Below are positions 1 through 64,000 of a DNA stretch of 64,000 bases, in pieces (the stretch's first letter is position 1; each line of letters starts with the position of its first letter). Source of the DNA: Streptomyces sp. B21-105 (GTDB taxonomy: Bacteria; Actinomycetota; Actinomycetes; Streptomycetales; Streptomycetaceae). Both the position numbers and the translations under genes were made by a program. The DNA lies in contig NZ_JARUMJ010000001.1 of assembly GCF_036898465.1 (NCBI RefSeq), positions 8,742,001-8,806,000 of the forward strand, in the 5' to 3' direction. Below the pieces are notes generated by a model. The model saw only the letters and a list, made by a program, of their open reading frames with translations. It did no database searches and was not told where the DNA came from.

Positions 1-289
1 ACCGCCCGCCCGAGGTGCGGGCGGTGTACTGGTCGGCGGTCCCGCCGACCGGGGTGAAGGTGAAGGTCTGGTTGGGTTCGCCGTGGCAGGTCCACTGGAT
101 GAGCTGGAGGCCGTCGGCGGTGGAACTGCCCGGGACGTCCAGGCAGTTGCCGCCGCCGCGGTTGACCGCGGTGGAGGTGAACGCCGTCGCGGCGTGGGCC
201 TGCGGTGCGATCGCGACGGCGCCCATGACCGCACCGAACATCACCGTGAGCAGGATCGCCCACAGGGGCTGGAACCTCGATCGTGACAT
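1..289 (-). CDS. Secreted ricin-type beta-trefoil lectin-domain protein (3' end outside window)
   Basis: Read leftward from ATG at 289, the product starts with a Sec signal peptide (MSRSRFQPLWAILL, then a hydrophobic stretch ending at PQAHA), followed by a ricin/CBM13 repeat with NCLDVPG and QLIQWTCHGEPNQ motifs. This repeat closely resembles the lectin domain of the next gene upstream. A GGGGGAG ribosome site precedes the ATG, and only 4 bases separate it from the stop of the GH43 gene, so it is the third gene of a leftward operon. The C-terminal part, which probably carries the catalytic domain if there is one, lies beyond base 1, so its enzymatic role cannot be told. Confidence 0.85.
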   Translation of the reverse strand, partial: MSRSRFQPLWAILLTVMFGAVMGAVAIAPQAHAATAFTSTAVNRGGGNCLDVPGSSTADGLQLIQWTCHGEPNQTFTFTPVGGTADQYTARTSGGR

Positions 290-293
290 CCGA

Positions 294-1796
294 CTACTCC
301 CCCGAGGGTGCGGGCAGGGTGACGCCGAGTGCCACGGGGGCGCCGAAGTTCGGCGTGCCGTCGGCGTTCCAGGTGAACTTCTGCGCTCTGGTGCTCCTGT
401 TCATGTCGCAACCGCCGCTCGTCGAGTTGTTGGCGTGGTAGACGATCCAGTCCTCGGTGCCGTCCGGCGACTTGAAGAAGCCGTTGTGCCCGGGGGCGTA
501 CACCCCGTTGGCGTTGGACCGCTGGAAGACCGGGTTCGGCGACTTGACCCACGAGGAGGAGTTGAGCGGGTCGCCGCCGTTGTAGGTGAGCATGCCCAGC
601 TTGTAGTCGGGCGTGGAGCAGTGACTTGCCGAGTAGACGATGAACGTCTTCCCGCCCCGCTGGAGGACCTCTGCGCCCTCGTTGACCGCGCCGCCCACCG
701 TCTCCCAGCTGTAGGTCGGCGTGGACAGCACGCGACGGGTGCCGCTCGCCGTCCAGGGGTTGGACAGCGGCCGGATGAACATCGGCTGCGAGCCGTTGTA
801 GAAGGTGCCCAGCAGGTAGAGCTGCCCGCCCAGCTGGAGGATGCCCGGGTCCAGCTCCCAGGTGTTGTCCTGGGTCGGGTCGAGCAGGTCGGCCTTGAAA
901 CTGTACGGGCCCATCGGGTCGAGGCCGGCGCTCTCCAGCACGTGGATCCGCTGGGTGCCCAGGTCGTACGGCTCCCGCCCGGCGGTGTAGTAGAAGTACC
1001 ACCGTTTCCCGTTCGGACCGTCGAGCAGATGGAACTCGGGCGCCCACATGGTGCCCGCGCCGTTGGGCCGGGTGAGGTTGAAGATCACCTGGTCGGAGGC
1101 GGAGGCGAGGCCGGCGAGGGTGCTCGCCTTGCGCATGGTGACCGTCGAGTTCCAGGTCGTGGTGGCGAGGTAGTAGTAACCGTTGTAGTACGTCAGCCAG
1201 GGGTCGGGCCCGTGCTGGGACAGCGGGTTGGTGAAGGTCTTCGTCCCCGTGCCGCCGCCGCCGGCGAAGGCGGGCAGCCGCCAGACCCTGCCGCCCGCCG
1301 TGCTGCAGGGCAGCTGCACCAGGTTGGTGTTCGAGGCGGACGAACCGCCGCTCGGCGCCACGCACTTGCCCGAGCTCACGGAGACCAGGTTGAAGGTCTT
1401 GTCGGTGCCGCTCACCGACACCGGCACGAGCCGCCACTGCTGGTTGGTCCCGCCGTGGCAGGGCCACTGGATGATCGCCGCGTTGTCCCCGGTGGACGCC
1501 CCGTAGACGTCGACGCACTGGCCGGACTGCCCGGTGACCGTGTAGGTGTCGGCGGTGCCGGAGACCAGGGTGTACCCGAAGTTCTGGTTGCCGGCGCCGG
1601 CGGAGCACGCGAAGGCACGCAGCTGGGCTCCCGCGGTCGTCGAACCGCCGGGCAGGTCCAGGCAGTTGCCGCCGTTCTGGTTGACCCCCGTCGAGGTGAA
1701 CGCGACGGCGGCGGAGGCGGTGGGCGGCGCCACCAGGAAGGCGACCGCCGCAAGGAGAGCCGCGACGAGCGCGGACAGGCATCTGGAACGGGTCAC
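294..1796 (-). CDS. Secreted GH43 glycoside hydrolase (arabinofuranosidase-type) with N-terminal ricin lectin domain
   Basis: The product is 500 residues. It has a signal peptide (about 1-29), a CBM13/ricin domain (about 30-175; QQW and QLPC repeats) and a five-blade propeller GH43 domain (about 185-500). Probable catalytic residues are D198 in HGPDPW (base), D316 in ELDPGIL (pKa modulator) and E373 in VNEG (acid). GH43 enzymes act mainly on alpha-L-arabinofuranosides or beta-xylosides, and the neighbours favour arabinose side chains. The GTG start at 1796 overlaps the upstream stop as GTGA, which implies translational coupling. A longer upstream frame exists, but its extra 93 residues lie antisense-like inside the previous gene and are not credible. 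Confidence 0.88.
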   Translation of the reverse strand: MTRSRCLSALVAALLAAVAFLVAPPTASAAVAFTSTGVNQNGGNCLDLPGGSTTAGAQLRAFACSAGAGNQNFGYTLVSGTADTYTVTGQSGQCVDVYGASTGDNAAIIQWPCHGGTNQQWRLVPVSVSGTDKTFNLVSVSSGKCVAPSGGSSASNTNLVQLPCSTAGGRVWRLPAFAGGGGTGTKTFTNPLSQHGPDPWLTYYNGYYYLATTTWNSTVTMRKASTLAGLASASDQVIFNLTRPNGAGTMWAPEFHLLDGPNGKRWYFYYTAGREPYDLGTQRIHVLESAGLDPMGPYSFKADLLDPTQDNTWELDPGILQLGGQLYLLGTFYNGSQPMFIRPLSNPWTASGTRRVLSTPTYSWETVGGAVNEGAEVLQRGGKTFIVYSASHCSTPDYKLGMLTYNGGDPLNSSSWVKSPNPVFQRSNANGVYAPGHNGFFKSPDGTEDWIVYHANNSTSGGCDMNRSTRAQKFTWNADGTPNFGAPVALGVTLPAPSGE

Positions 1797-4700
1797 GGTC
1801 CGTACACCTTTGCTTCGAGGAGGCCGACGGAGCTGGAGCCGTTGCCGGTGAGCAGCACCCGCAGCCGGGTGGTGTTCACGCCGGTGAAGGAGACGGTGTT
1901 GTACTGGTTCTCGGCCAGCGGGTAGCCGCTCGCGCCGGGCACGTCGGCGTAGGCGCTGCCGTTCCAGTACTGGAGCTTCCAGGAGGCCGGCATGTCGATG
2001 CCCTGGTCGTCGTCGAAGAAGTACACGTCGGCCTTGTTGACGTTCTGCGCCGACGGCCAGGTCAGTTCGGCCCACTGCTGCCCGGTCTCCGGCCAGGTGC
2101 CCCAGCGCGGGTTCACCGTGTCGTTGGACGACGGCGGGTCGACCCCGTCGTTGACCGCGGCGACGCTCTCCCAGGCGGAGGTGTAGGACGCGGTCGGCGT
2201 CGCGGACGCGGCCAGGTTGGCCGGTGGCTGGGGCGGCTGGACCCCGCCCCGGTTGTACGCCTTGACCTCGGTGAGGCCGGTCTTGGCGCCGGCGGCGTTG
2301 GTGGCCAGGATCCGCACGCGCTGGGCGGTGACCGCCGGGAACTGCACCAGGTTGTAGTTGGCCCGTGGCGCTGCCGGACTCTTGGTCTGCCCCGGCACGT
2401 TCACCCAGGAACTGCCGTTGTAGTACTGGACGGCGTACGCGGACGGCGCCCGGTAGGTCCCCGAGGCGGGGCGGCTGTCCTTGAAGTACAGACGCATCTC
2501 GTTCAGCGTGCGGGCGGCGCCGAAGTTGAGTTCGTACCAGTCCTGGCTGTTGGGGGATCCGCCGGCGCCCCAGAAGGGTTCGTTGGTGGGATAGCCGTCC
2601 ACCGCGCCGGAGACGGCGCTGCCGGAGCCGGTGTGGGAGGCGGAGGCCGTCGCCCCGGCCGCCAGGTTGGTCATGCCGGACTCGGCCGTGAGGTCGACGC
2701 CGGCCTTGGCGAGCATGTCGACCATCCGCGGGCTGTTCTGCACGACCTGCTGGGGCGCCTGCAGTCCGGACATGGCCGTGTGGTGGGTGACCGTGCCGCT
2801 CGTGGTGACGTCACCGGTGGCGGGGTCCCAGGTGAAGGGCACGAGTGAGCTGACGGTGGCCGCCCGGGCGCCGTTGACGTAGATCGAGTAACCCTCCGGG
2901 ACGCCGGGATAGCGCACCACCCCGTCGGCCGGGTCGTCCCAGACGATCGACAGGTCGGCGTTGCGGTAGCGGAGGTTGTTGACGGTGAAGTGGCTCCAGC
3001 CGATGTTGATCGGCGAGACCTCCACCTTGGCGTCGTTGCGCGGCCGCAGCCCCGCGACGTCCTCGATCACCGTCCAGTTGCTGCTGCCCAGGATGTTGTG
3101 GTGGATCCACGAGCGGTAGTCGATGTTGCTGCCGTTCCAGTCGGCCCAGAACTCGTTGGCGTCGGGCCACTGGGTGTTGCCGCCGACGTACTGCGCCCAG
3201 GTGTTCCAGTAGAGCAGCTTCTTGTAGTCGGTGGCGTTCATCCACGAGTTGGGATAGTTGCGCAGCACGGAGGAGTAGAGCCGGAACTGCACGGTGGAGT
3301 TGATGGTGGAGAAGTTGTTGGAGCCGGGGTTGCCCGCGTCGGCCGCCGCCTTCTTGTCGATCTGGTTGGCCGTGTAGAAGGGGAAGACCGGGTACTGGGC
3401 GGGGTCGTCGTAGAGGCGCAGGGCCTGCTTGTACGTCGACGTGTTGGGGACGGCGCCGACCGCGAACGGGTAGTAGTTGTTGATCTCCTTCCAGGGAACC
3501 CACTCGTTGGTCGACTTCAGCCGGTGCTCGAACAGCTGCCGGTTCGGGTTCCACAGGACGTTGACGATGGCGTCCTTGATCTGCGTCGCCAAGTTGCGCA
3601 TCTCGGCGGCCTTGGCCGTGTTGCCGGTGGCCTCGTAGGCCTGGGCGGCGGCGAGCGCGCCGCTGTACTGGTAGGCGGACTCGGCGCGGTCCATGTTGCC
3701 GGGCTTCCAGTGGAAGGAGACCGCGTCGGCGTCGTTGCCGGTGAGGGCGCCCCAGTCGTACTCGATCAGCTTGTTGTTGTCGTGGTCGTAGTAGGCGAGC
3801 TGGCCCTTGACGTCGCCTTCGGCGTACTTGGCCAGGTTGCCGGCGATGGCCGGCTGCCCGCCGTGGATCTGGTAGCTCTTCCAGGCGGCTTCGGCGATGT
3901 ACTGGGTGTAGCTGTTGGACCAGTTCTCCGGGTCGCCGGGATTGTCGAGGAACCGGCCGCCCTTGGAGGTCTGGCCGACGCTGAGCCAGTCGCCGTAGGC
4001 GTAGGACGGGTCGCGCAGGTACTTGAGGTCGTCGATGTGCATGGGCTGGGTGAGCGCGATCGCGTTGTTGTACCCGAGGACGCCTTCGGTCGACGTCGGG
4101 AACTGGAAGGTCTGCCCGGGGATGTCGGCGTCGAGGTTGTTGAAGCGCATCAGCCACCAGCGGTAGTAGATGTTCTTCTTGATCGCCGGCTCGGGGACGT
4201 CGATGTAGGGCACGTTCTTGGCCCACCACAGGTTGTAGGCCTTGACGTGGGTGGCGAACGCGGTGGCGTCGGTGTAGCCCGCGTAGGCGTTGTACTCGGT
4301 GAGGGAGGCGGGGATCTCGTCGGTGACGAAGCCCATCACCACCTTCGTGGTCACCGTGGCTCCGGCGCCGACGGTGACGGACCGGTTCAGGCCGCCGCCG
4401 GAGACGCTGAAACCGTCGCCGGTGAGCCGCGGTCGGAGGGTGGTGAGGTTGTTGTAGGCGTTGACCTGGCCGGTCAACTCGCTGCCGCTGCCCGAGGTGG
4501 CGTACGGGGAGGTCGCCCGCAGCTGCAGGGTGGTGGAGCTGCTGCCGTTGTTCTTGATCGACAGGTTGGTGACGGCGACGTTGTTCTCGGTGATGAACTT
4601 GGTCTGGGTGACCGCGATCGAGCCGCTGGTGTGCACGCTCTTCCAGTGGCTCGGGACCTGCCGGCGCTGGGAGACCTGCTCGGTGAAGGTGCCCGGGGTG

Positions 4701-5059
4701 ATCGCGACGGTGTAGGCGTTGTTGTCGTTGACGCTCTCCCAGTAGGCGACATGGCCGCCGAACCCGAGGACCCCCGGATTGTGGGTCTTCATGAAGAGCG
4801 CACGCCCGCGGCTCATCAGCCAGGGCCCGGCGGGGTCGTCGCCGGAGCGGGCGAGCAGCCGGTCCATCCAGAAGTCGGTGCCGGAACTCTCGGCGTCGTA
4901 GACGCTGCGCATCATGTCGCCGGGCGTGTAGGCGACGGGCGGTGCCGGGATCGCGGGCCCGTTGAAGACGGGGAACCCGATGGTCTGCGCGGCGGAGGCA
5001 GGGCTGATGGAGCAGACGGAACAGAGGATGAGCACGAGGGCGACGAGGAGGCGCTTCAT
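1793..5059 (-). CDS. Large secreted glycosidase, MGH1-like (alpha/alpha)6 core with two C-terminal F5/8-type discoidin domains
   Basis: The product is 1088 residues with a signal peptide ending near ISPASA-AQ (residue 24). An N-terminal beta-rich region (about 30-240) is followed by an (alpha/alpha)6 toroid-like catalytic region (about 270-700; for example YYRWWLMRFNN, SFHWKPGNMDRAES and WPDANEFWADWNG). Two discoidin/CBM32-like domains follow (about 805-935 and 950-1088, each starting with an NLAA[GS]AT-like motif). I recognise the fold class (mannosylglycerate-hydrolase-like) but cannot assign a GH family or substrate. Its place ahead of the GH43 gene and opposite GH127/GH146 genes suggests first attack on an arabinose-rich glycan outside the cell. 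A GAGGGAG ribosome site precedes ATG 5059. Confidence 0.8.
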   Translation of the reverse strand: MKRLLVALVLILCSVCSISPASAAQTIGFPVFNGPAIPAPPVAYTPGDMMRSVYDAESSGTDFWMDRLLARSGDDPAGPWLMSRGRALFMKTHNPGVLGFGGHVAYWESVNDNNAYTVAITPGTFTEQVSQRRQVPSHWKSVHTSGSIAVTQTKFITENNVAVTNLSIKNNGSSSTTLQLRATSPYATSGSGSELTGQVNAYNNLTTLRPRLTGDGFSVSGGGLNRSVTVGAGATVTTKVVMGFVTDEIPASLTEYNAYAGYTDATAFATHVKAYNLWWAKNVPYIDVPEPAIKKNIYYRWWLMRFNNLDADIPGQTFQFPTSTEGVLGYNNAIALTQPMHIDDLKYLRDPSYAYGDWLSVGQTSKGGRFLDNPGDPENWSNSYTQYIAEAAWKSYQIHGGQPAIAGNLAKYAEGDVKGQLAYYDHDNNKLIEYDWGALTGNDADAVSFHWKPGNMDRAESAYQYSGALAAAQAYEATGNTAKAAEMRNLATQIKDAIVNVLWNPNRQLFEHRLKSTNEWVPWKEINNYYPFAVGAVPNTSTYKQALRLYDDPAQYPVFPFYTANQIDKKAAADAGNPGSNNFSTINSTVQFRLYSSVLRNYPNSWMNATDYKKLLYWNTWAQYVGGNTQWPDANEFWADWNGSNIDYRSWIHHNILGSSNWTVIEDVAGLRPRNDAKVEVSPINIGWSHFTVNNLRYRNADLSIVWDDPADGVVRYPGVPEGYSIYVNGARAATVSSLVPFTWDPATGDVTTSGTVTHHTAMSGLQAPQQVVQNSPRMVDMLAKAGVDLTAESGMTNLAAGATASASHTGSGSAVSGAVDGYPTNEPFWGAGGSPNSQDWYELNFGAARTLNEMRLYFKDSRPASGTYRAPSAYAVQYYNGSSWVNVPGQTKSPAAPRANYNLVQFPAVTAQRVRILATNAAGAKTGLTEVKAYNRGGVQPPQPPANLAASATPTASYTSAWESVAAVNDGVDPPSSNDTVNPRWGTWPETGQQWAELTWPSAQNVNKADVYFFDDDQGIDMPASWKLQYWNGSAYADVPGASGYPLAENQYNTVSFTGVNTTRLRVLLTGNGSSSVGLLEAKVYGP

Positions 5060-5141
5060 GGGCTCCCTCTCCGGTTGGCGGTAAACGGGGGTGTCATGCG
5101 CCTGACATACGTGCGAGGAAACTCACCTAAAAGGTTTTCGC

Positions 5142-5170
5142 AACGTAGGAGCGGGCTGATGATGTGTCAA
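5142..5170 (-). promoter_or_regulatory. Promoter of the leftward glycosidase operon
   Basis: On the minus strand a perfect TTGACA -35 (5165-5170) is followed by a 17-base spacer and TACGTT (-10, 5142-5147). This is a housekeeping sigma-type arrangement. Transcription would start about 75 bases upstream of ATG 5059. It is the clearest promoter between the LacI gene stop and the operon. Confidence 0.7.
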
Positions 5171-5173
5171 GGG

Positions 5174-5183
5174 AAAGCGCTTG
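5174..5183. promoter_or_regulatory. Candidate LacI-type operator, AAGCGCTT palindrome
   Basis: AAGCGCTT (5175-5182) is a perfect 8-base palindrome with a wider near-palindrome, GAAAGC-GCTTGA. It sits 4 bases upstream of the -35 box of the glycosidase operon. A central CG within an A/T-flanked palindrome is usual for LacI-family operators. Assignment to the adjacent LacI gene is inference. Confidence 0.5.
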
Positions 5184-5339
5184 AGCCCGAGTTCACGGAC
5201 GGCCGTCGCCCCGACGGCCGGACGCGCGACTGTCCCGCCGGACGCGCGACTGCCGCGGCGGTCGGACGCCCCACGCCCCGTGGCCCCGCCGTCCCCGGCC
5301 CCGCCGTCCTGCGGCCGTGCGTCGCCGAGGGCCCGCCGC

Positions 5340-6368
5340 TCAGGACAGCGGTGCCGTCGACTCCCGGATGACCACCCGGCCGCGCGCCGTCTCGATCCCC
5401 GAGCGCCGCGCCCCGCCGATCGCGAGGAACAGGGCGTGCGCGGCCGCCCGCCCCACCTGTTCCAGGTTCATGTCGACGCTGGTCAGCGGCGGGCGTGAAG
5501 AGGCCGTCAGGACCTGCCAGTTGTCGAAGCCCATCACCGCCACGTCCTCCGGCACCCGATGGCCGCGCTCCCGCAGGACGTCCATGACGCCACGGGCTAT
5601 CTGGTCGCTGCCGCACAGCACGGCGTCGAGATCGGGATGCCGGTCCAGCAGGAGTGCGGTCGCCGCCCGACCCCAGCCCTCCGACCAGGCGCCGAACCGC
5701 GGTTCGCCGACCGGCGCGAGACCGGCGTCGGCCAGCGCGGCCAGCGCGCCCTCGGCCCGCTCCCGCGCCGCGAGGTACCCGGGGTCGCCGGTGATGTGCG
5801 CGATCCGGGTCCGCCCGCAGGCCAGCAGGTGCTCCACCGCGATCCGGCCGGCGCCGACGCTGTCCGGGACGATGGACAGATCGGCCGGATCGTCCGACGG
5901 CGCGTACGCGTAGACCACGGGAACGGGCAGCTCGCGCCCCAGCGACGGGCGCGGGTCGGTCCGGCTGCCCACCACGATGAGGCCGTCGACCCGGCGCCCC
6001 AGGAGCGCCCGGACATGGTGCTGCTCGCGGATCGCGTCGCCGCGGGCGTCGCACAGGAACACGGCGACCTCGCCCGCGCCGAAGGCGTCCTCCGCACCCA
6101 TCAGTATCGGGATGCTGAAACGGCCCTCGAGGTCGCTGGTGAGCAGCCCCACGGTGCCCGACCGCCCCACGAGCAGTCCGCGGGCCAGCTGGTTGGGCCG
6201 GAAGGCCAGCCGCTCGGCGGCCTCGATCACCCGCTGCCGGGTCTCGGCGCGCACCTGGCTGCGGCCGTTGAGCGCCTTGGACGCGGTGGCGATGGACACC
6301 CCGGCCAGCCGGGCGACGTCGCTGAGCGTGGCGGGGTGCGAACGAGAGGTGCCGGGGGCCGGTGTCAT
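5340..6368 (-). CDS. LacI-family transcriptional regulator
   Basis: The product is 342 residues. An N-terminal helix-turn-helix plus hinge (TLSDVARLAGVSIATASKAL, about 14-33, then NGRSQV) is followed by a periplasmic-binding-protein-like effector domain up to VVIRESTAPLS. ATG 6368 is chosen because it has AGGAG at the right distance and starts just before the HTH; an upstream ATG at 6467 adds 33 residues of no family resemblance. The gene lies between the secreted glycosidase operon and the divergent ABC transporter/GH127/GH146 operon, so it is the likely local repressor, released by an arabinose-derived sugar. Confidence 0.92.
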   Translation of the reverse strand: MTPAPGTSRSHPATLSDVARLAGVSIATASKALNGRSQVRAETRQRVIEAAERLAFRPNQLARGLLVGRSGTVGLLTSDLEGRFSIPILMGAEDAFGAGEVAVFLCDARGDAIREQHHVRALLGRRVDGLIVVGSRTDPRPSLGRELPVPVVYAYAPSDDPADLSIVPDSVGAGRIAVEHLLACGRTRIAHITGDPGYLAARERAEGALAALADAGLAPVGEPRFGAWSEGWGRAATALLLDRHPDLDAVLCGSDQIARGVMDVLRERGHRVPEDVAVMGFDNWQVLTASSRPPLTSVDMNLEQVGRAAAHALFLAIGGARRSGIETARGRVVIRESTAPLS

Positions 6369-6487
6369 GGGGATCTCCTGTCGCGCGGCGCGTGAGTAAA
6401 CCGTACGCGAGTTGTTTCGGCCCGGGCCCCGCCGGAACGATGTCACAGGTTTCGGCGGATCCCCCAATACCGCTTGCTGCAGGGGGA

Positions 6488-6516
6488 TTGACGAGCTGTC
6501 AGTCCGGTCTTAGCTT
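6488..6516 (+). promoter_or_regulatory. Promoter of the transporter-GH127-GH146 operon
   Basis: TTGACG (6488-6493), 17 bases, then TAGCTT (6511-6516) form a housekeeping-type promoter reading into the binding-protein gene at 6573, with a 5' leader of roughly 50 bases. Confidence 0.7.
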
Positions 6517-6525
6517 TCAGAAAGC
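6513..6525. promoter_or_regulatory. Candidate operator GCTTTC-A-GAAAGC over the -10 box
   Basis: GCTTTCAGAAAGC is a 13-base palindrome with perfect 6-base arms around a central A. It overlaps the -10 hexamer and the expected start of transcription, the ideal place for repression. Its GAAAGC half-site also occurs in the 5174 palindrome, but there the two halves converge instead of diverge. Confidence 0.5.
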
Positions 6526-6572
6526 CTTTTCGGTTCCTTTCCGTTCGAAGAGCCCACATTAGGGGGATCGTC

Positions 6573-7886
6573 ATGGGGAGCACGACCGGACCACGTGGAC
6601 CCGTTCGCAGACTCGCCGTCGGCGCCGTCGCGTTCCTCGCCGCCGCGAGCCTGATCACGGCCTGCGGATCGGGGGACGGCGACTCCGCCGGCGGATCCGA
6701 CCGGCCGGCCGACGCCAAGGGCCTCGACGACGGCGCCACGCTGACGATGTGGACGCGGGCGGCCACCCGGCCGCAGAGCGAGGCCCTGGTCAAGGCCTAC
6801 AACGCCAGTCACAAGAACAAGATCGAGCTGACCGTCGTCCCCACCGACGACTACCAGGCCAAGGTGGGTGCCGCGGCCGGCTCCCACGACCTCCCCGACC
6901 TCTTCGCCTCCGACGTGGTGTTCGTGCCGAACTACACCACCAGCAAGCTCTTCGCCGACCTCACCGAACGCATCGACGCCCTGCCGTTCGCCGCGAGCCT
7001 GGCCCAGTCGCACATCAAGGCCGGCACGTACGAGGGCAAGAAGTACGTCGTGCCGCACACGCTGGATCTGTCGGTGCTCTTCTACAACAAGGATCTCTAC
7101 CGGAAGGCCAAGCTCGACCCCGAGAAGCCGCCCGCCACCCTCGCCGACTGGGACCGGCAAGCGCGGGCCGTGGACGCGCTGGGCGGCGGCGTCGACGGCA
7201 CCTTCTTCGGCGGCAACTGCGGCGGCTGCGGCGTCTTCACCTGGTGGCCGTCCATCTGGGCCGGGGGAGAGGAGGTCCTGAACAAGGAGGGCACCGGGGC
7301 CAACCTCGACTCCGCCACCGCGAAGAAGGTCTACGACACCTACCGCGGATGGGTGAAGGACGACATCGTGGCCCCCGGCGCACGCGACGAGACCGGCGCC
7401 ACCTGGACCGGCGTCTTCCCCAAGGGCAGGGTCGGGGTCATGCCCATGCCGTCGACCACGCTGGGCCTGATGCCCAAGAACCTGGACCTCGGCGTCGCAC
7501 CCATCCCCGGACCCGACGGCGGCAAGTCGACCTTCGTCGGCGGCGACGCCGTCGGCGTCTCGGCCACCAGCAAGAAGGTCGACCAGGCCTGGAACTTCCT
7601 CGCCTGGTCACTGGGCGACGACGCCCAGGTGAACGTGGTCGCCGCGCACAAGGACGTCGTGGCCCGCACCGACCTCGCCGCCAACAAGCACTCCGCCGCC
7701 GACCCGCGTCTTGTCGCCATCAACCAGCTCGTCGCCGACGGTCGCACCCCGTACGCCCTGAAGTTCGGCCAGACCTTCAACGACCCCAACGGGCCCTGGC
7801 TGTCCCTGATGCGCGACGCGGTCTTCGGCGACGGGGCGTCCCTCGAGAAGGACAACAAGGCCGTCAGCGCCTCCCTGGCCGACTGA
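6573..7886 (+). CDS. Extracellular solute-binding lipoprotein of a sugar ABC transporter
   Basis: The product is 437 residues with a lipobox LITAC (lipidated Cys31) and a family-1 solute-binding fold (TLTMWTRAA, VPHTLDLSVLFYNKDLY, TWTGVFPKGRVGVMPM). It captures an oligosaccharide or sugar outside the membrane for the two permeases encoded next. AGGGGG precedes the ATG. No ATP-binding subunit is encoded here; streptomycetes commonly serve such transporters with the shared ATPase MsiK. Context points to arabinose-containing oligosaccharides, which is inference. Confidence 0.93.
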   Translation: MGSTTGPRGPVRRLAVGAVAFLAAASLITACGSGDGDSAGGSDRPADAKGLDDGATLTMWTRAATRPQSEALVKAYNASHKNKIELTVVPTDDYQAKVGAAAGSHDLPDLFASDVVFVPNYTTSKLFADLTERIDALPFAASLAQSHIKAGTYEGKKYVVPHTLDLSVLFYNKDLYRKAKLDPEKPPATLADWDRQARAVDALGGGVDGTFFGGNCGGCGVFTWWPSIWAGGEEVLNKEGTGANLDSATAKKVYDTYRGWVKDDIVAPGARDETGATWTGVFPKGRVGVMPMPSTTLGLMPKNLDLGVAPIPGPDGGKSTFVGGDAVGVSATSKKVDQAWNFLAWSLGDDAQVNVVAAHKDVVARTDLAANKHSAADPRLVAINQLVADGRTPYALKFGQTFNDPNGPWLSLMRDAVFGDGASLEKDNKAVSASLAD

Positions 7887-7979
7887 CCCGGCACGACGAC
7901 CCACGACATCCGACGCGCCCCACGGCATCCCACGGCACACCACGACGCGAGCGCACGGAACCCGGCACGACACGACGGG

Positions 7980-8130
7980 CGCACGGAACCGGCACAGCAC
8001 ACGCGGACGAACGGCCGCGGACGAACGGCGCGGGCGCACGGCACGGACGAACGGCACGGGCGCACGGCGCGGGTGCACGGCACGGACGAACGGCGCAGGC
8101 GCACGGCCGACCGGTACGGCGCGGGTGCAC
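7980..8130. repeat. Degenerate tandem repeats in the 301-base gap between binding protein and permease
   Basis: The whole gap 7887-8187 lacks a credible gene. Its second half is made of imperfect repeats of roughly 30-40 bases built from GGACGAACGGC and GGGCGCACGG words. No stem strong enough for a terminator stands out, so readthrough into the permeases is likely; the repeats may form moderate RNA structure that lowers downstream expression. Confidence 0.6.
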
Positions 8131-8187
8131 GGCCGGACGCCGCGCGCCCGCACGACCCCTCCCCACCGCACACGGCAGAGGAGAGCC

Positions 8188-9150
8188 ATGCAGGTCAAGG
8201 CGCCCGACCGGGCGACCGCCGAGCACCCGCCCCCGACGCAGCGCCCCGCCCGCCGCCCCCGGACCGCCGCACCGCGCCGGCACTCCCGAAGGATCCAGGG
8301 CCTCGGGTACGCCGCCCCCACGGCCGTCTTCGTCACCGTGTTCTTCCTGCTGCCCCTGCTGCTGGTCGGGCAGATGTCCCTCGAGGACTGGCCGCTGCTC
8401 GCGGGGGACCAGGGCGCCAACGCCCCCGAGAACTACACCGACGTCATGGACAGCACGCTGTTCTGGCCCGCCGTCCGCTTCACCCTCCTCTACACGACCA
8501 TCGTCACCGTCGTCCTCCTGGGGCTGGCCCTCCTGCTGGCCCTGCTCGTCCAGGAGTCCCGCCCCGGCGCCGGCTTCTTCCGCACGGTGTACTTCCTGCC
8601 GGGAGCCGTCGGCCTGGCCTCGGCCTCCCTGCTCTTCTGGGGCCTGTACAGCCCCACCACCGGACCGCTCAGCAGCATCCTCGAACGCCTAGGCCTCGTC
8701 GACGACCCGGTGTCCTTCCTCGGCACCCCCACCTCCGCCCTGCTGTCGACGGTCTTCCTCGTCGTCTGGAAGTTCGCCGGCTTCTACATGCTGATCCTCC
8801 TCGTCGGCCTCCAGCGCATCCCGCACGAGGTGTACGAGGCGGCCCGGATGGACGGCGCGAGCCGCGGCCAGACCTTCCGCTCCATCACCCTGCCGCTGCT
8901 GCGCCCGTCCCTCGCCCTGTCCCTGCTGCTCTGCGTCACCGGGTCACTGCTGGCGTTCGACCAGTTCTTCGTCCTCACCAAGGGCGGACCCGACAACAGC
9001 ACCGTCACCGTCGTGCAGCTCATCTACCGCGAGGCGTTCCAGCGGCTGAACCTCGGCACCGCGGCCGCCCTGTCGATCCTCGTGCTGGGCGCGCTGCTCC
9101 TGCTGAACGCCGTGCAGTTCCGCGGTCTGCGCCGCTCCGACGAGTCATGA
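8188..9150 (+). CDS. Sugar ABC transporter permease (MalF type)
   Basis: The product is 320 residues with about six membrane segments. The EAA loop that docks the ATPase reads YEAARMDGASRGQTFRSI. A Pro/Arg-rich cytoplasmic N-terminus (about 40 residues) precedes the first membrane helix. ATG 8188 is chosen for its AGGAGAG site; a longer frame starting at 8125 has an unconserved Arg/Thr-rich extension. The stop overlaps the next start as ATGA, so the two permeases are translationally coupled. Confidence 0.92.
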   Translation: MQVKAPDRATAEHPPPTQRPARRPRTAAPRRHSRRIQGLGYAAPTAVFVTVFFLLPLLLVGQMSLEDWPLLAGDQGANAPENYTDVMDSTLFWPAVRFTLLYTTIVTVVLLGLALLLALLVQESRPGAGFFRTVYFLPGAVGLASASLLFWGLYSPTTGPLSSILERLGLVDDPVSFLGTPTSALLSTVFLVVWKFAGFYMLILLVGLQRIPHEVYEAARMDGASRGQTFRSITLPLLRPSLALSLLLCVTGSLLAFDQFFVLTKGGPDNSTVTVVQLIYREAFQRLNLGTAAALSILVLGALLLLNAVQFRGLRRSDES

Positions 9151-10001
9151 CCCCCGCCGCCTGGAGAAGGGACACCACGGTGCTCACCCGAGCGCTCGGC
9201 CGGACGCCCTATTACGTCGTCGCCGGAGGACTGGCCGTCATCTTCCTCTTTCCTCTGCTGTGGAACGCCTGGGCGTCGGTCAGCGCCCAGCCCGGCACCG
9301 CGCAGGAGTCCGGCTACGGCCTCGGCAACTACCGCACGCTGCTCGACTACGACGCCGGGCTGTGGCGCTACCTCGGCAACAGCACCCTCGTCTCCCTGCT
9401 CACGGTCGCCCTGACACTCGGGGTCTCCCTGCTCGGCGGCTACGCCTTCGCACGCTTCGAGTTCCCGGGCAAGAACCTGCTGTTCCTGCTGACGCTGGCG
9501 ATCCTCATGGTTCCGTACGCCACCCTGCTCATCCCGCTCTACGTGCTGCTCGGCAGGCTCCATCTGCAGAACTCGCTGCTCGGGCTGAGCCTGGTGCTGG
9601 CGATGTTCCAACTGCCGTTCGCCACCTTCATGATGCGGATCTCCTTCGAGGCGGTGCCGCGCGAACTGGAGGAGTCCGCTCTCGTGGACGGCTGCGGCAC
9701 GGCGGGGGCACTGCGCCGCATCCTGCTTCCCGCGGTGCGGCCCGGGCTGATCACCGTGGGTCTCTTCGCCTTCCTGGCGGCCTGGAACGACTTCATCGCG
9801 CCGCTGATCCTCATCTCCGACAGCCAGAAGGCCCCGCTGCCGCTCGCCGTCGCGAACCTGCGGCAGCAGAGCATGGGCGCGGTCGACTACGGCGCCACCG
9901 AGGCCGGGGTGGTGGTCCTCGCCGTCCCCTGCCTCCTGCTCTTCCTGCTGCTGCAACGGCACTACGTACGGGGCTTCATGTCCGGCGCGCTCAAGGGCTG
10001 A
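9147..10001 (+). CDS. Sugar ABC transporter permease (MalG type)
   Basis: The product is 284 residues with six predicted membrane helices. The EAA loop reads LEESALVDGCGTAGALRRIL, with Cys at an unusual place in the usually DGA-type motif. ATG 9147 overlaps the stop of the first permease (ATGA). GTG 9180, behind GGAGAAGGG, is a plausible alternative start that would remove 11 residues. It forms the inner-membrane channel with the preceding permease. Confidence 0.9.
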   Translation: MTPAAWRRDTTVLTRALGRTPYYVVAGGLAVIFLFPLLWNAWASVSAQPGTAQESGYGLGNYRTLLDYDAGLWRYLGNSTLVSLLTVALTLGVSLLGGYAFARFEFPGKNLLFLLTLAILMVPYATLLIPLYVLLGRLHLQNSLLGLSLVLAMFQLPFATFMMRISFEAVPRELEESALVDGCGTAGALRRILLPAVRPGLITVGLFAFLAAWNDFIAPLILISDSQKAPLPLAVANLRQQSMGAVDYGATEAGVVVLAVPCLLLFLLLQRHYVRGFMSGALKG

Positions 10002-10064
10002 GGCGCCGCCCACCCCGAACATTCTTGACGGGCAACCGAAAGGACGAACCGAAGGCATGAACTG

Positions 10065-12149
10065 GTGAGGGAGAACACGACGCGGTCAGCCGTCCTGCCG
10101 GTGGCCCCGAGCCGGGGCCGGCTGCGGCCACTGGGTCTCGACGAGGTCCGGATCACCGGGGGCTTCTGGGCCCGGCGCCGACAGATCAACCGGGCCGCGA
10201 CACTCGATCACTGCCGCGACTGGATGGAACGCGTCGGCTGGACCGGCAACTTCCGCGCCGCCGTCGAAGGCCGGATCCACCGGGACCGGCGCGGCCGCGA
10301 GTTCGCCGACTCCGACGTCTACAAACTGATCGAGGCCATGGCCTGGGAAGCCGGCCACGGCTCCGGCGCCGCCCTCGACGCGCAGATCGCCGCACTCACC
10401 GACACCATCGCCCCCGCCCAGGAACCGGACGGCTACCTCAACACCGCCTTCGGCCGTCCCGGTCAGCAACCCCGGTACAGCGACCTCGAATGGGGCCACG
10501 AGCTGTACTGCTACGGGCATCTGATCCAGGCGGGCGTGGCCCAGATGCGGGCCCGCGGCGAGGGCGAGCTGGCGAAGATCGCCCGGCGCGCCGCCGACCA
10601 CGTGTGCACGGCCTTCGGTCCCGGCGGCATCGAACGCGTCTGCGGACACCCGGAGATAGAGACGGCCCTGGTCGAACTGGCCCGGGCCACCGGCGAGCAG
10701 CGCTATCTCGACCAGGCCGCGCTGTTCGTCGACCGCCGCGGCCGGCACACCCTCGCGGAGACGGAGTTCGGCCGCGCCTACCACCAGGACGACGTGCCCG
10801 TCCGGGAGGCAACCGCGCTGCGCGGCCACGCCGTACGCGCCCTCTACCTCGCGGCCGGCGCCGTCGACGTGGCGGTGGAGACCGGCGACGACGCCCTGCT
10901 CACCGCCGTCGTCCGGCAGTGGGACGCCGCGGTCGCCCGGCGTACCTACCTCACCGGCGGCATGGGCTCCCACCACCGGGACGAGGCCTTCGGCGACGAC
11001 TTCGTGCTGCCCCCCGACCGCGCCTACTCGGAGACCTGCGCGGGCGTCGCCTCCGTGATGCTCAGCTGGCGGCTGCTGCTCGCCACCGGCGAACCGCGCT
11101 ACGCCGACCTCGCCGAGCGGACCCTGTTCAACGTGGTGGCGACCTCCCCGTCCGAGGACGGCCGGTCCTTCTTCTACGCCAACACCCTGCACCGACGCCG
11201 CCGCGGCACGGTGCCCGCCGCCGACGCGCAGAGCCCGCGCGCCGAATCGAGCCTGCGCGCCCCCTGGTTCGCGGTGTCCTGCTGTCCGACCAACGTGGCG
11301 CGGACCCTGGCCCTGCTGCCGGCCTACCTGGCGACGGCCGACGACGACGGCGTCCAACTGCACCAGTACGCCGACGCCGAGCTCGCCACCTCCCTCGCCG
11401 GCGGCCGGGACGTCGCCCTGCGCGTGCGCACCGACTACCCGTCCGGCGGCAGTGTGACCGTACGGATCGACAGGTCCCCGGAGCATCCCTGGACCCTGTC
11501 GCTGCGCGTGCCCGCATGGGCGGCGGGCGCCGATGCCGCACTGGTCGACCCGGACGGGGTGCGCCGTGCCGTCACGCCGGGCACGGCCGCCGTCACCCGG
11601 CGTTTTCGGCCCGGCGACGAGATACGGCTGGACCTGCCCGTGACCCCGCGGTGGATCGCGCCCGACCCCCGCATCGACGCCGTACGCGGCACCGCCGCCG
11701 TGCAGCGCGGGCCGCTCGTGTACTGCGCCGAGTCCGTCGACCTCCCGCCGGGGCACGAGGTCGACGCCGTCCGGGTGAACCCGTCCGTCCCACCGCAGGA
11801 CGGGCCGGAAGGCACCGTCGTGGCGTCCGGCGCGCTGGTCGCGGCGCCGGACGCACCGGCGGCGGAGTCCGGCAGGGCCGGGGAGGCGGTCGATCCCGCA
11901 GCCGCAGACACAGCCGGTCCCGCAGCAGCAGGCGCGGCCGCAGACACGGACCCGGACGGCGGCGGGCAGGCCGAGTCCGACGCCGACACGCGGTGGCCGT
12001 ACGCACCGCTGGAGGAGGCCGCCGCACCGGCCGGCGAGCGTGCCGACATCGTCCTCGTGCCCTACCACTCCTGGGCCAACCGCGGCCCCTCGACGATGCG
12101 CGTGTGGCTGCCGACGACGCGACCGCCGACCGAACCGCCCGGGAGGTAG
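10065..12149 (+). CDS. GH127 beta-L-arabinofuranosidase (DUF1680), cytoplasmic
   Basis: The product is 694 residues and has no signal peptide. GH127 catalytic landmarks match Bifidobacterium HypBA1: E307 in DEAFG, then E323 and C325 in SETC, 16-18 residues on as in HypBA1, and C406-C407 in SCCPTN. The zinc is held by the Glu and three Cys, and the first Cys of the pair (C406) is the expected nucleophile. The enzyme should release L-arabinose from imported beta-L-arabinofuranosides. The start is GTG 10065; the nearby ATG 10057 opens only a three-codon frame. An Ala/Asp/Gly-rich insert (about residues 600-655) near the C-terminus is unusual for the family. Confidence 0.9.
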   Translation: MRENTTRSAVLPVAPSRGRLRPLGLDEVRITGGFWARRRQINRAATLDHCRDWMERVGWTGNFRAAVEGRIHRDRRGREFADSDVYKLIEAMAWEAGHGSGAALDAQIAALTDTIAPAQEPDGYLNTAFGRPGQQPRYSDLEWGHELYCYGHLIQAGVAQMRARGEGELAKIARRAADHVCTAFGPGGIERVCGHPEIETALVELARATGEQRYLDQAALFVDRRGRHTLAETEFGRAYHQDDVPVREATALRGHAVRALYLAAGAVDVAVETGDDALLTAVVRQWDAAVARRTYLTGGMGSHHRDEAFGDDFVLPPDRAYSETCAGVASVMLSWRLLLATGEPRYADLAERTLFNVVATSPSEDGRSFFYANTLHRRRRGTVPAADAQSPRAESSLRAPWFAVSCCPTNVARTLALLPAYLATADDDGVQLHQYADAELATSLAGGRDVALRVRTDYPSGGSVTVRIDRSPEHPWTLSLRVPAWAAGADAALVDPDGVRRAVTPGTAAVTRRFRPGDEIRLDLPVTPRWIAPDPRIDAVRGTAAVQRGPLVYCAESVDLPPGHEVDAVRVNPSVPPQDGPEGTVVASGALVAAPDAPAAESGRAGEAVDPAAADTAGPAAAGAAADTDPDGGGQAESDADTRWPYAPLEEAAAPAGERADIVLVPYHSWANRGPSTMRVWLPTTRPPTEPPGR

Positions 12150-12333
12150 ACGTGCGCGGGCCGGGCACAGTCGTGCGCCGCGGGACCTGCCGCGCCGGCG
12201 CGCGACCCCGGCGCGCACCGAACCGGCGTCGGCACCGACACGACGCGCCCCCGTTCCCGGCGACCTCCGCGCCGGCCATGACGTCCCCACCGTCCGAACC
12301 GACCACCCACGCCCCCACGATGGGAGTCCGAGC

Positions 12334-14532
12334 ATGTCCCAACCCCCCTCTCGCCGCGGTCTGTTGAGACTGGCCGCCGGGACCGCCGCCGCGGCGCCGC
12401 TGCTGCACGCGACACCCGCGGCGGCCCGTACCGCCGCCCGGCCCGCCTCGGCGACGACCGCGTCCCACGCGCCCGTCGGCGGCATCGTCCCCGCGGCCGC
12501 CCCCACCGCGGCCCCGGCGCCCGTGCCGCCGACCTGGGCCGTCCAGCCCTTCGCCCTGGACCGGGTGACACTCGGCGACGGCCTCTTCCGGCGCAAGCGC
12601 GACCTGATGCTCGGCTACGCCCGGTCCTACCCGGCCGACCGGATCCTCGCCGTCTTCCGGGCCAACGCGGGGCTCGACACCCGCGGCGCCCGGCCACCGG
12701 GCGGCTGGGAGACCTCCGACGGCAATCTGCGAGGCCACTACGGGGGTCACTTCCTCACGCTCATCGCCCAGGCGTACGCCGACACCCGTGAGGCCGCGCT
12801 CAAGACCAAGCTCGACTACCTGGTGACCGCGCTGGGCGAGTGCCAGGCGGCGCTGGCCGACCACGGCTCGCCGAAGCCGAGTCACCCAGGCTTTCTGGCG
12901 GCCTACCCGGAGACCCAGTTCATCCTGCTGGAGAGCTACACGACCTACCCCACCATCTGGGCGCCCTACTACACCTGCCACAAGATCATGCGCGGGCTGC
13001 TCGACGCGCACACCCTGGCGGGGAACGCGCAGGCGCTGACCATCGCCTCGAAGATGGGCGACTGGGTGCACAGCCGCCTCGGCCGGCTGCCGAAGGCGCA
13101 GCTGGAGCGCATGTGGTCGATCTACATCGCCGGCGAGTACGGCGGGATGAACGAGGTGATGGCGGACCTGTACGCGCTCACCGGCCGGACCGAGCACCTC
13201 GCCGCCGCCCGCTGCTTCGACAACACCACCCTGCTGGACGCCTGCGCCGACGACCGGGACGTCCTGGACGGCCGGCACGCCAACCAGCACATCCCCCAGT
13301 TCACCGGGTACGTACGGCTCTTCGACCACACCGGTGAACAGGAGTACGCGGCCGCGGCACGCAACTTCTGGGGCATGGTCGTGGGTCCGCGCACCTACAG
13401 CCACGGAGGCGCCGGCAAAGGGGAGATCTTCCGGGCCCGCGGTGCGATCACGGCCACCCTCGGCGACGACAACGCCGAGACCTGCGCGACGTACAACATG
13501 CTCAAACTGAGCCGTCAGTTGTTCTTCCACGCGCCGGACGCCGCCTACATGGACTACTACGAGCGCGGCCTGACCAACCACATCCTGGCCTCCCGCCGGG
13601 ACACGTCCAGTACGACCAGCCCGGAGGTCACCTACTTCGTCGGCATGGGCCCGGGGACGGTGCGCCAGTACGACAACACCGGCACCTGCTGCGGCGGAAC
13701 CGGCATGGAGAACCACACCAAGTACCAGGACTCGGTGTACTTCCGCTCGGCCTTCGGGGACGCGCTGTACGTCAATCTCTACCTCGCCTCGACACTGCGG
13801 TGGCCGGAGCGGGGGCTGGTCCTGGAGCAGACGAGCGCCTACCCGGCCGAAGGCGTCCGCACGCTGACGTTCCGCGAGGGCGGCGGCGGCCTCGATCTGA
13901 AGCTCAGGGTCCCCTCCTGGGCCACGGCGGGCTTCACCGTCGCCGTGAACGGGGTCGCGCAGCAGGTGCAGGCGGTCCCCGGGAGTTACCTCACGCTGCG
14001 CAGGGAGTGGCGGCGCGGCGACCGGGTCACCGTCTCCGCGCCCTACCGTCTGCGCGTCGAACGGACGGGGGACGATCCGTCCGTGCAGTCGCTCTTCCAC
14101 GGGCCGGTCCTGCTGGTCGCGCGGAGTCAGGCGACGGACTTCCGGCAGTTCTCCTTCTACAAGGACTTCACGCTGCGGGGCGATCTGGCCGACGCGGTCC
14201 GCCCCGAGGGCCGTCCGCAGTACTTCACCACGCACGGGCTGACCCTGGCCCCGTTCCATGTCGCGGACGGCGCCCGCTACCACGCCTACTTCAGGCGCGT
14301 GGAGCCGGTCGTCGTCTTCGGCACGTCCGACTCGGGGGTGCCGAACCGCTCCCGCGGCGACGGCCTGACCTTCCTCGACGTCCTGTGGCAGCAGGCGCCG
14401 TTCGCGACCTCCGCCGAGTTCCTGGCGGCGGTGCGGTCCCTGGCCGACGTCTGGCAGGCCGAAGGCCGGTTCACGGGGGCCGAACGGGACCGCGTCGTCG
14501 CGGCCGCGACCGCCGCGAACCTGCGCCGCTGA
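12334..14532 (+). CDS. Tat-exported GH146-like beta-L-arabinofuranosidase (DUF1680 superfamily)
   Basis: The product is 732 residues with a twin-arginine signal (SRRGLLRLAAG, then an Ala-rich stretch to about residue 31). The zinc-thiolate signature reads E382-T-C384 in AETCATYNM and C452-C453 in GTCCGGTGMENH; E364 in KGEIF is a probable further active-site acid. The YNMLKL and CCxGTGxEN patterns fit the GH146 branch rather than GH127. It would act outside the cell while the upstream GH127 acts inside. ATG 12334 is preceded by GGGAG. The 184-base gap before it holds no visible terminator, so the two are probably cotranscribed. Confidence 0.87.
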   Translation: MSQPPSRRGLLRLAAGTAAAAPLLHATPAAARTAARPASATTASHAPVGGIVPAAAPTAAPAPVPPTWAVQPFALDRVTLGDGLFRRKRDLMLGYARSYPADRILAVFRANAGLDTRGARPPGGWETSDGNLRGHYGGHFLTLIAQAYADTREAALKTKLDYLVTALGECQAALADHGSPKPSHPGFLAAYPETQFILLESYTTYPTIWAPYYTCHKIMRGLLDAHTLAGNAQALTIASKMGDWVHSRLGRLPKAQLERMWSIYIAGEYGGMNEVMADLYALTGRTEHLAAARCFDNTTLLDACADDRDVLDGRHANQHIPQFTGYVRLFDHTGEQEYAAAARNFWGMVVGPRTYSHGGAGKGEIFRARGAITATLGDDNAETCATYNMLKLSRQLFFHAPDAAYMDYYERGLTNHILASRRDTSSTTSPEVTYFVGMGPGTVRQYDNTGTCCGGTGMENHTKYQDSVYFRSAFGDALYVNLYLASTLRWPERGLVLEQTSAYPAEGVRTLTFREGGGGLDLKLRVPSWATAGFTVAVNGVAQQVQAVPGSYLTLRREWRRGDRVTVSAPYRLRVERTGDDPSVQSLFHGPVLLVARSQATDFRQFSFYKDFTLRGDLADAVRPEGRPQYFTTHGLTLAPFHVADGARYHAYFRRVEPVVVFGTSDSGVPNRSRGDGLTFLDVLWQQAPFATSAEFLAAVRSLADVWQAEGRFTGAERDRVVAAATAANLRR

Positions 14533-14563
14533 CGGCACAGCCCACCGCGCAGGGCCGGCCGAT

Positions 14564-14614
14564 GGCACGCCTGTGGCTCGAGGGACGGCCTGTCCCTCGA
14601 GCCACAGGCGTGCC
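14564..14614 (+). terminator. Perfect 22-bp hairpin after the GH146-like gene
   Basis: Two 22-base arms (14564-14585 and 14593-14614) are exact reverse complements around a 7-base loop, 31 bases after the stop at 14532. No U-tract follows, as is common for streptomycete terminators. It closes the rightward arabinoside operon. Confidence 0.85.
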
Positions 14615-14799
14615 TGCCCACCGCCTCACCGCCCACCTCCTCGCCACCTGTCACACCCTCCGCCCCCACCCCTGGCTTCACGGAACGTACACAACCCCTT
14701 CGGCGAACTTTAGGTTTCAAGCGCTACTCTCGTCGGCAGTCCGAGCGACCGGATCCCCCGACCGTGGCGCTCGTATCCCCCCATGCTCAGGAGACTCGC

Positions 14800-15906
14800 G
14801 TGCGCGACGGCGACGTAGTGGTGATCGGCGGCGGCTATGCGGGCGTCCGCCTGGCGAAACGGCTGGACGCCACGGCCCGGGTCACGCTGGTCGACCGCAA
14901 GGACGTGTTCTTCCACCGCATCGCCTCGCTCCGCGCCGGCGTGCGCCCGGAGTGGTCGCTCACCCCGTTCATCCCGTACGACCGGCTGCTGCGCGACGGC
15001 CGGATCGTGGTCGGCAAGGCGGTCCGCATCGACACCGCCGAACGGCAGGTCGTCCTGGCCACGGGCGAGCGACTGCCCTACGACGTGGTGGTGATCGCCA
15101 CCGGCGCCGACTACCCCGAGCCGGCCCGCTTCACCGGGACCACCGCAGAGGAGACGCTGAAGACGTTCGCCGGGCACCAGCGTGACGTCGCCACCGCCGA
15201 CCATGTCCTCGTGGTGGGCGGCGGCCCCTCCGGCGTCGAGCTCAGCGCCGAGATACGCCTGGCCCGCCCGGACGCCCGGGTCACCCTCGCGCACTCCGGG
15301 CCCGCGCTGCTGCACGCCACGGGCAGCGAACGGGCCGGCCGCAAGGCGCAGGCCTGGCTCGAGTCGCACGACGTGGAGGTGCGTCTGGACTCGTTCATGT
15401 CCCGTGGCAACGACTTCGGCACCTACCGCGACGCGCACGGCGGCGTTCTCGAAGCCGACCTCTCCTTCTGGGCGACCGGCACCACCCCCAACACGCTGTG
15501 GCTGCGCCTGGCCGGACTCGGCGACTGGCTGAACCCGGCCGGACACGTCAAGGTCGACCGCAGGCTGCGGGTCGACGGGTGGCCCGACGTGTTCGCCGTC
15601 GGCGACGTCAACGACGCGACCGAACTCAAGATCACCCCTGCCGCGCTCGCCCAGGCCGACCTCGCCGCCCACAACATCCGCGGCTATCTGCAGAGTCCGG
15701 GCAGGCACCGCCGTGAGCCCCGCATGTACCGGCCGCTCCAGCGCACGCCGCTGATCGTGCCCTTCGGCCCGACCGACGGGCTGACGCTGCTGCCCGTGCC
15801 GGGCGGCGAGAGCGCGGTGCTCGGCGGCCGTACCTCCGTCCTGGCCAAGGCGAAGACCCTCATGACCCCGTACATGCGCCGGCAACTCGGCTACACCGCC
15901 ACCTGA
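14800..15906 (+). CDS. NAD(P)/FAD-dependent oxidoreductase (type II NADH dehydrogenase/FSP1-like)
   Basis: The product is 368 residues. The FAD-binding Rossmann motif VVIGGGYAG lies at the N-terminus, a second dinucleotide fold (VLVVGGGPSGVEL) near residue 145, and the flavin C-terminal signature GWPDVFAVGDVND after residue 260. This is the pyridine-nucleotide-disulfide oxidoreductase fold without a redox-active CxxxxC pair, as in quinone-reducing FSP1/NDH-2 enzymes. GTG 14800 has AGGAG 7 bases upstream; GTG 14764 would add 12 residues without a ribosome site. The gene follows the strong terminator, so it has its own promoter, and it converges with the acyl-CoA oxidase gene. Confidence 0.85.
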   Translation: MRDGDVVVIGGGYAGVRLAKRLDATARVTLVDRKDVFFHRIASLRAGVRPEWSLTPFIPYDRLLRDGRIVVGKAVRIDTAERQVVLATGERLPYDVVVIATGADYPEPARFTGTTAEETLKTFAGHQRDVATADHVLVVGGGPSGVELSAEIRLARPDARVTLAHSGPALLHATGSERAGRKAQAWLESHDVEVRLDSFMSRGNDFGTYRDAHGGVLEADLSFWATGTTPNTLWLRLAGLGDWLNPAGHVKVDRRLRVDGWPDVFAVGDVNDATELKITPAALAQADLAAHNIRGYLQSPGRHRREPRMYRPLQRTPLIVPFGPTDGLTLLPVPGGESAVLGGRTSVLAKAKTLMTPYMRRQLGYTAT

Positions 15907-15943
15907 CGGCCGTCCACCGGCACCGCCGCACGGTCCCGGCTCC

Positions 15944-17839
15944 CTACGTCTCGCCGTCCACGTCCCCTCGCGGCGGTGCGGGCTCCTGCAGGAGAGGCAG
16001 GGCGTCGAGGTACTCGGGCGGGTGGTCGAACGCCCGGGTCAGGGTGCCGAGTCGGGGCTGGAGACTGTGGGTGAGGGCGTCGACGGCGGCCGGGAACCCG
16101 TGCACGTGCTGCGGTTCGATGTGGCCGTCGGCGAGGAGTATGCCGGTGTGCGGGGCGAGGTGGGTGAGCAGGTACAGCGAGGTGACCTCGGTGAGGAGGC
16201 GGCGGGCCGGCTCGTGGGTGGCGCCGGCCAGGGCGGCGAGGAGGGCGTCCGCGGCCTGCAGCCTGATGTGGGTCTGAGCCTTCAGCAGGGCGGGAGCGGA
16301 CGCGGTGTTCCAGCGGGCCTGCGGGTCGTGCGAGGGCCCGTGGCGCAGGGCCAGGTGTGCCTGGTCGTGGAAGGCCTGTTCGGCGCGGGCGAGCAGGTCG
16401 CGCAGGTGATGGGGGTCGGTGAGGACCGGCGGGCCGGCGTCGGGGGCCGGCCGGGTCGGCGGGTGGTGGAGCAGTTCCGCGGCCGCCTTGGTGGTGATGA
16501 GGAGGTTGTCGCCCTCCGCCGTGATGGTCCCCTCGATGTAGTCGGAGAAGCCGGCGAGGTGGTTCGCGGGGAGCAGCCCCTGCGCGCCGCAGCGCTCCCG
16601 CGCCTCGAGCGCGATGGTGCGCGCCTCCCAGGTGATCCAGGCCTTGGCGAGCGCGATGAGACGTTCGAGGTGGGTACGGTCCGCGGTGTCGGAGCTGTTC
16701 CATCGCGCGGTGAGCGAGCGGTGCAGCAGTGTCATCGCGTAGACGGTCGCGACGCCCTGGAGCAGCCTGCTGTGGTGGGTGCGATGCGTGTTGATGGGCA
16801 GCCGCTGACCGGGCCGGGCTCCGCTGACGTGCCGCTGGTCGCCGTAGCGTACGGCGATGGCCAGTGCCGCGCGTGAGGCGCCGACGGCCGCGGCGCTCAT
16901 GCACAGCTTGCCGACGGTGACCCGGGAGATGGAGGTGAGGAACCGTTTGCGGCGGTTGCCGAGGCTGCTGGTGAGGACGCCGTCGGGACCCAGTCGTCCG
17001 TGGTCGCCCTGGAGGAGGGCCCGGCGCGGCAGGGGGAGGTGGTCGAAGGAGGTGAGGCAGTGGTCGACGGGGGCGTTGGGACGCAAGGGGAGCGGCGTGA
17101 CGGTGATGTGGGGGAGCGGCCCGTCATGGTCGGTGAGCGGGGTCAGGAAGAGGAACACCCCGTGGTCGCGGTCCCCGACGAGGAGGCGTGCGGCGACCAC
17201 GGCGCTCTTGGGGCCGCCCAGCGAGCTGGTGTTGGGCATGAACTTGGCGGCGCCGGGGTGCGGGGTGTGCAGGAGGAACCCACCGGTCTCGGGGTCGAGA
17301 CGAGCGGTGGTCTCGAGCGCGAAGGCGTCGTTGCCGTGGTCGACCTCGGTGCACAGGAAGGTTCCGGTGCGTCGCAGCGCCGTGAACTCGGTCAGGTCCC
17401 TCGACGGTTCGTCGTCGTGGTCGAGGAGGCTGCCGAGGAAGAGGTTGTAGTGGATGCTGGCGACGGTGGTGAGGCCGCCGCCCCCGTCGACGATGGCGGC
17501 CCACTCGTGCAGCGCGGTGAGCAGGGCGGGGTCGGTCGCGAGTGACGCGGGGTCGGCCAGCAGGTCGTTGACCAGACGCAGCCAGGCGTAGGACTGGGCG
17601 GCCCGCTCCTCGGGGGTGACGCCGGGCCGGTGACGGAAGTCGTCCCGGGCGATGAGACGGCGCCACGGGGTGTGCACGCGCTCCCGTTCGCCGTCCTGGT
17701 CGAACAGCAGCCGGGTCAGCTCGCGGACGGTCGCCGCGTCGCCGGGACCGGGGCCGTCGGCCGCGCCGGGGAGGGGGCGGGGATCACTGCGGTGCGGCCC
17801 TGCGGGGCGCTCTGCGCCGTGGAATGCCAGAAGCGCCAT
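15944..17839 (-). CDS. aco: Acyl-CoA oxidase, probable butenolide (avenolide-type) hormone biosynthesis enzyme
   Basis: The product is 631 residues of acyl-CoA oxidase/dehydrogenase fold. Recognisable parts are a substrate/FAD region (GTFLCTEVDHGNDAFALETTA, about residues 190-210), FMPNTSSLGGPKSAVVAA and a C-terminal helical domain (GAQGLLPANHLAGFSDYIEGT). It starts at ATG 17839 behind GGGGAG, and lies divergent from a butyrolactone-receptor homologue with a P450 further on. In S. avermitilis the oxidase Aco and the P450 Cyp17, linked to AvaR receptors, make avenolide. The same gene set here supports that role, although lone acyl-CoA oxidases can also serve ordinary lipid breakdown. Confidence 0.82.
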   Translation of the reverse strand: MALLAFHGAERPAGPHRSDPRPLPGAADGPGPGDAATVRELTRLLFDQDGERERVHTPWRRLIARDDFRHRPGVTPEERAAQSYAWLRLVNDLLADPASLATDPALLTALHEWAAIVDGGGGLTTVASIHYNLFLGSLLDHDDEPSRDLTEFTALRRTGTFLCTEVDHGNDAFALETTARLDPETGGFLLHTPHPGAAKFMPNTSSLGGPKSAVVAARLLVGDRDHGVFLFLTPLTDHDGPLPHITVTPLPLRPNAPVDHCLTSFDHLPLPRRALLQGDHGRLGPDGVLTSSLGNRRKRFLTSISRVTVGKLCMSAAAVGASRAALAIAVRYGDQRHVSGARPGQRLPINTHRTHHSRLLQGVATVYAMTLLHRSLTARWNSSDTADRTHLERLIALAKAWITWEARTIALEARERCGAQGLLPANHLAGFSDYIEGTITAEGDNLLITTKAAAELLHHPPTRPAPDAGPPVLTDPHHLRDLLARAEQAFHDQAHLALRHGPSHDPQARWNTASAPALLKAQTHIRLQAADALLAALAGATHEPARRLLTEVTSLYLLTHLAPHTGILLADGHIEPQHVHGFPAAVDALTHSLQPRLGTLTRAFDHPPEYLDALPLLQEPAPPRGDVDGET

Positions 17840-17898
17840 GACCACTCCCCGTTGTCGCGGATCCGCACACTGGTACGTCTGGTTGCGCCGTCCGCAAA

Positions 17899-17922
17899 AA
17901 GATACGGACCTACCGGTTTTCT
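17899..17922. promoter_or_regulatory. Candidate autoregulatory element (receptor-binding site) upstream of aco
   Basis: Half-sites ATACGG (17902-17907) and CGGTTT (17914-17919) are separated by 6 bases. The known ScbR/ArpA-type consensus is AWACCG-N6-CGGTTT, so only one of twelve positions differs. It lies 60 bases upstream of the oxidase start in the 339-base divergent region 17840-18178. Closer to the receptor gene, CGGTAT (18131-18136) could be the right half of a weaker second site. The rest of the region shows nothing else. Confidence 0.55.
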
Positions 17923-18178
17923 CATCAAGTCGGAAACCGGCAATCCGACCGGCCGCCGATGGCGTGTTTTGAGGGGTGGGTGGCCGGGGGAGCGCGCTCG
18001 TGGGGGGCGGGGCGAACTCACCGTGCAGGTCCGGCCGTTGTGGGTTCGAGGGCCGCGCAGGACGGATTGTCGGCCGGGCGCGGGTGCGGCGGTGGACAGG
18101 TGGTGGCGAGGTGGCAGCAGTCAGACCTGTCGGTATATTTTCGAGCCGGATTCGCCGGAGCTACCTCGGAGGTGGAGC

Positions 18179-18862
18179 GTGGCGCTGCAGGAACGGGCCG
18201 TCCGGACGAGGCGGGCCGTCCTCGTCGCGGCCGCGGCGGTGTTCGCCGAGGTGGGGTACGAGGCTGCGACGATCTCTGAGATCCTCGCCCGGGCCGGCGT
18301 GACCAAGGGGGCGCTCTACTTCCACTTCTCCTCCAAGGAAGAGCTTGCGCAGGCCGTGCTGGCCAGCCAGCTGGACGCCGTCCCGGCCGTGCCCGCACGG
18401 GAGTTGCTGCTGCAGCAGGGGCTGGACGAGGCGTTCGTCCTGGCGCATCTGCTGTCGGTGGGCGATCCGCTGGTCCAGGGAAGCATCAGACTGACCGTGG
18501 ACCAGGGGGCGCCGACGGACGGGCTGGACCGGCGCGCGCCGATGAACGGCTGGATCGCGCACAACGCGGATCTGCTGGGGCGGGCGAAGGAGCGCGGCGA
18601 ACTGCTGCCGCACGTCGATGTGGCGGCCGCCGCGCGGATGTTCGTGGGCGCGTTCACCGGGGTCCAGGTGCTCTCCAAGATCATGACGGGGCACGCGGAC
18701 CTGCCGGAGCGAGTGGCGGACCTTCAGCGGCATCTGCTGGCCGGGGTCGCCGTGCCGGCCGTCCTGTTGCAGCTGGACACGTCCGCCGACCGGGGCGCCC
18801 GAGTGTACGAGGAGGCCGCGCAGGCCAGTTGGCCGACGGGGCAGCCCCGGGCCGCCGGATGA
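18179..18862 (+). CDS. avaR1: Gamma-butyrolactone/butenolide receptor, TetR superfamily (ArpA/ScbR/AvaR1-like)
   Basis: The product is 227 residues. The DNA-binding domain reads [17 protein letters not shown]...[25 protein letters not shown], where GALYFHF is the receptor-family recognition helix. Ligand-domain signatures include [32 protein letters not shown] and [20 protein letters not shown], all characteristic of true receptors. GTG 18179 follows GGAGG. The protein should bind autoregulatory elements and let go when it binds the hormone. The symbol is by analogy with the S. avermitilis gene next to aco; it could equally be a ScbR-type receptor. Confidence 0.85.
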
Positions 18863-19097
18863 CCGGTGCCGCCCGGTCCCGGTGAGGGCCGTCCGGCGGG
18901 GCGGGCGTGAGCGGGTGGGCTCCGGTAGGGCAGGCGCATGCGGGACGGTGGTTGAGGGCGGGGCGGCAGGGGGAGGGGTCCGGGCGAACGGTTGTCCAAG
19001 GGTGTGGTCCCGCGTCCCCGGCCGAGAGGTGGGGCAGCGCCCCTGTCTTCCGACCACGCGTATGCCCACAGTGCAGGACCGACCCCGGGAGTTCGAG

Positions 19098-20333
19098 ATG
19101 GATACGAAGGCCTGCCCCTACGCCCTGGACGTGACCGGGCGCGATCTCGCCGGCGAGGCGGCGATGCTCCGGGCCGAAGGCCCGGCCGTGCGGGTGGAGT
19201 TGCCCGGGGGTGTGATCGCCTGGGCGGTGCTGCGGCAGCGCGAGGTGGAGCGGCTGCTGACCGATCCCCGGGTGTCGAAGGACGCCCGCCGGCACTGGCC
19301 GGAGCTGATCGAGGGGCGCATCACCGAGGAGTGGCCGCTGTACCCCTGGGTGATCAACGAGAACATGCTCTTCGCCTACGGCGCCTCGCACACCCGGCTG
19401 CGCCGGCTGGTGGCGGGGGCGTTCACCACGCGGCGTTCGGAGGCCATGCGGCCACGGGTGGCGCAGATCGCGGCCGAACTCGTCGACGGGCTCGCGGCGA
19501 ACCGGCCGGGGGAGCCCGTGGACCTGCGAACCTCGTTCGCGGAGCTGCTGCCGATGCGGGTGATCTGCGAACTGTTCGGGGTGGCGCAGGGCGAGGACAC
19601 CGACGCCCTGTGCGCGGCCCTGCACACGGTCTTCGGGACGACGATCAGCGGCCGGGAGATCGAGGCGGCCCGTCTGGAGGCCTTCGTACGGCTGTCGGAA
19701 CTGGTGAAGGCCAAGCGCGCCGAACCGGGCGACGACCTCACGTCGTTGCTGATCCAGGCCCGTGACCAGGAGGACCGGCTCACCGAGGAGGAGCTGCTGG
19801 GCACCCTCTTCCTCATGATCGCCGGCGGGCAGGACACCACGGCCGCCCTGATCACCAACGCGGTCGGCGCGCTGCTGCGGTGGCCCGAGCAGCTGGAGCA
19901 CGTCCGGACCGGCCGGGCGACCTGGCAGGACGTGGCCGCCGAGACCATGCGGGTCCACACCCCCGGGGCCTACTCGCCGATGAGGTTCGCCGTCGAGGAC
20001 ATCGATCTCGACGGCGTGCTGATCCGCAAGGGCGAGGCCATCCTCGTCAACTTCGCGGCGGGGGGCCGGGATCCGGAACGCTACGGGCCGCACGCCGAGC
20101 GGTTCGACGTCCTGCGCAAGGACCGCGACGGCCTCGGCTTCGGCCACGGGCCGCACCGCTGCCTGGGGGCGCCGCTGGCGGCAGTGGAGGCGGAGAGCGC
20201 CTTCGCCGCGCTCTTCGAGCGCTTCCCCCGTATGGAACTCGCCTGCGCGCCGGACGAACTCCTGCCGTTGCCCAGCTTCCTGATGAACAGTTACCGATCG
20301 CTTCCCGTCCGGCTCGCTCCCGGCCAGGCCTGA
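19098..20333 (+). CDS. cyp17: Cytochrome P450, probable hormone hydroxylase (Cyp17-like)
   Basis: The product is 411 residues of bacterial class I P450. The I-helix motif AGGQDTT lies at 242-248, the K-helix ExxR in ETMRVH, and the heme loop [12 protein letters not shown] contains the ligand C355. ATG 19098 with GGGAG is chosen over ATG 19062, which adds 12 residues with no ribosome site. It lies between the two receptor genes and needs ferredoxin partners encoded elsewhere. In avenolide synthesis Cyp17 hydroxylates the fatty-acid-derived chain at C-10; the assignment rests on gene order and not on a sequence feature unique to Cyp17. Confidence 0.83.
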
Positions 20334-20393
20334 ACCGGACATCGTCCCTTCGGTGTCGACGGCCGACGGGCAGGGGCCGTGGGCCGTGGGCCG

Positions 20394-20418
20394 AAGATAC
20401 CGAACGCACGGTTTACTT
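20394..20418. promoter_or_regulatory. Candidate autoregulatory element upstream of the second receptor gene
   Basis: ATACCG (20397-20402), 6 bases, then CGGTTT (20409-20414) match the receptor-site consensus AWACCG-N6-CGGTTT at all positions. The flanks AG and ACTT keep the wider pattern. It sits about 90 bases upstream of ATG 20508, so the gene is likely under receptor control. Confidence 0.65.
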
Positions 20419-20507
20419 CGGCGGCGCTCCGGTGGGATGCTCTCCCCGTTTTGCCGGACGCAGGACGCGGACCCCCGTCGTCCATGCAGGCTGGGGAGGA
20501 AGACCTG

Positions 20508-21143
20508 ATGGTCAAGCAGGCTCGGGCGGTCCGCACCCGCCAGGCCCTTGTCCTGGCGGCGGCCGAGGTGTTCGCCGCCGAGGGGTACGCCGGAGCGTCC
20601 CTGCCCGCCATCAGCGAACGGGCGGGGGTGAGCAACGGCGCCCTGCATTTTCACTTCGCCAGCAAGCACGACCTGGCGTCGGAGGTGGAGAGAGCGGCGG
20701 CGGACGGTGCGCAGCGCCTCGCGGAACGGTGCCGCGGCCGTGCCGACACGTTGCTGCAGTCGCTCGCGCACACGGCTTGCGGACTGCTGCTGGCGGTGGT
20801 CGCCGACCCCGTGATCCGGGCGGGGTTCCGGCTGAGCGGTGATCCCTCGCGCAAGGACGGAACGCGGCTGCTGCGCTGGTGGCAGGCGTGGGTGCGCGAG
20901 CTCGTCGCGCAGGCGCAGCGCGAGGGGGAACTCGCGCGGGGCGTCTCGGCCGACGTGGCGACGACCGTGATCGTGGCCGCGACGGCGGGCTTCGAGGTGA
21001 TGGGGGCGGCGGACCGCGACATGCTCTCCGTGGAGCGCGTGACGCAGCTGTGGACGTTCGTCATGCCCCGGCTGGCGGACTCGCCGGACCACGCCACGAC
21101 GACACCGCAACCGCGGACGCCGAGGGAGCAGCCGGTCGACTGA
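20508..21143 (+). CDS. Second butyrolactone-receptor homologue (TetR superfamily, pseudo-receptor-like)
   Basis: The product is 211 residues. Its N-terminal HTH parallels the first receptor (QARAVRTRQALVLAAAEVFAAEG; AISERAGVSNGALHFHFASKHDL) with GALHFHF in place of GALYFHF. The ligand domain keeps GELARGVSADVATTVIVAATAGFEVM and the Trp-rich RLLRWWQAWVREL but lacks LLPH. Such relatives (AvaR2, ScbR2, BarB class) often bind antibiotics or nothing and act as late regulators. ATG 20508 follows GGGGAGGAAG. Whether it responds to the hormone cannot be read from sequence. Confidence 0.83.
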   Translation: MVKQARAVRTRQALVLAAAEVFAAEGYAGASLPAISERAGVSNGALHFHFASKHDLASEVERAAADGAQRLAERCRGRADTLLQSLAHTACGLLLAVVADPVIRAGFRLSGDPSRKDGTRLLRWWQAWVRELVAQAQREGELARGVSADVATTVIVAATAGFEVMGAADRDMLSVERVTQLWTFVMPRLADSPDHATTTPQPRTPREQPVD

Positions 21144-21899
21144 CGGGGTCAGGCACGCTCCGCCGGCAGACCCTCACACGTGCACCGCCCCGGGGGGAGC
21201 GGAGTCGGCATACGCCCTGGTCGTCACCGGCATCGGCGGGCAGCTCCTCGACGCGCACCGGGCCCGCACGGGCTGCCGTCGCCTGACTCTCCGGTGAGGC
21301 GATAGCCATGCCTGCGCTAATATTCTTTACCGAGTGCTTACATTTGGCCGGGCGTCGACGCGTTCGGCCGTGGAGCGACGGCCGGCGGTCCGGCCACCGA
21401 CGTGAGGGAGGGCGTGCCATGGGTCGAGTCATCCCCGTGCGCGTCGACAACGCCGCTCGCGACCGCGTTCCCGATATCGGCGGTACCGGCCCGGGCGACG
21501 CCCCGCAGCGCTGACGCGTACGTCCGTCCGCCCGCACGCCGGGGTCCGCACCACCCGCGGCCGGTACTGCCCGCACGCGAAGCCGCTCTCCGCCCGGCGC
21601 GCCCTTCGGCCGCCAGGACGAACCGCGCACCCCGATCCCGCACACCGGCCGCCCCCCTCGGCGTCCCGGCAAGGAACCGCCTCGACGCCGCCGGCGCCGG
21701 CCCGCCCGATCCGTGCGGCGCCCGGGGCGGCGAGCGCACCGTCCGCGAAGTCCGCGCTCCTCACGGGCACCCGAACGATCCGCCCTGCTCCCGCAGGCCC
21801 GGGGCGCCGCCGCGCGCCCCGCGACCACAGCACACACGCACACCGCCGATCCCGACCGACGCGCCACCACCGATCCCGACCGACGGAGGACAGACGCCC
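21144..21899. other. Long gene-poor region before the antiporter
   Basis: The region has 756 bases with one small candidate gene (21419-21514). Around 21316-21345 there is an A/T-rich patch (CTAATATTCTTTACC) that stands out from its GC-rich surroundings and may be a promoter. The stretch 21515-21890 has a coding-like open frame joined to the antiporter gene, but its Arg/Pro-rich translation shows no domain. It is most simply a long 5' leader; I see no recognisable riboswitch. Confidence 0.4.
21419..21514 (+). CDS. Possible 31-residue small protein
   Basis: ATG 21419 has a good GGGAGGG ribosome site and opens a 31-codon frame (MGRVIPVRVDNAARDRV...) with mostly G/C third positions. It resembles no family I know. 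It could be a leader peptide for the antiporter gene 386 bases downstream or chance. Confidence 0.25.
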   Translation: MGRVIPVRVDNAARDRVPDIGGTGPGDAPQR

Positions 21900-23162
21900 G
21901 TGCATGACACCACCGCCCTGCTCATCGAACTCGGGGCGATCATCCTCGCCCTGGGCCTGCTGGGACGCCTGGCGGGCCGGGTGGGCTTCTCGCCCATACC
22001 GCTGTACCTGCTCGCCGGGCTGGCCTTCGGCCAGGGCGGCATCCTGCCCCTGGAAGCGAGCGAGGAGTTCATCGCGACCGGCGCCGAGATAGGGGTCATC
22101 CTCCTGCTGCTTCTGCTCGGCCTGGAGTACAGCGCCTCCGAACTCGTCACCAGCCTGAAGACCCAATACCCCTCCGGCGCGGTCGACTTCGTGCTCAACG
22201 CCGTCCCCGGAGCGGTCGCGGCCCTGCTGCTCGGCTGGGGGCCGGTCGCCGCCGTGGCGCTGGCCGGCGTCACCTGGATCTCCTCCTCCGGAGTCATCGC
22301 CAAGGTCCTCGGAGACCTGAGCCGGCTGGGCAACCGCGAAACCCCGGTCGTCCTCGGCATCCTGGTCATGGAGGACCTCTCCATGGCCGTCTACCTGCCG
22401 ATCCTCACCGCCCTGCTCGCCGGCGTCAGCCTCGCGGGCGGCGCCGTCACCCTGCTGATCGCCCTGGGCGCCGTAGGGGCCGTCCTGTACGTGGCGCTGC
22501 GCCACGGCCGCCTGATCAGCCGCGCGGTCTCCTCCGACAGCGCCGAGATGCTGCTGCTCGTCGTCCTCGGCCTCACCCTTCTGATCGCCGGCATCGCCCA
22601 GCGCCTCCAGGTCTCCGCGGCCGTCGGCGCCTTCCTGGTCGGCATCGCCCTGTCCGGCGAGGTCGCCGAGGGCGCCAGCAGTCTCCTCACCCCGCTGCGG
22701 GACCTGTTCGCCGCGGTCTTCTTCGTCTTCTTCGGACTGCACACCGACCCCGCGGCCATTCCGCCCGTCCTCTTCCCCGCCCTGGCCCTGGCCACCGTCA
22801 CCACCCTGACGAAGATCGCCACCGGCTACTGGGCGGCGCGACGTGCCCGGATCTCGGTCAAGGGCCGCTGGCGGGCGGGCGGAACGCTGGTCGCACGGGG
22901 TGAGTTCTCCATCGTCATCGCCGGACTCGCGGTCGGCGTCGAACCGCGCATCGGACCGCTGGCCACCGCGTACGTGCTGATCCTGGTCATCCTCGGGCCG
23001 CTCGCCGCCCGCTGGACCGAGCCCCTCGCCGGCCGTCTCACCGCGTCGCGGGCCGCCCCCGCCGAGGTGGCGGCCGAGGCCATCGGCGGCGCCGGCGACT
23101 TCGCGGACTCCGGGAGCGCCGGGACCACGGGGGCCGCCAGGGCGGTGCCCGCGCGCCGCTGA
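21900..23162 (+). CDS. Kef-type (CPA2) cation/proton antiporter membrane subunit
   Basis: The product is 420 residues with about 12 hydrophobic segments starting at the N-terminus (TALLIELGAIILALGLLGRL). CPA2 features are PIPLYLLAGLAFG, GVILLLLLLGLEYS and SSSGVIAKVL, with a C-terminal VARGEFSIVIAGLAV. It probably exchanges K+ or Na+ for protons. There is no cytoplasmic RCK domain; the partner regulatory subunit is encoded at 24421-24906. GTG 21900 has GGAGGA 9 bases upstream; reading further upstream adds 166 Pro/Arg-rich residues that I reject. Confidence 0.9.
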   Translation: MHDTTALLIELGAIILALGLLGRLAGRVGFSPIPLYLLAGLAFGQGGILPLEASEEFIATGAEIGVILLLLLLGLEYSASELVTSLKTQYPSGAVDFVLNAVPGAVAALLLGWGPVAAVALAGVTWISSSGVIAKVLGDLSRLGNRETPVVLGILVMEDLSMAVYLPILTALLAGVSLAGGAVTLLIALGAVGAVLYVALRHGRLISRAVSSDSAEMLLLVVLGLTLLIAGIAQRLQVSAAVGAFLVGIALSGEVAEGASSLLTPLRDLFAAVFFVFFGLHTDPAAIPPVLFPALALATVTTLTKIATGYWAARRARISVKGRWRAGGTLVARGEFSIVIAGLAVGVEPRIGPLATAYVLILVILGPLAARWTEPLAGRLTASRAAPAEVAAEAIGGAGDFADSGSAGTTGAARAVPARR

Positions 23163-23304
23163 GGCGACCGTGCACGGTTGAGGCGACCGCGCGCTGTCGA
23201 GGCGACGGCGTGCCGCGAGACGGTGCCACCCCCCGGACGGCGGCGTCCGCGGGCGACAGGGAGATAATCCGCAGGCGAGCACGTCCTCGCCGAACGGGGA
23301 GGCC

Positions 23305-24390
23305 ATGACCGACCGCAGCACGTCCGAGCCCTACCTCGACGGCTTCCAACGGATGCTCGCCGACGCCGTCGGCACCGGCCGCCGTCTCACCCGCGAGGAG
23401 GTCGAGTCCCGGCGGGAGCACGGCGCCTGGGCCGCCGAAGCCGGACACGACTGGCGCAGCCTCGTCCGGGCCCACCTCGTCGCCGGCCGGGAGGGCTGGC
23501 CGCGGGGGGCCGACCCGGCCGGCGTCCTCACCGTCGTCGAACAGGCGCTGGACGCGTTCGCCGACGGCTACGAGAACGCGCAGCGTCTCGTGATCCGCAA
23601 GGAGGAGGCCGCGCGCCGCGAGTTCATCGACGACCTGCTGCACGGGCGCGGGGACCCGGGACAACTCGCGGCGCGCTCCGAGCGGTTCGGGCTGCGCCTG
23701 TCCCGCGCGCACGCGGTCGCGGTGGCCGAGGGACCCGTCGAGTACGACGAGACGGACCCCGTCCCCCGCCGGGTGGCCGACGAACTCTTCGGCCGCTTCG
23801 AGCACCGCCGCATCCTGTTCACCACCAAGCACGGCCGGATGGTTTGCATCGCCCCCGGCGACCAGGACGAGGTCCTCACCCACTTCGCCAAGCACGCCTA
23901 CGCCGCCGCCCTGGGGCAGATCCAGGTCGCCGTCGGCCGCCCGAGACCCGGACCGGTCGGCATCGGCCACAGCTACGAAGAGGCGCTCAACGCCCTGGAC
24001 GTGGCCCAGCGCATGGCCCTCGACGAGCCCCTGCTGCGCGCCGCCGACCTGCTCGTCTTCCCCGTCCTCGCCCGGGACCGGCAGGCCCTGGTCGATCTGG
24101 TCCACAGCATCCTCGGGCCGCTCGAACGGGCCCGCGGCGGTGCGCAGCCGCTGATCACGACCCTGACGGCGTACTTCGACTCCGGCTGCGTGGCGGCGGC
24201 CGCCGCCCGGCAGCTCTCGCTGAGCGTGCGCGCCCTGACCTACCGGCTGGAGCGCGTCCACCATCTGACCGGCGCCGACCCCGCGGACCCCGGCCACCGC
24301 TACACACTGCAGACCGCGGTCATCGGCGCCCGACTGCTCGACTGGCCGACCAGACCGTTCCTAGAGACTGAGCGGGAGTGGCCGGCCTGA
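23305..24390 (+). CDS. PucR/CdaR-family helix-turn-helix regulator
   Basis: The product is 361 residues. Its central region (about 100-260) resembles the degenerate GGDEF-like domain of CdaR proteins. The C-terminal PucR HTH reads ITTLTAYFDSGCVAAAAARQLSLSVRALTYRLERV. Its targets are unknown. It lies 142 bases after the antiporter gene in the same direction, and its 3' end faces the antiporter regulatory subunit gene, so it may control cation transport or simply have inserted between the pair. ATG 23305 follows GGGGAGG. Confidence 0.85.
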   Translation: MTDRSTSEPYLDGFQRMLADAVGTGRRLTREEVESRREHGAWAAEAGHDWRSLVRAHLVAGREGWPRGADPAGVLTVVEQALDAFADGYENAQRLVIRKEEAARREFIDDLLHGRGDPGQLAARSERFGLRLSRAHAVAVAEGPVEYDETDPVPRRVADELFGRFEHRRILFTTKHGRMVCIAPGDQDEVLTHFAKHAYAAALGQIQVAVGRPRPGPVGIGHSYEEALNALDVAQRMALDEPLLRAADLLVFPVLARDRQALVDLVHSILGPLERARGGAQPLITTLTAYFDSGCVAAAAARQLSLSVRALTYRLERVHHLTGADPADPGHRYTLQTAVIGARLLDWPTRPFLETEREWPA

Positions 24391-24420
24391 GCGGTCCCCG
24401 AACGCGGAACGCCGTCGGGC

Positions 24421-24906
24421 TCACTCCCGTTCGAGGATCGCCGCGGCCGCGTCCACGCCCTCCCGGGTGCCGATCACGATCAGGATGTCCCCGCCCGTCA
24501 GCCGGAAGTGGGGGGTCGGCGACGGGATGGCCTCGGCACGGCGCAGCACCGCCACGATCGAGACACCGGTCTCGGTCCGCATCCGCGTCTCCCCGAGCAG
24601 CCGCCCGTTCCAGTGCGACGTCGCCGTCAGCGCGACGCGCTCCGCCACCAGACCCAGCTCGGTGGTCGACAGCAGGTTGGGACTGTGGTGCGTCGGCGTC
24701 ATCGCGTCGATGAGCGCCGCCGCCTCCCCGGAGGTCAGGCGCACCGACAGCGCGCAGTCGTCCGGATCGTCCTCCTGGTAGGCGTTCAGCGTCCGGGCTC
24801 CGTCGCGATGCGCGACCACCGAGATACGGCGCTGCTCCCGTGTGGTCAGGTCGTAGCGGACGCCGATGCCCGGCAACGGCGTACTGCTCAGGCGCGGAGC
24901 CCCCAT
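24421..24906 (-). CDS. Cation/proton antiporter regulatory subunit (KhtT-like, RCK-C domain)
   Basis: The product is 161 residues. The N-terminal half (about 1-75) contains LPGIGVRYDLTTREQRRISVV, typical of KhtT-like subunits. The C-terminal TrkA-C/RCK-C domain (about 80-160; LLGETRMRTETGVSIVAVLR and FRLTGGDILIVIGTREGVDAA) binds a small ligand, in relatives c-di-AMP or nucleotides. It should gate the antiporter at 21900-23162, although the two are split and convergent here instead of forming the usual tandem pair. GGGGGCAG precedes ATG 24906. Confidence 0.88.
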   Translation of the reverse strand: MGAPRLSSTPLPGIGVRYDLTTREQRRISVVAHRDGARTLNAYQEDDPDDCALSVRLTSGEAAALIDAMTPTHHSPNLLSTTELGLVAERVALTATSHWNGRLLGETRMRTETGVSIVAVLRRAEAIPSPTPHFRLTGGDILIVIGTREGVDAAAAILERE

Positions 24907-25148
24907 GACTGCCCCCAGTCCGGTTCAAGCGTGCTGCGATCGTTGTCGGCCCAGCCTAGGCGCTGGCGGGCCCTCCTTCGGGACGGGCGTGCTCATCGTC
25001 GCCGACTTCTGCGTCGGGGACGGCCGAAGCCGGGCTCGGCGCACCGGTGGCCGGATGGGAGAATCCGTGTTCAGGTCCACGCTGCCGTGGGGCCGGCGCA
25101 CCGCCCGCCGGCGTCCCTTCGGCACGGGGCCGGAAGGAGGCGTGGAAC

Positions 25149-25589
25149 GTGATCGAGTGGGTGTGCCTCAGGCAGGGCACCAGGCCCGTACCCCAGCCCG
25201 TCGCGACTCCTCTGGTGTGGGCCACCGCCTGCGTCGGCGCGCTGACACTGGTGACGGTGCACAACATGCTCGTGGGCTCGGACCGCCCCGGGCTCGCGCT
25301 GGCCGCGCTGTCCCTGCTGGCGGGCCTGCTGGGGCTGTGCGCCCGCTTCACCGCCGCCCCCGGCACGGCCCTGCTGTGCTGGCTGACTCTCAACGGCTTC
25401 GCCGTCCCGCCCGCCGGCACCCTGACCTGGACCGGCCACCGTGACACCTTCTGGCTGACCTGCCTGTGCGCCGCGACCCTCGTCGGCACGGCGGCCGCCA
25501 GGATCGGCCATGCCCGCGCCGCCTACCGTCGTCTCGCGTCCGCGGTCACCACGCCTGCGGACCCGGAGGACGAGCCCGACATGCTGTGA
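25149..25589 (+). CDS. Small integral membrane protein of unknown function
   Basis: The product is 146 residues with four hydrophobic segments (from PLVWATACVGALTLVTV; LALAALSLLAGLLGLCA; TALLCWLTLNGFAV; DTFWLTCLCAATLVGTAAA). The topology resembles the short four-helix sensor region of DUF4118/KdpD-like proteins, but no other domain is present. GTG 25149 is chosen because AAGGAGG lies 8 bases upstream. The start of an upstream extended frame is not supported. The 242-base gap on its left shows nothing else. Confidence 0.65.
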   Translation: MIEWVCLRQGTRPVPQPVATPLVWATACVGALTLVTVHNMLVGSDRPGLALAALSLLAGLLGLCARFTAAPGTALLCWLTLNGFAVPPAGTLTWTGHRDTFWLTCLCAATLVGTAAARIGHARAAYRRLASAVTTPADPEDEPDML

Positions 25590-25659
25590 TCCGCGGGCGG
25601 GCGGCCCGAGGTCAGGACCGGGCACGCACCTGGCACGCATCCGGCACGCGCGGAACGCC

Positions 25660-25750
25660 GGCCCCACCGGCCCCACCGGCCCCCACCGGTCCGGCCGGCC
25701 CCCACCGGTCCCGGCCGGCCCCCACCGGTCCGGCCGGTCCCGCCGGCCGG
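25660..25750. repeat. Tandem CCCCCACCGGTCCGGCCGG-type repeats
   Basis: About three to four copies of a 19-20 base unit lie in the 399-base gap 25590-25988. The unit contains ACCGGT and GGCCGG palindromes, so the RNA would fold strongly and may end transcription of the small membrane protein gene. The rest of the gap shows no gene. Confidence 0.65.
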
Positions 25751-25988
25751 CATCGATTCCTCGCCCGGCGCCATCGGGCACGGACGCGCGGCGGACCGTA
25801 CCGACTGCCGACCGCCACCGGGTTTCCCGGGCTTTCGCTGCTCACACGTGCTGCCGGGGCTGCCGGGAGGCGCGTCAGGGGTGTAGAGGGGCTTGAGGGG
25901 CGTGTGTGTGGAGCAGCGGCGAGTGGGCACTCAGTGGGGCGGATAGTCGCGCCCCGTCCCGGGAGCGCCCTGCCGAACGGAGAACGCG

Positions 25989-26666
25989 ATGACGGCGGAA
26001 GCATGGGCGCCGACGGCGCCGGCCCGGGCCTTCACGCCGCCGGGTGTGTACACGCCCCAGTGGGACACCCGGCTGCTGACGCGTGCCCTGTCCCGTGAGG
26101 ACCTCGGCTCCGCCACGGAGGTGCTGGACCTGGGCACCGGCTCCGGAGCACTCGCCGTTGAGGCCGCACGACTGGGAGCCCGGGTGACCGCCGTCGACAT
26201 CTCCCGGCTGGCCGTGCTGACCGCCCGGTTCAACGCGCTGCTGGCCGGCCAACGGGTCCGCTGCCGCCGGGGCGACCTCACCGCCGCCGTGTCGGGGCGC
26301 TCGTACGACCTGGTCGTGAGCAACCCGCCTTATGTGCCGTCGCCCGCCCTGCCACGCCGCGGTCTGGCGCGGGCCTGGGACGCGGGTCGGGACGGGCGCG
26401 TGTTCATCGACCGGATCTGCGCCGAGGCGCCCGCCGTCCTCAATCCCGGCGGCGCTCTGCTGCTCGTGCACTCGAGTCTGTGCGACACCCGGGCCACCCT
26501 GCGGCGACTGGCGGACGTCGGGCTGCGCGCCGCGGTCACCGACCGGGCCACCGTGCCGCACGGCCCGGTGCTGCGCTCCCGCCACCGGTGGCTCGTCCAG
26601 CAGGGCCTGCTGACGGGCGGCGAGCGCGGCGAGGAACTGGTGGTGGTCCGCGCCGAACGTGCGTGA
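25989..26666 (+). CDS. HemK2/PrmC-like class I SAM-dependent methyltransferase
   Basis: The product is 225 residues. The SAM-binding motif I reads VLDLGTGSGALAVEAA (about 45-60), followed by VTAVDIS and the NPPY motif (VVSNPPYVPSPAL, about 110) that marks methylation of an amide or amine nitrogen, as in glutamine methyltransferases of release factors. It is shorter than PrmC and lacks its N-terminal helical domain, so it belongs to the eukaryote-like HemK2 group. The substrate is unknown. GGAGAA precedes ATG 25989. Confidence 0.85.
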   Translation: MTAEAWAPTAPARAFTPPGVYTPQWDTRLLTRALSREDLGSATEVLDLGTGSGALAVEAARLGARVTAVDISRLAVLTARFNALLAGQRVRCRRGDLTAAVSGRSYDLVVSNPPYVPSPALPRRGLARAWDAGRDGRVFIDRICAEAPAVLNPGGALLLVHSSLCDTRATLRRLADVGLRAAVTDRATVPHGPVLRSRHRWLVQQGLLTGGERGEELVVVRAERA

Positions 26667-26737
26667 CGCCCGTGCGACGCGGGGGGAGAGACGCGACGCG
26701 AGAGGAGTGACGCAGGGGGAGTGACGCGTCGGGAGTG

Positions 26738-27342
26738 TCACGACGCGCAGGGTCTTGGGGACGTCTCGGGCCCGGTCGTCAGCCGGAAGCCGACACCACG
26801 CACGGCCTGGATGGTCAGGGCGTCCCCGAACTTGTGCCGCAGGGCGTAGACATGGGTGTCCAGGGTCTTGGCGGGGCCGAACCGGTGGGCGTCCCAGACC
26901 GCGAGGCTGCACAGGAGGTGCGGGATCACACTCAAGGCCGGGCAGTCCGGGGCGACTTCACCTCGGTCGATGCCGCGCCGGAGGATGGCGTTGAGGTCGT
27001 CGATGGCCGGGTTGAGCATCACCTCTCCCAGGGTGCGGCGGAGTTCGGGATTGTCGTAGATCGCGTGGCCGACGCCGAGTCGCAGTGCGACGCCACCCGC
27101 GACCGTCCGGTCGTCGGCCAGGCGGCCAGCGGGTACAGGTCACCGCGCAGCGAACCGGTGTCGATCGTGTCGATCTTCGTCGGTCGGCGGAACTGCAGGG
27201 CCGCGAGGACCAGTTGCGGCTTGCCTCCCGACTGGCGGTGGTGCACCCTCCCCTCGAGCGAAACGAAGTCGTTCTCTTGGGTGGGATCGGCGAAGCCGTG
27301 ACGCCAAGGGAACGGCATCGTTTCCTTTGTGACGTGGGTCAC
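26738..27342 (-). pseudogene. Decayed TetR regulator joined to an OmpR-type DNA-binding tail
   Basis: Reading leftward, one frame gives SGGKPQLVLAALQF...IDTGSLRGDLYPLAAW, matching the end of a TetR HTH and the start of its ligand domain. After a frameshift near 27115-27130 a second frame continues GGVALRLGVGHAIYDNPELRR...AILRRGIDRGEVAPD, again TetR. At about 26885 this turns without a stop into KTLDTHVYALRHKF...IQAVRGVGFRLTTG, the winged-helix end of an OmpR response regulator. The first TetR helices and the whole receiver domain are missing. This looks like a deletion junction between two regulators followed by decay. Confidence 0.7.
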
Positions 27343-27401
27343 AAAAATGCCGGTGGTTTCCTGGCGTCACGGCTCCCGAGGAGAGGTGTCGAAGTACGGC
27401 G

Positions 27402-28745
27402 TCACCAGCCTGTCAGCAGCAGATGGTTGAGGAGCAGCGCGAGCACGGCCTGCGCGGCGAGCCACGGCCGGGGCCGGGGAAGGAGTGCGCCCGCGGCGAG
27501 CAGCCACTGGGCGAACGGCAGCCAGATGCGCTCGGTCTCCGCCTTGCTCATCCCGGACAGGTCGGCGATCAGCAGCGCGGCGAACGCGGCGGCGACCAGC
27601 AGGGCGAGACGGAAGTCGGGGGAGGCGCCCCGCACGTCCACGAGCTGCGCTCGGGACCGGGGAAACGCGCCGCCGGCACGTCGCAGAGCGGCCACCGTGG
27701 CCGGACCCACGATCAGGACCGTGCAGGCGAGGTTGGCCCACACCCAGTAGCCGTAGGGCCGGACACCTCCGGCGCCCTGGTAGTAGCGGTGGACCAGCAG
27801 CCGGTACGCCTCCCACCAGTCGAAGCCCGCGAGAGTGAACGCGAGCGGCACGACGGCGACTCCGGCGAAGGCGTACGGCAGGGGCCGCAGTCGTCCCGGG
27901 CCGCCGAGCAGCAGGACGGCGGCCGCGATCACGGCGAAGAGGGTGAGGCCGTAGGAGAGGTAGCAGGTGAGTCCGAAGAGGAGACCCGCGGCGAAGCCGG
28001 TCTGGCGCGGCCGGTGTCCGCTGACCGCGAGGGCGAGGAAGGCGACCGTCCAGGCGGCGACCGCCGTGAAGTAGCCGTCGGCGGAGGTTCCCGTCCACAC
28101 CGCGGCCGGCGCCAGCGCCAGGAACGGCGCCGCCCGGCGGGCGAGGCCCTCGCCCACCAGCGTTCGCACGGTGACGAGGACCGCCACGCACGCGGACCCG
28201 CCGACGGTGATGCACCAGACCCCGGCCCAGCCTCCGCCGCCGAGTCCCACCCGGTCGAGCAGGACGAAGGTGAGCGGCGCCGCGGGCGGGTGGCCCGCCA
28301 CGTGCGCGGGCCAGTTGTCGGGGGACTGGAGCAGGATGTGGTGGGTGAAGTCCCGCAGGGCGGCCGGGATGTCGTGGAAGCGGTCGATGACCCGCAGATA
28401 CTCGTGCCGGGTCGTGAGCCGGCCGGCGATCCCGCGCTGCCAGCCGTCGACGAGCGCCAGGGACCAGATCCAGGCCAGCGTGGCGCCCCACGTCGACCAG
28501 AGCAGCGTCCGCCACCGCAGCCGGGCCGCGACGGCGGGACCGTAGGCGACGACGGCGACCGCGACGACGATCGCCGCCGGGGTGCCCGGTCCGATGTGCG
28601 GCTGCCAGGTGGCCGACAGCGGGGGCCAGTTCACCCGCAGGGTGCCGTGCTCCCGCTCGATCGCGGTGCCCACCAGCACGGCGGCTGCGACGAGCAGAGC
28701 GGCAGCCGCCGTCGCGCCCAGGTCACGGAGATGATCACGATTCAC
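27402..28745 (-). CDS. Integral membrane protein, probable polyprenyl-phosphate-sugar glycosyltransferase (GT-C-like)
   Basis: The product is 447 residues with about ten membrane segments. The first periplasmic loops carry RLTTRHEYLRVIDRFHDIP and HVAGHPPAAPLTFVLLDRVG, a layout seen in GT-C mannosyl- and arabinosyltransferase-like proteins; the DR and HPP motifs fit that group, but the substrate is unknown. I prefer GTG 28745, which has TAGCGT (28753-28758) 7 bases upstream and would make a leaderless message. GTG 28781 is the alternative start (12 more residues). The gene is divergent from the molybdopterin oxidoreductase gene. Confidence 0.75.
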   Translation of the reverse strand: MNRDHLRDLGATAAAALLVAAAVLVGTAIEREHGTLRVNWPPLSATWQPHIGPGTPAAIVVAVAVVAYGPAVAARLRWRTLLWSTWGATLAWIWSLALVDGWQRGIAGRLTTRHEYLRVIDRFHDIPAALRDFTHHILLQSPDNWPAHVAGHPPAAPLTFVLLDRVGLGGGGWAGVWCITVGGSACVAVLVTVRTLVGEGLARRAAPFLALAPAAVWTGTSADGYFTAVAAWTVAFLALAVSGHRPRQTGFAAGLLFGLTCYLSYGLTLFAVIAAAVLLLGGPGRLRPLPYAFAGVAVVPLAFTLAGFDWWEAYRLLVHRYYQGAGGVRPYGYWVWANLACTVLIVGPATVAALRRAGGAFPRSRAQLVDVRGASPDFRLALLVAAAFAALLIADLSGMSKAETERIWLPFAQWLLAAGALLPRPRPWLAAQAVLALLLNHLLLTGW

Positions 28746-28859
28746 AAGGGGAACGCTAGGCCGCGAAAGGCACGCCGACACCGCCGCGCCCGAGGACGTC
28801 AGAGTTTCGTCATGTGTCGAAGGCTCCGTCGCCCGGTCTGCCCGGCCTACGGTCGGCGC

Positions 28860-30221
28860 ATGTCACGGTTGCCCACCCCGTCGTCCCTGTCCGCATCCTC
28901 CCGCCTGCCGACCTCTCCCCGCTTCTGGCGCAGCCCGCTGCGCGGGCCGTGGTTCACCTCCGTCCTCGGTGTCGTGCTGCTCGGCGGGATCACCGTGCTG
29001 TTCGTGACGGGGCTGCTCTCGTACGCCGCGTACAACCCGGATCTCTCGCCGGTCAATGACAAGACCCCGGACAAGGGACTGCTCGGCTTCTACCTCTTCG
29101 CGTGGCCGACGGATCCGACCTGGCTCTACCGGCTCAACCAGGGCGTCCATGTCACGCTCGGCATCACGTTGATCCCCGTGCTGCTGGCGAAACTGTGGTC
29201 GGTGATCCCCCGGCTGTTCGCGCTGCCGCCCGCGCGTTCGCTCGCCCACGCGCTGGAGCGCCTGTCGCTGCTCCTGCTGGTCGGTGGCGCGCTGTTCGAG
29301 TTCGTCACCGGCGTCCTCAACGTCCAGCTGGACTACGTCTTCCCTGGTTCGTTCTACCCGCTGCACTTCTACGGGGCGTGGGTGTTCTTCGCCGCGTTCG
29401 CCGCGCACGCGGTGCTGCGCGCACCGGCCGCCGTCCGTAATCTGCGCCGACTGCGGCACGAGACCGACGGCCCCAGGGACGTACCCGACGGCCCCAGGGA
29501 CGTACCCGGCGGCCCCCGGGACGTGCCCGACGGCCCCCGGGACGAGACCGGCCGTGCGGCGGAGGTCTCCCTGGTGGCGCCGCGTCCCGTGGAGCCCACG
29601 GTGACGCGGCGGGGAGCGCTGTGGCTGGTCGGCGGCGGTTCCCTGCTGCTTTTCGCCACCACGGTGGGCCAGAGCTTCGACGGGCTCGCACGGTGGACGG
29701 CGCTCCTCGCACCGCGTGGGGGCGCGGATCCGGGCAGCGGGCCCGGCGGCTTCCAGATCAACAAGACGGCCGCCGCGCGGGGGATCGCCGCTGCGGAGAC
29801 GAGCGCGGACGTGTGGCGGCTGACCGTCGTCGGGCCCGCGGGAACCGTCCGCTTGAGCAGGGCGGAGCTGCTGGACCTCCCGCTGCACAGCGCGGCGCTG
29901 CCCATCGCGTGTGTGGAGGGCTGGTCCACCTCCGACCAGTGGTGGCGGGGCGTGCGGCTGCGCGATCTCGCCGCACTGGTCGGTCACGACGCGGACACCG
30001 CCCCCGACGTCCTGGTGGAGTCGCTCCAGCGGAGCGGGGCCTTCCGCCGGGCGGCGCTGCGCGCCAATCAGGTGCGCGACCGGCGCTCCCTGCTGGCCCT
30101 GGACGTCAACGGCGAGCCGCTGACCCCCGACCACGGCTTCCCGGCCCGGATCATCGTGCCCGCGGCGCCCGGCGTGCTGAACACGAAGTGGGTCGCCCGG
30201 CTGACGTTCGGCGAACTGTGA
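28860..30221 (+). CDS. Membrane b-type-cytochrome-like domain fused to a sulfite-oxidase-family molybdopterin domain
   Basis: The product is 453 residues. The N-terminal half (about 30-190) has four to five membrane helices with His residues (GVHVTLGITLIP; YPLHFYGAWVFFAAFAAH) suited to heme b. A repetitive linker (about 200-230) leads to one more membrane helix (ALWLVGGGSLLLFATTVG) and the Mo-cofactor domain (about 300-453), with the ligand Cys in LPIACVEGWSTSDQWW and the C-terminal HGFPARIIVPAAPGV. It likely passes electrons between a periplasmic substrate and the quinone pool. TACGGT 6 bases before ATG 28860 suggests a leaderless start. Confidence 0.83.
   Translation: MSRLPTPSSLSASSRLPTSPRFWRSPLRGPWFTSVLGVVLLGGITVLFVTGLLSYAAYNPDLSPVNDKTPDKGLLGFYLFAWPTDPTWLYRLNQGVHVTLGITLIPVLLAKLWSVIPRLFALPPARSLAHALERLSLLLLVGGALFEFVTGVLNVQLDYVFPGSFYPLHFYGAWVFFAAFAAHAVLRAPAAVRNLRRLRHETDGPRDVPDGPRDVPGGPRDVPDGPRDETGRAAEVSLVAPRPVEPTVTRRGALWLVGGGSLLLFATTVGQSFDGLARWTALLAPRGGADPGSGPGGFQINKTAAARGIAAAETSADVWRLTVVGPAGTVRLSRAELLDLPLHSAALPIACVEGWSTSDQWWRGVRLRDLAALVGHDADTAPDVLVESLQRSGAFRRAALRANQVRDRRSLLALDVNGEPLTPDHGFPARIIVPAAPGVLNTKWVARLTFGEL
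29466..29549 (+). repeat. Four 21-base in-frame repeats in the molybdopterin protein linker
   Basis: Four consecutive 21-base units encode the heptad DGPRDVP with small changes (GGPRDVP, DGPRDET). They lie exactly between the heme and Mo domains. Copy number changes would alter linker length without breaking the frame. Confidence 0.8.
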
Positions 30222-30327
30222 GGACGTCGACGAGGCGAGCCGTGAGGACAGCCACGAGGCGAGCTGTGAGGACCCCGGTGAGGAGACACCTGTGAGGCGA
30301 TCTGTGAGGCGATCTGCGAGGCGACGC
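30218..30327 (+). repeat. Direct repeats GTGAGGAC.. and GTGAGGCGATCT at a gene junction
   Basis: Two 24-base copies beginning GTGAGGAC and ending GAGGCGAGC(C/T) are followed by a partial copy and by GTGAGGCGATCT twice. The run crosses the gap between the molybdopterin gene and the small membrane protein gene and supplies several possible GTG starts for the latter. Confidence 0.7.
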
Positions 30328-30843
30328 GGTGCGGCGGCGGGCAGCCGTGCGCCCCGTGCGAAGACGACCCGGGCCCTGCGCGGGGAGGTCATCGGCAGCC
30401 CGTTCACCCTGCTGCTGCTGGCCTGCTCGTTCGCGCTGGCCGGATATGCGGGGGTGCGGCTGCTGACTGACGACTGGTTCGCGGTGGCCCTGTGGTTCGT
30501 GGGCGCGGCGCTCGTCCATGACCTGGTGCTGCTGCCGCTGTACGCGGCGGCCGACCGCGCGGCCGTGGGGTCGCTCGCCTCGGCCGGCCACCGCGCGTGG
30601 GCCCTGTACCTGCGGGTGCCGGCCGCTCTGTCCGGGCTGCTCCTGCTGGTGTGGTTCCCGCTGATCAGCGGGCGCGTGGAGGCGCGCTACCGGTCGACGA
30701 CCGGGATGTCCGCGGACGGATTCCCGGCCCGCTGGCTGCTGATCACGGCCGCGCTCTTCGGCGGCTCGGCGCTGCTGCTCGCGCTGCGCCGGCGGTCGGG
30801 GCTGCGCAGGGCGACGAAGCAACGGCCGTCCGCCGACCACTGA
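30292..30843 (+). CDS. Four-helix membrane protein of unknown function
   Basis: The product is 183 residues. An Arg-rich N-terminus (MRRSVRRSARRRGAA) is followed by about four membrane helices (TLLLLACSFALAGYAGV; WFAVALWFVGAALVHDLVLL; LRVPAALSGLLLLVWFPL; WLLITAALFGGSALLLAL). It follows the molybdopterin gene by 70 bases and is probably cotranscribed, perhaps as a partner membrane subunit. GTG 30292 has GAGGAGA upstream, but nearby GTG codons in the repeats are alternatives. Its last 157 bases overlap the opposing methyltransferase gene. Confidence 0.7.
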   Translation: MRRSVRRSARRRGAAAGSRAPRAKTTRALRGEVIGSPFTLLLLACSFALAGYAGVRLLTDDWFAVALWFVGAALVHDLVLLPLYAAADRAAVGSLASAGHRAWALYLRVPAALSGLLLLVWFPLISGRVEARYRSTTGMSADGFPARWLLITAALFGGSALLLALRRRSGLRRATKQRPSADH

Positions 30844-31562
30844 TCGGCGGCCCGCCAGCCCGACGGGCCGGTGCGCCCGAGCAGCGCCCGGGTGCCGAGC
30901 CGGGCCCAGGGGAACGGTGCGCCGGCGCCGCCCCGGACGTCGACGAGACGGACGCTGACGCACTCGTCGACGTCCACGGGAGCCGTCTCGGCGATCAGCA
31001 GGCCGCCGGGCAGCAGGACCCCCGCCAGCCTCTCGAGGAGGGCGCCCGCGTCACCGCCGATGCCGAGGTTGCCGTCGACGAGCAGGGCGGTGCCCCAACG
31101 GCCCTCCCCGGGAAGCGGCTCGAAGACCGAGCGCCGCAGTGCGGGGCCGCCGAGCCGGACCGTGTGCCGGACGGCGGCCTCGCTGACGTCGATGCCCAGA
31201 GCGGTGCGGCCCCGCGCGGCGAGCTCGGCGACCAGCCGTCCGGGACCGCAGCCCACGTCGAGGACGGCGCCCTCGCAGCGGTCCAGCACCTGCCGGTCCA
31301 CGGCGTCGGCGCGCCCGCACCAGCGCTCCACGTCCAGGGGCAGCAGCCAGCCGTCCCCGCGGCGCAGGAAGAGCGGCCCGCGGCCGGCCCGGAGGGCGTC
31401 GGCGTACGGGTCGGCGCGGGACCAGCCGTGCTCCGCACCCTCGCGCGCCACCGTCTCGCGCGCCACCACCTCACGCTCGACCGTCTCGCGCGTCACCACG
31501 TCGTCCGTCACCACCTTGCTCGCCATCACCTTGCGCGTCACCACCTCGTGCGTCGTGCTCAT
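30687..31562 (-). CDS. SAM-dependent methyltransferase with a repetitive N-terminal extension
   Basis: The product is 291 residues. The class I methyltransferase core starts at about residue 45 (DPYADALRAGRGPLFLRR, then VLDVGCGPGRLVAELAARG and ALGIDVSEAAV). The first 40 residues are Val/Thr/Arg-rich near-repeats (EVVTRKV, VVTRETV, VVARETV) and look like a recent extension; translation may begin further in. ATG 31562 overlaps the stop of the preceding gene as ATGA. The last 52 residues lie antisense to the end of the facing gene. It probably acts with the two glycosyltransferases encoded upstream on a shared product. Confidence 0.8.
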   Translation of the reverse strand: MSTTHEVVTRKVMASKVVTDDVVTRETVEREVVARETVAREGAEHGWSRADPYADALRAGRGPLFLRRGDGWLLPLDVERWCGRADAVDRQVLDRCEGAVLDVGCGPGRLVAELAARGRTALGIDVSEAAVRHTVRLGGPALRRSVFEPLPGEGRWGTALLVDGNLGIGGDAGALLERLAGVLLPGGLLIAETAPVDVDECVSVRLVDVRGGAGAPFPWARLGTRALLGRTGPSGWRAADQWSADGRCFVALRSPDRRRSASSSAEPPKSAAVISSQRAGNPSADIPVVDR

Positions 31563-32176
31563 CGGCTGCCGACCGCGTGGAGGCGGGTCAGGGCGGCGGC
31601 GAAGCGGCTGTGCGCGGCGCCGGCGGCGACCGCCTCGGCGTCGGCGGACGTGTCCACGTCCCGCAGGCGCGGCAGATCGCGCACGCGCAGTCCTGCGGCG
31701 ACGAGCCGGGCGCGCTGCACCGCGCCGGTGGCGGACGTCGACATCGGTACCCCGCGCAACAGATCCGGGTCGGGGCGGGCCAGTCCGAGGGCCCAGAAGC
31801 CGCCGTCCTCGGCGGGGCCGAAGCAGGCGTCGTACCCCTCGAAGTCCACAGTGAGCAGTTCCGGCGTCACCTGTGGGGTGTCCATCCCGATCAGCAGGGC
31901 CGGGCCGTCGCACCCGGCGAAGGCCGCGGCGAGCCGCTCGTCCAGGCCGCCCGCGCACTGCGGCACGACGTCGAAACCGGGCGGCAGCCACGGCCCGCTC
32001 TCCCCGTCGAGGACCAGCACGCGACGCCCGGCGGGTGTCGCGGCGACCGTGCGCAGGGTGTCCTCGAGGGCCGCCTCGGCGAGCGAGGCGGCCTCGGCGG
32101 GTGTGAACGGCGGGGTCAGGCGGGTCTTCACCCGGCCCGGCCGCGGTTCCTTGGCGACGACGAGCAGGGTGATCAT
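31559..32176 (-). CDS. TIGR04282/DUF2064 GT-A-fold glycosyltransferase-like protein
   Basis: The product is 205 residues. The nucleotide-sugar-binding start LLVVAKEPRPGRVKTRLTPP, the LLIGMDTPQVTPELL segment and CFGPAEDGGFWALGL are typical of DUF2064 proteins, which accompany glycosyltransferases and methyltransferases in small operons. It overlaps both neighbours by ATGA, so three genes (GT2, this one, methyltransferase) are translationally coupled. The product of the pathway is not known. Confidence 0.85.
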   Translation of the reverse strand: MITLLVVAKEPRPGRVKTRLTPPFTPAEAASLAEAALEDTLRTVAATPAGRRVLVLDGESGPWLPPGFDVVPQCAGGLDERLAAAFAGCDGPALLIGMDTPQVTPELLTVDFEGYDACFGPAEDGGFWALGLARPDPDLLRGVPMSTSATGAVQRARLVAAGLRVRDLPRLRDVDTSADAEAVAAGAAHSRFAAALTRLHAVGSR

Positions 32177-32940
32177 CGGCGGACCCCTTTCCGCACGGGC
32201 CCGGGCCCGGGAGTCGGAGCCGGAGCGGGAGCCGGGCTCGCCGCGAGCGTCGGAGATGGTGACGCCGACGGCGGTTCGGCCAGGACGCGGCTCATGTCGC
32301 GCACCGCGTGCCAGGTGCCGCGCCAGGTGCCCGTCACCTTGGACGCGCCGGACCGCGGCAGATACGGGACGTCGTGCTCGGCCACCCGCCAGCCCGCGTC
32401 GGCGGCCCGCACGACCATCTGCAGCGGATAGCCGCTGCGCCGGTCGGTCAGCCCGAGCCCGAGCAGCGCCTCACGGCGGGCGGCGCGCAGTGGACCGAGG
32501 TCGTGCAGGCGCAGGCCGGTGCGGCGGCGCAGCATCCGCGCGAGCGCGATGTTGCCGGCCCGGGCGTGCGCGGGCCAGGCGCCGCGGCCCTGCGGGCGTC
32601 TGCGTCCGAGCACCAGGTCGGCCTGGCCGTCTCGGACTTCGCGCACGAACGGCACGAGCAGGGCCGGGTCGAGTGAGGCGTCGCAGTCGCAGAAGCACAC
32701 GATGCCGGCGGTCGCGGCGCTCAGCCCGGCGTGGCAGGCGGCGCCGAAGCCGCGGCGCGGCTCGTGGACGACGACGGCGCCGAGCCGCCGGGCGATGTCC
32801 GCCGATCCGTCGGCGGACCCGTTGTCGACGACCAGCGCACGCCAGCCGGAGGGAATGCGGGCGAGTACCCAGGGGAGCGCCTCGGCCTCGTTCAGACAGG
32901 GGAGGACGACGTCGACGTCCTCGAGCGGGGGAGGGGTCAT
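32173..32940 (-). CDS. GT2 family glycosyltransferase (polyprenyl-phosphate sugar synthase-like)
   Basis: The product is 255 residues with the GT-A fold: VVLPCLNEAEALPWVL, ALVVDNGSADGSADIA and the donor/metal motif CFCDCDASLDP (about 90-100), then LVLGRRR and acceptor motifs (HDLGPLRAARREALL). The last 35 residues are Ala/Pro/Ser-rich and appear disordered. No membrane helix is present. The start at ATG 32940 is the first of a leftward three-gene operon and lies divergent from a response regulator gene. Confidence 0.88.
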   Translation of the reverse strand: MTPPPLEDVDVVLPCLNEAEALPWVLARIPSGWRALVVDNGSADGSADIARRLGAVVVHEPRRGFGAACHAGLSAATAGIVCFCDCDASLDPALLVPFVREVRDGQADLVLGRRRPQGRGAWPAHARAGNIALARMLRRRTGLRLHDLGPLRAARREALLGLGLTDRRSGYPLQMVVRAADAGWRVAEHDVPYLPRSGASKVTGTWRGTWHAVRDMSRVLAEPPSASPSPTLAASPAPAPAPTPGPGPVRKGVRR

Positions 32941-33066
32941 CACGTCTCTCACCCTACGAACGGGAATAGGACATTTCGGACTTCGGCTCCTTACGAAACG
33001 CGGACGTCGATTACGGGACGGGGCCGCGGGGCGACGCGGGACGGCCCACGATGCGAGGCTGGCCCT

Positions 33067-33828
33067 ATGGAACAGCAGCCGTACGAGCAGGCCGCGGACG
33101 CCCCCGCGAGCCGAGGGGCCGGGGCGACCCGGCCCCGGGTCCTGGTCGTCGACGACGACCCGACCGTCGCCGAGGTCGTCGCGGGCTACCTCGACCGCGC
33201 CGGGTACCTGGTGGACCGGGCGGGAGACGGGCCCTCCGCCCTCGCCGGCGCCACCGCCCACTGGCCCGACCTGGTGGTCCTCGATCTGATGTTGCCAGGC
33301 ATGGACGGCCTCGAGGTGTGCCGGCGGTTGCGTGGCCGAGGTCCCGTCCCGGTGATCATGCTCACCGCCCGCGGCGACGAGGACGACCGCATCCTCGGCC
33401 TGGAGGTCGGCGCGGACGACTACGTCACCAAGCCGTTCAGCCCCCGGGAACTGGTGCTCAGGGTGGAGTCCGTGCTGCGTCGCACCCGGCCCCGGGTGGG
33501 CGCACGCTCCCTCGGCGCGGCCGGACTCACCCTCGACCCGGCGGCCCGCCGCGCCACCCGCGACGGCGCCGAACTGGCGCTCACGCTGCGCGAGTTCGAC
33601 CTCCTCGCGTTCTTCCTGCGGCATCCGGGCCGGGCGTTCAGCCGTGAGGACCTGATGCGGGAGGTGTGGGGCTGGGACTTCGGCGACCTGTCGACCGTAA
33701 CCGTCCATGTGCGGCGGCTGCGCAACAAGGTGGAGGACGATCCGGCCCGGCCCCGTCTGATCCAGACGGTGTGGGGCGTCGGCTACCGATTCGATCCCGC
33801 GGCCCCTGCCGGCCCCGGCGAGGAGTGA
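33067..33828 (+). CDS. OmpR-family response regulator
   Basis: The product is 253 residues. The receiver domain (about 30-145) has the acidic pair in VVDDDPTVAE, the phosphoacceptor Asp in LVVLDLMLPGMDG, and the Lys in VTKPFSPREL. The winged helix (about 165-250) ends DLSTVTVHVRRLRNKVEDD...VWGVGYRFD. The first 28 residues are an unconserved tail. ATG 33067 has a short leader: GAGGCT lies 6 bases before it, a poor -10. It is coupled to the kinase gene that follows. Confidence 0.92.
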   Translation: MEQQPYEQAADAPASRGAGATRPRVLVVDDDPTVAEVVAGYLDRAGYLVDRAGDGPSALAGATAHWPDLVVLDLMLPGMDGLEVCRRLRGRGPVPVIMLTARGDEDDRILGLEVGADDYVTKPFSPRELVLRVESVLRRTRPRVGARSLGAAGLTLDPAARRATRDGAELALTLREFDLLAFFLRHPGRAFSREDLMREVWGWDFGDLSTVTVHVRRLRNKVEDDPARPRLIQTVWGVGYRFDPAAPAGPGEE

Positions 33829-33830
33829 CC

Positions 33831-34943
33831 GTGCGCGACAGCCTTCTCATCGCCCTGTACGCCCTGCTCGGCGCCGGCGCGGCCGGGTTGCTCGGCGCGG
33901 GCGCCCTGTGGCTGCTCCGCCGCCGGTCGCTGACCGGCTCGCTCACCGTGGTGGCGGCCGTCGCCGTGACCGCCATGCTCGCGGGCACCCTCGCGGTGGC
34001 GCAGGCGATGTTCCTGTCCCCGCACGACCTGAGCGTGGTCACCACGGTGGTCGCGATGGCGGCCGTCGTCTCCCTGGCCACCGCGCTGGCGCTCGGCCGC
34101 TGGGTGGTCGCCCGCAGCCACGAACTCGCCCTCGCGGCCCGCTCCTTCGGCGACGGCGGTGCCTTCACCGCACCCGACGGGCCGGCCACCGCCGAACTCG
34201 TCGCGCTCAGCCGCGAGTTGCAGGCCACCAGCGCGAAACTCGCCGAGTCCCGGGAGCGGGAGCGGGCGCTGGAGTCGTCCCGGCGGGAACTCGTCGCCTG
34301 GATCTCGCACGACCTGCGCACCCCGCTCGCCGGCCTGCGCGCGATGTCCGAGGCGCTGGAGGACGGCGTCGCCGTCGACCCCGGCCGCTATCTGCGCCAG
34401 ATCCGCACCGAGGTCGAACGGCTCAACGGCATGGTCGGCGACCTGTTCGAGCTCTCCCGCATCCACGCCGGCGCCCTTGCCCTGTCGCCCGCCCGGATGT
34501 CCGTCTACGACCTGGTCGGCGACGCACTCGCCGGGGCGTACCCGCTGGCGTACGAGCACGGCGTACGACTGGTGGGGGACCGGGTGGAGCCCCTGCCGGT
34601 GGAGGTGGACGGCAAGGAGATGAGCCGGGTCCTCGGCAACCTGCTGGTCAACGCGATCCGCCGGACGCCCGCCGACGGCACCGTCATGGTGGCCGCCGAA
34701 CGCTCGCCCGACGGCGTGGTGCTGTCCGTCTCGGACAGCTGCGGCGGCATCCCCGAGGAGGACCTCGGCCGTGTCTTCGACACCGGCTGGCGCGGCACCC
34801 ACGCCCGGACGCCGCCGGCGGGCGCCGGACTGGGCCTGGCGATCGTCCGCGGCATCGTGGAGGCGCACCGGGGCCGGGCCACCGTGCACAACATCCCCGG
34901 CGGCTGCCGTTTCGAGGTGGTGCTGCCCGCGGCAGCTTCATGA
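33831..34943 (+). CDS. Sensor histidine kinase
   Basis: The product is 370 residues. Two N-terminal membrane helices (LLIALYALLGAGAAGLLGAGALWLL; VVTTVVAMAAVVSLATALAL) enclose almost no extracellular loop. A HAMP-like stretch is followed by the phosphoacceptor His in AWISHDLRTPLAGL and the ATPase domain (NLLVNAIRRTP; SDSCGGIPEEDLGRVF; GAGLGLAIVRGIV). With so small an outer loop it probably senses membrane state. GTG 33831 has GAGGAG 5 bases upstream; GTG 33825, overlapping the regulator stop as GTGA, is an alternative. Confidence 0.9.
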   Translation: MRDSLLIALYALLGAGAAGLLGAGALWLLRRRSLTGSLTVVAAVAVTAMLAGTLAVAQAMFLSPHDLSVVTTVVAMAAVVSLATALALGRWVVARSHELALAARSFGDGGAFTAPDGPATAELVALSRELQATSAKLAESRERERALESSRRELVAWISHDLRTPLAGLRAMSEALEDGVAVDPGRYLRQIRTEVERLNGMVGDLFELSRIHAGALALSPARMSVYDLVGDALAGAYPLAYEHGVRLVGDRVEPLPVEVDGKEMSRVLGNLLVNAIRRTPADGTVMVAAERSPDGVVLSVSDSCGGIPEEDLGRVFDTGWRGTHARTPPAGAGLGLAIVRGIVEAHRGRATVHNIPGGCRFEVVLPAAAS

Positions 34944-34961
34944 CGCGGGCAGCACCACCGG

Positions 34962-35050
34962 TCCTGTGTGGGGCGCGGCTTGTGTGCGGTGAGGTCTCTG
35001 TGCGGGGCGCGGTTCCTGTGCGACGCGATTCCTGTGCGGGGCGCGGTGCG
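34962..35050. repeat. Five degenerate 16-18 base repeats (CCTGTGCGGGGCGCGGTT type)
   Basis: Imperfect copies run through the 109-base gap between the convergent kinase and epimerase genes and into the end of the epimerase region. No hairpin terminator is evident, so the repeats may take that role or be neutral. Confidence 0.65.
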
Positions 35051-35052
35051 GG

Positions 35053-36054
35053 CTACGCGCCGCGCATCGCCGCCGACGCGAACTCCCGCATCCCCTCCGC
35101 GAAGCCGACCTGAGGCTTCCAGCCCAGCTCCGCCCGCAGCCGGGACGAGTCCGCCGTGACGTGCCGGACGTCCCCCAGCCGGTACTCGCCGGTCACCGCC
35201 GGCTCGGGCCCGCCGTGGGCCGCCGCCAGCGCCGCCGCCATCTCGCCGACGGTGTGCGGCTCACCGCTGCCGGTGTTGTACGCGGTGAGCGCGCCGACGG
35301 CCGGATCCGCCTCCAGAGCGGCCGCGTTGGCCGCCGCGACGTCCCGTACGTGCACGAAGTCCCGTCGCTGCGACCCGTCCTCGAACACGCGCGGCGCCTC
35401 GCCCCGGGCGAGCGCCGAACGGAAGAAGGAGGCGACCCCCGCGTACGGGGTGTCCCGGGGCATCCCGGGCCCGTAGACGTTGTGGTAGCGCAACGACACC
35501 GCCGACCCGCCCGTCGACCGCGCCCAGGCGGCGGCCAGATGCTCCTGGGCGAGCTTGGTGGTGGCGTACACGTTGCGCGGGTCCGCCGCCGCGTCCTCGT
35601 CGACCAGCCCGGGCGACAGTTCCCTGCCGCACGCCGGACACCGCGGCTCGAAACGCCCGGCCGCCAGGTCGGTGACGATCCGCGGCCCCGGCCGCACCAC
35701 GCCGTGCCGCGCGCACGTGTACCGCCCTTCGCCGTAGACCACCATCGACCCTGCCAGCACCAGCCGCCGCACGCCCCGCCCGGCCATGGCCGTCAGCAGG
35801 ACCGCGGTGCCCAGGTCGTTGCGGGAGACGTACTCCGCGGCATCGGCGAACCCGGCGCCCAGCCCCACCATGGCGGCCTGGTGGCACACCGCGTCCACCC
35901 CGGCCAGTGCGCGCGACACGGCGGCTTCGTCGCGGACGTCCGCGGCGGGGTCGGCCCGCACGTCGAACACGACGGGTTCGTGCCCGCGCGCCCGGAGCGC
36001 CTCGACCACATGGGACCCGATGAACCCGGCACCGCCGGTGACCAGTACACGCAT
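35053..36054 (-). CDS. NAD-dependent epimerase/dehydratase (extended SDR) with a Cys-rich insert
   Basis: The product is 333 residues. The NAD motif VTGGAGFIGSHV starts at residue 5 and the catalytic Tyr-Lys pair is YATTKLAQE (about 175-183). Between them an insert has a Cys after GEGRYT and a CPACGREL motif (about 120-160) that resembles a small zinc ribbon. Similar inserts occur in dTDP-L-rhamnose 4-epimerase relatives, so a nucleotide-sugar substrate is likely. TAGCGT lies 6 bases before ATG 36054, which points to a leaderless message. Confidence 0.85.
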   Translation of the reverse strand: MRVLVTGGAGFIGSHVVEALRARGHEPVVFDVRADPAADVRDEAAVSRALAGVDAVCHQAAMVGLGAGFADAAEYVSRNDLGTAVLLTAMAGRGVRRLVLAGSMVVYGEGRYTCARHGVVRPGPRIVTDLAAGRFEPRCPACGRELSPGLVDEDAAADPRNVYATTKLAQEHLAAAWARSTGGSAVSLRYHNVYGPGMPRDTPYAGVASFFRSALARGEAPRVFEDGSQRRDFVHVRDVAAANAAALEADPAVGALTAYNTGSGEPHTVGEMAAALAAAHGGPEPAVTGEYRLGDVRHVTADSSRLRAELGWKPQVGFAEGMREFASAAMRGA

Positions 36055-36131
36055 GACTCCACGCTAGAGCGGCGAACCCCCGAAGAGCTGGTCCGCGCCC
36101 GCCACGTCACGACTCCGTAAGAGTCAGTGAG

Positions 36132-37316
36132 TCAGTCATCGTGGGCCGCCCCGCCCTGCGGCGCACACCCCTCGTCGGCGAGCCGACGGGCGGTCAGCGC
36201 CGCGATGTCGTCCTGCAGCCGGTCGTGGCTGTGGGCCAGCAGATCGGTGTGCAGTCGGCGCAGCAGTTCGTCGGGCGGCAAGGCCCCCCAGGAGCGCAGC
36301 CGCTGTTGCAGCGGGTAGAACACGCCGCCGGGATCGCGGGTCTCGGTGACGCCGTCCGTGTACAGCAGGAGTTGGTCACCGGGCCGGAAGGCGTAGACTT
36401 CGACGCGATACGGATCGCCGACGAGCATGCCGAGGTTCAGCGGCGGGGCCGACCGCCCCCGGTCGAGTTCACGGACCTCGCCGGGCCCGATCAGCAGCGG
36501 CGGCGGGTGACCGCAGTTGACGACCCGGACGACGTCGTCGTCGGCGGGGACCTCGGCGAAGACGGCGGTGACGAACCGCTCGCCCGGGTCGGTGCCCTCG
36601 AGCAGCCTCGCCCTGCGGCTCATGCTCGTCTCCACCCGGTCCGCCAGCGCCGGGAGATCCGACTCGTCGTACGCCGCCTCACGGAACGCGCCGAGCAGGG
36701 CGGCCGCGGTCTCCACCGCGAGCAGGCCCTTGCCGCGCACGTCACCGATGAGCAGCCGCACCCCGTACGGCGTCGGAACGGCCTCGTAGAGGTCGCCGCC
36801 GATGCGTGCCTCGGCCGCGGCGGAGAGATAGAGGCTCGCAAGGCGCAGCCTGCCGATCCGGTGGGGGACCGGTCTGAGCAGGACGCGCTGCGCGATGTCG
36901 GCCACGAAACGCACGTCGGCGAGCGTGCGTTCACGACGGATCCGGTGGGCCGCCAGGATCGTGCCCAGGGCGCCCACCAGGGCGGTGCAGATGTAGGAGG
37001 CCACATAATGGCGGTCCCACAGATAGCCGACGGACCGGCCCGCGCAGCACGGGGTGCCGGCCAGCACCCCTTCGAAGAGGACGGCGAACACCGTGGCGCA
37101 GGCGACGACGGACGGACCGTGGGCGAACGCCGCCAGCAACGGCACGGCGATCAGCGCGAAACTCACCGGCCACCGCGTGGGCGTCACCGGCTCGATCAGC
37201 AGCAGCGCCACGACATACAGCAGCGGCAGCCATCGCATCCACGCCGGAGGCGCGGGCGGTCGGTTCCGCGCCGCCACGGCGGTCTTCGGCCGCCGGTCCG
37301 TGGACGCCTGCCTCAC
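36132..37316 (-). CDS. Membrane-anchored SpoIIE/PP2C-type serine phosphatase
   Basis: The product is 394 residues. The N-terminal 130 residues have three to four membrane helices with a CC pair (GTPCCAGRSVGYLWD) outside or in a loop. The SpoIIE domain (about 165-375) contains IGGDLYEAVPT, LLIGDVRGKGLLAVE, VNCGHPPPLLI and LLLYTDGVTETRD, with the metal-binding Asp residues present. It probably dephosphorylates an anti-sigma-factor antagonist. GTG 37316 follows AGGAG. The 240 bases to its right hold no gene. Confidence 0.87.
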   Translation of the reverse strand: MRQASTDRRPKTAVAARNRPPAPPAWMRWLPLLYVVALLLIEPVTPTRWPVSFALIAVPLLAAFAHGPSVVACATVFAVLFEGVLAGTPCCAGRSVGYLWDRHYVASYICTALVGALGTILAAHRIRRERTLADVRFVADIAQRVLLRPVPHRIGRLRLASLYLSAAAEARIGGDLYEAVPTPYGVRLLIGDVRGKGLLAVETAAALLGAFREAAYDESDLPALADRVETSMSRRARLLEGTDPGERFVTAVFAEVPADDDVVRVVNCGHPPPLLIGPGEVRELDRGRSAPPLNLGMLVGDPYRVEVYAFRPGDQLLLYTDGVTETRDPGGVFYPLQQRLRSWGALPPDELLRRLHTDLLAHSHDRLQDDIAALTARRLADEGCAPQGGAAHDD

Positions 37317-37556
37317 CCCACGCTCCTGCGCGCCACCGGGTGGGCGTGGCGTGCAGGCGGGCGGTAAGTCGCACGGTCGGGGTTACGCGGCCTTCGCACA
37401 GCGGACTCCTGTCACACAACCCGGGCAGGAGGTCCAGCCTGCTGTGCGCAGCCGCGGCACACCGGCGATTGCTCCGCCTGGCGGCATGTTCACCGCCCCG
37501 GACCCACTGTGCTGCCGCCCCCGTGGACAGTCTGAGCGGAAGGTGGGCCGGACGCG

Positions 37557-38336
37557 TCAGACGGTCGCAGGCTGCTTCTCGTCCGCGGCGGGAACGGACT
37601 CCGCCGAGTAGAAGACGGACTTGCCCTGCTTGCTGCGCCGGACCTGCCCCTTGGCCACCAGGGCCTCCAGGGTGCTGCGCACCACCGTGATCTTGATGCC
37701 GCGTTCCGGGTGGGCGCCGCTCAGCGCCTCGGTGACCTCCAGGGCCGACCGGGGCTCGCCCTTGCCGGTCAGGTGACCGACGACGAGTTCGCGCAGCGTC
37801 GGACCGTCGCCGGCCTTCGGTGCCGGCTTGGCAGCGGGCGCCTTCTTGGCCGCCGACGCCGACACCGACGCCGTCTTCGAAGCCGACTCCGTCTTCGGCG
37901 TCGACTTCGACGCTGCCGAGGTCTTCGACGCGGGCGCCGCCGCGGGCTTCGGTGACGCCGCGGGCTTCGGCGCCGACTCGGCCTTGGGCGATGACGCGGC
38001 CTTCGGGGACGACGTCGACTTCCTGGCGCGCGCCTTCTTCTTCTGCTCACGGCCCTGCGCGGCGGCCGGCACGGCGGTCGGCGCGGCCTGACGGGGAACG
38101 GAAGCCGTGGGCGCGCTCGCGGAAGCCGCCTCGCCCGCCTCCGCCGCCCCACCGAGCGCCTGCTGCATGTTGAGCAGCAGAGCGTGGTCGTGGCGCAGTG
38201 ACTCCAACTTCTCCTGGAGCGCGCTCACTTCGTTGCCGAGACGCTCCTGCTCCTCGGTGTTGTGCTTCAGGTCCTCGGCCAACCGGGCGGCATACAGCGG
38301 CCTGAGGCTGGTCGTCTCGTCATGGTTGTCGGCCAC
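37557..38336 (-). CDS. Coiled-coil/winged-helix DNA-binding-like protein with Lys/Ala/Pro-rich linker
   Basis: The product is 259 residues. A coiled coil (about 15-60; LAEDLKHNTEEQERLGNEVSALQ...) is followed by a long linker (about 80-190) full of SPKA, AAPASK and APKPAA units like histone H1 or AlgP tails. The C-terminal domain (about 195-245; TLRELVVGHLTGKGEPRSALEVTEAL, then VVRSTLEALVAKGQVRRSKQGKSVFY) is a winged helix. The lysine-rich tail suggests nonspecific DNA binding or nucleoid compaction; a target is unknown. GTG 38336 has AAGGAGGA 7 bases upstream; the frame continues upstream without family support. Confidence 0.75.
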   Translation of the reverse strand: MADNHDETTSLRPLYAARLAEDLKHNTEEQERLGNEVSALQEKLESLRHDHALLLNMQQALGGAAEAGEAASASAPTASVPRQAAPTAVPAAAQGREQKKKARARKSTSSPKAASSPKAESAPKPAASPKPAAAPASKTSAASKSTPKTESASKTASVSASAAKKAPAAKPAPKAGDGPTLRELVVGHLTGKGEPRSALEVTEALSGAHPERGIKITVVRSTLEALVAKGQVRRSKQGKSVFYSAESVPAADEKQPATV

Positions 38337-38518
38337 GAGGGTCCTCCTTGGAGTGATGTGCCGTGGTTTTGCCGAATAGTACTCACCGCACTCATGACCG
38401 CGTCGCACATGTGCACAATCTCCCGCGCCCCGGCACCCGGTGGCCCCGCGGGGCCCACACCCCCCCGAACTCACCGCACGCCCCCGCAGAGCCGCGGCCG
38501 CTCGAGCCGAGTGAACCG

Positions 38519-41188
38519 TCACTGCCCCCCGGGCAGTTGCTGCTCGGTCCAGATGACCTTGCCTTCGGGGGTGTAGCGAGTGCCCCAGCGGTCGGCGAAC
38601 TGGGCCACGAGGAAGAGTCCGCGGCCGCCCTCGTCCATGCCGGCGGCGCGGCGCAGATGCGGTGAGACGCTGCTCCCGTCGGACACTTCGCAGATCAGGG
38701 TGCGGTCACGGATCACCCGCACGGTGATGGGCCCGGTCGCGTACCGGATGGCGTTGGTGACCAGCTCGCTCAGGATCAGCTCCAGCGTGAACGCCTCCTC
38801 GTCCAGCCCCCAGGCGTGCAGCAGACCGCTGACGCAGGCCCGGACACCGGAGACGGCCGCCGGATCGGACTCCACCTGCCACAGGGCGGTCCGGTCACCG
38901 TCGAGCAGCCGGGTACGGGCGACGAGCAGCGCGACGTCGTCGCGCGGGGCGTTGGGCAGCAGGGCGTCCATCACGGCCTGGCACATCTGTTCAGGTGTGC
39001 GTCCGGCGTGTGCGACGACGCCGCGCAGCCGTTCGATGCCCTCGTCGATGTCCCACTGCCGTTCCTCGAGCAGACCGTCTGTGTACAGCACGATGCTGCT
39101 GCTCGGGGGCAGTTGGATCTCCGCCTTCTCGTAGGGCAGCCCGCCCAGTCCCAGCGGCGGCCCGGCCGGCACCCCGGCCAGCCGGGCCCGGCCGTCCGGG
39201 TGGACGAGAAGCGGCTCCAGGTGACCGGCGCGGGCCATGGCGCACCGACCGGACACCGGGTCGTAGACCGCGTACAGGCAGGTGGCGCCGGTCAGCGTCG
39301 GTGTGTCGCCGTTCTCGTCGTCCCGGTCCTGGTCGATGCGGGTGACGAGTTCGTCCAGATGCCAGAGCAGTTCGTCGGGCGGCAGATCCAGCGTCGAGAA
39401 GTTGTGCACGGCGGTGCGCAGTTGCCCCATGGTGGCGGCGGCGTGCAGGCCGTGCCCCACGACGTCGCCCACCACGATGGCGACCCGCGCCCCGGGCAGC
39501 GGGATGACGTCGAACCAGTCACCGCCGACGCCGCCGAGGCCCGCCTCTGCCGGCAGATAGCGGTGCGCCACCTCGACGGCGCTCTGTTCGGGCAGCGCGT
39601 GCGGGAGCAGGCTCCGCTGCAGGGCGACGGCCGTGGCGTGCTCGCGGGTGAAGCGGCGGGCGTTGTCGATGCTCACCGCGGCACGGGCCACGAGCTCCTC
39701 CGCGACCGACAGGTCCTCCTGGTCGTACGGGGTGGGTTCCCGCGAACGCCAGAACGTCGCCACGCCGAGGATCACCCCGCGGGCCCGCAGCGGAGCCGCG
39801 ATCATCGAGTGGATGCCGGAGGCCACCAGGGCGCGAGCGCGGTCGGGAGCCTGTACCTGCCAGCCGGAGAACGCCGCCATGTCGGCCTCCAGCACCATCC
39901 GCCCCGAACCGAACCCGGTGGCCTGCGGCGTCGAGGGGTCGAAGTGGATGAGCTCACCGATCGGATACAGCGGTGTGCCCTCGCGGACGCCGTGCAGCGC
40001 GACCCGGCGCAGCTCCGCCATGTTCGCCAGGTTCGGTTCCTCCCCGCGCAGCACCGCGTCGGCCAGGTCGACGGTGACGTAGTCGGCGAACCTGGGCACG
40101 GCCAGTTCGGCCAGTTCCTCCGCCGTGCGCGTCACGTTCAAGGTGGTGCCGATGCGCAGGCCGGCCTCGTACAGCAGGCTCAGCCGCTCCTGGACGACCT
40201 CCACGCGCCCCACCAGGGCGCTGAGTTCCGTCGTGTCCCGCAAGGTGGTGACCGAACCCCCGGGGCCGGGCTGCGCTTCCATGGGGCGCTGGCTGACCGC
40301 CAGCAGCCGGGTGCCGACCTTGAGCACCCGGTCGGTGGCCGTCGTGCCCGCCAGCAGGAGCCGTTCGGCCCTCGGCTCCAGTCCGAGGCTGTCGACGGGC
40401 CGCCCCTCCACGTCGGCGCCGAGGTCCAGCAGGCGCCGCGCCTCGTCGTTGGCCAGCAGCAGCCGGCCCTGCCGGTCGATGATGAGGACGCCTTCGCGCA
40501 CCGCGTGCAGGACGGCGTCGTGGTGCTCGTACATCCGGGTCATCTGCGCGGGGCCGAGCCCGTGCGTCTGCCGACGCAGCCGCCGGCTGATCAGCGCGCT
40601 GCCCGCGGTGGCCGCCGCGAGCACCAGCGCCGTCGCCGTCAGCACGAGCGGCGCCTGCCGGTCGGCCGCCACACTCACCCGCTTGACGGTGATGCCCGCG
40701 GAGACCAGCCCGACGATCTTCCCGCTCGGGTCCCTGACGGCGACGACGGTCCGCACCGACCGGCCCAGCGTCCCGGTGGTCGTCTCGGTGACGACTCCGC
40801 CGTGCCGGGCCTTGGTGATGCTGCCGATGTAGTGCCGGCCGATCTGCGCCGGGTTGGGATGGGTGTAGCGGATGCCGTCGACGCTCATCACCACGACGAA
40901 GTCCACGCCGGAGCGGGCACGCGTCTGTTCGGCCTGCCGCTGCAGTGCCGCGGTGGGTTTCGGTTCGCCCAGGGCCTGGACGACCGAGGGGGAGGAGGCG
41001 ACGGCGGAGGCCACCGCGAGGGTGCGGTTGCGGGCCTCGCGCTCGGCGTCGGTGCGGGACTGCAGCAGCAGGGCGGCGACCGCGGCCGCGACCAGCACGA
41101 GGATGATGAAGACCTGCAGAACGAAAACCTGGCCGGCGACGGTCCGTAGCCCCTGCCAGGACCGCAGACGCCCGAGCCGTCGATCCAT
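38519..41188 (-). CDS. Multidomain sensor phosphatase: CACHE-like sensor, PAS, GAF, SpoIIE and HATPase
   Basis: The product is 889 residues. An extracellular sensor domain between two membrane helices (about 20-205; SVDGIRYTHPNPAQIGRHY resembles CitA/DcuS-type sensors) is followed by PAS (about 225-330), GAF (about 345-510), SpoIIE phosphatase (about 535-755; GVGGDWFDVIPLPG, VVGDVVGHGLHAAATMG) and an RsbW-like ATPase (about 775-885; LILSELVTNAIRYATGP). Both phosphatase and anti-sigma kinase activity in one protein is a streptomycete theme. ATG 41188 follows GGGGG; ATG 41197 is an alternative. Confidence 0.88.
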   Translation of the reverse strand: MDRRLGRLRSWQGLRTVAGQVFVLQVFIILVLVAAAVAALLLQSRTDAEREARNRTLAVASAVASSPSVVQALGEPKPTAALQRQAEQTRARSGVDFVVVMSVDGIRYTHPNPAQIGRHYIGSITKARHGGVVTETTTGTLGRSVRTVVAVRDPSGKIVGLVSAGITVKRVSVAADRQAPLVLTATALVLAAATAGSALISRRLRRQTHGLGPAQMTRMYEHHDAVLHAVREGVLIIDRQGRLLLANDEARRLLDLGADVEGRPVDSLGLEPRAERLLLAGTTATDRVLKVGTRLLAVSQRPMEAQPGPGGSVTTLRDTTELSALVGRVEVVQERLSLLYEAGLRIGTTLNVTRTAEELAELAVPRFADYVTVDLADAVLRGEEPNLANMAELRRVALHGVREGTPLYPIGELIHFDPSTPQATGFGSGRMVLEADMAAFSGWQVQAPDRARALVASGIHSMIAAPLRARGVILGVATFWRSREPTPYDQEDLSVAEELVARAAVSIDNARRFTREHATAVALQRSLLPHALPEQSAVEVAHRYLPAEAGLGGVGGDWFDVIPLPGARVAIVVGDVVGHGLHAAATMGQLRTAVHNFSTLDLPPDELLWHLDELVTRIDQDRDDENGDTPTLTGATCLYAVYDPVSGRCAMARAGHLEPLLVHPDGRARLAGVPAGPPLGLGGLPYEKAEIQLPPSSSIVLYTDGLLEERQWDIDEGIERLRGVVAHAGRTPEQMCQAVMDALLPNAPRDDVALLVARTRLLDGDRTALWQVESDPAAVSGVRACVSGLLHAWGLDEEAFTLELILSELVTNAIRYATGPITVRVIRDRTLICEVSDGSSVSPHLRRAAGMDEGGRGLFLVAQFADRWGTRYTPEGKVIWTEQQLPGGQ

Positions 41189-41297
41189 AGCCCCCATCTA
41201 ACCGTGGCTCGTACCGGCCATCACCCTGGAATGCCGGGCTTGGCCGAACTCGTCACACGCGGTGCCGCGCTGTGCACCCACGGCACGGCGCCGGTTC

Positions 41298-41314
41298 CGC
41301 GGGACAGTCCCGCG
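41298..41314 (-). terminator. Small hairpin after the LacI gene
   Basis: CGCGGGA-CAG-TCCCGCG forms a 7-base stem with a 3-base loop, 19 bases past the LacI stop on the minus strand, with CCGGT and ACCGG flanks that could extend it. Confidence 0.5.
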
Positions 41315-41332
41315 CCCGACCGGTTCTGCCAC

Positions 41333-42418
41333 CTACCGCCCGGTGCAGCCGCCGACGGGCCCGGAGCTCTCGCGGACGATCAGGTCGGTGCCGGCGAAGG
41401 TCGGTGCGGGGGGCCGATGGCCGCTCTCCAGCTGGGCGCGCAGCAGGGCGAAGGCGTCGCGGCCCAGCCCCTGGAAGTCCATCCGCACGGTGGTGAGGGC
41501 GGGCGTGAGGAACCCCGAGTGCGGGGCGTCGTCGAAGCCGACCACGCTGACGTCGCCGGGCACCTGCCGGCCGGCGTGGTGCAGGGCGCGCAGCACGCCC
41601 AGCGCCAGGTCGTCGTTGCCGCACAGGATCGCGGTGATGTCCGGGTCCTCCGCGAGCCTGCGCCCCTCGTCGTAGCCGACCTGGGAGTCCCAGCCGGCGC
41701 CGCCGCACGGTTCGGGCGGGGTGATGCCGGCCGTCTCCAGCGCGGCGCGCCAGCCCTGGGCGCGGGGGCCCTCGGGGCGGCGGGCGCCCACGGATGTGGG
41801 GATGGCGAGGTAGTGGACGGTCCGGTGTCCGAGCTCCAGCAGGTACGCGGTGGCGGCCCGGGCCGCCTCGCGGTCGTCGGCCCACACGGCCGGCAGGGGA
41901 GGCGTCCGGCCCGGCGGCGGGGCTTCGACGACGGCGGCGCACGGCACGTCGGCCGGAGCCCGGTCCAGGGCCGCGGCGCCGAGCGGATCGAAGCCGATGA
42001 TCATCAGTCCGCCGCCCTCGGCCGCTGCCGAGGACATCGTGCGGTCGAGGTCGTCCTCGGACGTCAGCACCTTCATGCCCAGCGCGTATCCCGCGGCGCG
42101 GGCGGCTTGCTCCAGGCCCTGCAGGGTGGCCGCGTAGCCGTAGAGGGTGGTGTTCGACGTCAGCACGGTGAGGGACCGGGTCACGCCGCTGGCGAGGGCG
42201 AACGCGGTCGGGTTGCGTCGGAATCCGAGGCTCTCGACGGCCGCCTCGACGCGGCGGCGGGTCTCCTCGCGGACGTTGGGGTGAGCGTTGATCACTCGGG
42301 AGACGGTCTGGTACGAGACGCCGGCGGCCCGTGCGACATCGCGAATGCTGGCGGCTCTGCGTGGCTCCCGCCCGGAACCTGAGCGGTTGTCGGGATTCGT
42401 GTGACCGGTCACATCCAT
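41333..42418 (-). CDS. LacI-family regulator, first of a paralogous pair
   Basis: The product is 361 residues with HTH ASIRDVARAAGVSYQTVSRV and an effector domain ending FAGTDLIVRESSGP. It is closely similar along its length to the LacI protein encoded at 52751-53821 (shared runs such as AAVVEAPPPGRTP and ILCGNDDLALGVLRALHHAGR). It lies just downstream of the araBAD operon, same direction, but past a strong hairpin. ATG 42418 lies 6 bases after a CACACT -10 with TTGACG 18 bases upstream, so the message is probably leaderless. The likely targets are arabinose genes and its own promoter. Confidence 0.92.
   Translation of the reverse strand: MDVTGHTNPDNRSGSGREPRRAASIRDVARAAGVSYQTVSRVINAHPNVREETRRRVEAAVESLGFRRNPTAFALASGVTRSLTVLTSNTTLYGYAATLQGLEQAARAAGYALGMKVLTSEDDLDRTMSSAAAEGGGLMIIGFDPLGAAALDRAPADVPCAAVVEAPPPGRTPPLPAVWADDREAARAATAYLLELGHRTVHYLAIPTSVGARRPEGPRAQGWRAALETAGITPPEPCGGAGWDSQVGYDEGRRLAEDPDITAILCGNDDLALGVLRALHHAGRQVPGDVSVVGFDDAPHSGFLTPALTTVRMDFQGLGRDAFALLRAQLESGHRPPAPTFAGTDLIVRESSGPVGGCTGR
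42400..42413. promoter_or_regulatory. Palindrome TGTGACCGGTCACA inside the first LacI coding start
   Basis: A perfect 14-base palindrome, 5 bases inside the gene, encodes residues VTGH. The second LacI gene keeps the same DNA at the same place while neighbouring residues differ, as expected for an operator used in autoregulation. Confidence 0.6.
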
Positions 42419-42424
42419 GGATCG

Positions 42425-42454
42425 AGTGTGCGAGGCCACCCTGCCGTGCGTCAA
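42425..42454 (-). promoter_or_regulatory. Promoter of the first LacI gene
   Basis: On the minus strand TTGACG (42449-42454), 18 bases, then CACACT (42425-42430), 6 bases before ATG 42418. The arrangement is nearly the same as upstream of the paralogue. Confidence 0.6.
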
Positions 42455-42504
42455 GCGACGTGAGTGACGGGGACCGGTGTTCGTACGACAGATATATTAG
42501 GAAA

Positions 42505-42551
42505 CGGGTCGGCCGGTCGGCCAGGGTGGACCTGACCGGCCGGCCGACCCG
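42505..42551 (-). terminator. 21-bp hairpin closing the araBAD operon
   Basis: Arms 42505-42525 and 42531-42551 pair over 21 positions (two as G-U wobbles) with a 5-base loop, starting 5 bases past the araD stop on the minus strand. It separates araBAD from the LacI gene. Confidence 0.82.
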
Positions 42552-42555
42552 TCGG

Positions 42556-43278
42556 TCAGGAAGACGTGGCCGCCGGGTTGCCGTAGTAGGCGTCGGGGCC
42601 GTGCTTGCGGGTGTAGTGGCGGTTGAGCAGGTGGGGCGGCGGCGGGGCCGTCGGGGACAGCGCGAAGGTGTGCAGCGCGATGTCGGCGACGGCTTCGCAG
42701 ATGATGGCGTGCTCGAGTGACTTGCGGGCGCTCGCCCCCCAGGTGAACGGGCCGTGGTTGGCCACCAGGGCCGCGGGCACCTCGACCGCCCGCTGGTCGT
42801 CCTCCTCGAGCAGGTCCACGATGACCCGCCCGGTGTTGTACTCGTAGTCCTTCGCGCACTGCTCGGCCGTGAGGTCCGGGGTCACCGGGATCGGGCCGTT
42901 GAAGGTGTCGGCGTGGGTGGTGCCGAGCACCGGGATGTCACGGCGGGCCTGGGCGAAGGCGACGGCGCGGGTGGAGTGGGTGTGGGTGACGCCGCCGATG
43001 GAGGGGAAGGCGAGGTAGAGGCAGCGGTGGGTCTCGGTGTCGGTGGAGGGCCGCAGATGCCCGTCGACGACCGCGCCGTCGGACAGGCGCACGGTCACCA
43101 GGTCGTCGAGACCGAGGTCCTCGTAGGGGACCCCGGACGGCTTGATGACGAAGACGCCCGCCTCCCGATCGACGCCGCTGACGTTGCCCCAGGTCAGCGT
43201 CGCCAGGCCGACCTGAGGGATGGTCAGGTTGGCGTCCAGCACCTCTTGCCGCAGACCGTCGCGCACTCGTGCGGTCAT
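42556..43278 (-). CDS. araD: L-ribulose-5-phosphate 4-epimerase
   Basis: The product is 240 residues of class II aldolase fold. It turns L-ribulose-5-phosphate into D-xylulose-5-phosphate for the pentose phosphate pathway. Zinc-binding HxH is in GVTHTHSTRAVAFAQ, with a third His later in the fold; GNVSG and IKPSGVPY bind the substrate phosphate, and GTTHADTFNGPIP is a family hallmark. It is last in araB-araA-araD, 43 bases after araA. Confidence 0.95.
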   Translation of the reverse strand: MTARVRDGLRQEVLDANLTIPQVGLATLTWGNVSGVDREAGVFVIKPSGVPYEDLGLDDLVTVRLSDGAVVDGHLRPSTDTETHRCLYLAFPSIGGVTHTHSTRAVAFAQARRDIPVLGTTHADTFNGPIPVTPDLTAEQCAKDYEYNTGRVIVDLLEEDDQRAVEVPAALVANHGPFTWGASARKSLEHAIICEAVADIALHTFALSPTAPPPPHLLNRHYTRKHGPDAYYGNPAATSS

Positions 43279-43321
43279 CGGCTTCCTCCTTGCGTACGGA
43301 TCAGAGCCACGGTGTCCGCCC

Positions 43322-44839
43322 TCACAGCGACTGGGCGAGACGGTGGTAGGCCGCGTTCCAGCGGACTTCCTTGGCGAACTGGTCGGTGCGGGTGTTCTCG
43401 TCGATGGTGAGGAGCTCGACGCCGGTCATGGCGGCGTAGTCGGTCAGGGTCTCCACGCTCACGGCCGAGCTGAGCACGGTGTGGTGCGGGGCGCCGGCGA
43501 GCAGCCAGCTCTCCGCGGACTCGGCGAGCGAGGGGCGGGGCTCCCACACGGCACGGGCCACCGGCAGGCGGCGCAGCGGCTCGCTCGGGGAGATGACGTC
43601 GACGACGTTCGCGGTCAGCCGGAACCGGTCGCCGAGGTCGGAGAGACCGACGACGACGGCCGGGCCCTCGGCGGCGTCGAAGACCAGGCGGACGGGGTCC
43701 TCGCGGCCGCCGATGGAGAGGGGGTGGATCTCGGCGCTGGGGCGGCCGGCGGCGATGGAGGGGCACACCTCGAGCATGTGGGCGCCGAGCACGCACGGCT
43801 TGCCGGGGCCGAGGTGGTAGGTGTAGTCCTCCATGAAGCTGGTGCCGCCGGGGCTGCCGGCGCCCATGACCTTCACCGTGCGCAGCAGGGCCGAGGTCTT
43901 CCAGTCGCCCTCGCCGCCGAAGCCGTAACCGTCGGCCATGAGGCGCTGGCAGGCGATGCCGGGCAGCTGGCGCAGGCCGCCGAGGTCCTCGAAGTTGGTG
44001 GTGAAGGCGGTGAAGCCGCCCTCGGTGAGGAAGGCGCGCAGGCCGGCTTCGATGCGGGCCGCGTACAGCAGGGAGTCGTGCTGGTCGCCGCCCGGGCGCA
44101 GGGCCTCGGCGACGTCGTAGGAGTCGGTGTACTCGGCGGCGAGTTCGGCGACGTCCTTGTCCGACACGGCGTCGACGACGGCGACGAGGTCGTTGACGCC
44201 GTAGGTGTTGACGGAGAACCCGAACCGCAGCTGGGCCTCGACCTTGTCGCCCTCGGTGACGGCGACGTCACGCATGTTGTCGCCGAAGCGGGCCAGCCGC
44301 AGGGTGCGGGCGGTGTGGCGGCCGACGGCGGCGCGGGCCCAGGCGGCGACGCGGCCCACGACGCGGGGGTCGGTGGCGTGACCGGCGACGATCTTGCGGT
44401 CGACGCCGACGCGGGACTCGATGTGGCCGAACTCGCGGTCGCCGTGGGCGGCCTGGTTGAGGTTCATGAAGTCCATGTCGATGCTGGGCCAGGGCAGCGA
44501 CAGGTTGTACTGGGTGTGCAGGTGCAGCAGCGGCCGGTCGAGGGCGCTGAGTCCGGCGATCCACATCTTGGCGGGGGAGAAGGTGTGCATCCACACGATC
44601 ACGCCCACACAGGTGTCGGAGGCCGAGGCCTCCTGGCACATCCGCCGGATCGCGTCGGCGTCGGTCAGGACCGGCTTCCACACGATCCGGACCGGGATCT
44701 CGCCCGGGTGACCCAGCGTCTCGGAGATGCTCCGGGACTGCTCGGCCACCTGCTGCAGCACGTCGTCGCCGTACAGGCCCTGGCTGCCGGTGAGAAACCA
44801 GACCTCGTGGTCGGGGTAGGGCGTGGCGTTGGCTTCCAT
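43322..44839 (-). CDS. araA: L-arabinose isomerase
   Basis: The product is 505 residues, close to the usual 500. It isomerises L-arabinose to L-ribulose in the cytoplasm using a manganese ion. Recognisable segments are [16 protein letters not shown] at the N-terminus, [31 protein letters not shown] and the metal-binding region [14 protein letters not shown]...FMEDYTYHL, where the two Glu residues act in catalysis. AAAGGAAA precedes ATG 44839. It lies 76 bases after araB. Confidence 0.96.
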
Positions 44840-44915
44840 GTCGGACGTTTCCTTTCGGGAATGATGACCACAGATCAGAAGGCGGTGACGTTCACCGCGC
44901 AGGGGGACGACGGGT

Positions 44916-46610
44916 TCAGACGGATGCCTCGGCCCGGATACGGCGCAGACGGTGCATGACCTCGTTGGCGCCGCGTCCGAAGTAGTCGTGAAGCTCCCGG
45001 TACTCGGCGAACAGGCGGTCGTAGGCCGCCGCCCGCTCGGGGTCGGGCTGGTAGACCGCCGGACGGGCCTTGCCCATGGCGTGGGCGGCGGCCCTGATGT
45101 CCGGGTACGAGCCGGCCGCGACCGCCGCGTGCATGGCCGCGCCGAGGGCCGGTCCCTGCGTCGAGTCGATGACGCCGAGGGGCAGGCGGGTGACGTCGGA
45201 GTAGATCTGCATCAGCAGCGCGTTCTTCGTCAGACCGCCCGCGATGATCAGCTCGCGCACCGGCACGCCGGAGTTCTCGAAGGCCTCGATGATGGTGCGG
45301 GTGCCGAAGGCGGTGGCCTCCAGCAGCGCCCGGTAGACGTCCTCGGGACGGGTGGACAGCGTCAGGCCCACGATGATGCCGCTGAGGTCGTGGTCGACCA
45401 GGACGGAGCGGTTGCCGCTCTGCCAGTCCAGTGCGATCAGTCCGTGCTCGCCGATCTTCTGCTCGGCCGCGAGCGCGGTGAGGTGCTGGTGCGCGTCGCG
45501 TCCCAGCGCGGCCGCCTCCTCGGCGTACGACGCCGGGAAGCCGGTGCGCACGAACCAGCCGAAGATGTCGCCGACGCCGCTCTGCCCGGCCTCGTAGCCC
45601 CACAGGCCCGGCAGGATGCCGCCGTCGACGACGCCGCACATGCCCGGCACCTCGGCCCACTGGTCGGAGCTCATGACGTGGCAGGTGGAGGTGCCCATGA
45701 TGGCCACCATCCGGCCCGGCTCCACCGCGGTCGCGGCGGGCGCCGTCACGTGTGCGTCGACGTTGCCGACGCACACGGCGATGCCCTCGGGCAGGCCCGT
45801 CCAGGCCGCCGCCTCGGCGGTCAGCCGCCCCGCCAGATCGCCGAGCTGCCCGATCGGGTGCTCCAGCTTGGTCGTCACGAAGTCGGCGAAGTCGGGGTTG
45901 AGCGCCGCGAGGTACTCCGGCGACGGGTAGACGCCGTCCTGCAGCTGGCCCTTGTAGCCGGCGGTGCAGGCGTTGCGGACGTAGGTGCCGGACAGCTGCC
46001 AGACGATCCAGTCCGCGGCCTCCACCCAGCGCTCGGTGCGGGCGTAGATCTCCGGGTCCTCCTCGAGGAGCTGCAGCGCCTTCGCGAACTCCCACTCCGA
46101 GGAGATCTTGCCGCCGTAGCGCTTGATCCACGGCTCCTTGCGCTCGGCGGCCAGCGCCGTGATGCGGTCGGCCTGGGCCTGGGCGGCGTGGTGACGCCAC
46201 AGCTTGACGTAGGCGTGCGGACGGCCGGCGAGCTCCGGCAGCTCGCACAGGGGGGTGCCGTCGGCGAGCGTCGGCACCATCGTGCACGCGGTGAAGTCCG
46301 TGCCGATCCCCACCACCTGCTCGGGGCGGACTCCCGAGCGGGCCAGCGCCTCGGGCACCGCGATGCGCAGGACGTCGATGTAGTCGCTGGGCACCTGCAG
46401 CGCCCAGTCCGGCGGCAGCGAGGTCCCGTCGGGCAGCTCCCGGTCGAGCACGGCGTGCGTGTACGCGTGCTCGGACGCGGCGAGCTCGGCGCCGTCGGAG
46501 ACCCGGACCACCACGGCCCGCCCGGACAGCGTGCCGTAGTCGACTCCGATGACATAGGTGTCGGGACGGGACTCTTCCCCGCGCTCGTCCTGGATCTCGG
46601 CGTTCACCAC
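44916..46610 (-). CDS. araB: Ribulokinase
   Basis: The product is 564 residues of the FGGY carbohydrate kinase family. It phosphorylates L-ribulose with ATP. Visible motifs are [21 protein letters not shown] (phosphate-binding loop), [23 protein letters not shown], and the C-terminal ATP-site motif [20 protein letters not shown]. The start is at GTG 46610 or GTG 46607, with only a weak ribosome site. It heads the leftward araB-araA-araD operon. Confidence 0.95.
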
Positions 46611-46624
46611 CGGACCGCCCTTCT

Positions 46625-46652
46625 GTTCGGTATGACAATCAACGTTCGGTAT
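46625..46652. promoter_or_regulatory. Direct repeat GTTCGGTAT upstream of araB
   Basis: Two identical 9-base words, GTTCGGTAT at 46625-46633 and 46644-46652, lie 19 bases apart start to start, 14 bases upstream of araB. Same-face spacing (about two helical turns) suggests binding of a regulator as tandem subunits. It does not resemble the TGTGACCGGTCACA palindrome of the nearby LacI genes. Confidence 0.45.
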
Positions 46653-46730
46653 TGCGGATAGGGGAAAGGTAACCGGTGGTGTGGAGGATGGGGAAGGCCG
46701 GGGCCCATGAAGACCCCGGCCGGGGTGATG

Positions 46731-49289
46731 TCAGCCGTTGAGCGGCGCGACGGTCACCTTGTCGATGTCGGGCGCGTACTTGCTGGAATTTGCGAAGGTG
46801 ACGGTGTTGACGCCGGCCTTCAGGGTGACCGGGACCGGCAGGTCCCAGAAGTTGGACCAGCTGTAGGAGTTGCGGAACATCACCGTGTTCGTGGTGCCGT
46901 TCACCGAAATGTCCGCCGCCCTGGAGATGACGTTGGTGTTGTAGTTCCCGGAGCCGGCGACCTCGTTGTTCGCATAGCGCACGTTCATCACGTAGCGCCC
47001 GGCCGCGGGGGCCTTCACCTGGAAGGTGAGGGTGTTGGCGGCGCCCAGGCCGATGTGGCCGACGTACTTGCCGCCCGAGGACCAGGTGTTGCCGGAGACG
47101 TCCGCGGTCCCGGCGAGGGTGGCGTCCTCGGCCTCGTACGAGGTGATGCCCGTGGTGTCGGCGCCGCCGGTGACGCGCAGGTCCCGCAGGGTGAGGCAGG
47201 CATTGCCGGCCGGGGCGGCGGTGATGCGGTTGTTGCCCGCCGACAGGTACAGCCGCAGCGCCTTGTCGGTGACGCGGCCCCGGGTGGCGGGGAGGGTGAC
47301 GGCGGTGGCGCCGTCCATGCTCAGGGTGCTGTCGCCGGTGGAGGAGTAGTCGGCGTGCACGGTGTAGTAGCCGTCGGCCGGCGCGTAGACGTCGAAGGCC
47401 GCCTTGTCGCCGCGGTCCAGCACCAGGGCGCCGGCGCCGCTGACGCCCGAGGCGGAGTAGTCGTAGGAGGGGGAGCCGCTGATGTCGGCGTAGGTCGCCG
47501 GGTAGACGGCGTCCGGTGCGGTGGCCGCCGTGAGGTCGATCTTGTCGAGGGTGACCTCGTTCGTGCCCTTGGCCAGGGTCAGCGTGTGCTGTCCGGCGGT
47601 GAGGGTGACCGGGACGCTCGCCTTGGCGCGGTAGGTCCAGTTCAGGGTGGACCCGTAGGTGAGGGTCCCGGCGGGAGCGCCGTCCACCGTGAGGGTGTGG
47701 GTGGCGGGGCCGCCGGACTGGTTGCCGTAGAAGACGTCCAGGTCGTACACGCCGGTGCGCGGGACGTCGACGGTGAAGGCGACCTTGCTGGTCGGCTGGT
47801 TCAGGCTGCCGACGTCCTTGGTGCCCGAGGTGGCGAAGCCGTAGGGGTTGGAGCGCGAGCCCTGCGAGTAGACCGTGCCGCCGGTGATCGCCGCGTTCTC
47901 CGCCTCGTACGTCGCCGACCAGGGCAGGCTCGCCGCGGCGGGCTTGCCGCTGCCGGCCGGGTTCACCGTGATGCGGTAGGCGGACATGGCGTCCAGGCCG
48001 GTCAGCGGCACGGTGACGCTGCCGTCCTTGGCCACGGTGGCCGTGGTGCGGGACACCACGGCGGGTGCGGCGGCCGCGCCCTCGTAACCGCTCCACGCGG
48101 TGCGCTCGACCGTGACGTCGACCTTCTTGCCGAACGAGGCCGGCACGTGCCGTATCACGGTGTCGACGGACCCGGAGGTGCCGCCGAGCAGCACCTGGGC
48201 CTGCTTGCGGCCGGTGTCCAGCGACGCGATGCCCTGGACGGTGTCGATGGTGTTGGACTGAGGCGGGGTGAGCTGGACGGTTTGGCCGGTGAGCCCCGCG
48301 TACCAGCGCAGCAGCCACCAGGTGCCGTTGGGGATGTTCGTCTGCACCGCGTTGTCGTTGAGGTTTCCGGCGATGTTCCAGTACGCCTGGTCGGCGTAGA
48401 CCTTGTTCCGCTCGAACATGGACATCCACTGGATCATCTGACCCGGCACCGACTGGTCACGCCGGTTGCCGTACTCGTTGACGCTGACCGGCAGCCCGGG
48501 GATGCCCGCAGAGGCTTCCAGGGCCCGGTAGGCGGCCAGCGTGGACTCGAAGCTCGACAGCGAGCCGGGGTCGAGCTCGTGCCAGGTGGTGATGTCCGGC
48601 AGGACGTCGTTGGCCTTCGCCCACGGGTAGAAGTCGCCCATGAGGCGGGCGTCGTAGTGCGTCTCGTTGGGCCCGGCGATCCTGGCGTCCGGGATGATCG
48701 ACCGGATCCTGCGGTAGACGGTGGTCCAGTCGCTCTTGAAGCTGTTGAGCGCGGCCGCGTACGTGGCGCTGTTCGAACTACCCAGCCCCGGGTACCAGTT
48801 GCCGTTGGGTTCGTTGAACGGCACCCACACGACATCGTCCGCGTCGGGACGGGCGGCGACCTCGCGGACCATCCTGTCGACCCTGGTCAGGTAGTCGGCC
48901 AGCCCCAGGTTCTCGTAGGGCCACTGGACGTAGTCGTCCTGCATGTAGACGTAGACGTCGCCGCCGCCGGCGCGGTCGAAGCCGGGCTTGACCGTCAGCG
49001 CGTCGCCGTTGGGGTGCTGCGCCCCGCCCTGCGGCTTCTGCACGACGGTCGTCATGTGCAGCGGGGTGACCAGTTCGTCACCGGGGACGCCGACGTCGCT
49101 CAGGCCGTACAGCGTCCCGTTGGCGCCGTGCATCACGGCGCCGGTGGTGCGGCCCAGGTCGACGGTGACCTGCGGGCCGGCCGCGTGGGCGACCGGACCG
49201 GTCAGGGCCGTGCCGGCCAGGACGGCGCTGAAGGCGACCGAGCCCATGAGGCGGCGGGCCTTCGGTGATCTGCGTGCGCTACGAGGCAT
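46731..49289 (-). CDS. Secreted clan GH-A glycosidase with carbohydrate-binding modules
   Basis: The product is 852 residues with a signal peptide to about residue 37 (VAHAAG). The (beta/alpha)8 domain (about 40-345) has the acid/base E160 in WVPFNEPNGNW and the nucleophile E272 in LPVSVNEYGN, as in GH39/GH5-like families. It is followed by a beta domain (to 450), a CBM6/35-like domain (YEAENAAITGG, about 461-590), a further beta domain, and a CBM35-like domain (YEAEDATLAGT, about 721-852). I cannot name the family; next to araBAD, an arabinosyl or arabinogalactan linkage is a reasonable guess. Confidence 0.8.
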   Translation of the reverse strand: MPRSARRSPKARRLMGSVAFSAVLAGTALTGPVAHAAGPQVTVDLGRTTGAVMHGANGTLYGLSDVGVPGDELVTPLHMTTVVQKPQGGAQHPNGDALTVKPGFDRAGGGDVYVYMQDDYVQWPYENLGLADYLTRVDRMVREVAARPDADDVVWVPFNEPNGNWYPGLGSSNSATYAAALNSFKSDWTTVYRRIRSIIPDARIAGPNETHYDARLMGDFYPWAKANDVLPDITTWHELDPGSLSSFESTLAAYRALEASAGIPGLPVSVNEYGNRRDQSVPGQMIQWMSMFERNKVYADQAYWNIAGNLNDNAVQTNIPNGTWWLLRWYAGLTGQTVQLTPPQSNTIDTVQGIASLDTGRKQAQVLLGGTSGSVDTVIRHVPASFGKKVDVTVERTAWSGYEGAAAAPAVVSRTTATVAKDGSVTVPLTGLDAMSAYRITVNPAGSGKPAAASLPWSATYEAENAAITGGTVYSQGSRSNPYGFATSGTKDVGSLNQPTSKVAFTVDVPRTGVYDLDVFYGNQSGGPATHTLTVDGAPAGTLTYGSTLNWTYRAKASVPVTLTAGQHTLTLAKGTNEVTLDKIDLTAATAPDAVYPATYADISGSPSYDYSASGVSGAGALVLDRGDKAAFDVYAPADGYYTVHADYSSTGDSTLSMDGATAVTLPATRGRVTDKALRLYLSAGNNRITAAPAGNACLTLRDLRVTGGADTTGITSYEAEDATLAGTADVSGNTWSSGGKYVGHIGLGAANTLTFQVKAPAAGRYVMNVRYANNEVAGSGNYNTNVISRAADISVNGTTNTVMFRNSYSWSNFWDLPVPVTLKAGVNTVTFANSSKYAPDIDKVTVAPLNG

Positions 49290-49347
49290 GGATGTCCTCC
49301 GCCTCCCGCGTCGCTGCGGGAGGATCGTGGATGGAACCTGGGGCGGA

Positions 49348-49375
49348 CCGGGGCGCGCGGGGAGGCGCGCCCCGG
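49348..49375 (-). terminator. Hairpin between transporter operon and the GH-A gene
   Basis: CCGGGGCGCGC and GCGCGCCCCGG (11-base arms, 6-base loop) lie 16 bases past the stop of the second permease on the minus strand. A smaller 8-base stem (CCTCCCGC/GCGGGAGG) follows just before the GH-A gene start and may hide its ribosome site. Confidence 0.65.
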
Positions 49376-49390
49376 GGGTCGGGGGAGGGG

Positions 49391-50245
49391 TTACTTGACG
49401 GCGCCGCTGGTGATGCCGGCGACGACCCGGCGCTGGGCGACGACGAAGACCGCCACCATCGGCAGGCTCATCATCACGACGTAGGCGAAGATGAGATGCC
49501 AGTTGTTCAGGTACAGCTGCGCGTTGGCGACCTGGTACAGGTTGAGCGGGAGGGTGGCCTTGTCGCCGCCGCCGAGGACGAAGAACGCGTAGAACACGTC
49601 GCTCCAGGCGAACAGCATCACCATGATCGTCGCGGTGGCGATGACCGGGCGCAGCAGCGGCAGGATGACCTGGAAGAAGACCCGGACCGGGCCGGCGCCG
49701 TCCATGCGGGCGGCCTCCTCCAGCTCCTCGGGGAGACTGCGGATGAAACCGGTCATGAAGAAGATCGACGTGGAGAGGTACATCCCCGTGTAGACCGCGA
49801 TCATGCCGAGCTGGGTGCCCGCCAGGCCGAGTTGACGCAGCTCCATCACGATGGTGATGACGGCCGGCGGGAGCAGCAGTCCGCTGATGCTCAGCGCGTA
49901 CAGCGTGCCGGCCAGACGTCCGGTGCGCCGGGCGAAGACCCAGGCGGCGCCGGCGCCCAGCAGCAGCACCAGGACGACGGAGGGGACCACGACCAGCAGG
50001 CTGTTGACGAAACCCTGGATGATCTTGCCCTGGTCGAAGGCCTGTCGGTAGTTCTCGCCGGCCTGCACGTGGTGCGGCAGCGACAGGTTGGGTTTGATCG
50101 CCTCGGCCTGGGGCTTGGCCGAGGTGACCGCCACCAGCCAGAGCGGGATGCCGATGGCGACGGCCGCGATGACGAGGACGGCCACGGGCTGCACCCAGCG
50201 CAGGGGGCGTCGATGTGCCGGCGCGAAGGCGGTGACGGCGGTCAC
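49391..50245 (-). CDS. Sugar ABC transporter permease (MalG type), second transporter
   Basis: The product is 284 residues with six membrane helices and an EAA loop LEEAARMDGAGPVRVFFQVI. GTG 50245 overlaps the stop of the first permease as GTGA. A long upstream frame is out of place because it runs through that permease gene. It is the last gene of the transporter operon. Confidence 0.9.
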   Translation of the reverse strand: MTAVTAFAPAHRRPLRWVQPVAVLVIAAVAIGIPLWLVAVTSAKPQAEAIKPNLSLPHHVQAGENYRQAFDQGKIIQGFVNSLLVVVPSVVLVLLLGAGAAWVFARRTGRLAGTLYALSISGLLLPPAVITIVMELRQLGLAGTQLGMIAVYTGMYLSTSIFFMTGFIRSLPEELEEAARMDGAGPVRVFFQVILPLLRPVIATATIMVMLFAWSDVFYAFFVLGGGDKATLPLNLYQVANAQLYLNNWHLIFAYVVMMSLPMVAVFVVAQRRVVAGITSGAVK

Positions 50246-51198
50246 TGGTTGTTCTCCCTTCGGCGCAGGCCGACGATGACGGGCACGGCGAGGACGACGA
50301 CGATGAGGAAGAGCACCAAACTCATCGCGGACGCCTGGGCGTACAGCCCCTGGCCGAAGACACGGAACATGTAGATGTTGAAGACTTCCGTCTCGCTGCC
50401 GGGGCCGCCCGCGGTGGTGGCCTGGACGATGTCGAAGGTGTTCATGGAGCCGATCAGCGCGGTGGTCACGTTGAACGTCACCGCGGGGGCCAGCAGCGGG
50501 AAGCGGATCGACCAGAAGGTGCGCCAACTGCCGGCGCCGTCGATGCGCGCGGCCTCCAGGACGTCGCCGGGCATGCTCTTGAGGCCCGCCAGGTAGACGA
50601 GCATGGCCAGGCCCATCCACTTCCACCCGTGGATCAGCGTCACCACCAGCAGCGTCCAGGTCGTCGAACCCAGCCAGGGTGTGTCCACCGGGTGGCCGGC
50701 CAGCGACGAGAGCATGCCGTTGAGCGCTCCGTCCTGGGCCAGCAGGGCCCGGAAGATGTAGCCGACGGCCAGGGCGGAGATCAGCACCGGGAGGAAGAAG
50801 ACGGCGCGGAAGAAGCGGTTGAAGCGGGTGTCACGCTCCAGCAGCAGGGCGAGACCGAGACCGAAGCCGTTCTGGAAGACGGCCACCAGGACCGCGTACT
50901 CCACCGTGATGCGGATGTCCCGCGCCAGCGACCCGTCGTGCAGGATGGCGTCGAAGTTCGACAGCCCCGCGAACCCGATCTGCGGGTGGAACGCCGACCA
51001 GTCGGTGAACGGGTAGACGAAGTTCAGCAGGTTCGGCAGCAGGAAGAACATGCCGAACACGGCGAGCGCCGGCAGCGCGAACCACCACGGCTGGTCGGGT
51101 TTCCTGAGGGGGCGCCCTCGCCCGCCCTTCCGGGACGGACGGTCCCGGTCCTTCGCCTTGGGACTGGCGCTGACGTCCATGGTGGCGGTGTCCACCAT
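50242..51198 (-). CDS. Sugar ABC transporter permease (MalF type), second transporter
   Basis: The product is 318 residues. A basic cytoplasmic N-terminus (KAKDRDRPSRKGGRGRPLRK) is followed by six membrane helices and an EAA loop LEAARIDGAGSWRTFWSI. ATG 51198 follows GGAGGT. It pairs with the downstream permease; no ATPase gene is present, so a shared ATPase such as MsiK is expected. Confidence 0.9.
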   Translation of the reverse strand: MVDTATMDVSASPKAKDRDRPSRKGGRGRPLRKPDQPWWFALPALAVFGMFFLLPNLLNFVYPFTDWSAFHPQIGFAGLSNFDAILHDGSLARDIRITVEYAVLVAVFQNGFGLGLALLLERDTRFNRFFRAVFFLPVLISALAVGYIFRALLAQDGALNGMLSSLAGHPVDTPWLGSTTWTLLVVTLIHGWKWMGLAMLVYLAGLKSMPGDVLEAARIDGAGSWRTFWSIRFPLLAPAVTFNVTTALIGSMNTFDIVQATTAGGPGSETEVFNIYMFRVFGQGLYAQASAMSLVLFLIVVVLAVPVIVGLRRRENNQ

Positions 51199-51275
51199 CT
51201 TTCTTACCTCCGGTACGGGCCCCGGGCGCGCCGCCGACGGGCGGCCCGGGGGACGGGCTTGGTGAAAAGCGCCGG

Positions 51276-52592
51276 TCAGAAGCCGGAGATGCCGCGGGCC
51301 TTGAGGACCTGCTGGAACTGGTCCTGGGCGGCCTGGGCGACCTGCTGGGGCGTCTTCTTGCCGTAGATCATGTCGGCGAGGGCCAGGTGCATGTCCGGCG
51401 CGGTCAGCGCGTTGACCTGGAAGACGCCCGTCGCCGTGGACAGCGCCTTGGCCTGGGCGATCGCCGTCTGCGGCAGCCCGTCGGGGTTGGGCACGGACGG
51501 CTCCACGGACACCAGCTTGTTGGCCGTGATGTACGCGGGGTAGTTCGGGCCGAGCCAGAAGGACAGGAACTGCCGGGCGGCGTTCTGCCGCTTGGTGTCC
51601 CCGGTGTTGAAGGCGACCACGCCGTTGGTCTGGTCGGGCGAGTACTCGGCGTTGGCCTTGCTGTTGGCGATCGGGAACCAGCCCAGCTTCTTGTCCATCT
51701 CCGCGGTGCTGGAGGTGGCCTGGATCTCGGACTGCAGCGAGGTGACGTTCAGGGCCATCGCGGCCGTGCCGTCCATGATCGCCTTGCCCTGGTCGACGAA
51801 CGTGCCCGTCCGGTAGTTCTTCTGGGCCAGCCCGCCGTCGAGGATCTTCGTCTTGTACTTGGTGATCGCGTCGACGATCGTCTTGTCGGTCCAGGACTCC
51901 TTGTTCTTGTTGAGGTCGTCCCAGAACGACTGCGGCAGATCCGTCATCTGCGCCTGCACCTGCCACTGCAGGGGCCACTTGTCGCCGCCGACCTCGAAGA
52001 ACGGGGCCACGCCCGGGACCTTCGCCTTGATCGTCGCGGCGGTGGCGAGCATGTCGTCGTAGCTGGTGGGCATCGCGGTGATGCCGGCCTTCGCGAAGAC
52101 GTCCTTGTTGTAGTACACGCCGAGCACGGCCGGGCTCGTGACGATCGCCGCGTAACGGTGGCCGTCGACCTGGCCGAGGCTCTGCTCCGTCTTGCCGAGC
52201 TTGGAGACCCAGTCCTCCTTGTCCAGCTGCAGCAGGTTCTTCGCCGGCTGGACGAACGGCAGCGTGCTGCCGGTGGGCTGCCAGAACATCAGGTCCGGCT
52301 TGTCGCCGGAGGCCAGCTTGGTGGGCACGTTCGACTCGTAGGGGTCGGGGATCACCTGGGTGGTGATCTTGGCGCCGGTGGCCTTCTCGAACGCCTCGAT
52401 GGCCTGCTTGGGCTGCGCGACGCTGTTCTGCGCGACCCACATCGTCAGCTCGACGCCCTTGAGGCTCGCGGTGGGGTCGACCGACCCCTCGGGCGCGGCG
52501 CCGGGGGAGGAACCGGCGGTGCTGTCGCTGCAGGCGGTCGCCGTCAGCCCGAGGACACAGGCGGTGGCAAGGACGGAGAGGGCTCTTCTCAT
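51276..52592 (-). CDS. Extracellular solute-binding lipoprotein, second sugar transporter
   Basis: The product is 438 residues with lipobox LTATAC (Cys21). It has a family-1 solute-binding fold (VELTMWVAQNS; MFWQPTGSTLPFV; VLGVYYNKDVFAKAG). ATG 52592 follows AAGGA. It heads the leftward operon with the two permeases, between araBAD/GH-A and the second LacI gene. The 158 bases upstream carry direct repeats (AAGCGGAGACGG twice, GGTGAGC three times) but no clear palindrome. The substrate may be an arabino- or galacto-oligosaccharide. Confidence 0.92.
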   Translation of the reverse strand: MRRALSVLATACVLGLTATACSDSTAGSSPGAAPEGSVDPTASLKGVELTMWVAQNSVAQPKQAIEAFEKATGAKITTQVIPDPYESNVPTKLASGDKPDLMFWQPTGSTLPFVQPAKNLLQLDKEDWVSKLGKTEQSLGQVDGHRYAAIVTSPAVLGVYYNKDVFAKAGITAMPTSYDDMLATAATIKAKVPGVAPFFEVGGDKWPLQWQVQAQMTDLPQSFWDDLNKNKESWTDKTIVDAITKYKTKILDGGLAQKNYRTGTFVDQGKAIMDGTAAMALNVTSLQSEIQATSSTAEMDKKLGWFPIANSKANAEYSPDQTNGVVAFNTGDTKRQNAARQFLSFWLGPNYPAYITANKLVSVEPSVPNPDGLPQTAIAQAKALSTATGVFQVNALTAPDMHLALADMIYGKKTPQQVAQAAQDQFQQVLKARGISGF

Positions 52593-52750
52593 GGCGTGAT
52601 CCTTGGTGGTGCGGAAGGGGCGGGGTGGGGCGGGCAAAGCGGAGACGGGCGAAGCGGAGACGGCTGGTGACACCGCGGTGAGCGGTGAGCGGTGCGTGGT
52701 GAGCGGCTGTCGGGTGCGGCGGGCGCGAAGGTCCCGTCGGTCCCGTCAAC

Positions 52751-53821
52751 TCATGCGGTTCTGGGCCCCGAGCTCTCGCGGAGGACGAGGGTGGTCTCGA
52801 CCGGGGCCGGCACCGTGGGCGGCCGGTCGCTGTCGAGTTGGCCGCGCAGCAGCCCGAAGGCGGCGCGGCCCAGTCCCTGGAAGTCCATGCGGACCGTGGT
52901 CAGGGACGGGGTGACGAAGGCGGAGTGCGGGGCGTCGTCGAAGCCGATGACGCTGACGTCCTCGGGGACCCGTCGTCCCGCGTGGTGCAGCGCGCGCAGG
53001 ACGCCGAGGGCCAGGTCGTCGTTGCCGCACAGGATCGCGGTGACCGCCGGGTTCTGGGCGAGCTTCCGCCCGGCCTCGTATCCGGCCTGGGCGTCCCAGC
53101 CCCTGCCGGACGGTGCGGGAGCCTCGACCCCGGCCGCTTTCAGCGCCTGACGCCATCCTTCGGCGCGGGGTCCCGCCGAGCGCCGGGTTCCGGTCGAGGC
53201 GGGAATCGCCACATAGTGCACCGTCGTGTGCCCGAGCGCCAGCAGATGGTCGGTGGCGGCACGGGCCGCGGCGCGGTCGTCCGCCCACACCGCCGGCCGG
53301 CGGGGTGTCCGGCCCGGCGGCGGCGCCTCGACCACCGCCGCGCAGGGCACCTGCGCCGGCACCCGGTCCAGGGCGGCGGCGCCGAGGCGGTCGTAGCCGA
53401 TCACCACGAGCCCGCCACCGGTGTCGGCGGCCGCCGCGATCGTCTGGTCCAGGTCGTCCTCGGGGGTCAGCAGCCGCACGCCGAGCGTGAAGCCCGCCGC
53501 CCGCGACGCCTCCTCCATGCCTTGCAGGGTGGCCGCGTAGCCGTGCAGGAGGGTGTCCGACGTGAGGACGGTGACCGACCGGGTGACGCCCCTGGCCAGC
53601 GCGAACGCGGTGGCGTTGCGCCGGAAGCCCAGGGCGTCGATGGCTTCCTGCACACGCTTGCGCGTCTCGTCTCGCACGCTCGGGTGGCTGTTGATGACCC
53701 TCGAGACGGTCTGGTAGGAGACGTCCGCCGCCCGGGCGACGTCGCGAATGCTGGCGGCCTTCTGCTGCCCTGGAGGGCGATCGGCCCGGCTGCCGAAGCT
53801 TGTGTGACCGGTCACTGACAT
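52751..53821 (-). CDS. LacI-family regulator, second of a paralogous pair
   Basis: The product is 356 residues with HTH ASIRDVARAADVSYQTVSRV and a sugar-binding domain ending VETTLVLRESSGP. It is a clear paralogue of the LacI protein encoded at 41333-42418. It lies upstream of the second transporter operon, same direction, and is divergent from the alpha-galactosidase gene. ATG 53821 is chosen because it matches the paralogue start (MSVTGHT against MDVTGHT) and lies 6 bases after its -10 box; an ATG at 53878 would lie upstream of the promoter. It probably represses itself and the divergent gene. Confidence 0.92.
   Translation of the reverse strand: MSVTGHTSFGSRADRPPGQQKAASIRDVARAADVSYQTVSRVINSHPSVRDETRKRVQEAIDALGFRRNATAFALARGVTRSVTVLTSDTLLHGYAATLQGMEEASRAAGFTLGVRLLTPEDDLDQTIAAAADTGGGLVVIGYDRLGAAALDRVPAQVPCAAVVEAPPPGRTPRRPAVWADDRAAARAATDHLLALGHTTVHYVAIPASTGTRRSAGPRAEGWRQALKAAGVEAPAPSGRGWDAQAGYEAGRKLAQNPAVTAILCGNDDLALGVLRALHHAGRRVPEDVSVIGFDDAPHSAFVTPSLTTVRMDFQGLGRAAFGLLRGQLDSDRPPTVPAPVETTLVLRESSGPRTA
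53803..53816. promoter_or_regulatory. Operator-like palindrome TGTGACCGGTCACT in the second LacI start
   Basis: The 12-base core GTGACCGGTCAC is a perfect palindrome inside codons 3-6, matching the site in the paralogue. It lies 27 bases (centre to centre) from the promoter palindrome at 53829-53844. Confidence 0.6.
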
Positions 53822-53827
53822 GCGAGG

Positions 53828-53856
53828 ATTGTGAGCGGTCACAACGTGCGCGTCAA
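53828..53856 (-). promoter_or_regulatory. Promoter of the second LacI gene with overlapping operator
   Basis: On the minus strand TTGACG (53851-53856), 17 bases, then CACAAT (53828-53833), 6 bases before ATG 53821. TTGTGAGCGGTCACAA (53829-53844), a palindrome with one mismatched pair, covers the -10 box and part of the spacer, which is a classical repressor position. Confidence 0.65.
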
Positions 53857-53992
53857 GGGATTGAAACCAGGGAATCACCGCCCGGTCACTCCGGCCGGCG
53901 CGGCGAACCCGTCACCCGACCGGCGCGGATCTCCAGTTCAGCGCCCACGAGAACCACCGCAGGACCGAACCGTCCCGGAAGGGGAAACTGCC

Positions 53993-56121
53993 TTGACCAC
54001 TGCCGTCGCGACAGACGCGAGGTCCCGTATCTGGTCCCGTCCGGAACTCGGACTGCACGCCGTGGTGGACGCCGGGGATCGGTGCGACTGGGCAGACCCG
54101 ACCAGGACCGGGCCTGCCTGGTCCCCCTCGTCGAGGTGACCGCCACCGGCCACGGACGCCAGTGGTCCGGCGAACGCTTCGTCGAGACGTCCATAGGCGA
54201 ACGCCTGACCTACCGCGGTCACGAGACGGTCCACGAGGACGGCCGGGAACGCACCACGATCCGGCTCTCGGACCCGGTGACCGGCCTCGCGGCCCACATC
54301 ACCCTGGAGGCGGGCGGGAGCGCGGCGGTCCCCGGCGCCGGTTTCCTGCGGGCCCGGGTGCGCCTGGTCAACGAGGGCGACGCGCCGCTGCGGCTGGAGA
54401 GCGTGACCACGCTCACCCTCGGCGGCATCGCCGACGCCGACGGATCGCTCGACGGCCTCACCCTGCACTGGGCCGACAACGACTGGCTCGCCGAATGCCG
54501 CTGGCGGCAGGCCCCCTTCCGGGACCGGGTGGTCCCGCTGAGCCGGTCCGCCCACGGCCACGAGGGCCGCGGCTGCTTCGAGCGGTACTCGCAGGGCAGC
54601 TGGTCCACCGGCCGCCACCTCCCCGTCGCCGGCCTCACCGACCGGCACGGCAGGGCGTGGCTGTGGCAGATCGAGTCCAGCGCGGGCTGGCGCTTCGAGA
54701 CCGGTGAGCGCGAAGGGTCCGCCTACGTCGCGCTGTTCGGCCCCGACGACGCCCACCACCAGTGGCACCACACCCTCGCGCCGGGCCAGGAGTTCCACAC
54801 CGTGCCCGCCGTCCTCGTCCGCACGGAGAGCGGCGGGCTGGACGCAGCCTTCGGGATCCTCACCGACCACCGCCGCGGCATCCGCCGCGACCACCCCGAC
54901 CACCGTGCGCTCCCGGTGATCTACAACGACTACATGAACACCCTGATGGGCGACCCCACCACCGAGAAGCTGCTGCCGCTGATCGAGTCCGCGGCCGCCG
55001 CCGGCGCGGAGGTCTTCGTCATCGACGCCGGCTGGTACGACGACGACGCCCAGGGCTGGTGGGACGCGGTGGGAGCCTGGGAAGCCGCCGCCGACCGCTT
55101 CCCCGGCGGTATCGGAGAGGTCCTGGACGCGATCCGGCAGCGCGGTATGACGCCGGGGCTCTGGCTGGAGCCCGAGGTCGTCGGCGTGCGCAGCCCGCTG
55201 GCCCGGGCGCTGCCGCCCGAGGCGTTCTTCCAGCGCGGCGGGGTGCGCGTCACCGAACACGGACGCCACCACCTGGACCTGCGGCACCCCGCCGCCCGCG
55301 CCCATCTCGACCGGGTCGTCGACCGGCTCGTCGGCGACTGGGGCGTCGGCTACCTCAAGCTCGACTACAACATCAACATCGGCCCCGGCACGGAGGGCGG
55401 CGCCGGCGACGGCCCCGAGAGCGCCGGCGCCGGACTGCTCGGGCACCACCGCGCCCACCTCGACTGGATGGCCTCGCTGCTCGACCGGCACCCGCGTCTC
55501 GTCCTGGAGAACTGCGGTTCGGGCGGCCTGCGCATGGACTACGCGCAGCTGGCCGTGACACAGCTGCAGTCCACCAGCGACCAGCAGGACTTCCTGCGCT
55601 ATCCGCCGATCGCCGCCGCGGCCGCCACCGCCGCCACCCCCGAACAGGCGGCGGTCTGGGCCTACCCCCAGCCGGACCACAGCCTCGACGAGATCGCCTT
55701 CACCCTCACCGGCGCACTCCTCGGCAGGGTCCACCTCTCGGGGTTCCTCGACCTCATGGACGACGACCGGTCCGCCCTCGTGCGCTCGGCGATCGGGGTG
55801 TACAAGGAAATCCGGCCGCAGATCGCCGCCGCCCACCCCTTCTGGCCGCTCGGGCTGCCCGGCTGGGAGGACTCCTGGCTCGCGCACGGGCTGAGGGGCC
55901 CGGAATCCACGTTCCTGACGGTGTGGCGCAGGGGCCCCGGCCTTGAGCGGCGTGCCCTGTCCCTGCCGCATCTGCGGGGCGTCGGCCTGGTACCGGAGGT
56001 GCTGTACCCGCACCCGTCCGACGCCGGCGCCCGATGGGACGCCGACGCGGGGATCCTCACCGTCCACCTGCCCCGCCCCGACACCGCCGTGCTGCTGCGG
56101 TGGGACGACGCCGCCCACTGA
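53993..56121 (+). CDS. GH36 alpha-galactosidase, probably frameshifted near its 5' end
   Basis: The main frame gives the GH36 core: beta-sandwich domain, then a barrel with nucleophile Asp in GYLKLDYN, the ENCGSGGLRMD motif, and the probable acid/base Asp in STSDQQDFLRYP. It hydrolyses terminal alpha-galactose and has no signal peptide. The expected N-terminus (TTG 53993 behind GGAAGGGGAAA; SRIWSRPELGLHAVVDAGD) lies in another frame, which joins SVRLGRPDQDRACLVPLVEV only if one base is missing at about 54074-54082. Either the gene is damaged, the base was lost in sequencing, or translation starts late, for example at GTG 54082. The divergent LacI probably controls it. Confidence 0.8.
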
Positions 56122-56138
56122 GGCCGTGCCCGCCACGG

Positions 56139-56165
56139 GGGCAGGCCGGTGCCACGGACCTGCCC
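56139..56165 (+). terminator. Possible terminator after the alpha-galactosidase gene
   Basis: GGGCAGG and CCTGCCC can pair across a 13-base loop, 17 bases past the stop. It is weak compared with the other hairpins in the window. Confidence 0.4.
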
Positions 56166-56214
56166 GCCCCGGAGGAACGGCCGCCGAGCGCGGCCCGGGT
56201 GACCTCGTCGAGCG

Positions 56215-56579
56215 TCAGGACCCGGCGCGTGCCGCGCGGGCCTGCCGGAAGTCGAGGTACGACAGCGCCGTCACCAGCAGCGGAACGATGACCCACAGCA
56301 GGACGACGCGGAGCCGGCCCGCCGTCAGCGCGGCGACGGCGAGCACGGCGACGGCACTGCCGACGAAGCCGAAGAACTGGCGGTAGGAGCGGAAGCCGCC
56401 CGACACGTCCGGCCGGGGATCGTCCTCGGCCAGCGCGGCGCGCGCGGGGTGGCCGTCCGGCGGGCCTGCCGCCAGGCGAAGAACCAGCGGGAGACCGCGT
56501 ACAGGACAAACGTGCCCAGGTAGATCCACCACCCGATCGGGTCGTCGGGCAGGGCACGCGCGAGTGTCACCTGTGTCAT
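56215..56579 (-). pseudogene. Small membrane protein split by a frameshift
   Basis: From ATG 56579 one frame reads MTQVTLARALPDDPIGWWIYLGTFVLYAVSRWFFAWRQ. Then a second frame, beginning by about 56450, continues DGHPARAALAEDDPRP...GFRSYRQFFGFVGSAVAV and two more membrane helices (AVAVLAVAALTA; VVLLWVIVPLLVTALSYL) to the stop at 56215. A single lost base between about 56440 and 56480 explains both halves. The joined product would have about 121 residues and three membrane helices. No family is recognised. It may be a sequencing error rather than real decay. Confidence 0.6.
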
Positions 56580-56766
56580 GGACACCGCGTGCCCTGCCTC
56601 CCGGGGAGCAGACGGTTCCGGTTTCCGGCGGGGTGGGGCGGGGCCCGGCTCGTGGCCGCCGTCGGTGTCGGTGCAGGTGCCGCCGTCGGTGCCCGGGCCG
56701 CTGCCGAGGCCGGGCGGTCCGGGGCGACTCGATGGGGTGCGGTCGCGGCTGCTACGTTGCGGACGC

Positions 56767-57156
56767 ATGAGTGACAACGTGTACGTGGGCAACGCCGGCA
56801 AGGACGCGGCGCTGGACCACGGCTGGCTGCTGGGCCACTTCAAGGACGCCCACGATCCCCGGCACAGTGCGGACGTCGAGATCAAGTGGGGCGTCCACCC
56901 GCGGGGCGACGAGCGGGTGAAGTGGGTGAGCGGTGAAGTGCGCACCGCCCTGCTGGTGCTCGTCAGCGGCCGCTTCCGGGTCGAGCTGCCCGGGCGCAGC
57001 GTCGTGCTGGCGGAGCAGGGCGACTACATCGTGTGGGGAAAGGGCGTCGACCATTCCTGGTACGCGGAGGAGGAGTCCGTCGTCCTGACCGTTCGGTGGC
57101 CGTCGGTCGCAGGCTACCGGGCCACCGCCGACGCCGCCCCCGACGACCGGGACTGA
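56767..57156 (+). CDS. Small cupin-fold protein
   Basis: The product is 129 residues. A single cupin barrel is suggested by LLVLVSGRFRVELPGRSVVLAEQGDYIVWGKGVDHSWYAEEESVVLTVRW, in which the final His could be a metal ligand; the first cupin motif is poor in His. The function is unknown, possibly sugar or small-molecule binding. TACGTT lies 8 bases before ATG 56767 with no ribosome site, so a leaderless start is likely. The 3' end nearly touches the convergent meaB gene. Confidence 0.75.
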   Translation: MSDNVYVGNAGKDAALDHGWLLGHFKDAHDPRHSADVEIKWGVHPRGDERVKWVSGEVRTALLVLVSGRFRVELPGRSVVLAEQGDYIVWGKGVDHSWYAEEESVVLTVRWPSVAGYRATADAAPDDRD

Positions 57157-57160
57157 ATTC

Positions 57161-58180
57161 TCAGCGCCCGCCCGCCCCGCCGGCCCATCCGCTCGGGCCG
57201 CCGCCTTCCGTGAAGGTCGCGAGGATGCGTTCGGCGGCCAGTGTCGCCGTCAGCCCGCCGTCCCTGACCTGCTGTTCCAGGACCGGGGCCAGGGCGCGCA
57301 CCGCCGGGTCGGCGTGCAGCCGGCCGAGGAGTTCGTCGCGGACCATGGTCCACGTCCAGTCGACCTGCTGGTCGCGCCGCTTGGCCGCCAGACGTCCGGT
57401 GGAGTCCAGCACCGCGCGGTGCTGCTCCAGGCGCTCCCAGACGGTGTCCAGTCCCGACGACTCCCGGGCGCTGCAGCTCAGCACGGGCGGCGCCCACGCG
57501 GCGTCCTTGCCGTGCATCAGCCGCAGCGCGCCCGCCAGTTCGCGGGCGGCGGCGCGGGCGTCCCGCTCGTGCGGTCCGTCCGCCTTGTTCACGGCGATGA
57601 CGTCGGCCAGCTCCAGGACGCCTTTCTTGATGCCTTGCAGCTGGTCGCCGGTGCGGGCGAGGGTGAGCAGCAGGAAGGAGTCGACCATGTTGGCGACCGC
57701 GGTCTCGGACTGGCCGACGCCGACCGTCTCGACGAGGACGACGTCGTAGCCGGCCGCCTCCATCACCACGATCGACTCCCTGGTGGCCTTGGCGACCCCG
57801 CCGAGGGTGCCCGCGGTGGGGGAGGGGCGGATGAACGCCGCCGGATCCACCGCGAGACGCTCCATACGGGTCTTGTCGCCCAGGATCGAGCCGCCGGTCC
57901 GGCTGGACGACGGGTCGACGGCGAGCACCGCCACCCGGTGGCCCCGCGAGGTCAGCAGCGTGCCGAACGCGTCGATGAACGTCGACTTGCCGACGCCCGG
58001 CACCCCGCTGACGCCGATCCTGCGGGCCCTGCCGCTGTGTGGGAGCAGCTCGGTCAGCAACTCCTGCGCCAGCGCCCGGTGCTGGGGCCGGGTTGACTCG
58101 ACGAGGGTGATGGCGCGCGCGACGATCGCGCGCTTCCCGTCGAGCACGCCCTTCACATAGGTGTCGAGGTCGATGGCCAT
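57161..58180 (-). CDS. meaB: Methylmalonyl-CoA mutase-associated GTPase
   Basis: The product is 339 residues of G3E-type GTPase. P-loop GVPGVGKST lies at 59-67; switch and metal motifs are [22 protein letters not shown] and [13 protein letters not shown], with NKADG for guanine. It protects the mutase during adenosylcobalamin loading and turnover. It is the last gene of the mutA-mutB-meaB operon, 5 bases after mutB. Confidence 0.94.
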
Positions 58181-58185
58181 GGGCG

Positions 58186-60372
58186 TCAGAGGTCGTCGCC
58201 GAGATCGTGCCCGAGGTCGTCCGACAGCCGCTTCACCAGGTCGTACGCGGCGTCCGGGATCACCGTGCCGGGCGGGAAGACGGCGGCGGCGCCCATCTCC
58301 AGGAGCGTGGGCACGTCCTGCGGCGGGATGACGCCGCCGACGACGATCATGATGTCCTCGCGTCCTTCTTCGGCGAGCTGCTCGCGCAGCGCCGGCACCA
58401 GCGTGAGGTGTCCGGCGGCCAGCGACGACACCCCGACGATGTGCACGTCGGCCTCGACGGCCTGACGGGCCACCTCGCCCGGGGTCTGGAACAGCGGGCC
58501 GACGTCGACGTCGAAGCCGAGGTCGGCGAAGGCGGTGGCGATGACCTTCTGGCCGCGGTCGTGCCCGTCCTGGCCCATCTTGGCGACCAGGATGCGCGGC
58601 CGCCGCCCCTCGGACTCCTCGAACGCGGACACGAGGCCGCGGGTGCGGTCCACGGACGGCGACTCCCCTGCTTCGTTGCGGTACACGCCGGAGATCGTAC
58701 GGATCTGGCTCGCATGCCGGCCGTACACCTTCTCCAGGGCGTCGGAGATCTCGCCGACGGTGGCCTTCGCCCGGGCCGCGTCGACGGCCAGCTCCAGCAG
58801 GTTGCCCTCGCCGCCCGCGGCCCGGGTCAGCGCGTCCAGGGCGGCCCGGCACGCGACGTCGTCCCGCTCCTCGCGCAGCCGGCGCAGCTTCTCGATCTGC
58901 TGGGCGCGCACGGACGAGTTGTCGACCTTGAGGACGTCGATCTGCTCGTCGCTGTCGACGCGGTACTTGTTGACGCCGATCACCGGCTGGCGCCCGGAGT
59001 CGATACGGGCCTGCGTGCGCGCGGCGGCCTCCTCGATGCGCAGCTTGGGGATGCCGGCGTCGATGGCCTTGGCCATGCCGCCCGCGGCCTCGACCTCCTC
59101 GATGTGCTGCCAGGCCCGGCGCGCGAGGTCGTACGTCAGCCTTTCCACGTAGGCGCTGCCGCCCCACGGGTCGATCACCCGCGTGGTGCCGGACTCCTGC
59201 TGGATCAGCAGCTGCGTGTTGCGGGCGATGCGCGCCGAGAAGTCGGTCGGCAGCGCGAGCGCCTCGTCGAGGGCGTTGGTGTGCAGCGACTGCGTGTGGC
59301 CCTGCGTCGCCGCCATCGCCTCGACGCAGGTGCGCGTGACGTTGTTGAAGACGTCCTGCGCGGTCAGCGACCAGCCCGAGGTCTGCGAATGGGTGCGCAG
59401 CGACAGCGACTTGCTGTTCTGCGGGTCGAACTGCTTCACCAGTTTCGCCCACAGCAGGCGCGCCGCCCGCAGCTTGGCGACCTCCATGAAGAAGTTCATG
59501 CCGATCGCCCAGAAGAACGACAGCCGCGGCGCGAACGCGTCGACGTCCAGGCCCGCTGCACGGCCCGCCCGGATGTACTCCACGCCGTCCGCGAGCGTGT
59601 ATGCCAGCTCCAGGTCGGCCGTCGCGCCCGCCTCCTGGATGTGGTAGCCGGAGATGGAGATGGAGTTATAGCGGGGCATCCGCTGCGAGGTGTAGGCGAA
59701 GATGTCGGAGATGATCCGCATCGACGGCTTCGGCGGATAGATGTAGGTGTTGCGGACCATGAACTCCTTGAGGATGTCGTTCTGGATGGTCCCGGCCAGC
59801 TTCTCGGGCGGCACGCCCTGTTCCTCGGCGGCGACGATGTACAGCGCGAGCACGGGCAGCACCGCGCCGTTCATCGTCATCGACACGGTCATCCTGTCCA
59901 GCGGGATGCCGTCGAACAGCTGCCGCATGTCGTAGATCGAGTCGATCGCCACCCCGGCCATGCCGACGTCGCCGGTCACCCGCGGGTGGTCGCTGTCGTA
60001 GCCGCGGTGCGTCGGCAGGTCGAACGCGACCGACAGGCCCTTCTGGCCGGCCGCGAGGTTGCGGCGGTAGAAGGCGTTGGACTCCTCGGCGGTGGAGAAG
60101 CCGGCGTACTGGCGGATCGTCCACGGCTGGTTGACGTACATCGTCGGGTACGGGCCGCGCAGGTAAGGGGCGACGCCCGGGTAGGTGTCCAGGAAGTCCA
60201 GGCCCTCCAGGTCCTGGCCGGTGTACAGCGGCTTGACGGTGATGCCCTCGGGCGTCTCCCACAGCAGGTCGTCCCCGCCCGCCGCCCTCTTCACGGCCGT
60301 GCGCCACTCGTCGGCGCCGGCGTCGGCGGCCGGGGTCCCCAGTTCGATCCCGGTGAAGTCGGGGATTGCCAT
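58186..60372 (-). CDS. mutB: Methylmalonyl-CoA mutase, large catalytic subunit
   Basis: The product is 728 residues. The TIM-barrel substrate domain ([37 protein letters not shown]) is followed by the C-terminal cobalamin domain with the cofactor ligand H604 in GQDGHDRG. It interconverts succinyl-CoA and (R)-methylmalonyl-CoA, feeding polyketide precursors or propionate catabolism. Its start ATG shares one base with the mutA stop (TGATG), so the two subunits are coupled. Confidence 0.96.
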
Positions 60373-62183
60373 CAGGACACAGCTCCCATGCGGTCAAGGG
60401 TGGCGGACAGCACGGCGACGGCGTCGCAGCCCGCGAAGACGTACGCGTCGACCCCGGGGTACTGCCCGGGACGTCCGGCGAGGAACACGTGCGAGGCGCC
60501 GGCGGCCCGCAGCCGGGCCGCCTCCGACTCGGCCTGCTCTTCGTACAGGGCGTCACTCGAGCACAGGCAGACCTCCGTGGCGCCGCTGTCCTCGAACGGG
60601 CCCTCGGTGACGGGCTCGACGCCGCCGGCCTGGAACAGGTTCGCGGCGAAGGTCAGCCGGGCGGTGTGCGCGGCGGCCGGACCGAGCGCCGCCAGGTAGA
60701 TCCGCGGCCGGGAGCCGGTCGCCGCGAGGTGGGCGTCCGAGCGCGCCCGCAGCGCCTCGTACGCCTCGTCGCGGCGCACCCGCGGCAGACCGCCGGAGCG
60801 TGGTTCGGGGGCGCTCTCGCGCAGCACCGGCTTCTCCGCGAGGAACGGGAACTCGCTGACCCCGGTGACGGGTTCGCGCCGCGTGGCGAGCCGGCCGCTG
60901 CGCGCCCGCCAGGTGTCGGCGAGGTCCTCCGCGAGGCGTCCCGAGCGCAGCACGGCCGCCTGGCCGCCGCCGCGCTCGATCCCCTGGAAGAACTCCCAGC
61001 CCGCGTGGGCCAGTTCGTCCGTCAGCCGTTCCACGTACCAGGAGCCGCCCGCCGGGTCGACGACCCGGGACAGGTGCGACTCCTCGATGAGGATGGTGGA
61101 GGTGTTGCGCGCGATGCGCCGCGCGAACGCGTCGGGCAGGCCGAGCGCGTGGTCGAAGGACAGCACGGTGACGGAGTCCGCTCCGCCCGCCCCCGCGGCC
61201 AGCGTGGCGATGGTGGTGCGCAGCATGTTCACCCACGGGTCGCGGCGCGACATCATCACCGGCGAGGTCACCACGTGCTGGATCTGCGCGCCGGCGCCGG
61301 GCGCCCCGGACACCTCGGCGACCCGGGCCCACAGCCGGCGGGCCGCCCGCAGCTTGGCGATCGTGAGGAACTGGTCGGCGGTCGCCGCGTAGCGGAACTC
61401 CAGCTGCCCGCAGGCCTGTTCCACGCTCAGCCCGGCCTCGGTCAGCTCCCGCAGGTAGCCGACGCCGGTGGCCAGCGAGGCGCCCAGTTCCTGCGCGGCG
61501 CTGCCGCCGGCCTCGTGGTACGGCAGCGCGTCCACGGTGAGCGCCCGCAGTTGCGGATACTCCTTTGCGCACAGCCGCGCGAGTTCGGCGGCCGCGGCGA
61601 ACGCGACCGGCCGCCCGGTGCGGGCCTCGTGACCGAGGGGATCGGCGCCGAGATTGCCGCGCGCCGCGTCCTTCGCGACGCCCCGCTCCGCGAACAGCCG
61701 CAGCAACTCCCGTGCGGCGGGCCCGACCTGGTCGCCCGCGTCGAGGACGACCGGCGCCAGGTCGAGAAGCACACCGTCCAGGACCCGGTCGAGGGACGAC
61801 ACCGGGATGCCGCCTTCGCCGGCCACCAGCCACAGGGAGGTGACGCCGTTCTCCAGGTCCGCGAGCACGGCGCGGTCGTCGTCCGCCGTGTGCCGCTGCC
61901 GTACGTCCCAGCCCCCGACGGCATTTCCCTCGGGCCGGCTGCCGCGCACGAAGGGCGCGAAACCGGGGTGACCGTGCTCGGGCGCGGCGTCGCGCGCGGT
62001 GTAGAGGGGGCGGGTGCGCAACCCGTCCTCGAGGGCGGTGGACAGGGCTTCCTCGGCCTGAGCGCCCTCGACGTCCTTGCCCGACTTGCGCAGCACGCCT
62101 GTGATGAGGCGCTGCCACTGCTCGTGGGTGGCGTCAGGGAACTCGCCGGCCAGCTGGAGCCCGTCGTCAGGCAGGACCGTCAT
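60372..62183 (-). CDS. mutA: Methylmalonyl-CoA mutase, small subunit
   Basis: The product is 603 residues, the noncatalytic partner with the same barrel fold. It lacks the DxHxxG cobalamin motif in its C-terminal domain ([30 protein letters not shown]), as the family does. Barrel segments [30 protein letters not shown] are well kept. TAGCAT lies 6 bases before ATG 62183 with no ribosome site, so translation is probably leaderless. It heads the operon. Confidence 0.94.
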
Positions 62184-62704
62184 GCTCGGATGCTAGGCCC
62201 AAGACACGAAGGAGCAGCAGAGGGCATCGCTGTGACCTTTCCCTCGCCACGGCTGTGACCTGCCCCGCTCCACCGGGACTCGACGCGGCGAACCGGCTCG
62301 GACCGGCTGTGACCAGGCAAAACGGCCGATCCCGGCCGATGGTGCGAAGCCGGTTCCCCGGACCGGACGCCGGGGCGGCTACAGCGACGCGCCAGCGAGG
62401 CTGCAGCGGCGGCCCGGCGCCACTTCGGCGGAGCCGCCCGCTCCGCCGCTCACCGCCGCTCGCCCCGACCCGCGGCGAGGACTTCTGGCTTCCTGACCGC
62501 CGCCGCGTGACGCCCCGGCTCCCGGTCCCGTCGCTCAACTCCCGCACGGACCAGGCGATCTGACACTGAATCGCCCGGACATCCCTGCATGTACGCCGCC
62601 CGAGCCCCGAGCCCCGAGCCCCGAGCGTCGGCGGGCTGCCGCGCGCCGACTGCCGCCGTGGTCGAATCGTCGGACCCTTCTTCGCCGGCAGAGAGGCGCT
62701 CCAC
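62184..62704. other. 521-base divergent intergenic region upstream of mutA
   Basis: It contains the mutA -10-like TAGCAT at 62190-62195 and, at 62601-62626, 3.7 copies of the 7-base unit CGAGCCC. Open frames here are Arg/Pro-rich without ribosome sites and I do not accept them. I see no B12-box type riboswitch element. Confidence 0.5.
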
Positions 62705-63427
62705 GTGACGACCCGCAGGGCGGCCCCGCCACTGACTCCCGAGCCCGAGCCCGGGTCGGGGTCCGCGGCGCCGCATCCGCTGCTCGCGTACCTCCTCGAC
62801 GCCGCCGACGGCTGCTTCCCGCCCGCCGACGGCGCCGTCACGGTTCTGCCCGCCCTGCCCGCGCCGTCCGGCCCGCTGGAGGCGTCGGTCGCGTTCACCG
62901 GTCACGCCGTCGTCGCCACCGCGCTGACCGCGCCGGCGGTCCACGCCCTGCGCCCCGACGGCTTCGGCGGCTCGATGAGCCCGGACTTCCTGCGCGCCCT
63001 CGCCGGTCCCACGGGCTGGATCGGGTCGATCGACGCCGTGCTCGTCCGCCGCGGCGCCGGCGGGGCCGCCCGGCTGCAACCGCTCTGCGGGGCCGACGAC
63101 CACCCGCGCGTGCGGTACGCCCGCCGGCTGCGCGGCGGCGTCCGGGTCTTCGGCGACGACCGGGGGCTGGTCACCCTGGCGGCGGGGCTCGCCGGCCGGA
63201 CCGAACTGAGCATCGAACTGCACGCACCCGACGACGGCGGACGCCGTGGACGCGGCAGGTCGCTGCTCGGTGACGCGCTCACACTGGTCCAGGAGGACGA
63301 ACCGGTCTTCGCCGCCGTCGCCCCGGGCAACGCCCGCTCGCTGCGGGCGTTTCTCGCCGCCGGTTTCACCCCGGTCGGCGCCGAGGTCCTCGTGCGGGCG
63401 GGGCGGGGTCGCGTGCCGCGGGCGTGA
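62705..63427 (+). CDS. GNAT-fold acetyltransferase-like protein
   Basis: The product is 240 residues. The C-terminal part has the acetyl-CoA-binding pattern DGGRRGRGRSLLGDALTL and the AVAPGNARSLRAFLAAGFTPVGAEVL motif of GNAT enzymes. The N-terminal 120 residues have FTGHAVVATALTAPAVHALRPDGFGG, a less usual domain. The substrate is unknown. GTG 62705 follows AGAGAGG at somewhat long spacing. Confidence 0.78.
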   Translation: MTTRRAAPPLTPEPEPGSGSAAPHPLLAYLLDAADGCFPPADGAVTVLPALPAPSGPLEASVAFTGHAVVATALTAPAVHALRPDGFGGSMSPDFLRALAGPTGWIGSIDAVLVRRGAGGAARLQPLCGADDHPRVRYARRLRGGVRVFGDDRGLVTLAAGLAGRTELSIELHAPDDGGRRGRGRSLLGDALTLVQEDEPVFAAVAPGNARSLRAFLAAGFTPVGAEVLVRAGRGRVPRA

Positions 63428-63757
63428 GACGGGGGTGGGGGCTGTGACGGTGGGCTCGGGTGAATTCGGGTACTCGGGGGCGCAGCGCGTTCTGCCGGGT
63501 CCTGTCGTCGGAGCGCGGAAGGGGTGTTCAAGGGGTCCCTAGGGCCGGAGCCGGTCCGGCCACGACCGTCGGGCAGGCGGACGGCAGACAGTATCTTCTG
63601 CGTCACTATGCCCATCTGAGTATAATATGCAACAAATGTGCGCTACTGGGCTTATGTGCCGGTCTGCGGGGAACTTGGTCTCCGCAGCCAGCCGCCGGCA
63701 TCGACCCGGAGGATCAGCCCTCCACGTGGGCGTCCGGGCATACCCCGAGGAGTGAAC
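63428..63757. other. 330-base gap with an A/T-rich promoter-like patch
   Basis: No gene is seen. TATAAT (63621-63626) lies in the A/T-rich stretch 63590-63640, the most A/T-rich spot of this half of the window; a convincing -35 is not visible. It would give a leader of about 125 bases to the ligase gene. Confidence 0.45.
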
Positions 63758-64000
63758 GTGAGTATGCGTATCGGAGTGGAGGAAGAGTTCCACGTCCTGG
63801 AGGTGGAGAGCGGGCTCCTGGTGCCACGCGCCGAGGCCGTCCTGCAGCACCTGCCCAAACGGACCTTCACGACCGAGCTGCATCAGTCGACGGTCGAGTC
63901 GAACAGCGGTGTGCACACGTCGCTGGACGACCTGTACGCCGATCTCACCGAGACGAGACGGCGACTCGACGGGGCGGCCGCCTCGTCCGGTCTCGCGGTG
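63758..64000 (+). CDS. Glutamate-cysteine-ligase-like carboxylate-amine ligase (GCS2/YbdK family), 5' part
   Basis: The visible 81 residues begin MSMRIGVEEEFHVLEVESGLL, in which GVEEEF carries the metal-binding Glu residues of the GCS2 family, followed by HLPKRTFTTELHQSTVESNSGVH. The family joins glutamate-like acids to amines, but the substrate varies. GTG 63758 has GAGGAG 5 bases upstream; ATG 63764 is two codons inside. The gene continues past the window edge. Confidence 0.88.
   Translation, partial: MSMRIGVEEEFHVLEVESGLLVPRAEAVLQHLPKRTFTTELHQSTVESNSGVHTSLDDLYADLTETRRRLDGAAASSGLAV

Follow-up and report, generated by a model that had tools for sequence, protein, structure and literature searches.

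Gene content of the locus

The 64,000-nucleotide stretch of Streptomyces sp. B21-105 DNA analyzed here (the window) contains four intact frames, aco, R1, P450, and R2, within positions 15944-21143. The aco gene (15944..17839, minus strand, ATG at 17839, 631 aa), encoding an acyl-CoA oxidase of the Aco kind and putative butenolide synthase, is divergent from the other three genes, all of which lie on the plus strand. The latter are R1 (18179..18862, GTG start behind GGAGG, 227 aa), predicted to encode an AvaR1-type butenolide receptor/repressor; P450 (19098..20333, 411 aa), encoding a Cyp17-type, CYP154-like cytochrome P450; and R2 (20508..21143, 211 aa), encoding a second ScbR-family regulator. 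Start codons of the four genes were picked from ribosome-site-like stretches; the aco frame as listed begins 6 nt earlier, at a GTG. Pfam matches above cut-offs were obtained for aco (ACOX_C_alpha1 and ACOX), R1 (TetR_N), P450 (p450), and R2 (TetR_N), and both regulators exceeded the cut-off of 150 bits for the NCBIfam ScbR autoregulator-binding family (194.2 bits for R1 and 176.1 bits for R2). The four-gene block with a divergent oxidase, as first described in a sequence-only reading of this DNA, is thus borne out by intact frames and domain matches. The sampled genes flanking the locus are not biosynthetic.

The aco product is 53-63% identical to the Aco proteins that adjoin AvaR1-type receptors in named loci, and its sole match in the genome at E ≤ 0.001 is itself. 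The aligned catalytic Glu is present and is kept in 20/20 aligned Aco proteins, an alignment made without the Aco of L009, whose match is in pieces. The sequence-only reading had also noted the lack of an AfsA-type synthase gene, and this observation extends to the whole genome: the AfsA family PF03756 had no match (21/21 candidates scored) versus matches in 334 of the 384 searched genomes of the genus, a survey in which this genome again gave none. A third ScbR-family gene above the cut-off, at C1:7377417, was rejected as part of the system, as its product resembles CprB (E=5.9e-100).

Receptor, P450, and second regulator

The proposed kinship with AvaR1 was upheld by direct comparison, in which R1 was 66% identical to S. 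avermitilis AvaR1 (sequence from PDB) and had the AvaR1 structure 6wp7 as its top PDB match (E=3.1e-88). In a tree of distinct receptors only, R1 falls inside a branch of 42 aco-linked receptors (support 100/99), and pocket-residue counts over loci include repeats (for example, L094 repeats L001 and L116 repeats L013). R1 has Gln64, Thr108, and Trp127, which are shared by all 90 receptors of a published survey (PMC7347384, excerpt). Indeed, all published ligand-contact residues that were checked are kept, except for Thr131, which is replaced by Asn; in AvaR1, Thr131 contacts the C10 hydroxyl of avenolide (PMC7347384, excerpt).

Rather than branching with unrelated enzymes, the window P450 lies within one clade of 22 aco-linked P450s (support 100/99) in a tree where S. 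glomeratus (L001; receptor with 88% identity to AvaR1) stands in as a proxy for S. avermitilis and its Cyp17. The window and S. glomeratus P450s are reciprocal best hits, with 67% identity versus 51% for the next; the top PDB match is CYP154A1.

R2 shares 35% identity with AvaR1, and at the pocket positions Q64, T108, F161, T162, and Q165 it carries A, S, T, A, and E instead. Its pI is 7.9, and that of R1 is 5.86. The ScbR-family membership, the changed pocket, and an ARE of its own (see below) suggest that R2 is probably a pseudo-receptor, the comparison being with AvaR1 rather than with ScbR2, AvaR2, or AvaR3.

Predicted operators

A predicted ARE upstream of aco (17896..17929, plus strand; core 17899-17921) equals the S. 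avermitilis acoARE at 25/34 bases, the next best site in the window reaching 19/34, and matches the published AvaR1 consensus exactly on the minus strand at 17902-17919. Its matrix score was 40.2, on a matrix that leans towards acoARE because it was built from distinct relatives' operators chosen for at least 20/34 matches to acoARE (34/36 passed, two were dropped). No recognizable aco ARE was found in 3 of 47 aco-receptor gaps, a count that includes repeats; the three (L013, L016, and L116) represent two independent strains, since L116 repeats L013, and the operator is therefore not universal.

A second predicted ARE lies upstream of R2 (20394..20416, plus strand) and also matches the published consensus exactly (minus strand, 20397-20414); its matrix score was 16.8, whereas the highest score among ten shuffles was 11.9. 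Upstream of R1 we placed, by eye against the S. alanosinicus locus described below, a candidate half ARE (18116..18138, plus strand) with the right half kept and the left half degenerate, which scored under 3 and so was not recovered in the matrix scan. A full ARE in front of R1 occurs in 11/22 near relatives; only the half is present in this strain.

The sole independent operator search of the 9.2 Mb genome was the scan with the published AvaR1 consensus, which gave five exact sites versus one for the reversed control. Two of the five are those upstream of aco and of R2. Judged by position and eye, the remaining three were not counted as targets: L146 lies inside a predicted frame, L147 in a gap approximately 283 nt before a frame resembling by eye an OrfB-type transposase, and L148 where a small frame resembling by eye an HTH protein begins. 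Our own ARE pattern, at up to three mismatches, gave 31 sites (reversed control, 17); two of these were perfect and belong to the locus, one had two mismatches, and 28 had three. A sequence profile at E ≤ 10 retained only the two locus sites among the 150 candidates scored out of 4812, with E-values of 7.7e-4 for the aco site and 3.3, not significant, for the R2 site. Pattern and profile were built with the window's sites, and hence recover them by construction. No strong operator was found outside the locus by these scans with our own pattern, the published consensus, and the 150 scored profile candidates, which would all miss divergent operators, as at aveR.

Comparison with related loci

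The aco/receptor/P450 set recurs in 19 of the 80 named loci among the matches listed, and nine of these 19 strains are among the 90 that have been published as putative butenolide strains (PMC7347384, excerpt). No near-100% AvaR1 match, which would mark S. avermitilis itself, was present among the 80 named loci listed, in 392 Streptomyces genomes, or in 120 relatives of G244. The S. avermitilis locus (aco, avaR1, cyp17, avaR3, avaR2) resembles the window locus in the adjoining genes for Aco, AvaR1-type receptor, and P450, in a further receptor-like regulator, and in AREs upstream of both aco (25/34) and a further regulator gene. In contrast, S. avermitilis has two further regulators rather than one, its receptor carries Thr131 rather than Asn131, and no ARE was found in the window strain at a distant activator such as aveR. 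Moreover, AvaR3 is reported to have an extra 75 residues (PMC5744401), for which R2 is too short at 211 aa.

An Aco homologue, a receptor, and a Cyp17-like P450 also stand together in S. cyaneogriseus (ScyA1/ScyR1), where the release of the receptor from intergenic DNA by culture extract depends on the aco homologue; unlike what is proposed here, ScyR1 is reported not to repress scyA1, and S. cyaneogriseus carries an AfsA-type system besides (PMC7670052, excerpt), whereas no AfsA-family gene was found in the window strain. Receptor, P450, and acyl-CoA oxidase genes are likewise grouped in S. fradiae (tylP/orf16/orf18) and S. pristinaespiralis (spbR/snbU/snbX), although these loci sit in antibiotic clusters, whereas the sampled neighbors of the window locus are not biosynthetic (PMC7554373 and PMC7347384, excerpts). 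In S. albus J1074, the Aco and Cyp17 orthologues XNR_2339/XNR_2340 are required for avenolide-like butenolides; unlike R1, the AvaR1 homologue reported there is just 31% identical and encoded by a distant gene, XNR_4681 (PMC5575351, excerpt).

The nearest relative among the matches listed is S. alanosinicus JCM 4714 (L020), with an identical gene order, an identical core aco ARE, and identities to the window proteins of 83% (R1), 81% (P450), 65% (R2), and 60% (Aco). In contrast to the window, L020 has a full ARE in front of R1, and beyond R2 it carries a SARP-type gene with a BTAD domain and a gene with a polyketide-cyclase domain.

Interpretation and alternatives

The identity and pocket of R1, the operators, the P450 tree and reciprocal best hit, the gene order, and the lack of a detected AfsA gene together point to an Aco/Cyp17/AvaR1-type butenolide autoregulator locus, which very probably makes and senses an avenolide-like butenolide, in line with the avenolide-type reading given earlier. 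By analogy with studied relatives, R1 would sit on the AREs upstream of aco and of R2 and repress these genes; Aco would desaturate an acyl-CoA precursor, the tail of which the P450 would hydroxylate to yield an avenolide-like gamma-butenolide. Once this compound exceeds a threshold, it would bind R1 and release the repressor from DNA, derepressing aco and R2, as well as P450 if it is co-transcribed with R1, and R2 could then act as a second brake or modulator. We counted against this reading the T131N replacement, the presence of only a half ARE before R1, the non-universal aco operator, the ScyR1 precedent, and the E-value of the R2 site.

The earlier proposal of an avenolide-like signal stands as to the type of locus, but the signal may be a compound other than avenolide. 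It is possible, though we hold this tentatively and as a refinement of the butenolide reading, that the hormone is a distinct butenolide with another tail or C10 state, with which receptor and P450 co-diverged. The orthologous S. albus enzymes make avenolide-like compounds other than avenolide (PMC5575351, excerpt). The C10-contact position 131 is Asn in R1 and in 20 of the 42 distinct aco-linked receptors, and in the P450 branch containing the window enzyme every member adjoins an N131 receptor (13/13), versus 2/9 of the other aco-linked P450s in the tree. However, the distribution of N131 on the receptor tree needs only six changes, so that common descent explains its pairing with the P450 branch. 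Asn, like Thr, can donate a hydrogen bond, and we know of no ligand for any receptor known to carry N131. The broader combination, in which the Asn131/CYP154-like branch makes and senses a non-avenolide butenolide, the locus is the only AfsA- or Aco-type system of this strain, and the strict operators control the locus only, is doubtful.

It is unlikely that the locus is an orphan, with genes kept in a strain that makes no signal or whose R1 senses the butenolides of neighbors. Related loci do decay (in L022, aco is missing although R1 and R2 are present, and L009 matches aco and P450 in broken pieces), and the operator scans found no strong site elsewhere, but the four intact frames, the catalytic Glu, and the retained aco operator speak against this reading. 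Far less probable is a gamma-butyrolactone system, in which R1 would sense such a lactone and the oxidase and P450 would serve it or other metabolism. R1 is near PDB 5xay (E=3.7e-86) and 5xaz (E=3.4e-86), which are deposited as a gamma-butyrolactone receptor and which we take to be TylP, but the genome search detected no AfsA-family gene. Binding of synthetic 1,4-butyrolactone was reported for S. pristinaespiralis receptors, yet the authors of that work expect an avenolide-type ligand (PMC7554373, excerpt), and the tylP and spbR loci themselves stand in a published table of aco/P450 loci (PMC7347384, excerpt). Finally, the oxidase, the P450, and the two TetR regulators could be neighbors by chance, the oxidase serving lipid degradation and the P450 an antibiotic pathway, in a genome with many TetR genes (the ScbR model has 74 matching places at E ≤ 0.001); this reading is contradicted by the recurrent gene set, the P450 clade, and the shared operators, and is extremely improbable.

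Significance

Butenolide hormones have been used in attempts to wake silent antibiotic genes. The sequence-only reading had cast this locus as a switch for silent secondary metabolism, a role that is left unsupported because none of the operator scans turned up a strong site beyond the locus, the sampled flanks also being non-biosynthetic; such control may be suggested by analogy. The locus clearly belongs to a known family, to which it adds a member without being a novel type of system, and, but for two features, it is one more member of a family already known from approximately 90 strains (PMC7347384, excerpt). The intact locus and the absence of a detectable AfsA gene offer a clean setting for butenolide control without a gamma-butyrolactone background, and the Asn131/P450 pattern makes the matching of receptor pocket and tail hydroxylase testable across the family.

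Gene content of the locus and its enzymes

All four genes lie where the sequence-only reading had placed them, with coordinates that agree with the six-frame list: the acyl-CoA oxidase gene aco at 15944-17845 on the minus strand (likely start ATG 17839) and, on the plus strand, the AvaR1-type receptor gene R1 (likely start GTG 18179, frame end 18862), the P450 gene (ATG 19098, 20333), and the second regulator gene R2 (ATG 20508, 21143), each likely start having a ribosome-site-like stretch. The products scored above the Pfam cut-offs for ACOX, TetR_N, p450, and TetR_N, respectively. The NCBIfam ScbR autoregulator-binding family (cut-off 150 bits) was matched at 194.2 bits by R1 and 176.1 bits by R2, and at only three places in the strain's own genome, the third being a CprB-like gene ~1.4 Mb away.

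Aco is alignable to peroxisomal acyl-CoA oxidases, and the glutamate at what we take to be the position of the ACOX1 catalytic base is present in all 20 aligned Aco proteins. Against its own genome (E ≤ 0.001; 32 of 32 candidates scored), Aco matched only itself. The P450 is CYP154-like, with CYP154A1 as its top PDB match, and contains both a ten-residue motif and AGGQDTT, presumably the heme-ligand and I-helix motifs. With the S. glomeratus P450 as query, it ranked first of 17 matches (67%, compared with 51% for the second). In a tree of 38 P450s (22 aco-linked, four own-genome paralogues, and 12 unlinked), the aco-linked P450s formed a single branch (support 100/99), separate from the paralogues and the unlinked ones; for the P450, this answers the refutation test proposed with the sequence-only reading.

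Within its own genome, the window's P450 has its nearest paralogues at L152:7199-8404 (C1:472196) and L153:6869-8077 (C1:927866), which are 48% and 43-44% identical to it. Each belongs to an operon-like group that also contains another P450, a histidine-kinase-like ATPase, and a protein of Roadblock or GTP-binding type. We take this gene make-up to be that of the conservons of Streptomyces, and the avenolide P450 may have derived from that family of P450s.

Receptors and the ligand pocket

R1 is 66% identical to AvaR1, and AvaR1 (6wp7) is also its best PDB match (E = 3.1e-88). Of the AvaR1 ligand-site residues Gln64, Ala85, Leu88, Thr108, Trp127, His130, Thr131, Val158, Phe161, Thr162, and Gln165 (PMC7347384), R1 keeps all except Thr131, which is replaced by Asn. 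Across 42 distinct aco-linked receptors, AvaR1 and R1 included, Q64, T108, W127, F161, and Q165 are invariant and T162 occurs in 41, whereas position 131 carries Asn in 20, Thr in 17, Ser in three, Gly in one, and Ile in one. A maximum-likelihood tree with column 131 removed placed all 42 on one side of a branch (100/99), opposite four receptors without an aco link; R1 pairs with the S. alanosinicus receptor (100/98), and AvaR1 falls within the S. glomeratus-like group.

All 13 members of the window's P450 branch are paired with N131 receptors, compared with two of the nine other aco-linked P450s in the tree, of which the three S. glomeratus-like ones have T131 receptors. Since only six N131 changes are required on the receptor tree, shared descent suffices to explain this pairing, and the sequence pattern may point to a distinct ligand as a lead rather than as evidence. 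In R2, five pocket residues are lost and the gene has an upstream ARE, which fits a pseudo-receptor.

Operator sites

The S. avermitilis acoARE sequence printed in PMC7347384 found its best match in the window, searched in both orientations, upstream of aco at 17896-17929 (25/34 bases; second best, 19/34). The comparison with acoARE took in 47 aco-receptor gaps, among them repeats and the window's own copy; 44 matched at 20/34 or better, the remainder being loci L013, L016, and L116. An ARE matrix built from 34 distinct relatives' sites and acoARE, which omitted the window's copy but included an identical core from S. alanosinicus JCM 4714, scored 40.2 at the aco site and 16.8 upstream of R2; no further site in the window scored 3 or more, and the maximum in ten shuffles was 11.9. 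The 18-bp AvaR1/AvaR2 consensus (PMC5744401) occurs at five places in the 9.2-Mb genome, two being upstream of aco and of R2, compared with one match for its reversed control. Upstream of R1, the window has just an ARE right half-site (18116-18138). A site scoring >20 was found before the R1 homologue in 11 of 22 near relatives, including S. alanosinicus; in S. avermitilis, a half ARE also precedes avaR1, with a full one farther upstream (PMC5744401).

No further strong ARE was found in the own genome with a mismatch-tolerant pattern, the exact published consensus, or a sequence profile (150 of 4812 candidates scored), searches that divergent operators would escape; the pattern and the profile were built with the window's own sites, which leaves the consensus search as the independent one. 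The ARE pattern also has five chance matches within 39 kb at C1:143418-182020 (L129-L133), nearly identical to one another and, in four cases, fully so; they are probably repeated modules or repeated sequence.

Conservation of the gene set

Among the best 80 of 558 named loci found with AvaR1 and R1 as queries, an Aco match adjoins the receptor in 20, all within the 22 nearest to the query (L001-L022), and 19 also contain the P450; L007 has aco beside the receptor and no P450 match. Five other loci of these 80 carry a more distant P450 (46-48%) without aco. Nine of the 20 strains appear in the appendix tables of putative butenolide strains in PMC7347384 (NEAU-SSA 1, Ru72, WAC05374, SW4, 1-11, CB02400, Act143, S. 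europaeiscabiei 96-14, and BK340). Within the genus, AvaR1 has a match with E ≤ 1e-60 in 58 of 392 genomes, and aco lies inside the 1.5-kb flank in 26 of the 30 loci listed from them (L093-L122).

The S. corallincola locus (L022:10001-11448) is an orphan receptor pair: genes resembling R1 and R2 sit behind ARE-like sites, but aco is missing and the P450 nearby is just 33% identical. In Streptomyces sp. SW4 (L009:7774-12036), the aco and P450 matches fall into several overlapping pieces and therefore imply frameshifts, through either decay or sequencing error.

Proposed regulatory role of the locus

In S. avermitilis, AvaR1 represses aco, avaR1, avaR2, avaR3, and aveR, cyp17 and avaR1 are co-transcribed (PMC5744401), and avenolide takes AvaR1 off DNA (PMC7347384). 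The window has the parts for the first loop of this type. Co-transcription of R1 and the P450 gene is plausible, because the latter starts 235 nt past R1 on the same strand. Homologous sets yield receptor-releasing factors in other strains (ScyA1/ScyR1, PMC7670052; SnbU, PMC7554373). The direction of control varies between strains, ScyR1 being reported not to repress scyA1 (PMC7670052).

The lack of an AfsA-type synthase, claimed earlier for the window, extends to the own genome, in which no AfsA-family gene was found (21 of 21 candidates scored), whereas 334 of the 384 genomes searched across the genus contain one; Aco is therefore the sole autoregulator synthase of the AfsA or Aco type to be seen. 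The flanking genes scanned encode two GH127 arabinofuranosidase-like proteins, an FAD-dependent oxidoreductase, an ion exchanger, and a PucR-type regulator, and are not a biosynthetic cluster. The tandem GH127-like pair (10065-14532) and genes for L-arabinose isomerase and an FGGY kinase (43322-46610), ~30 kb apart, form an arabinose-use region that surrounds the hormone locus. Two adjacent methylmalonyl-CoA mutase subunit genes lie at 58186-62183 on the minus strand.

Given these non-biosynthetic flanks and no further strong ARE, the proposed role as a switch for silent secondary metabolism rests on analogy. In S. alanosinicus, the nearest relative, R2 is immediately followed by genes for a SARP-type activator and a polyketide-cyclase-domain protein (L020:13329-15200), which may show what the hormone controls in that species. 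The locus of strain B21-105 is well supported as one more member of an already known family of butenolide loci.
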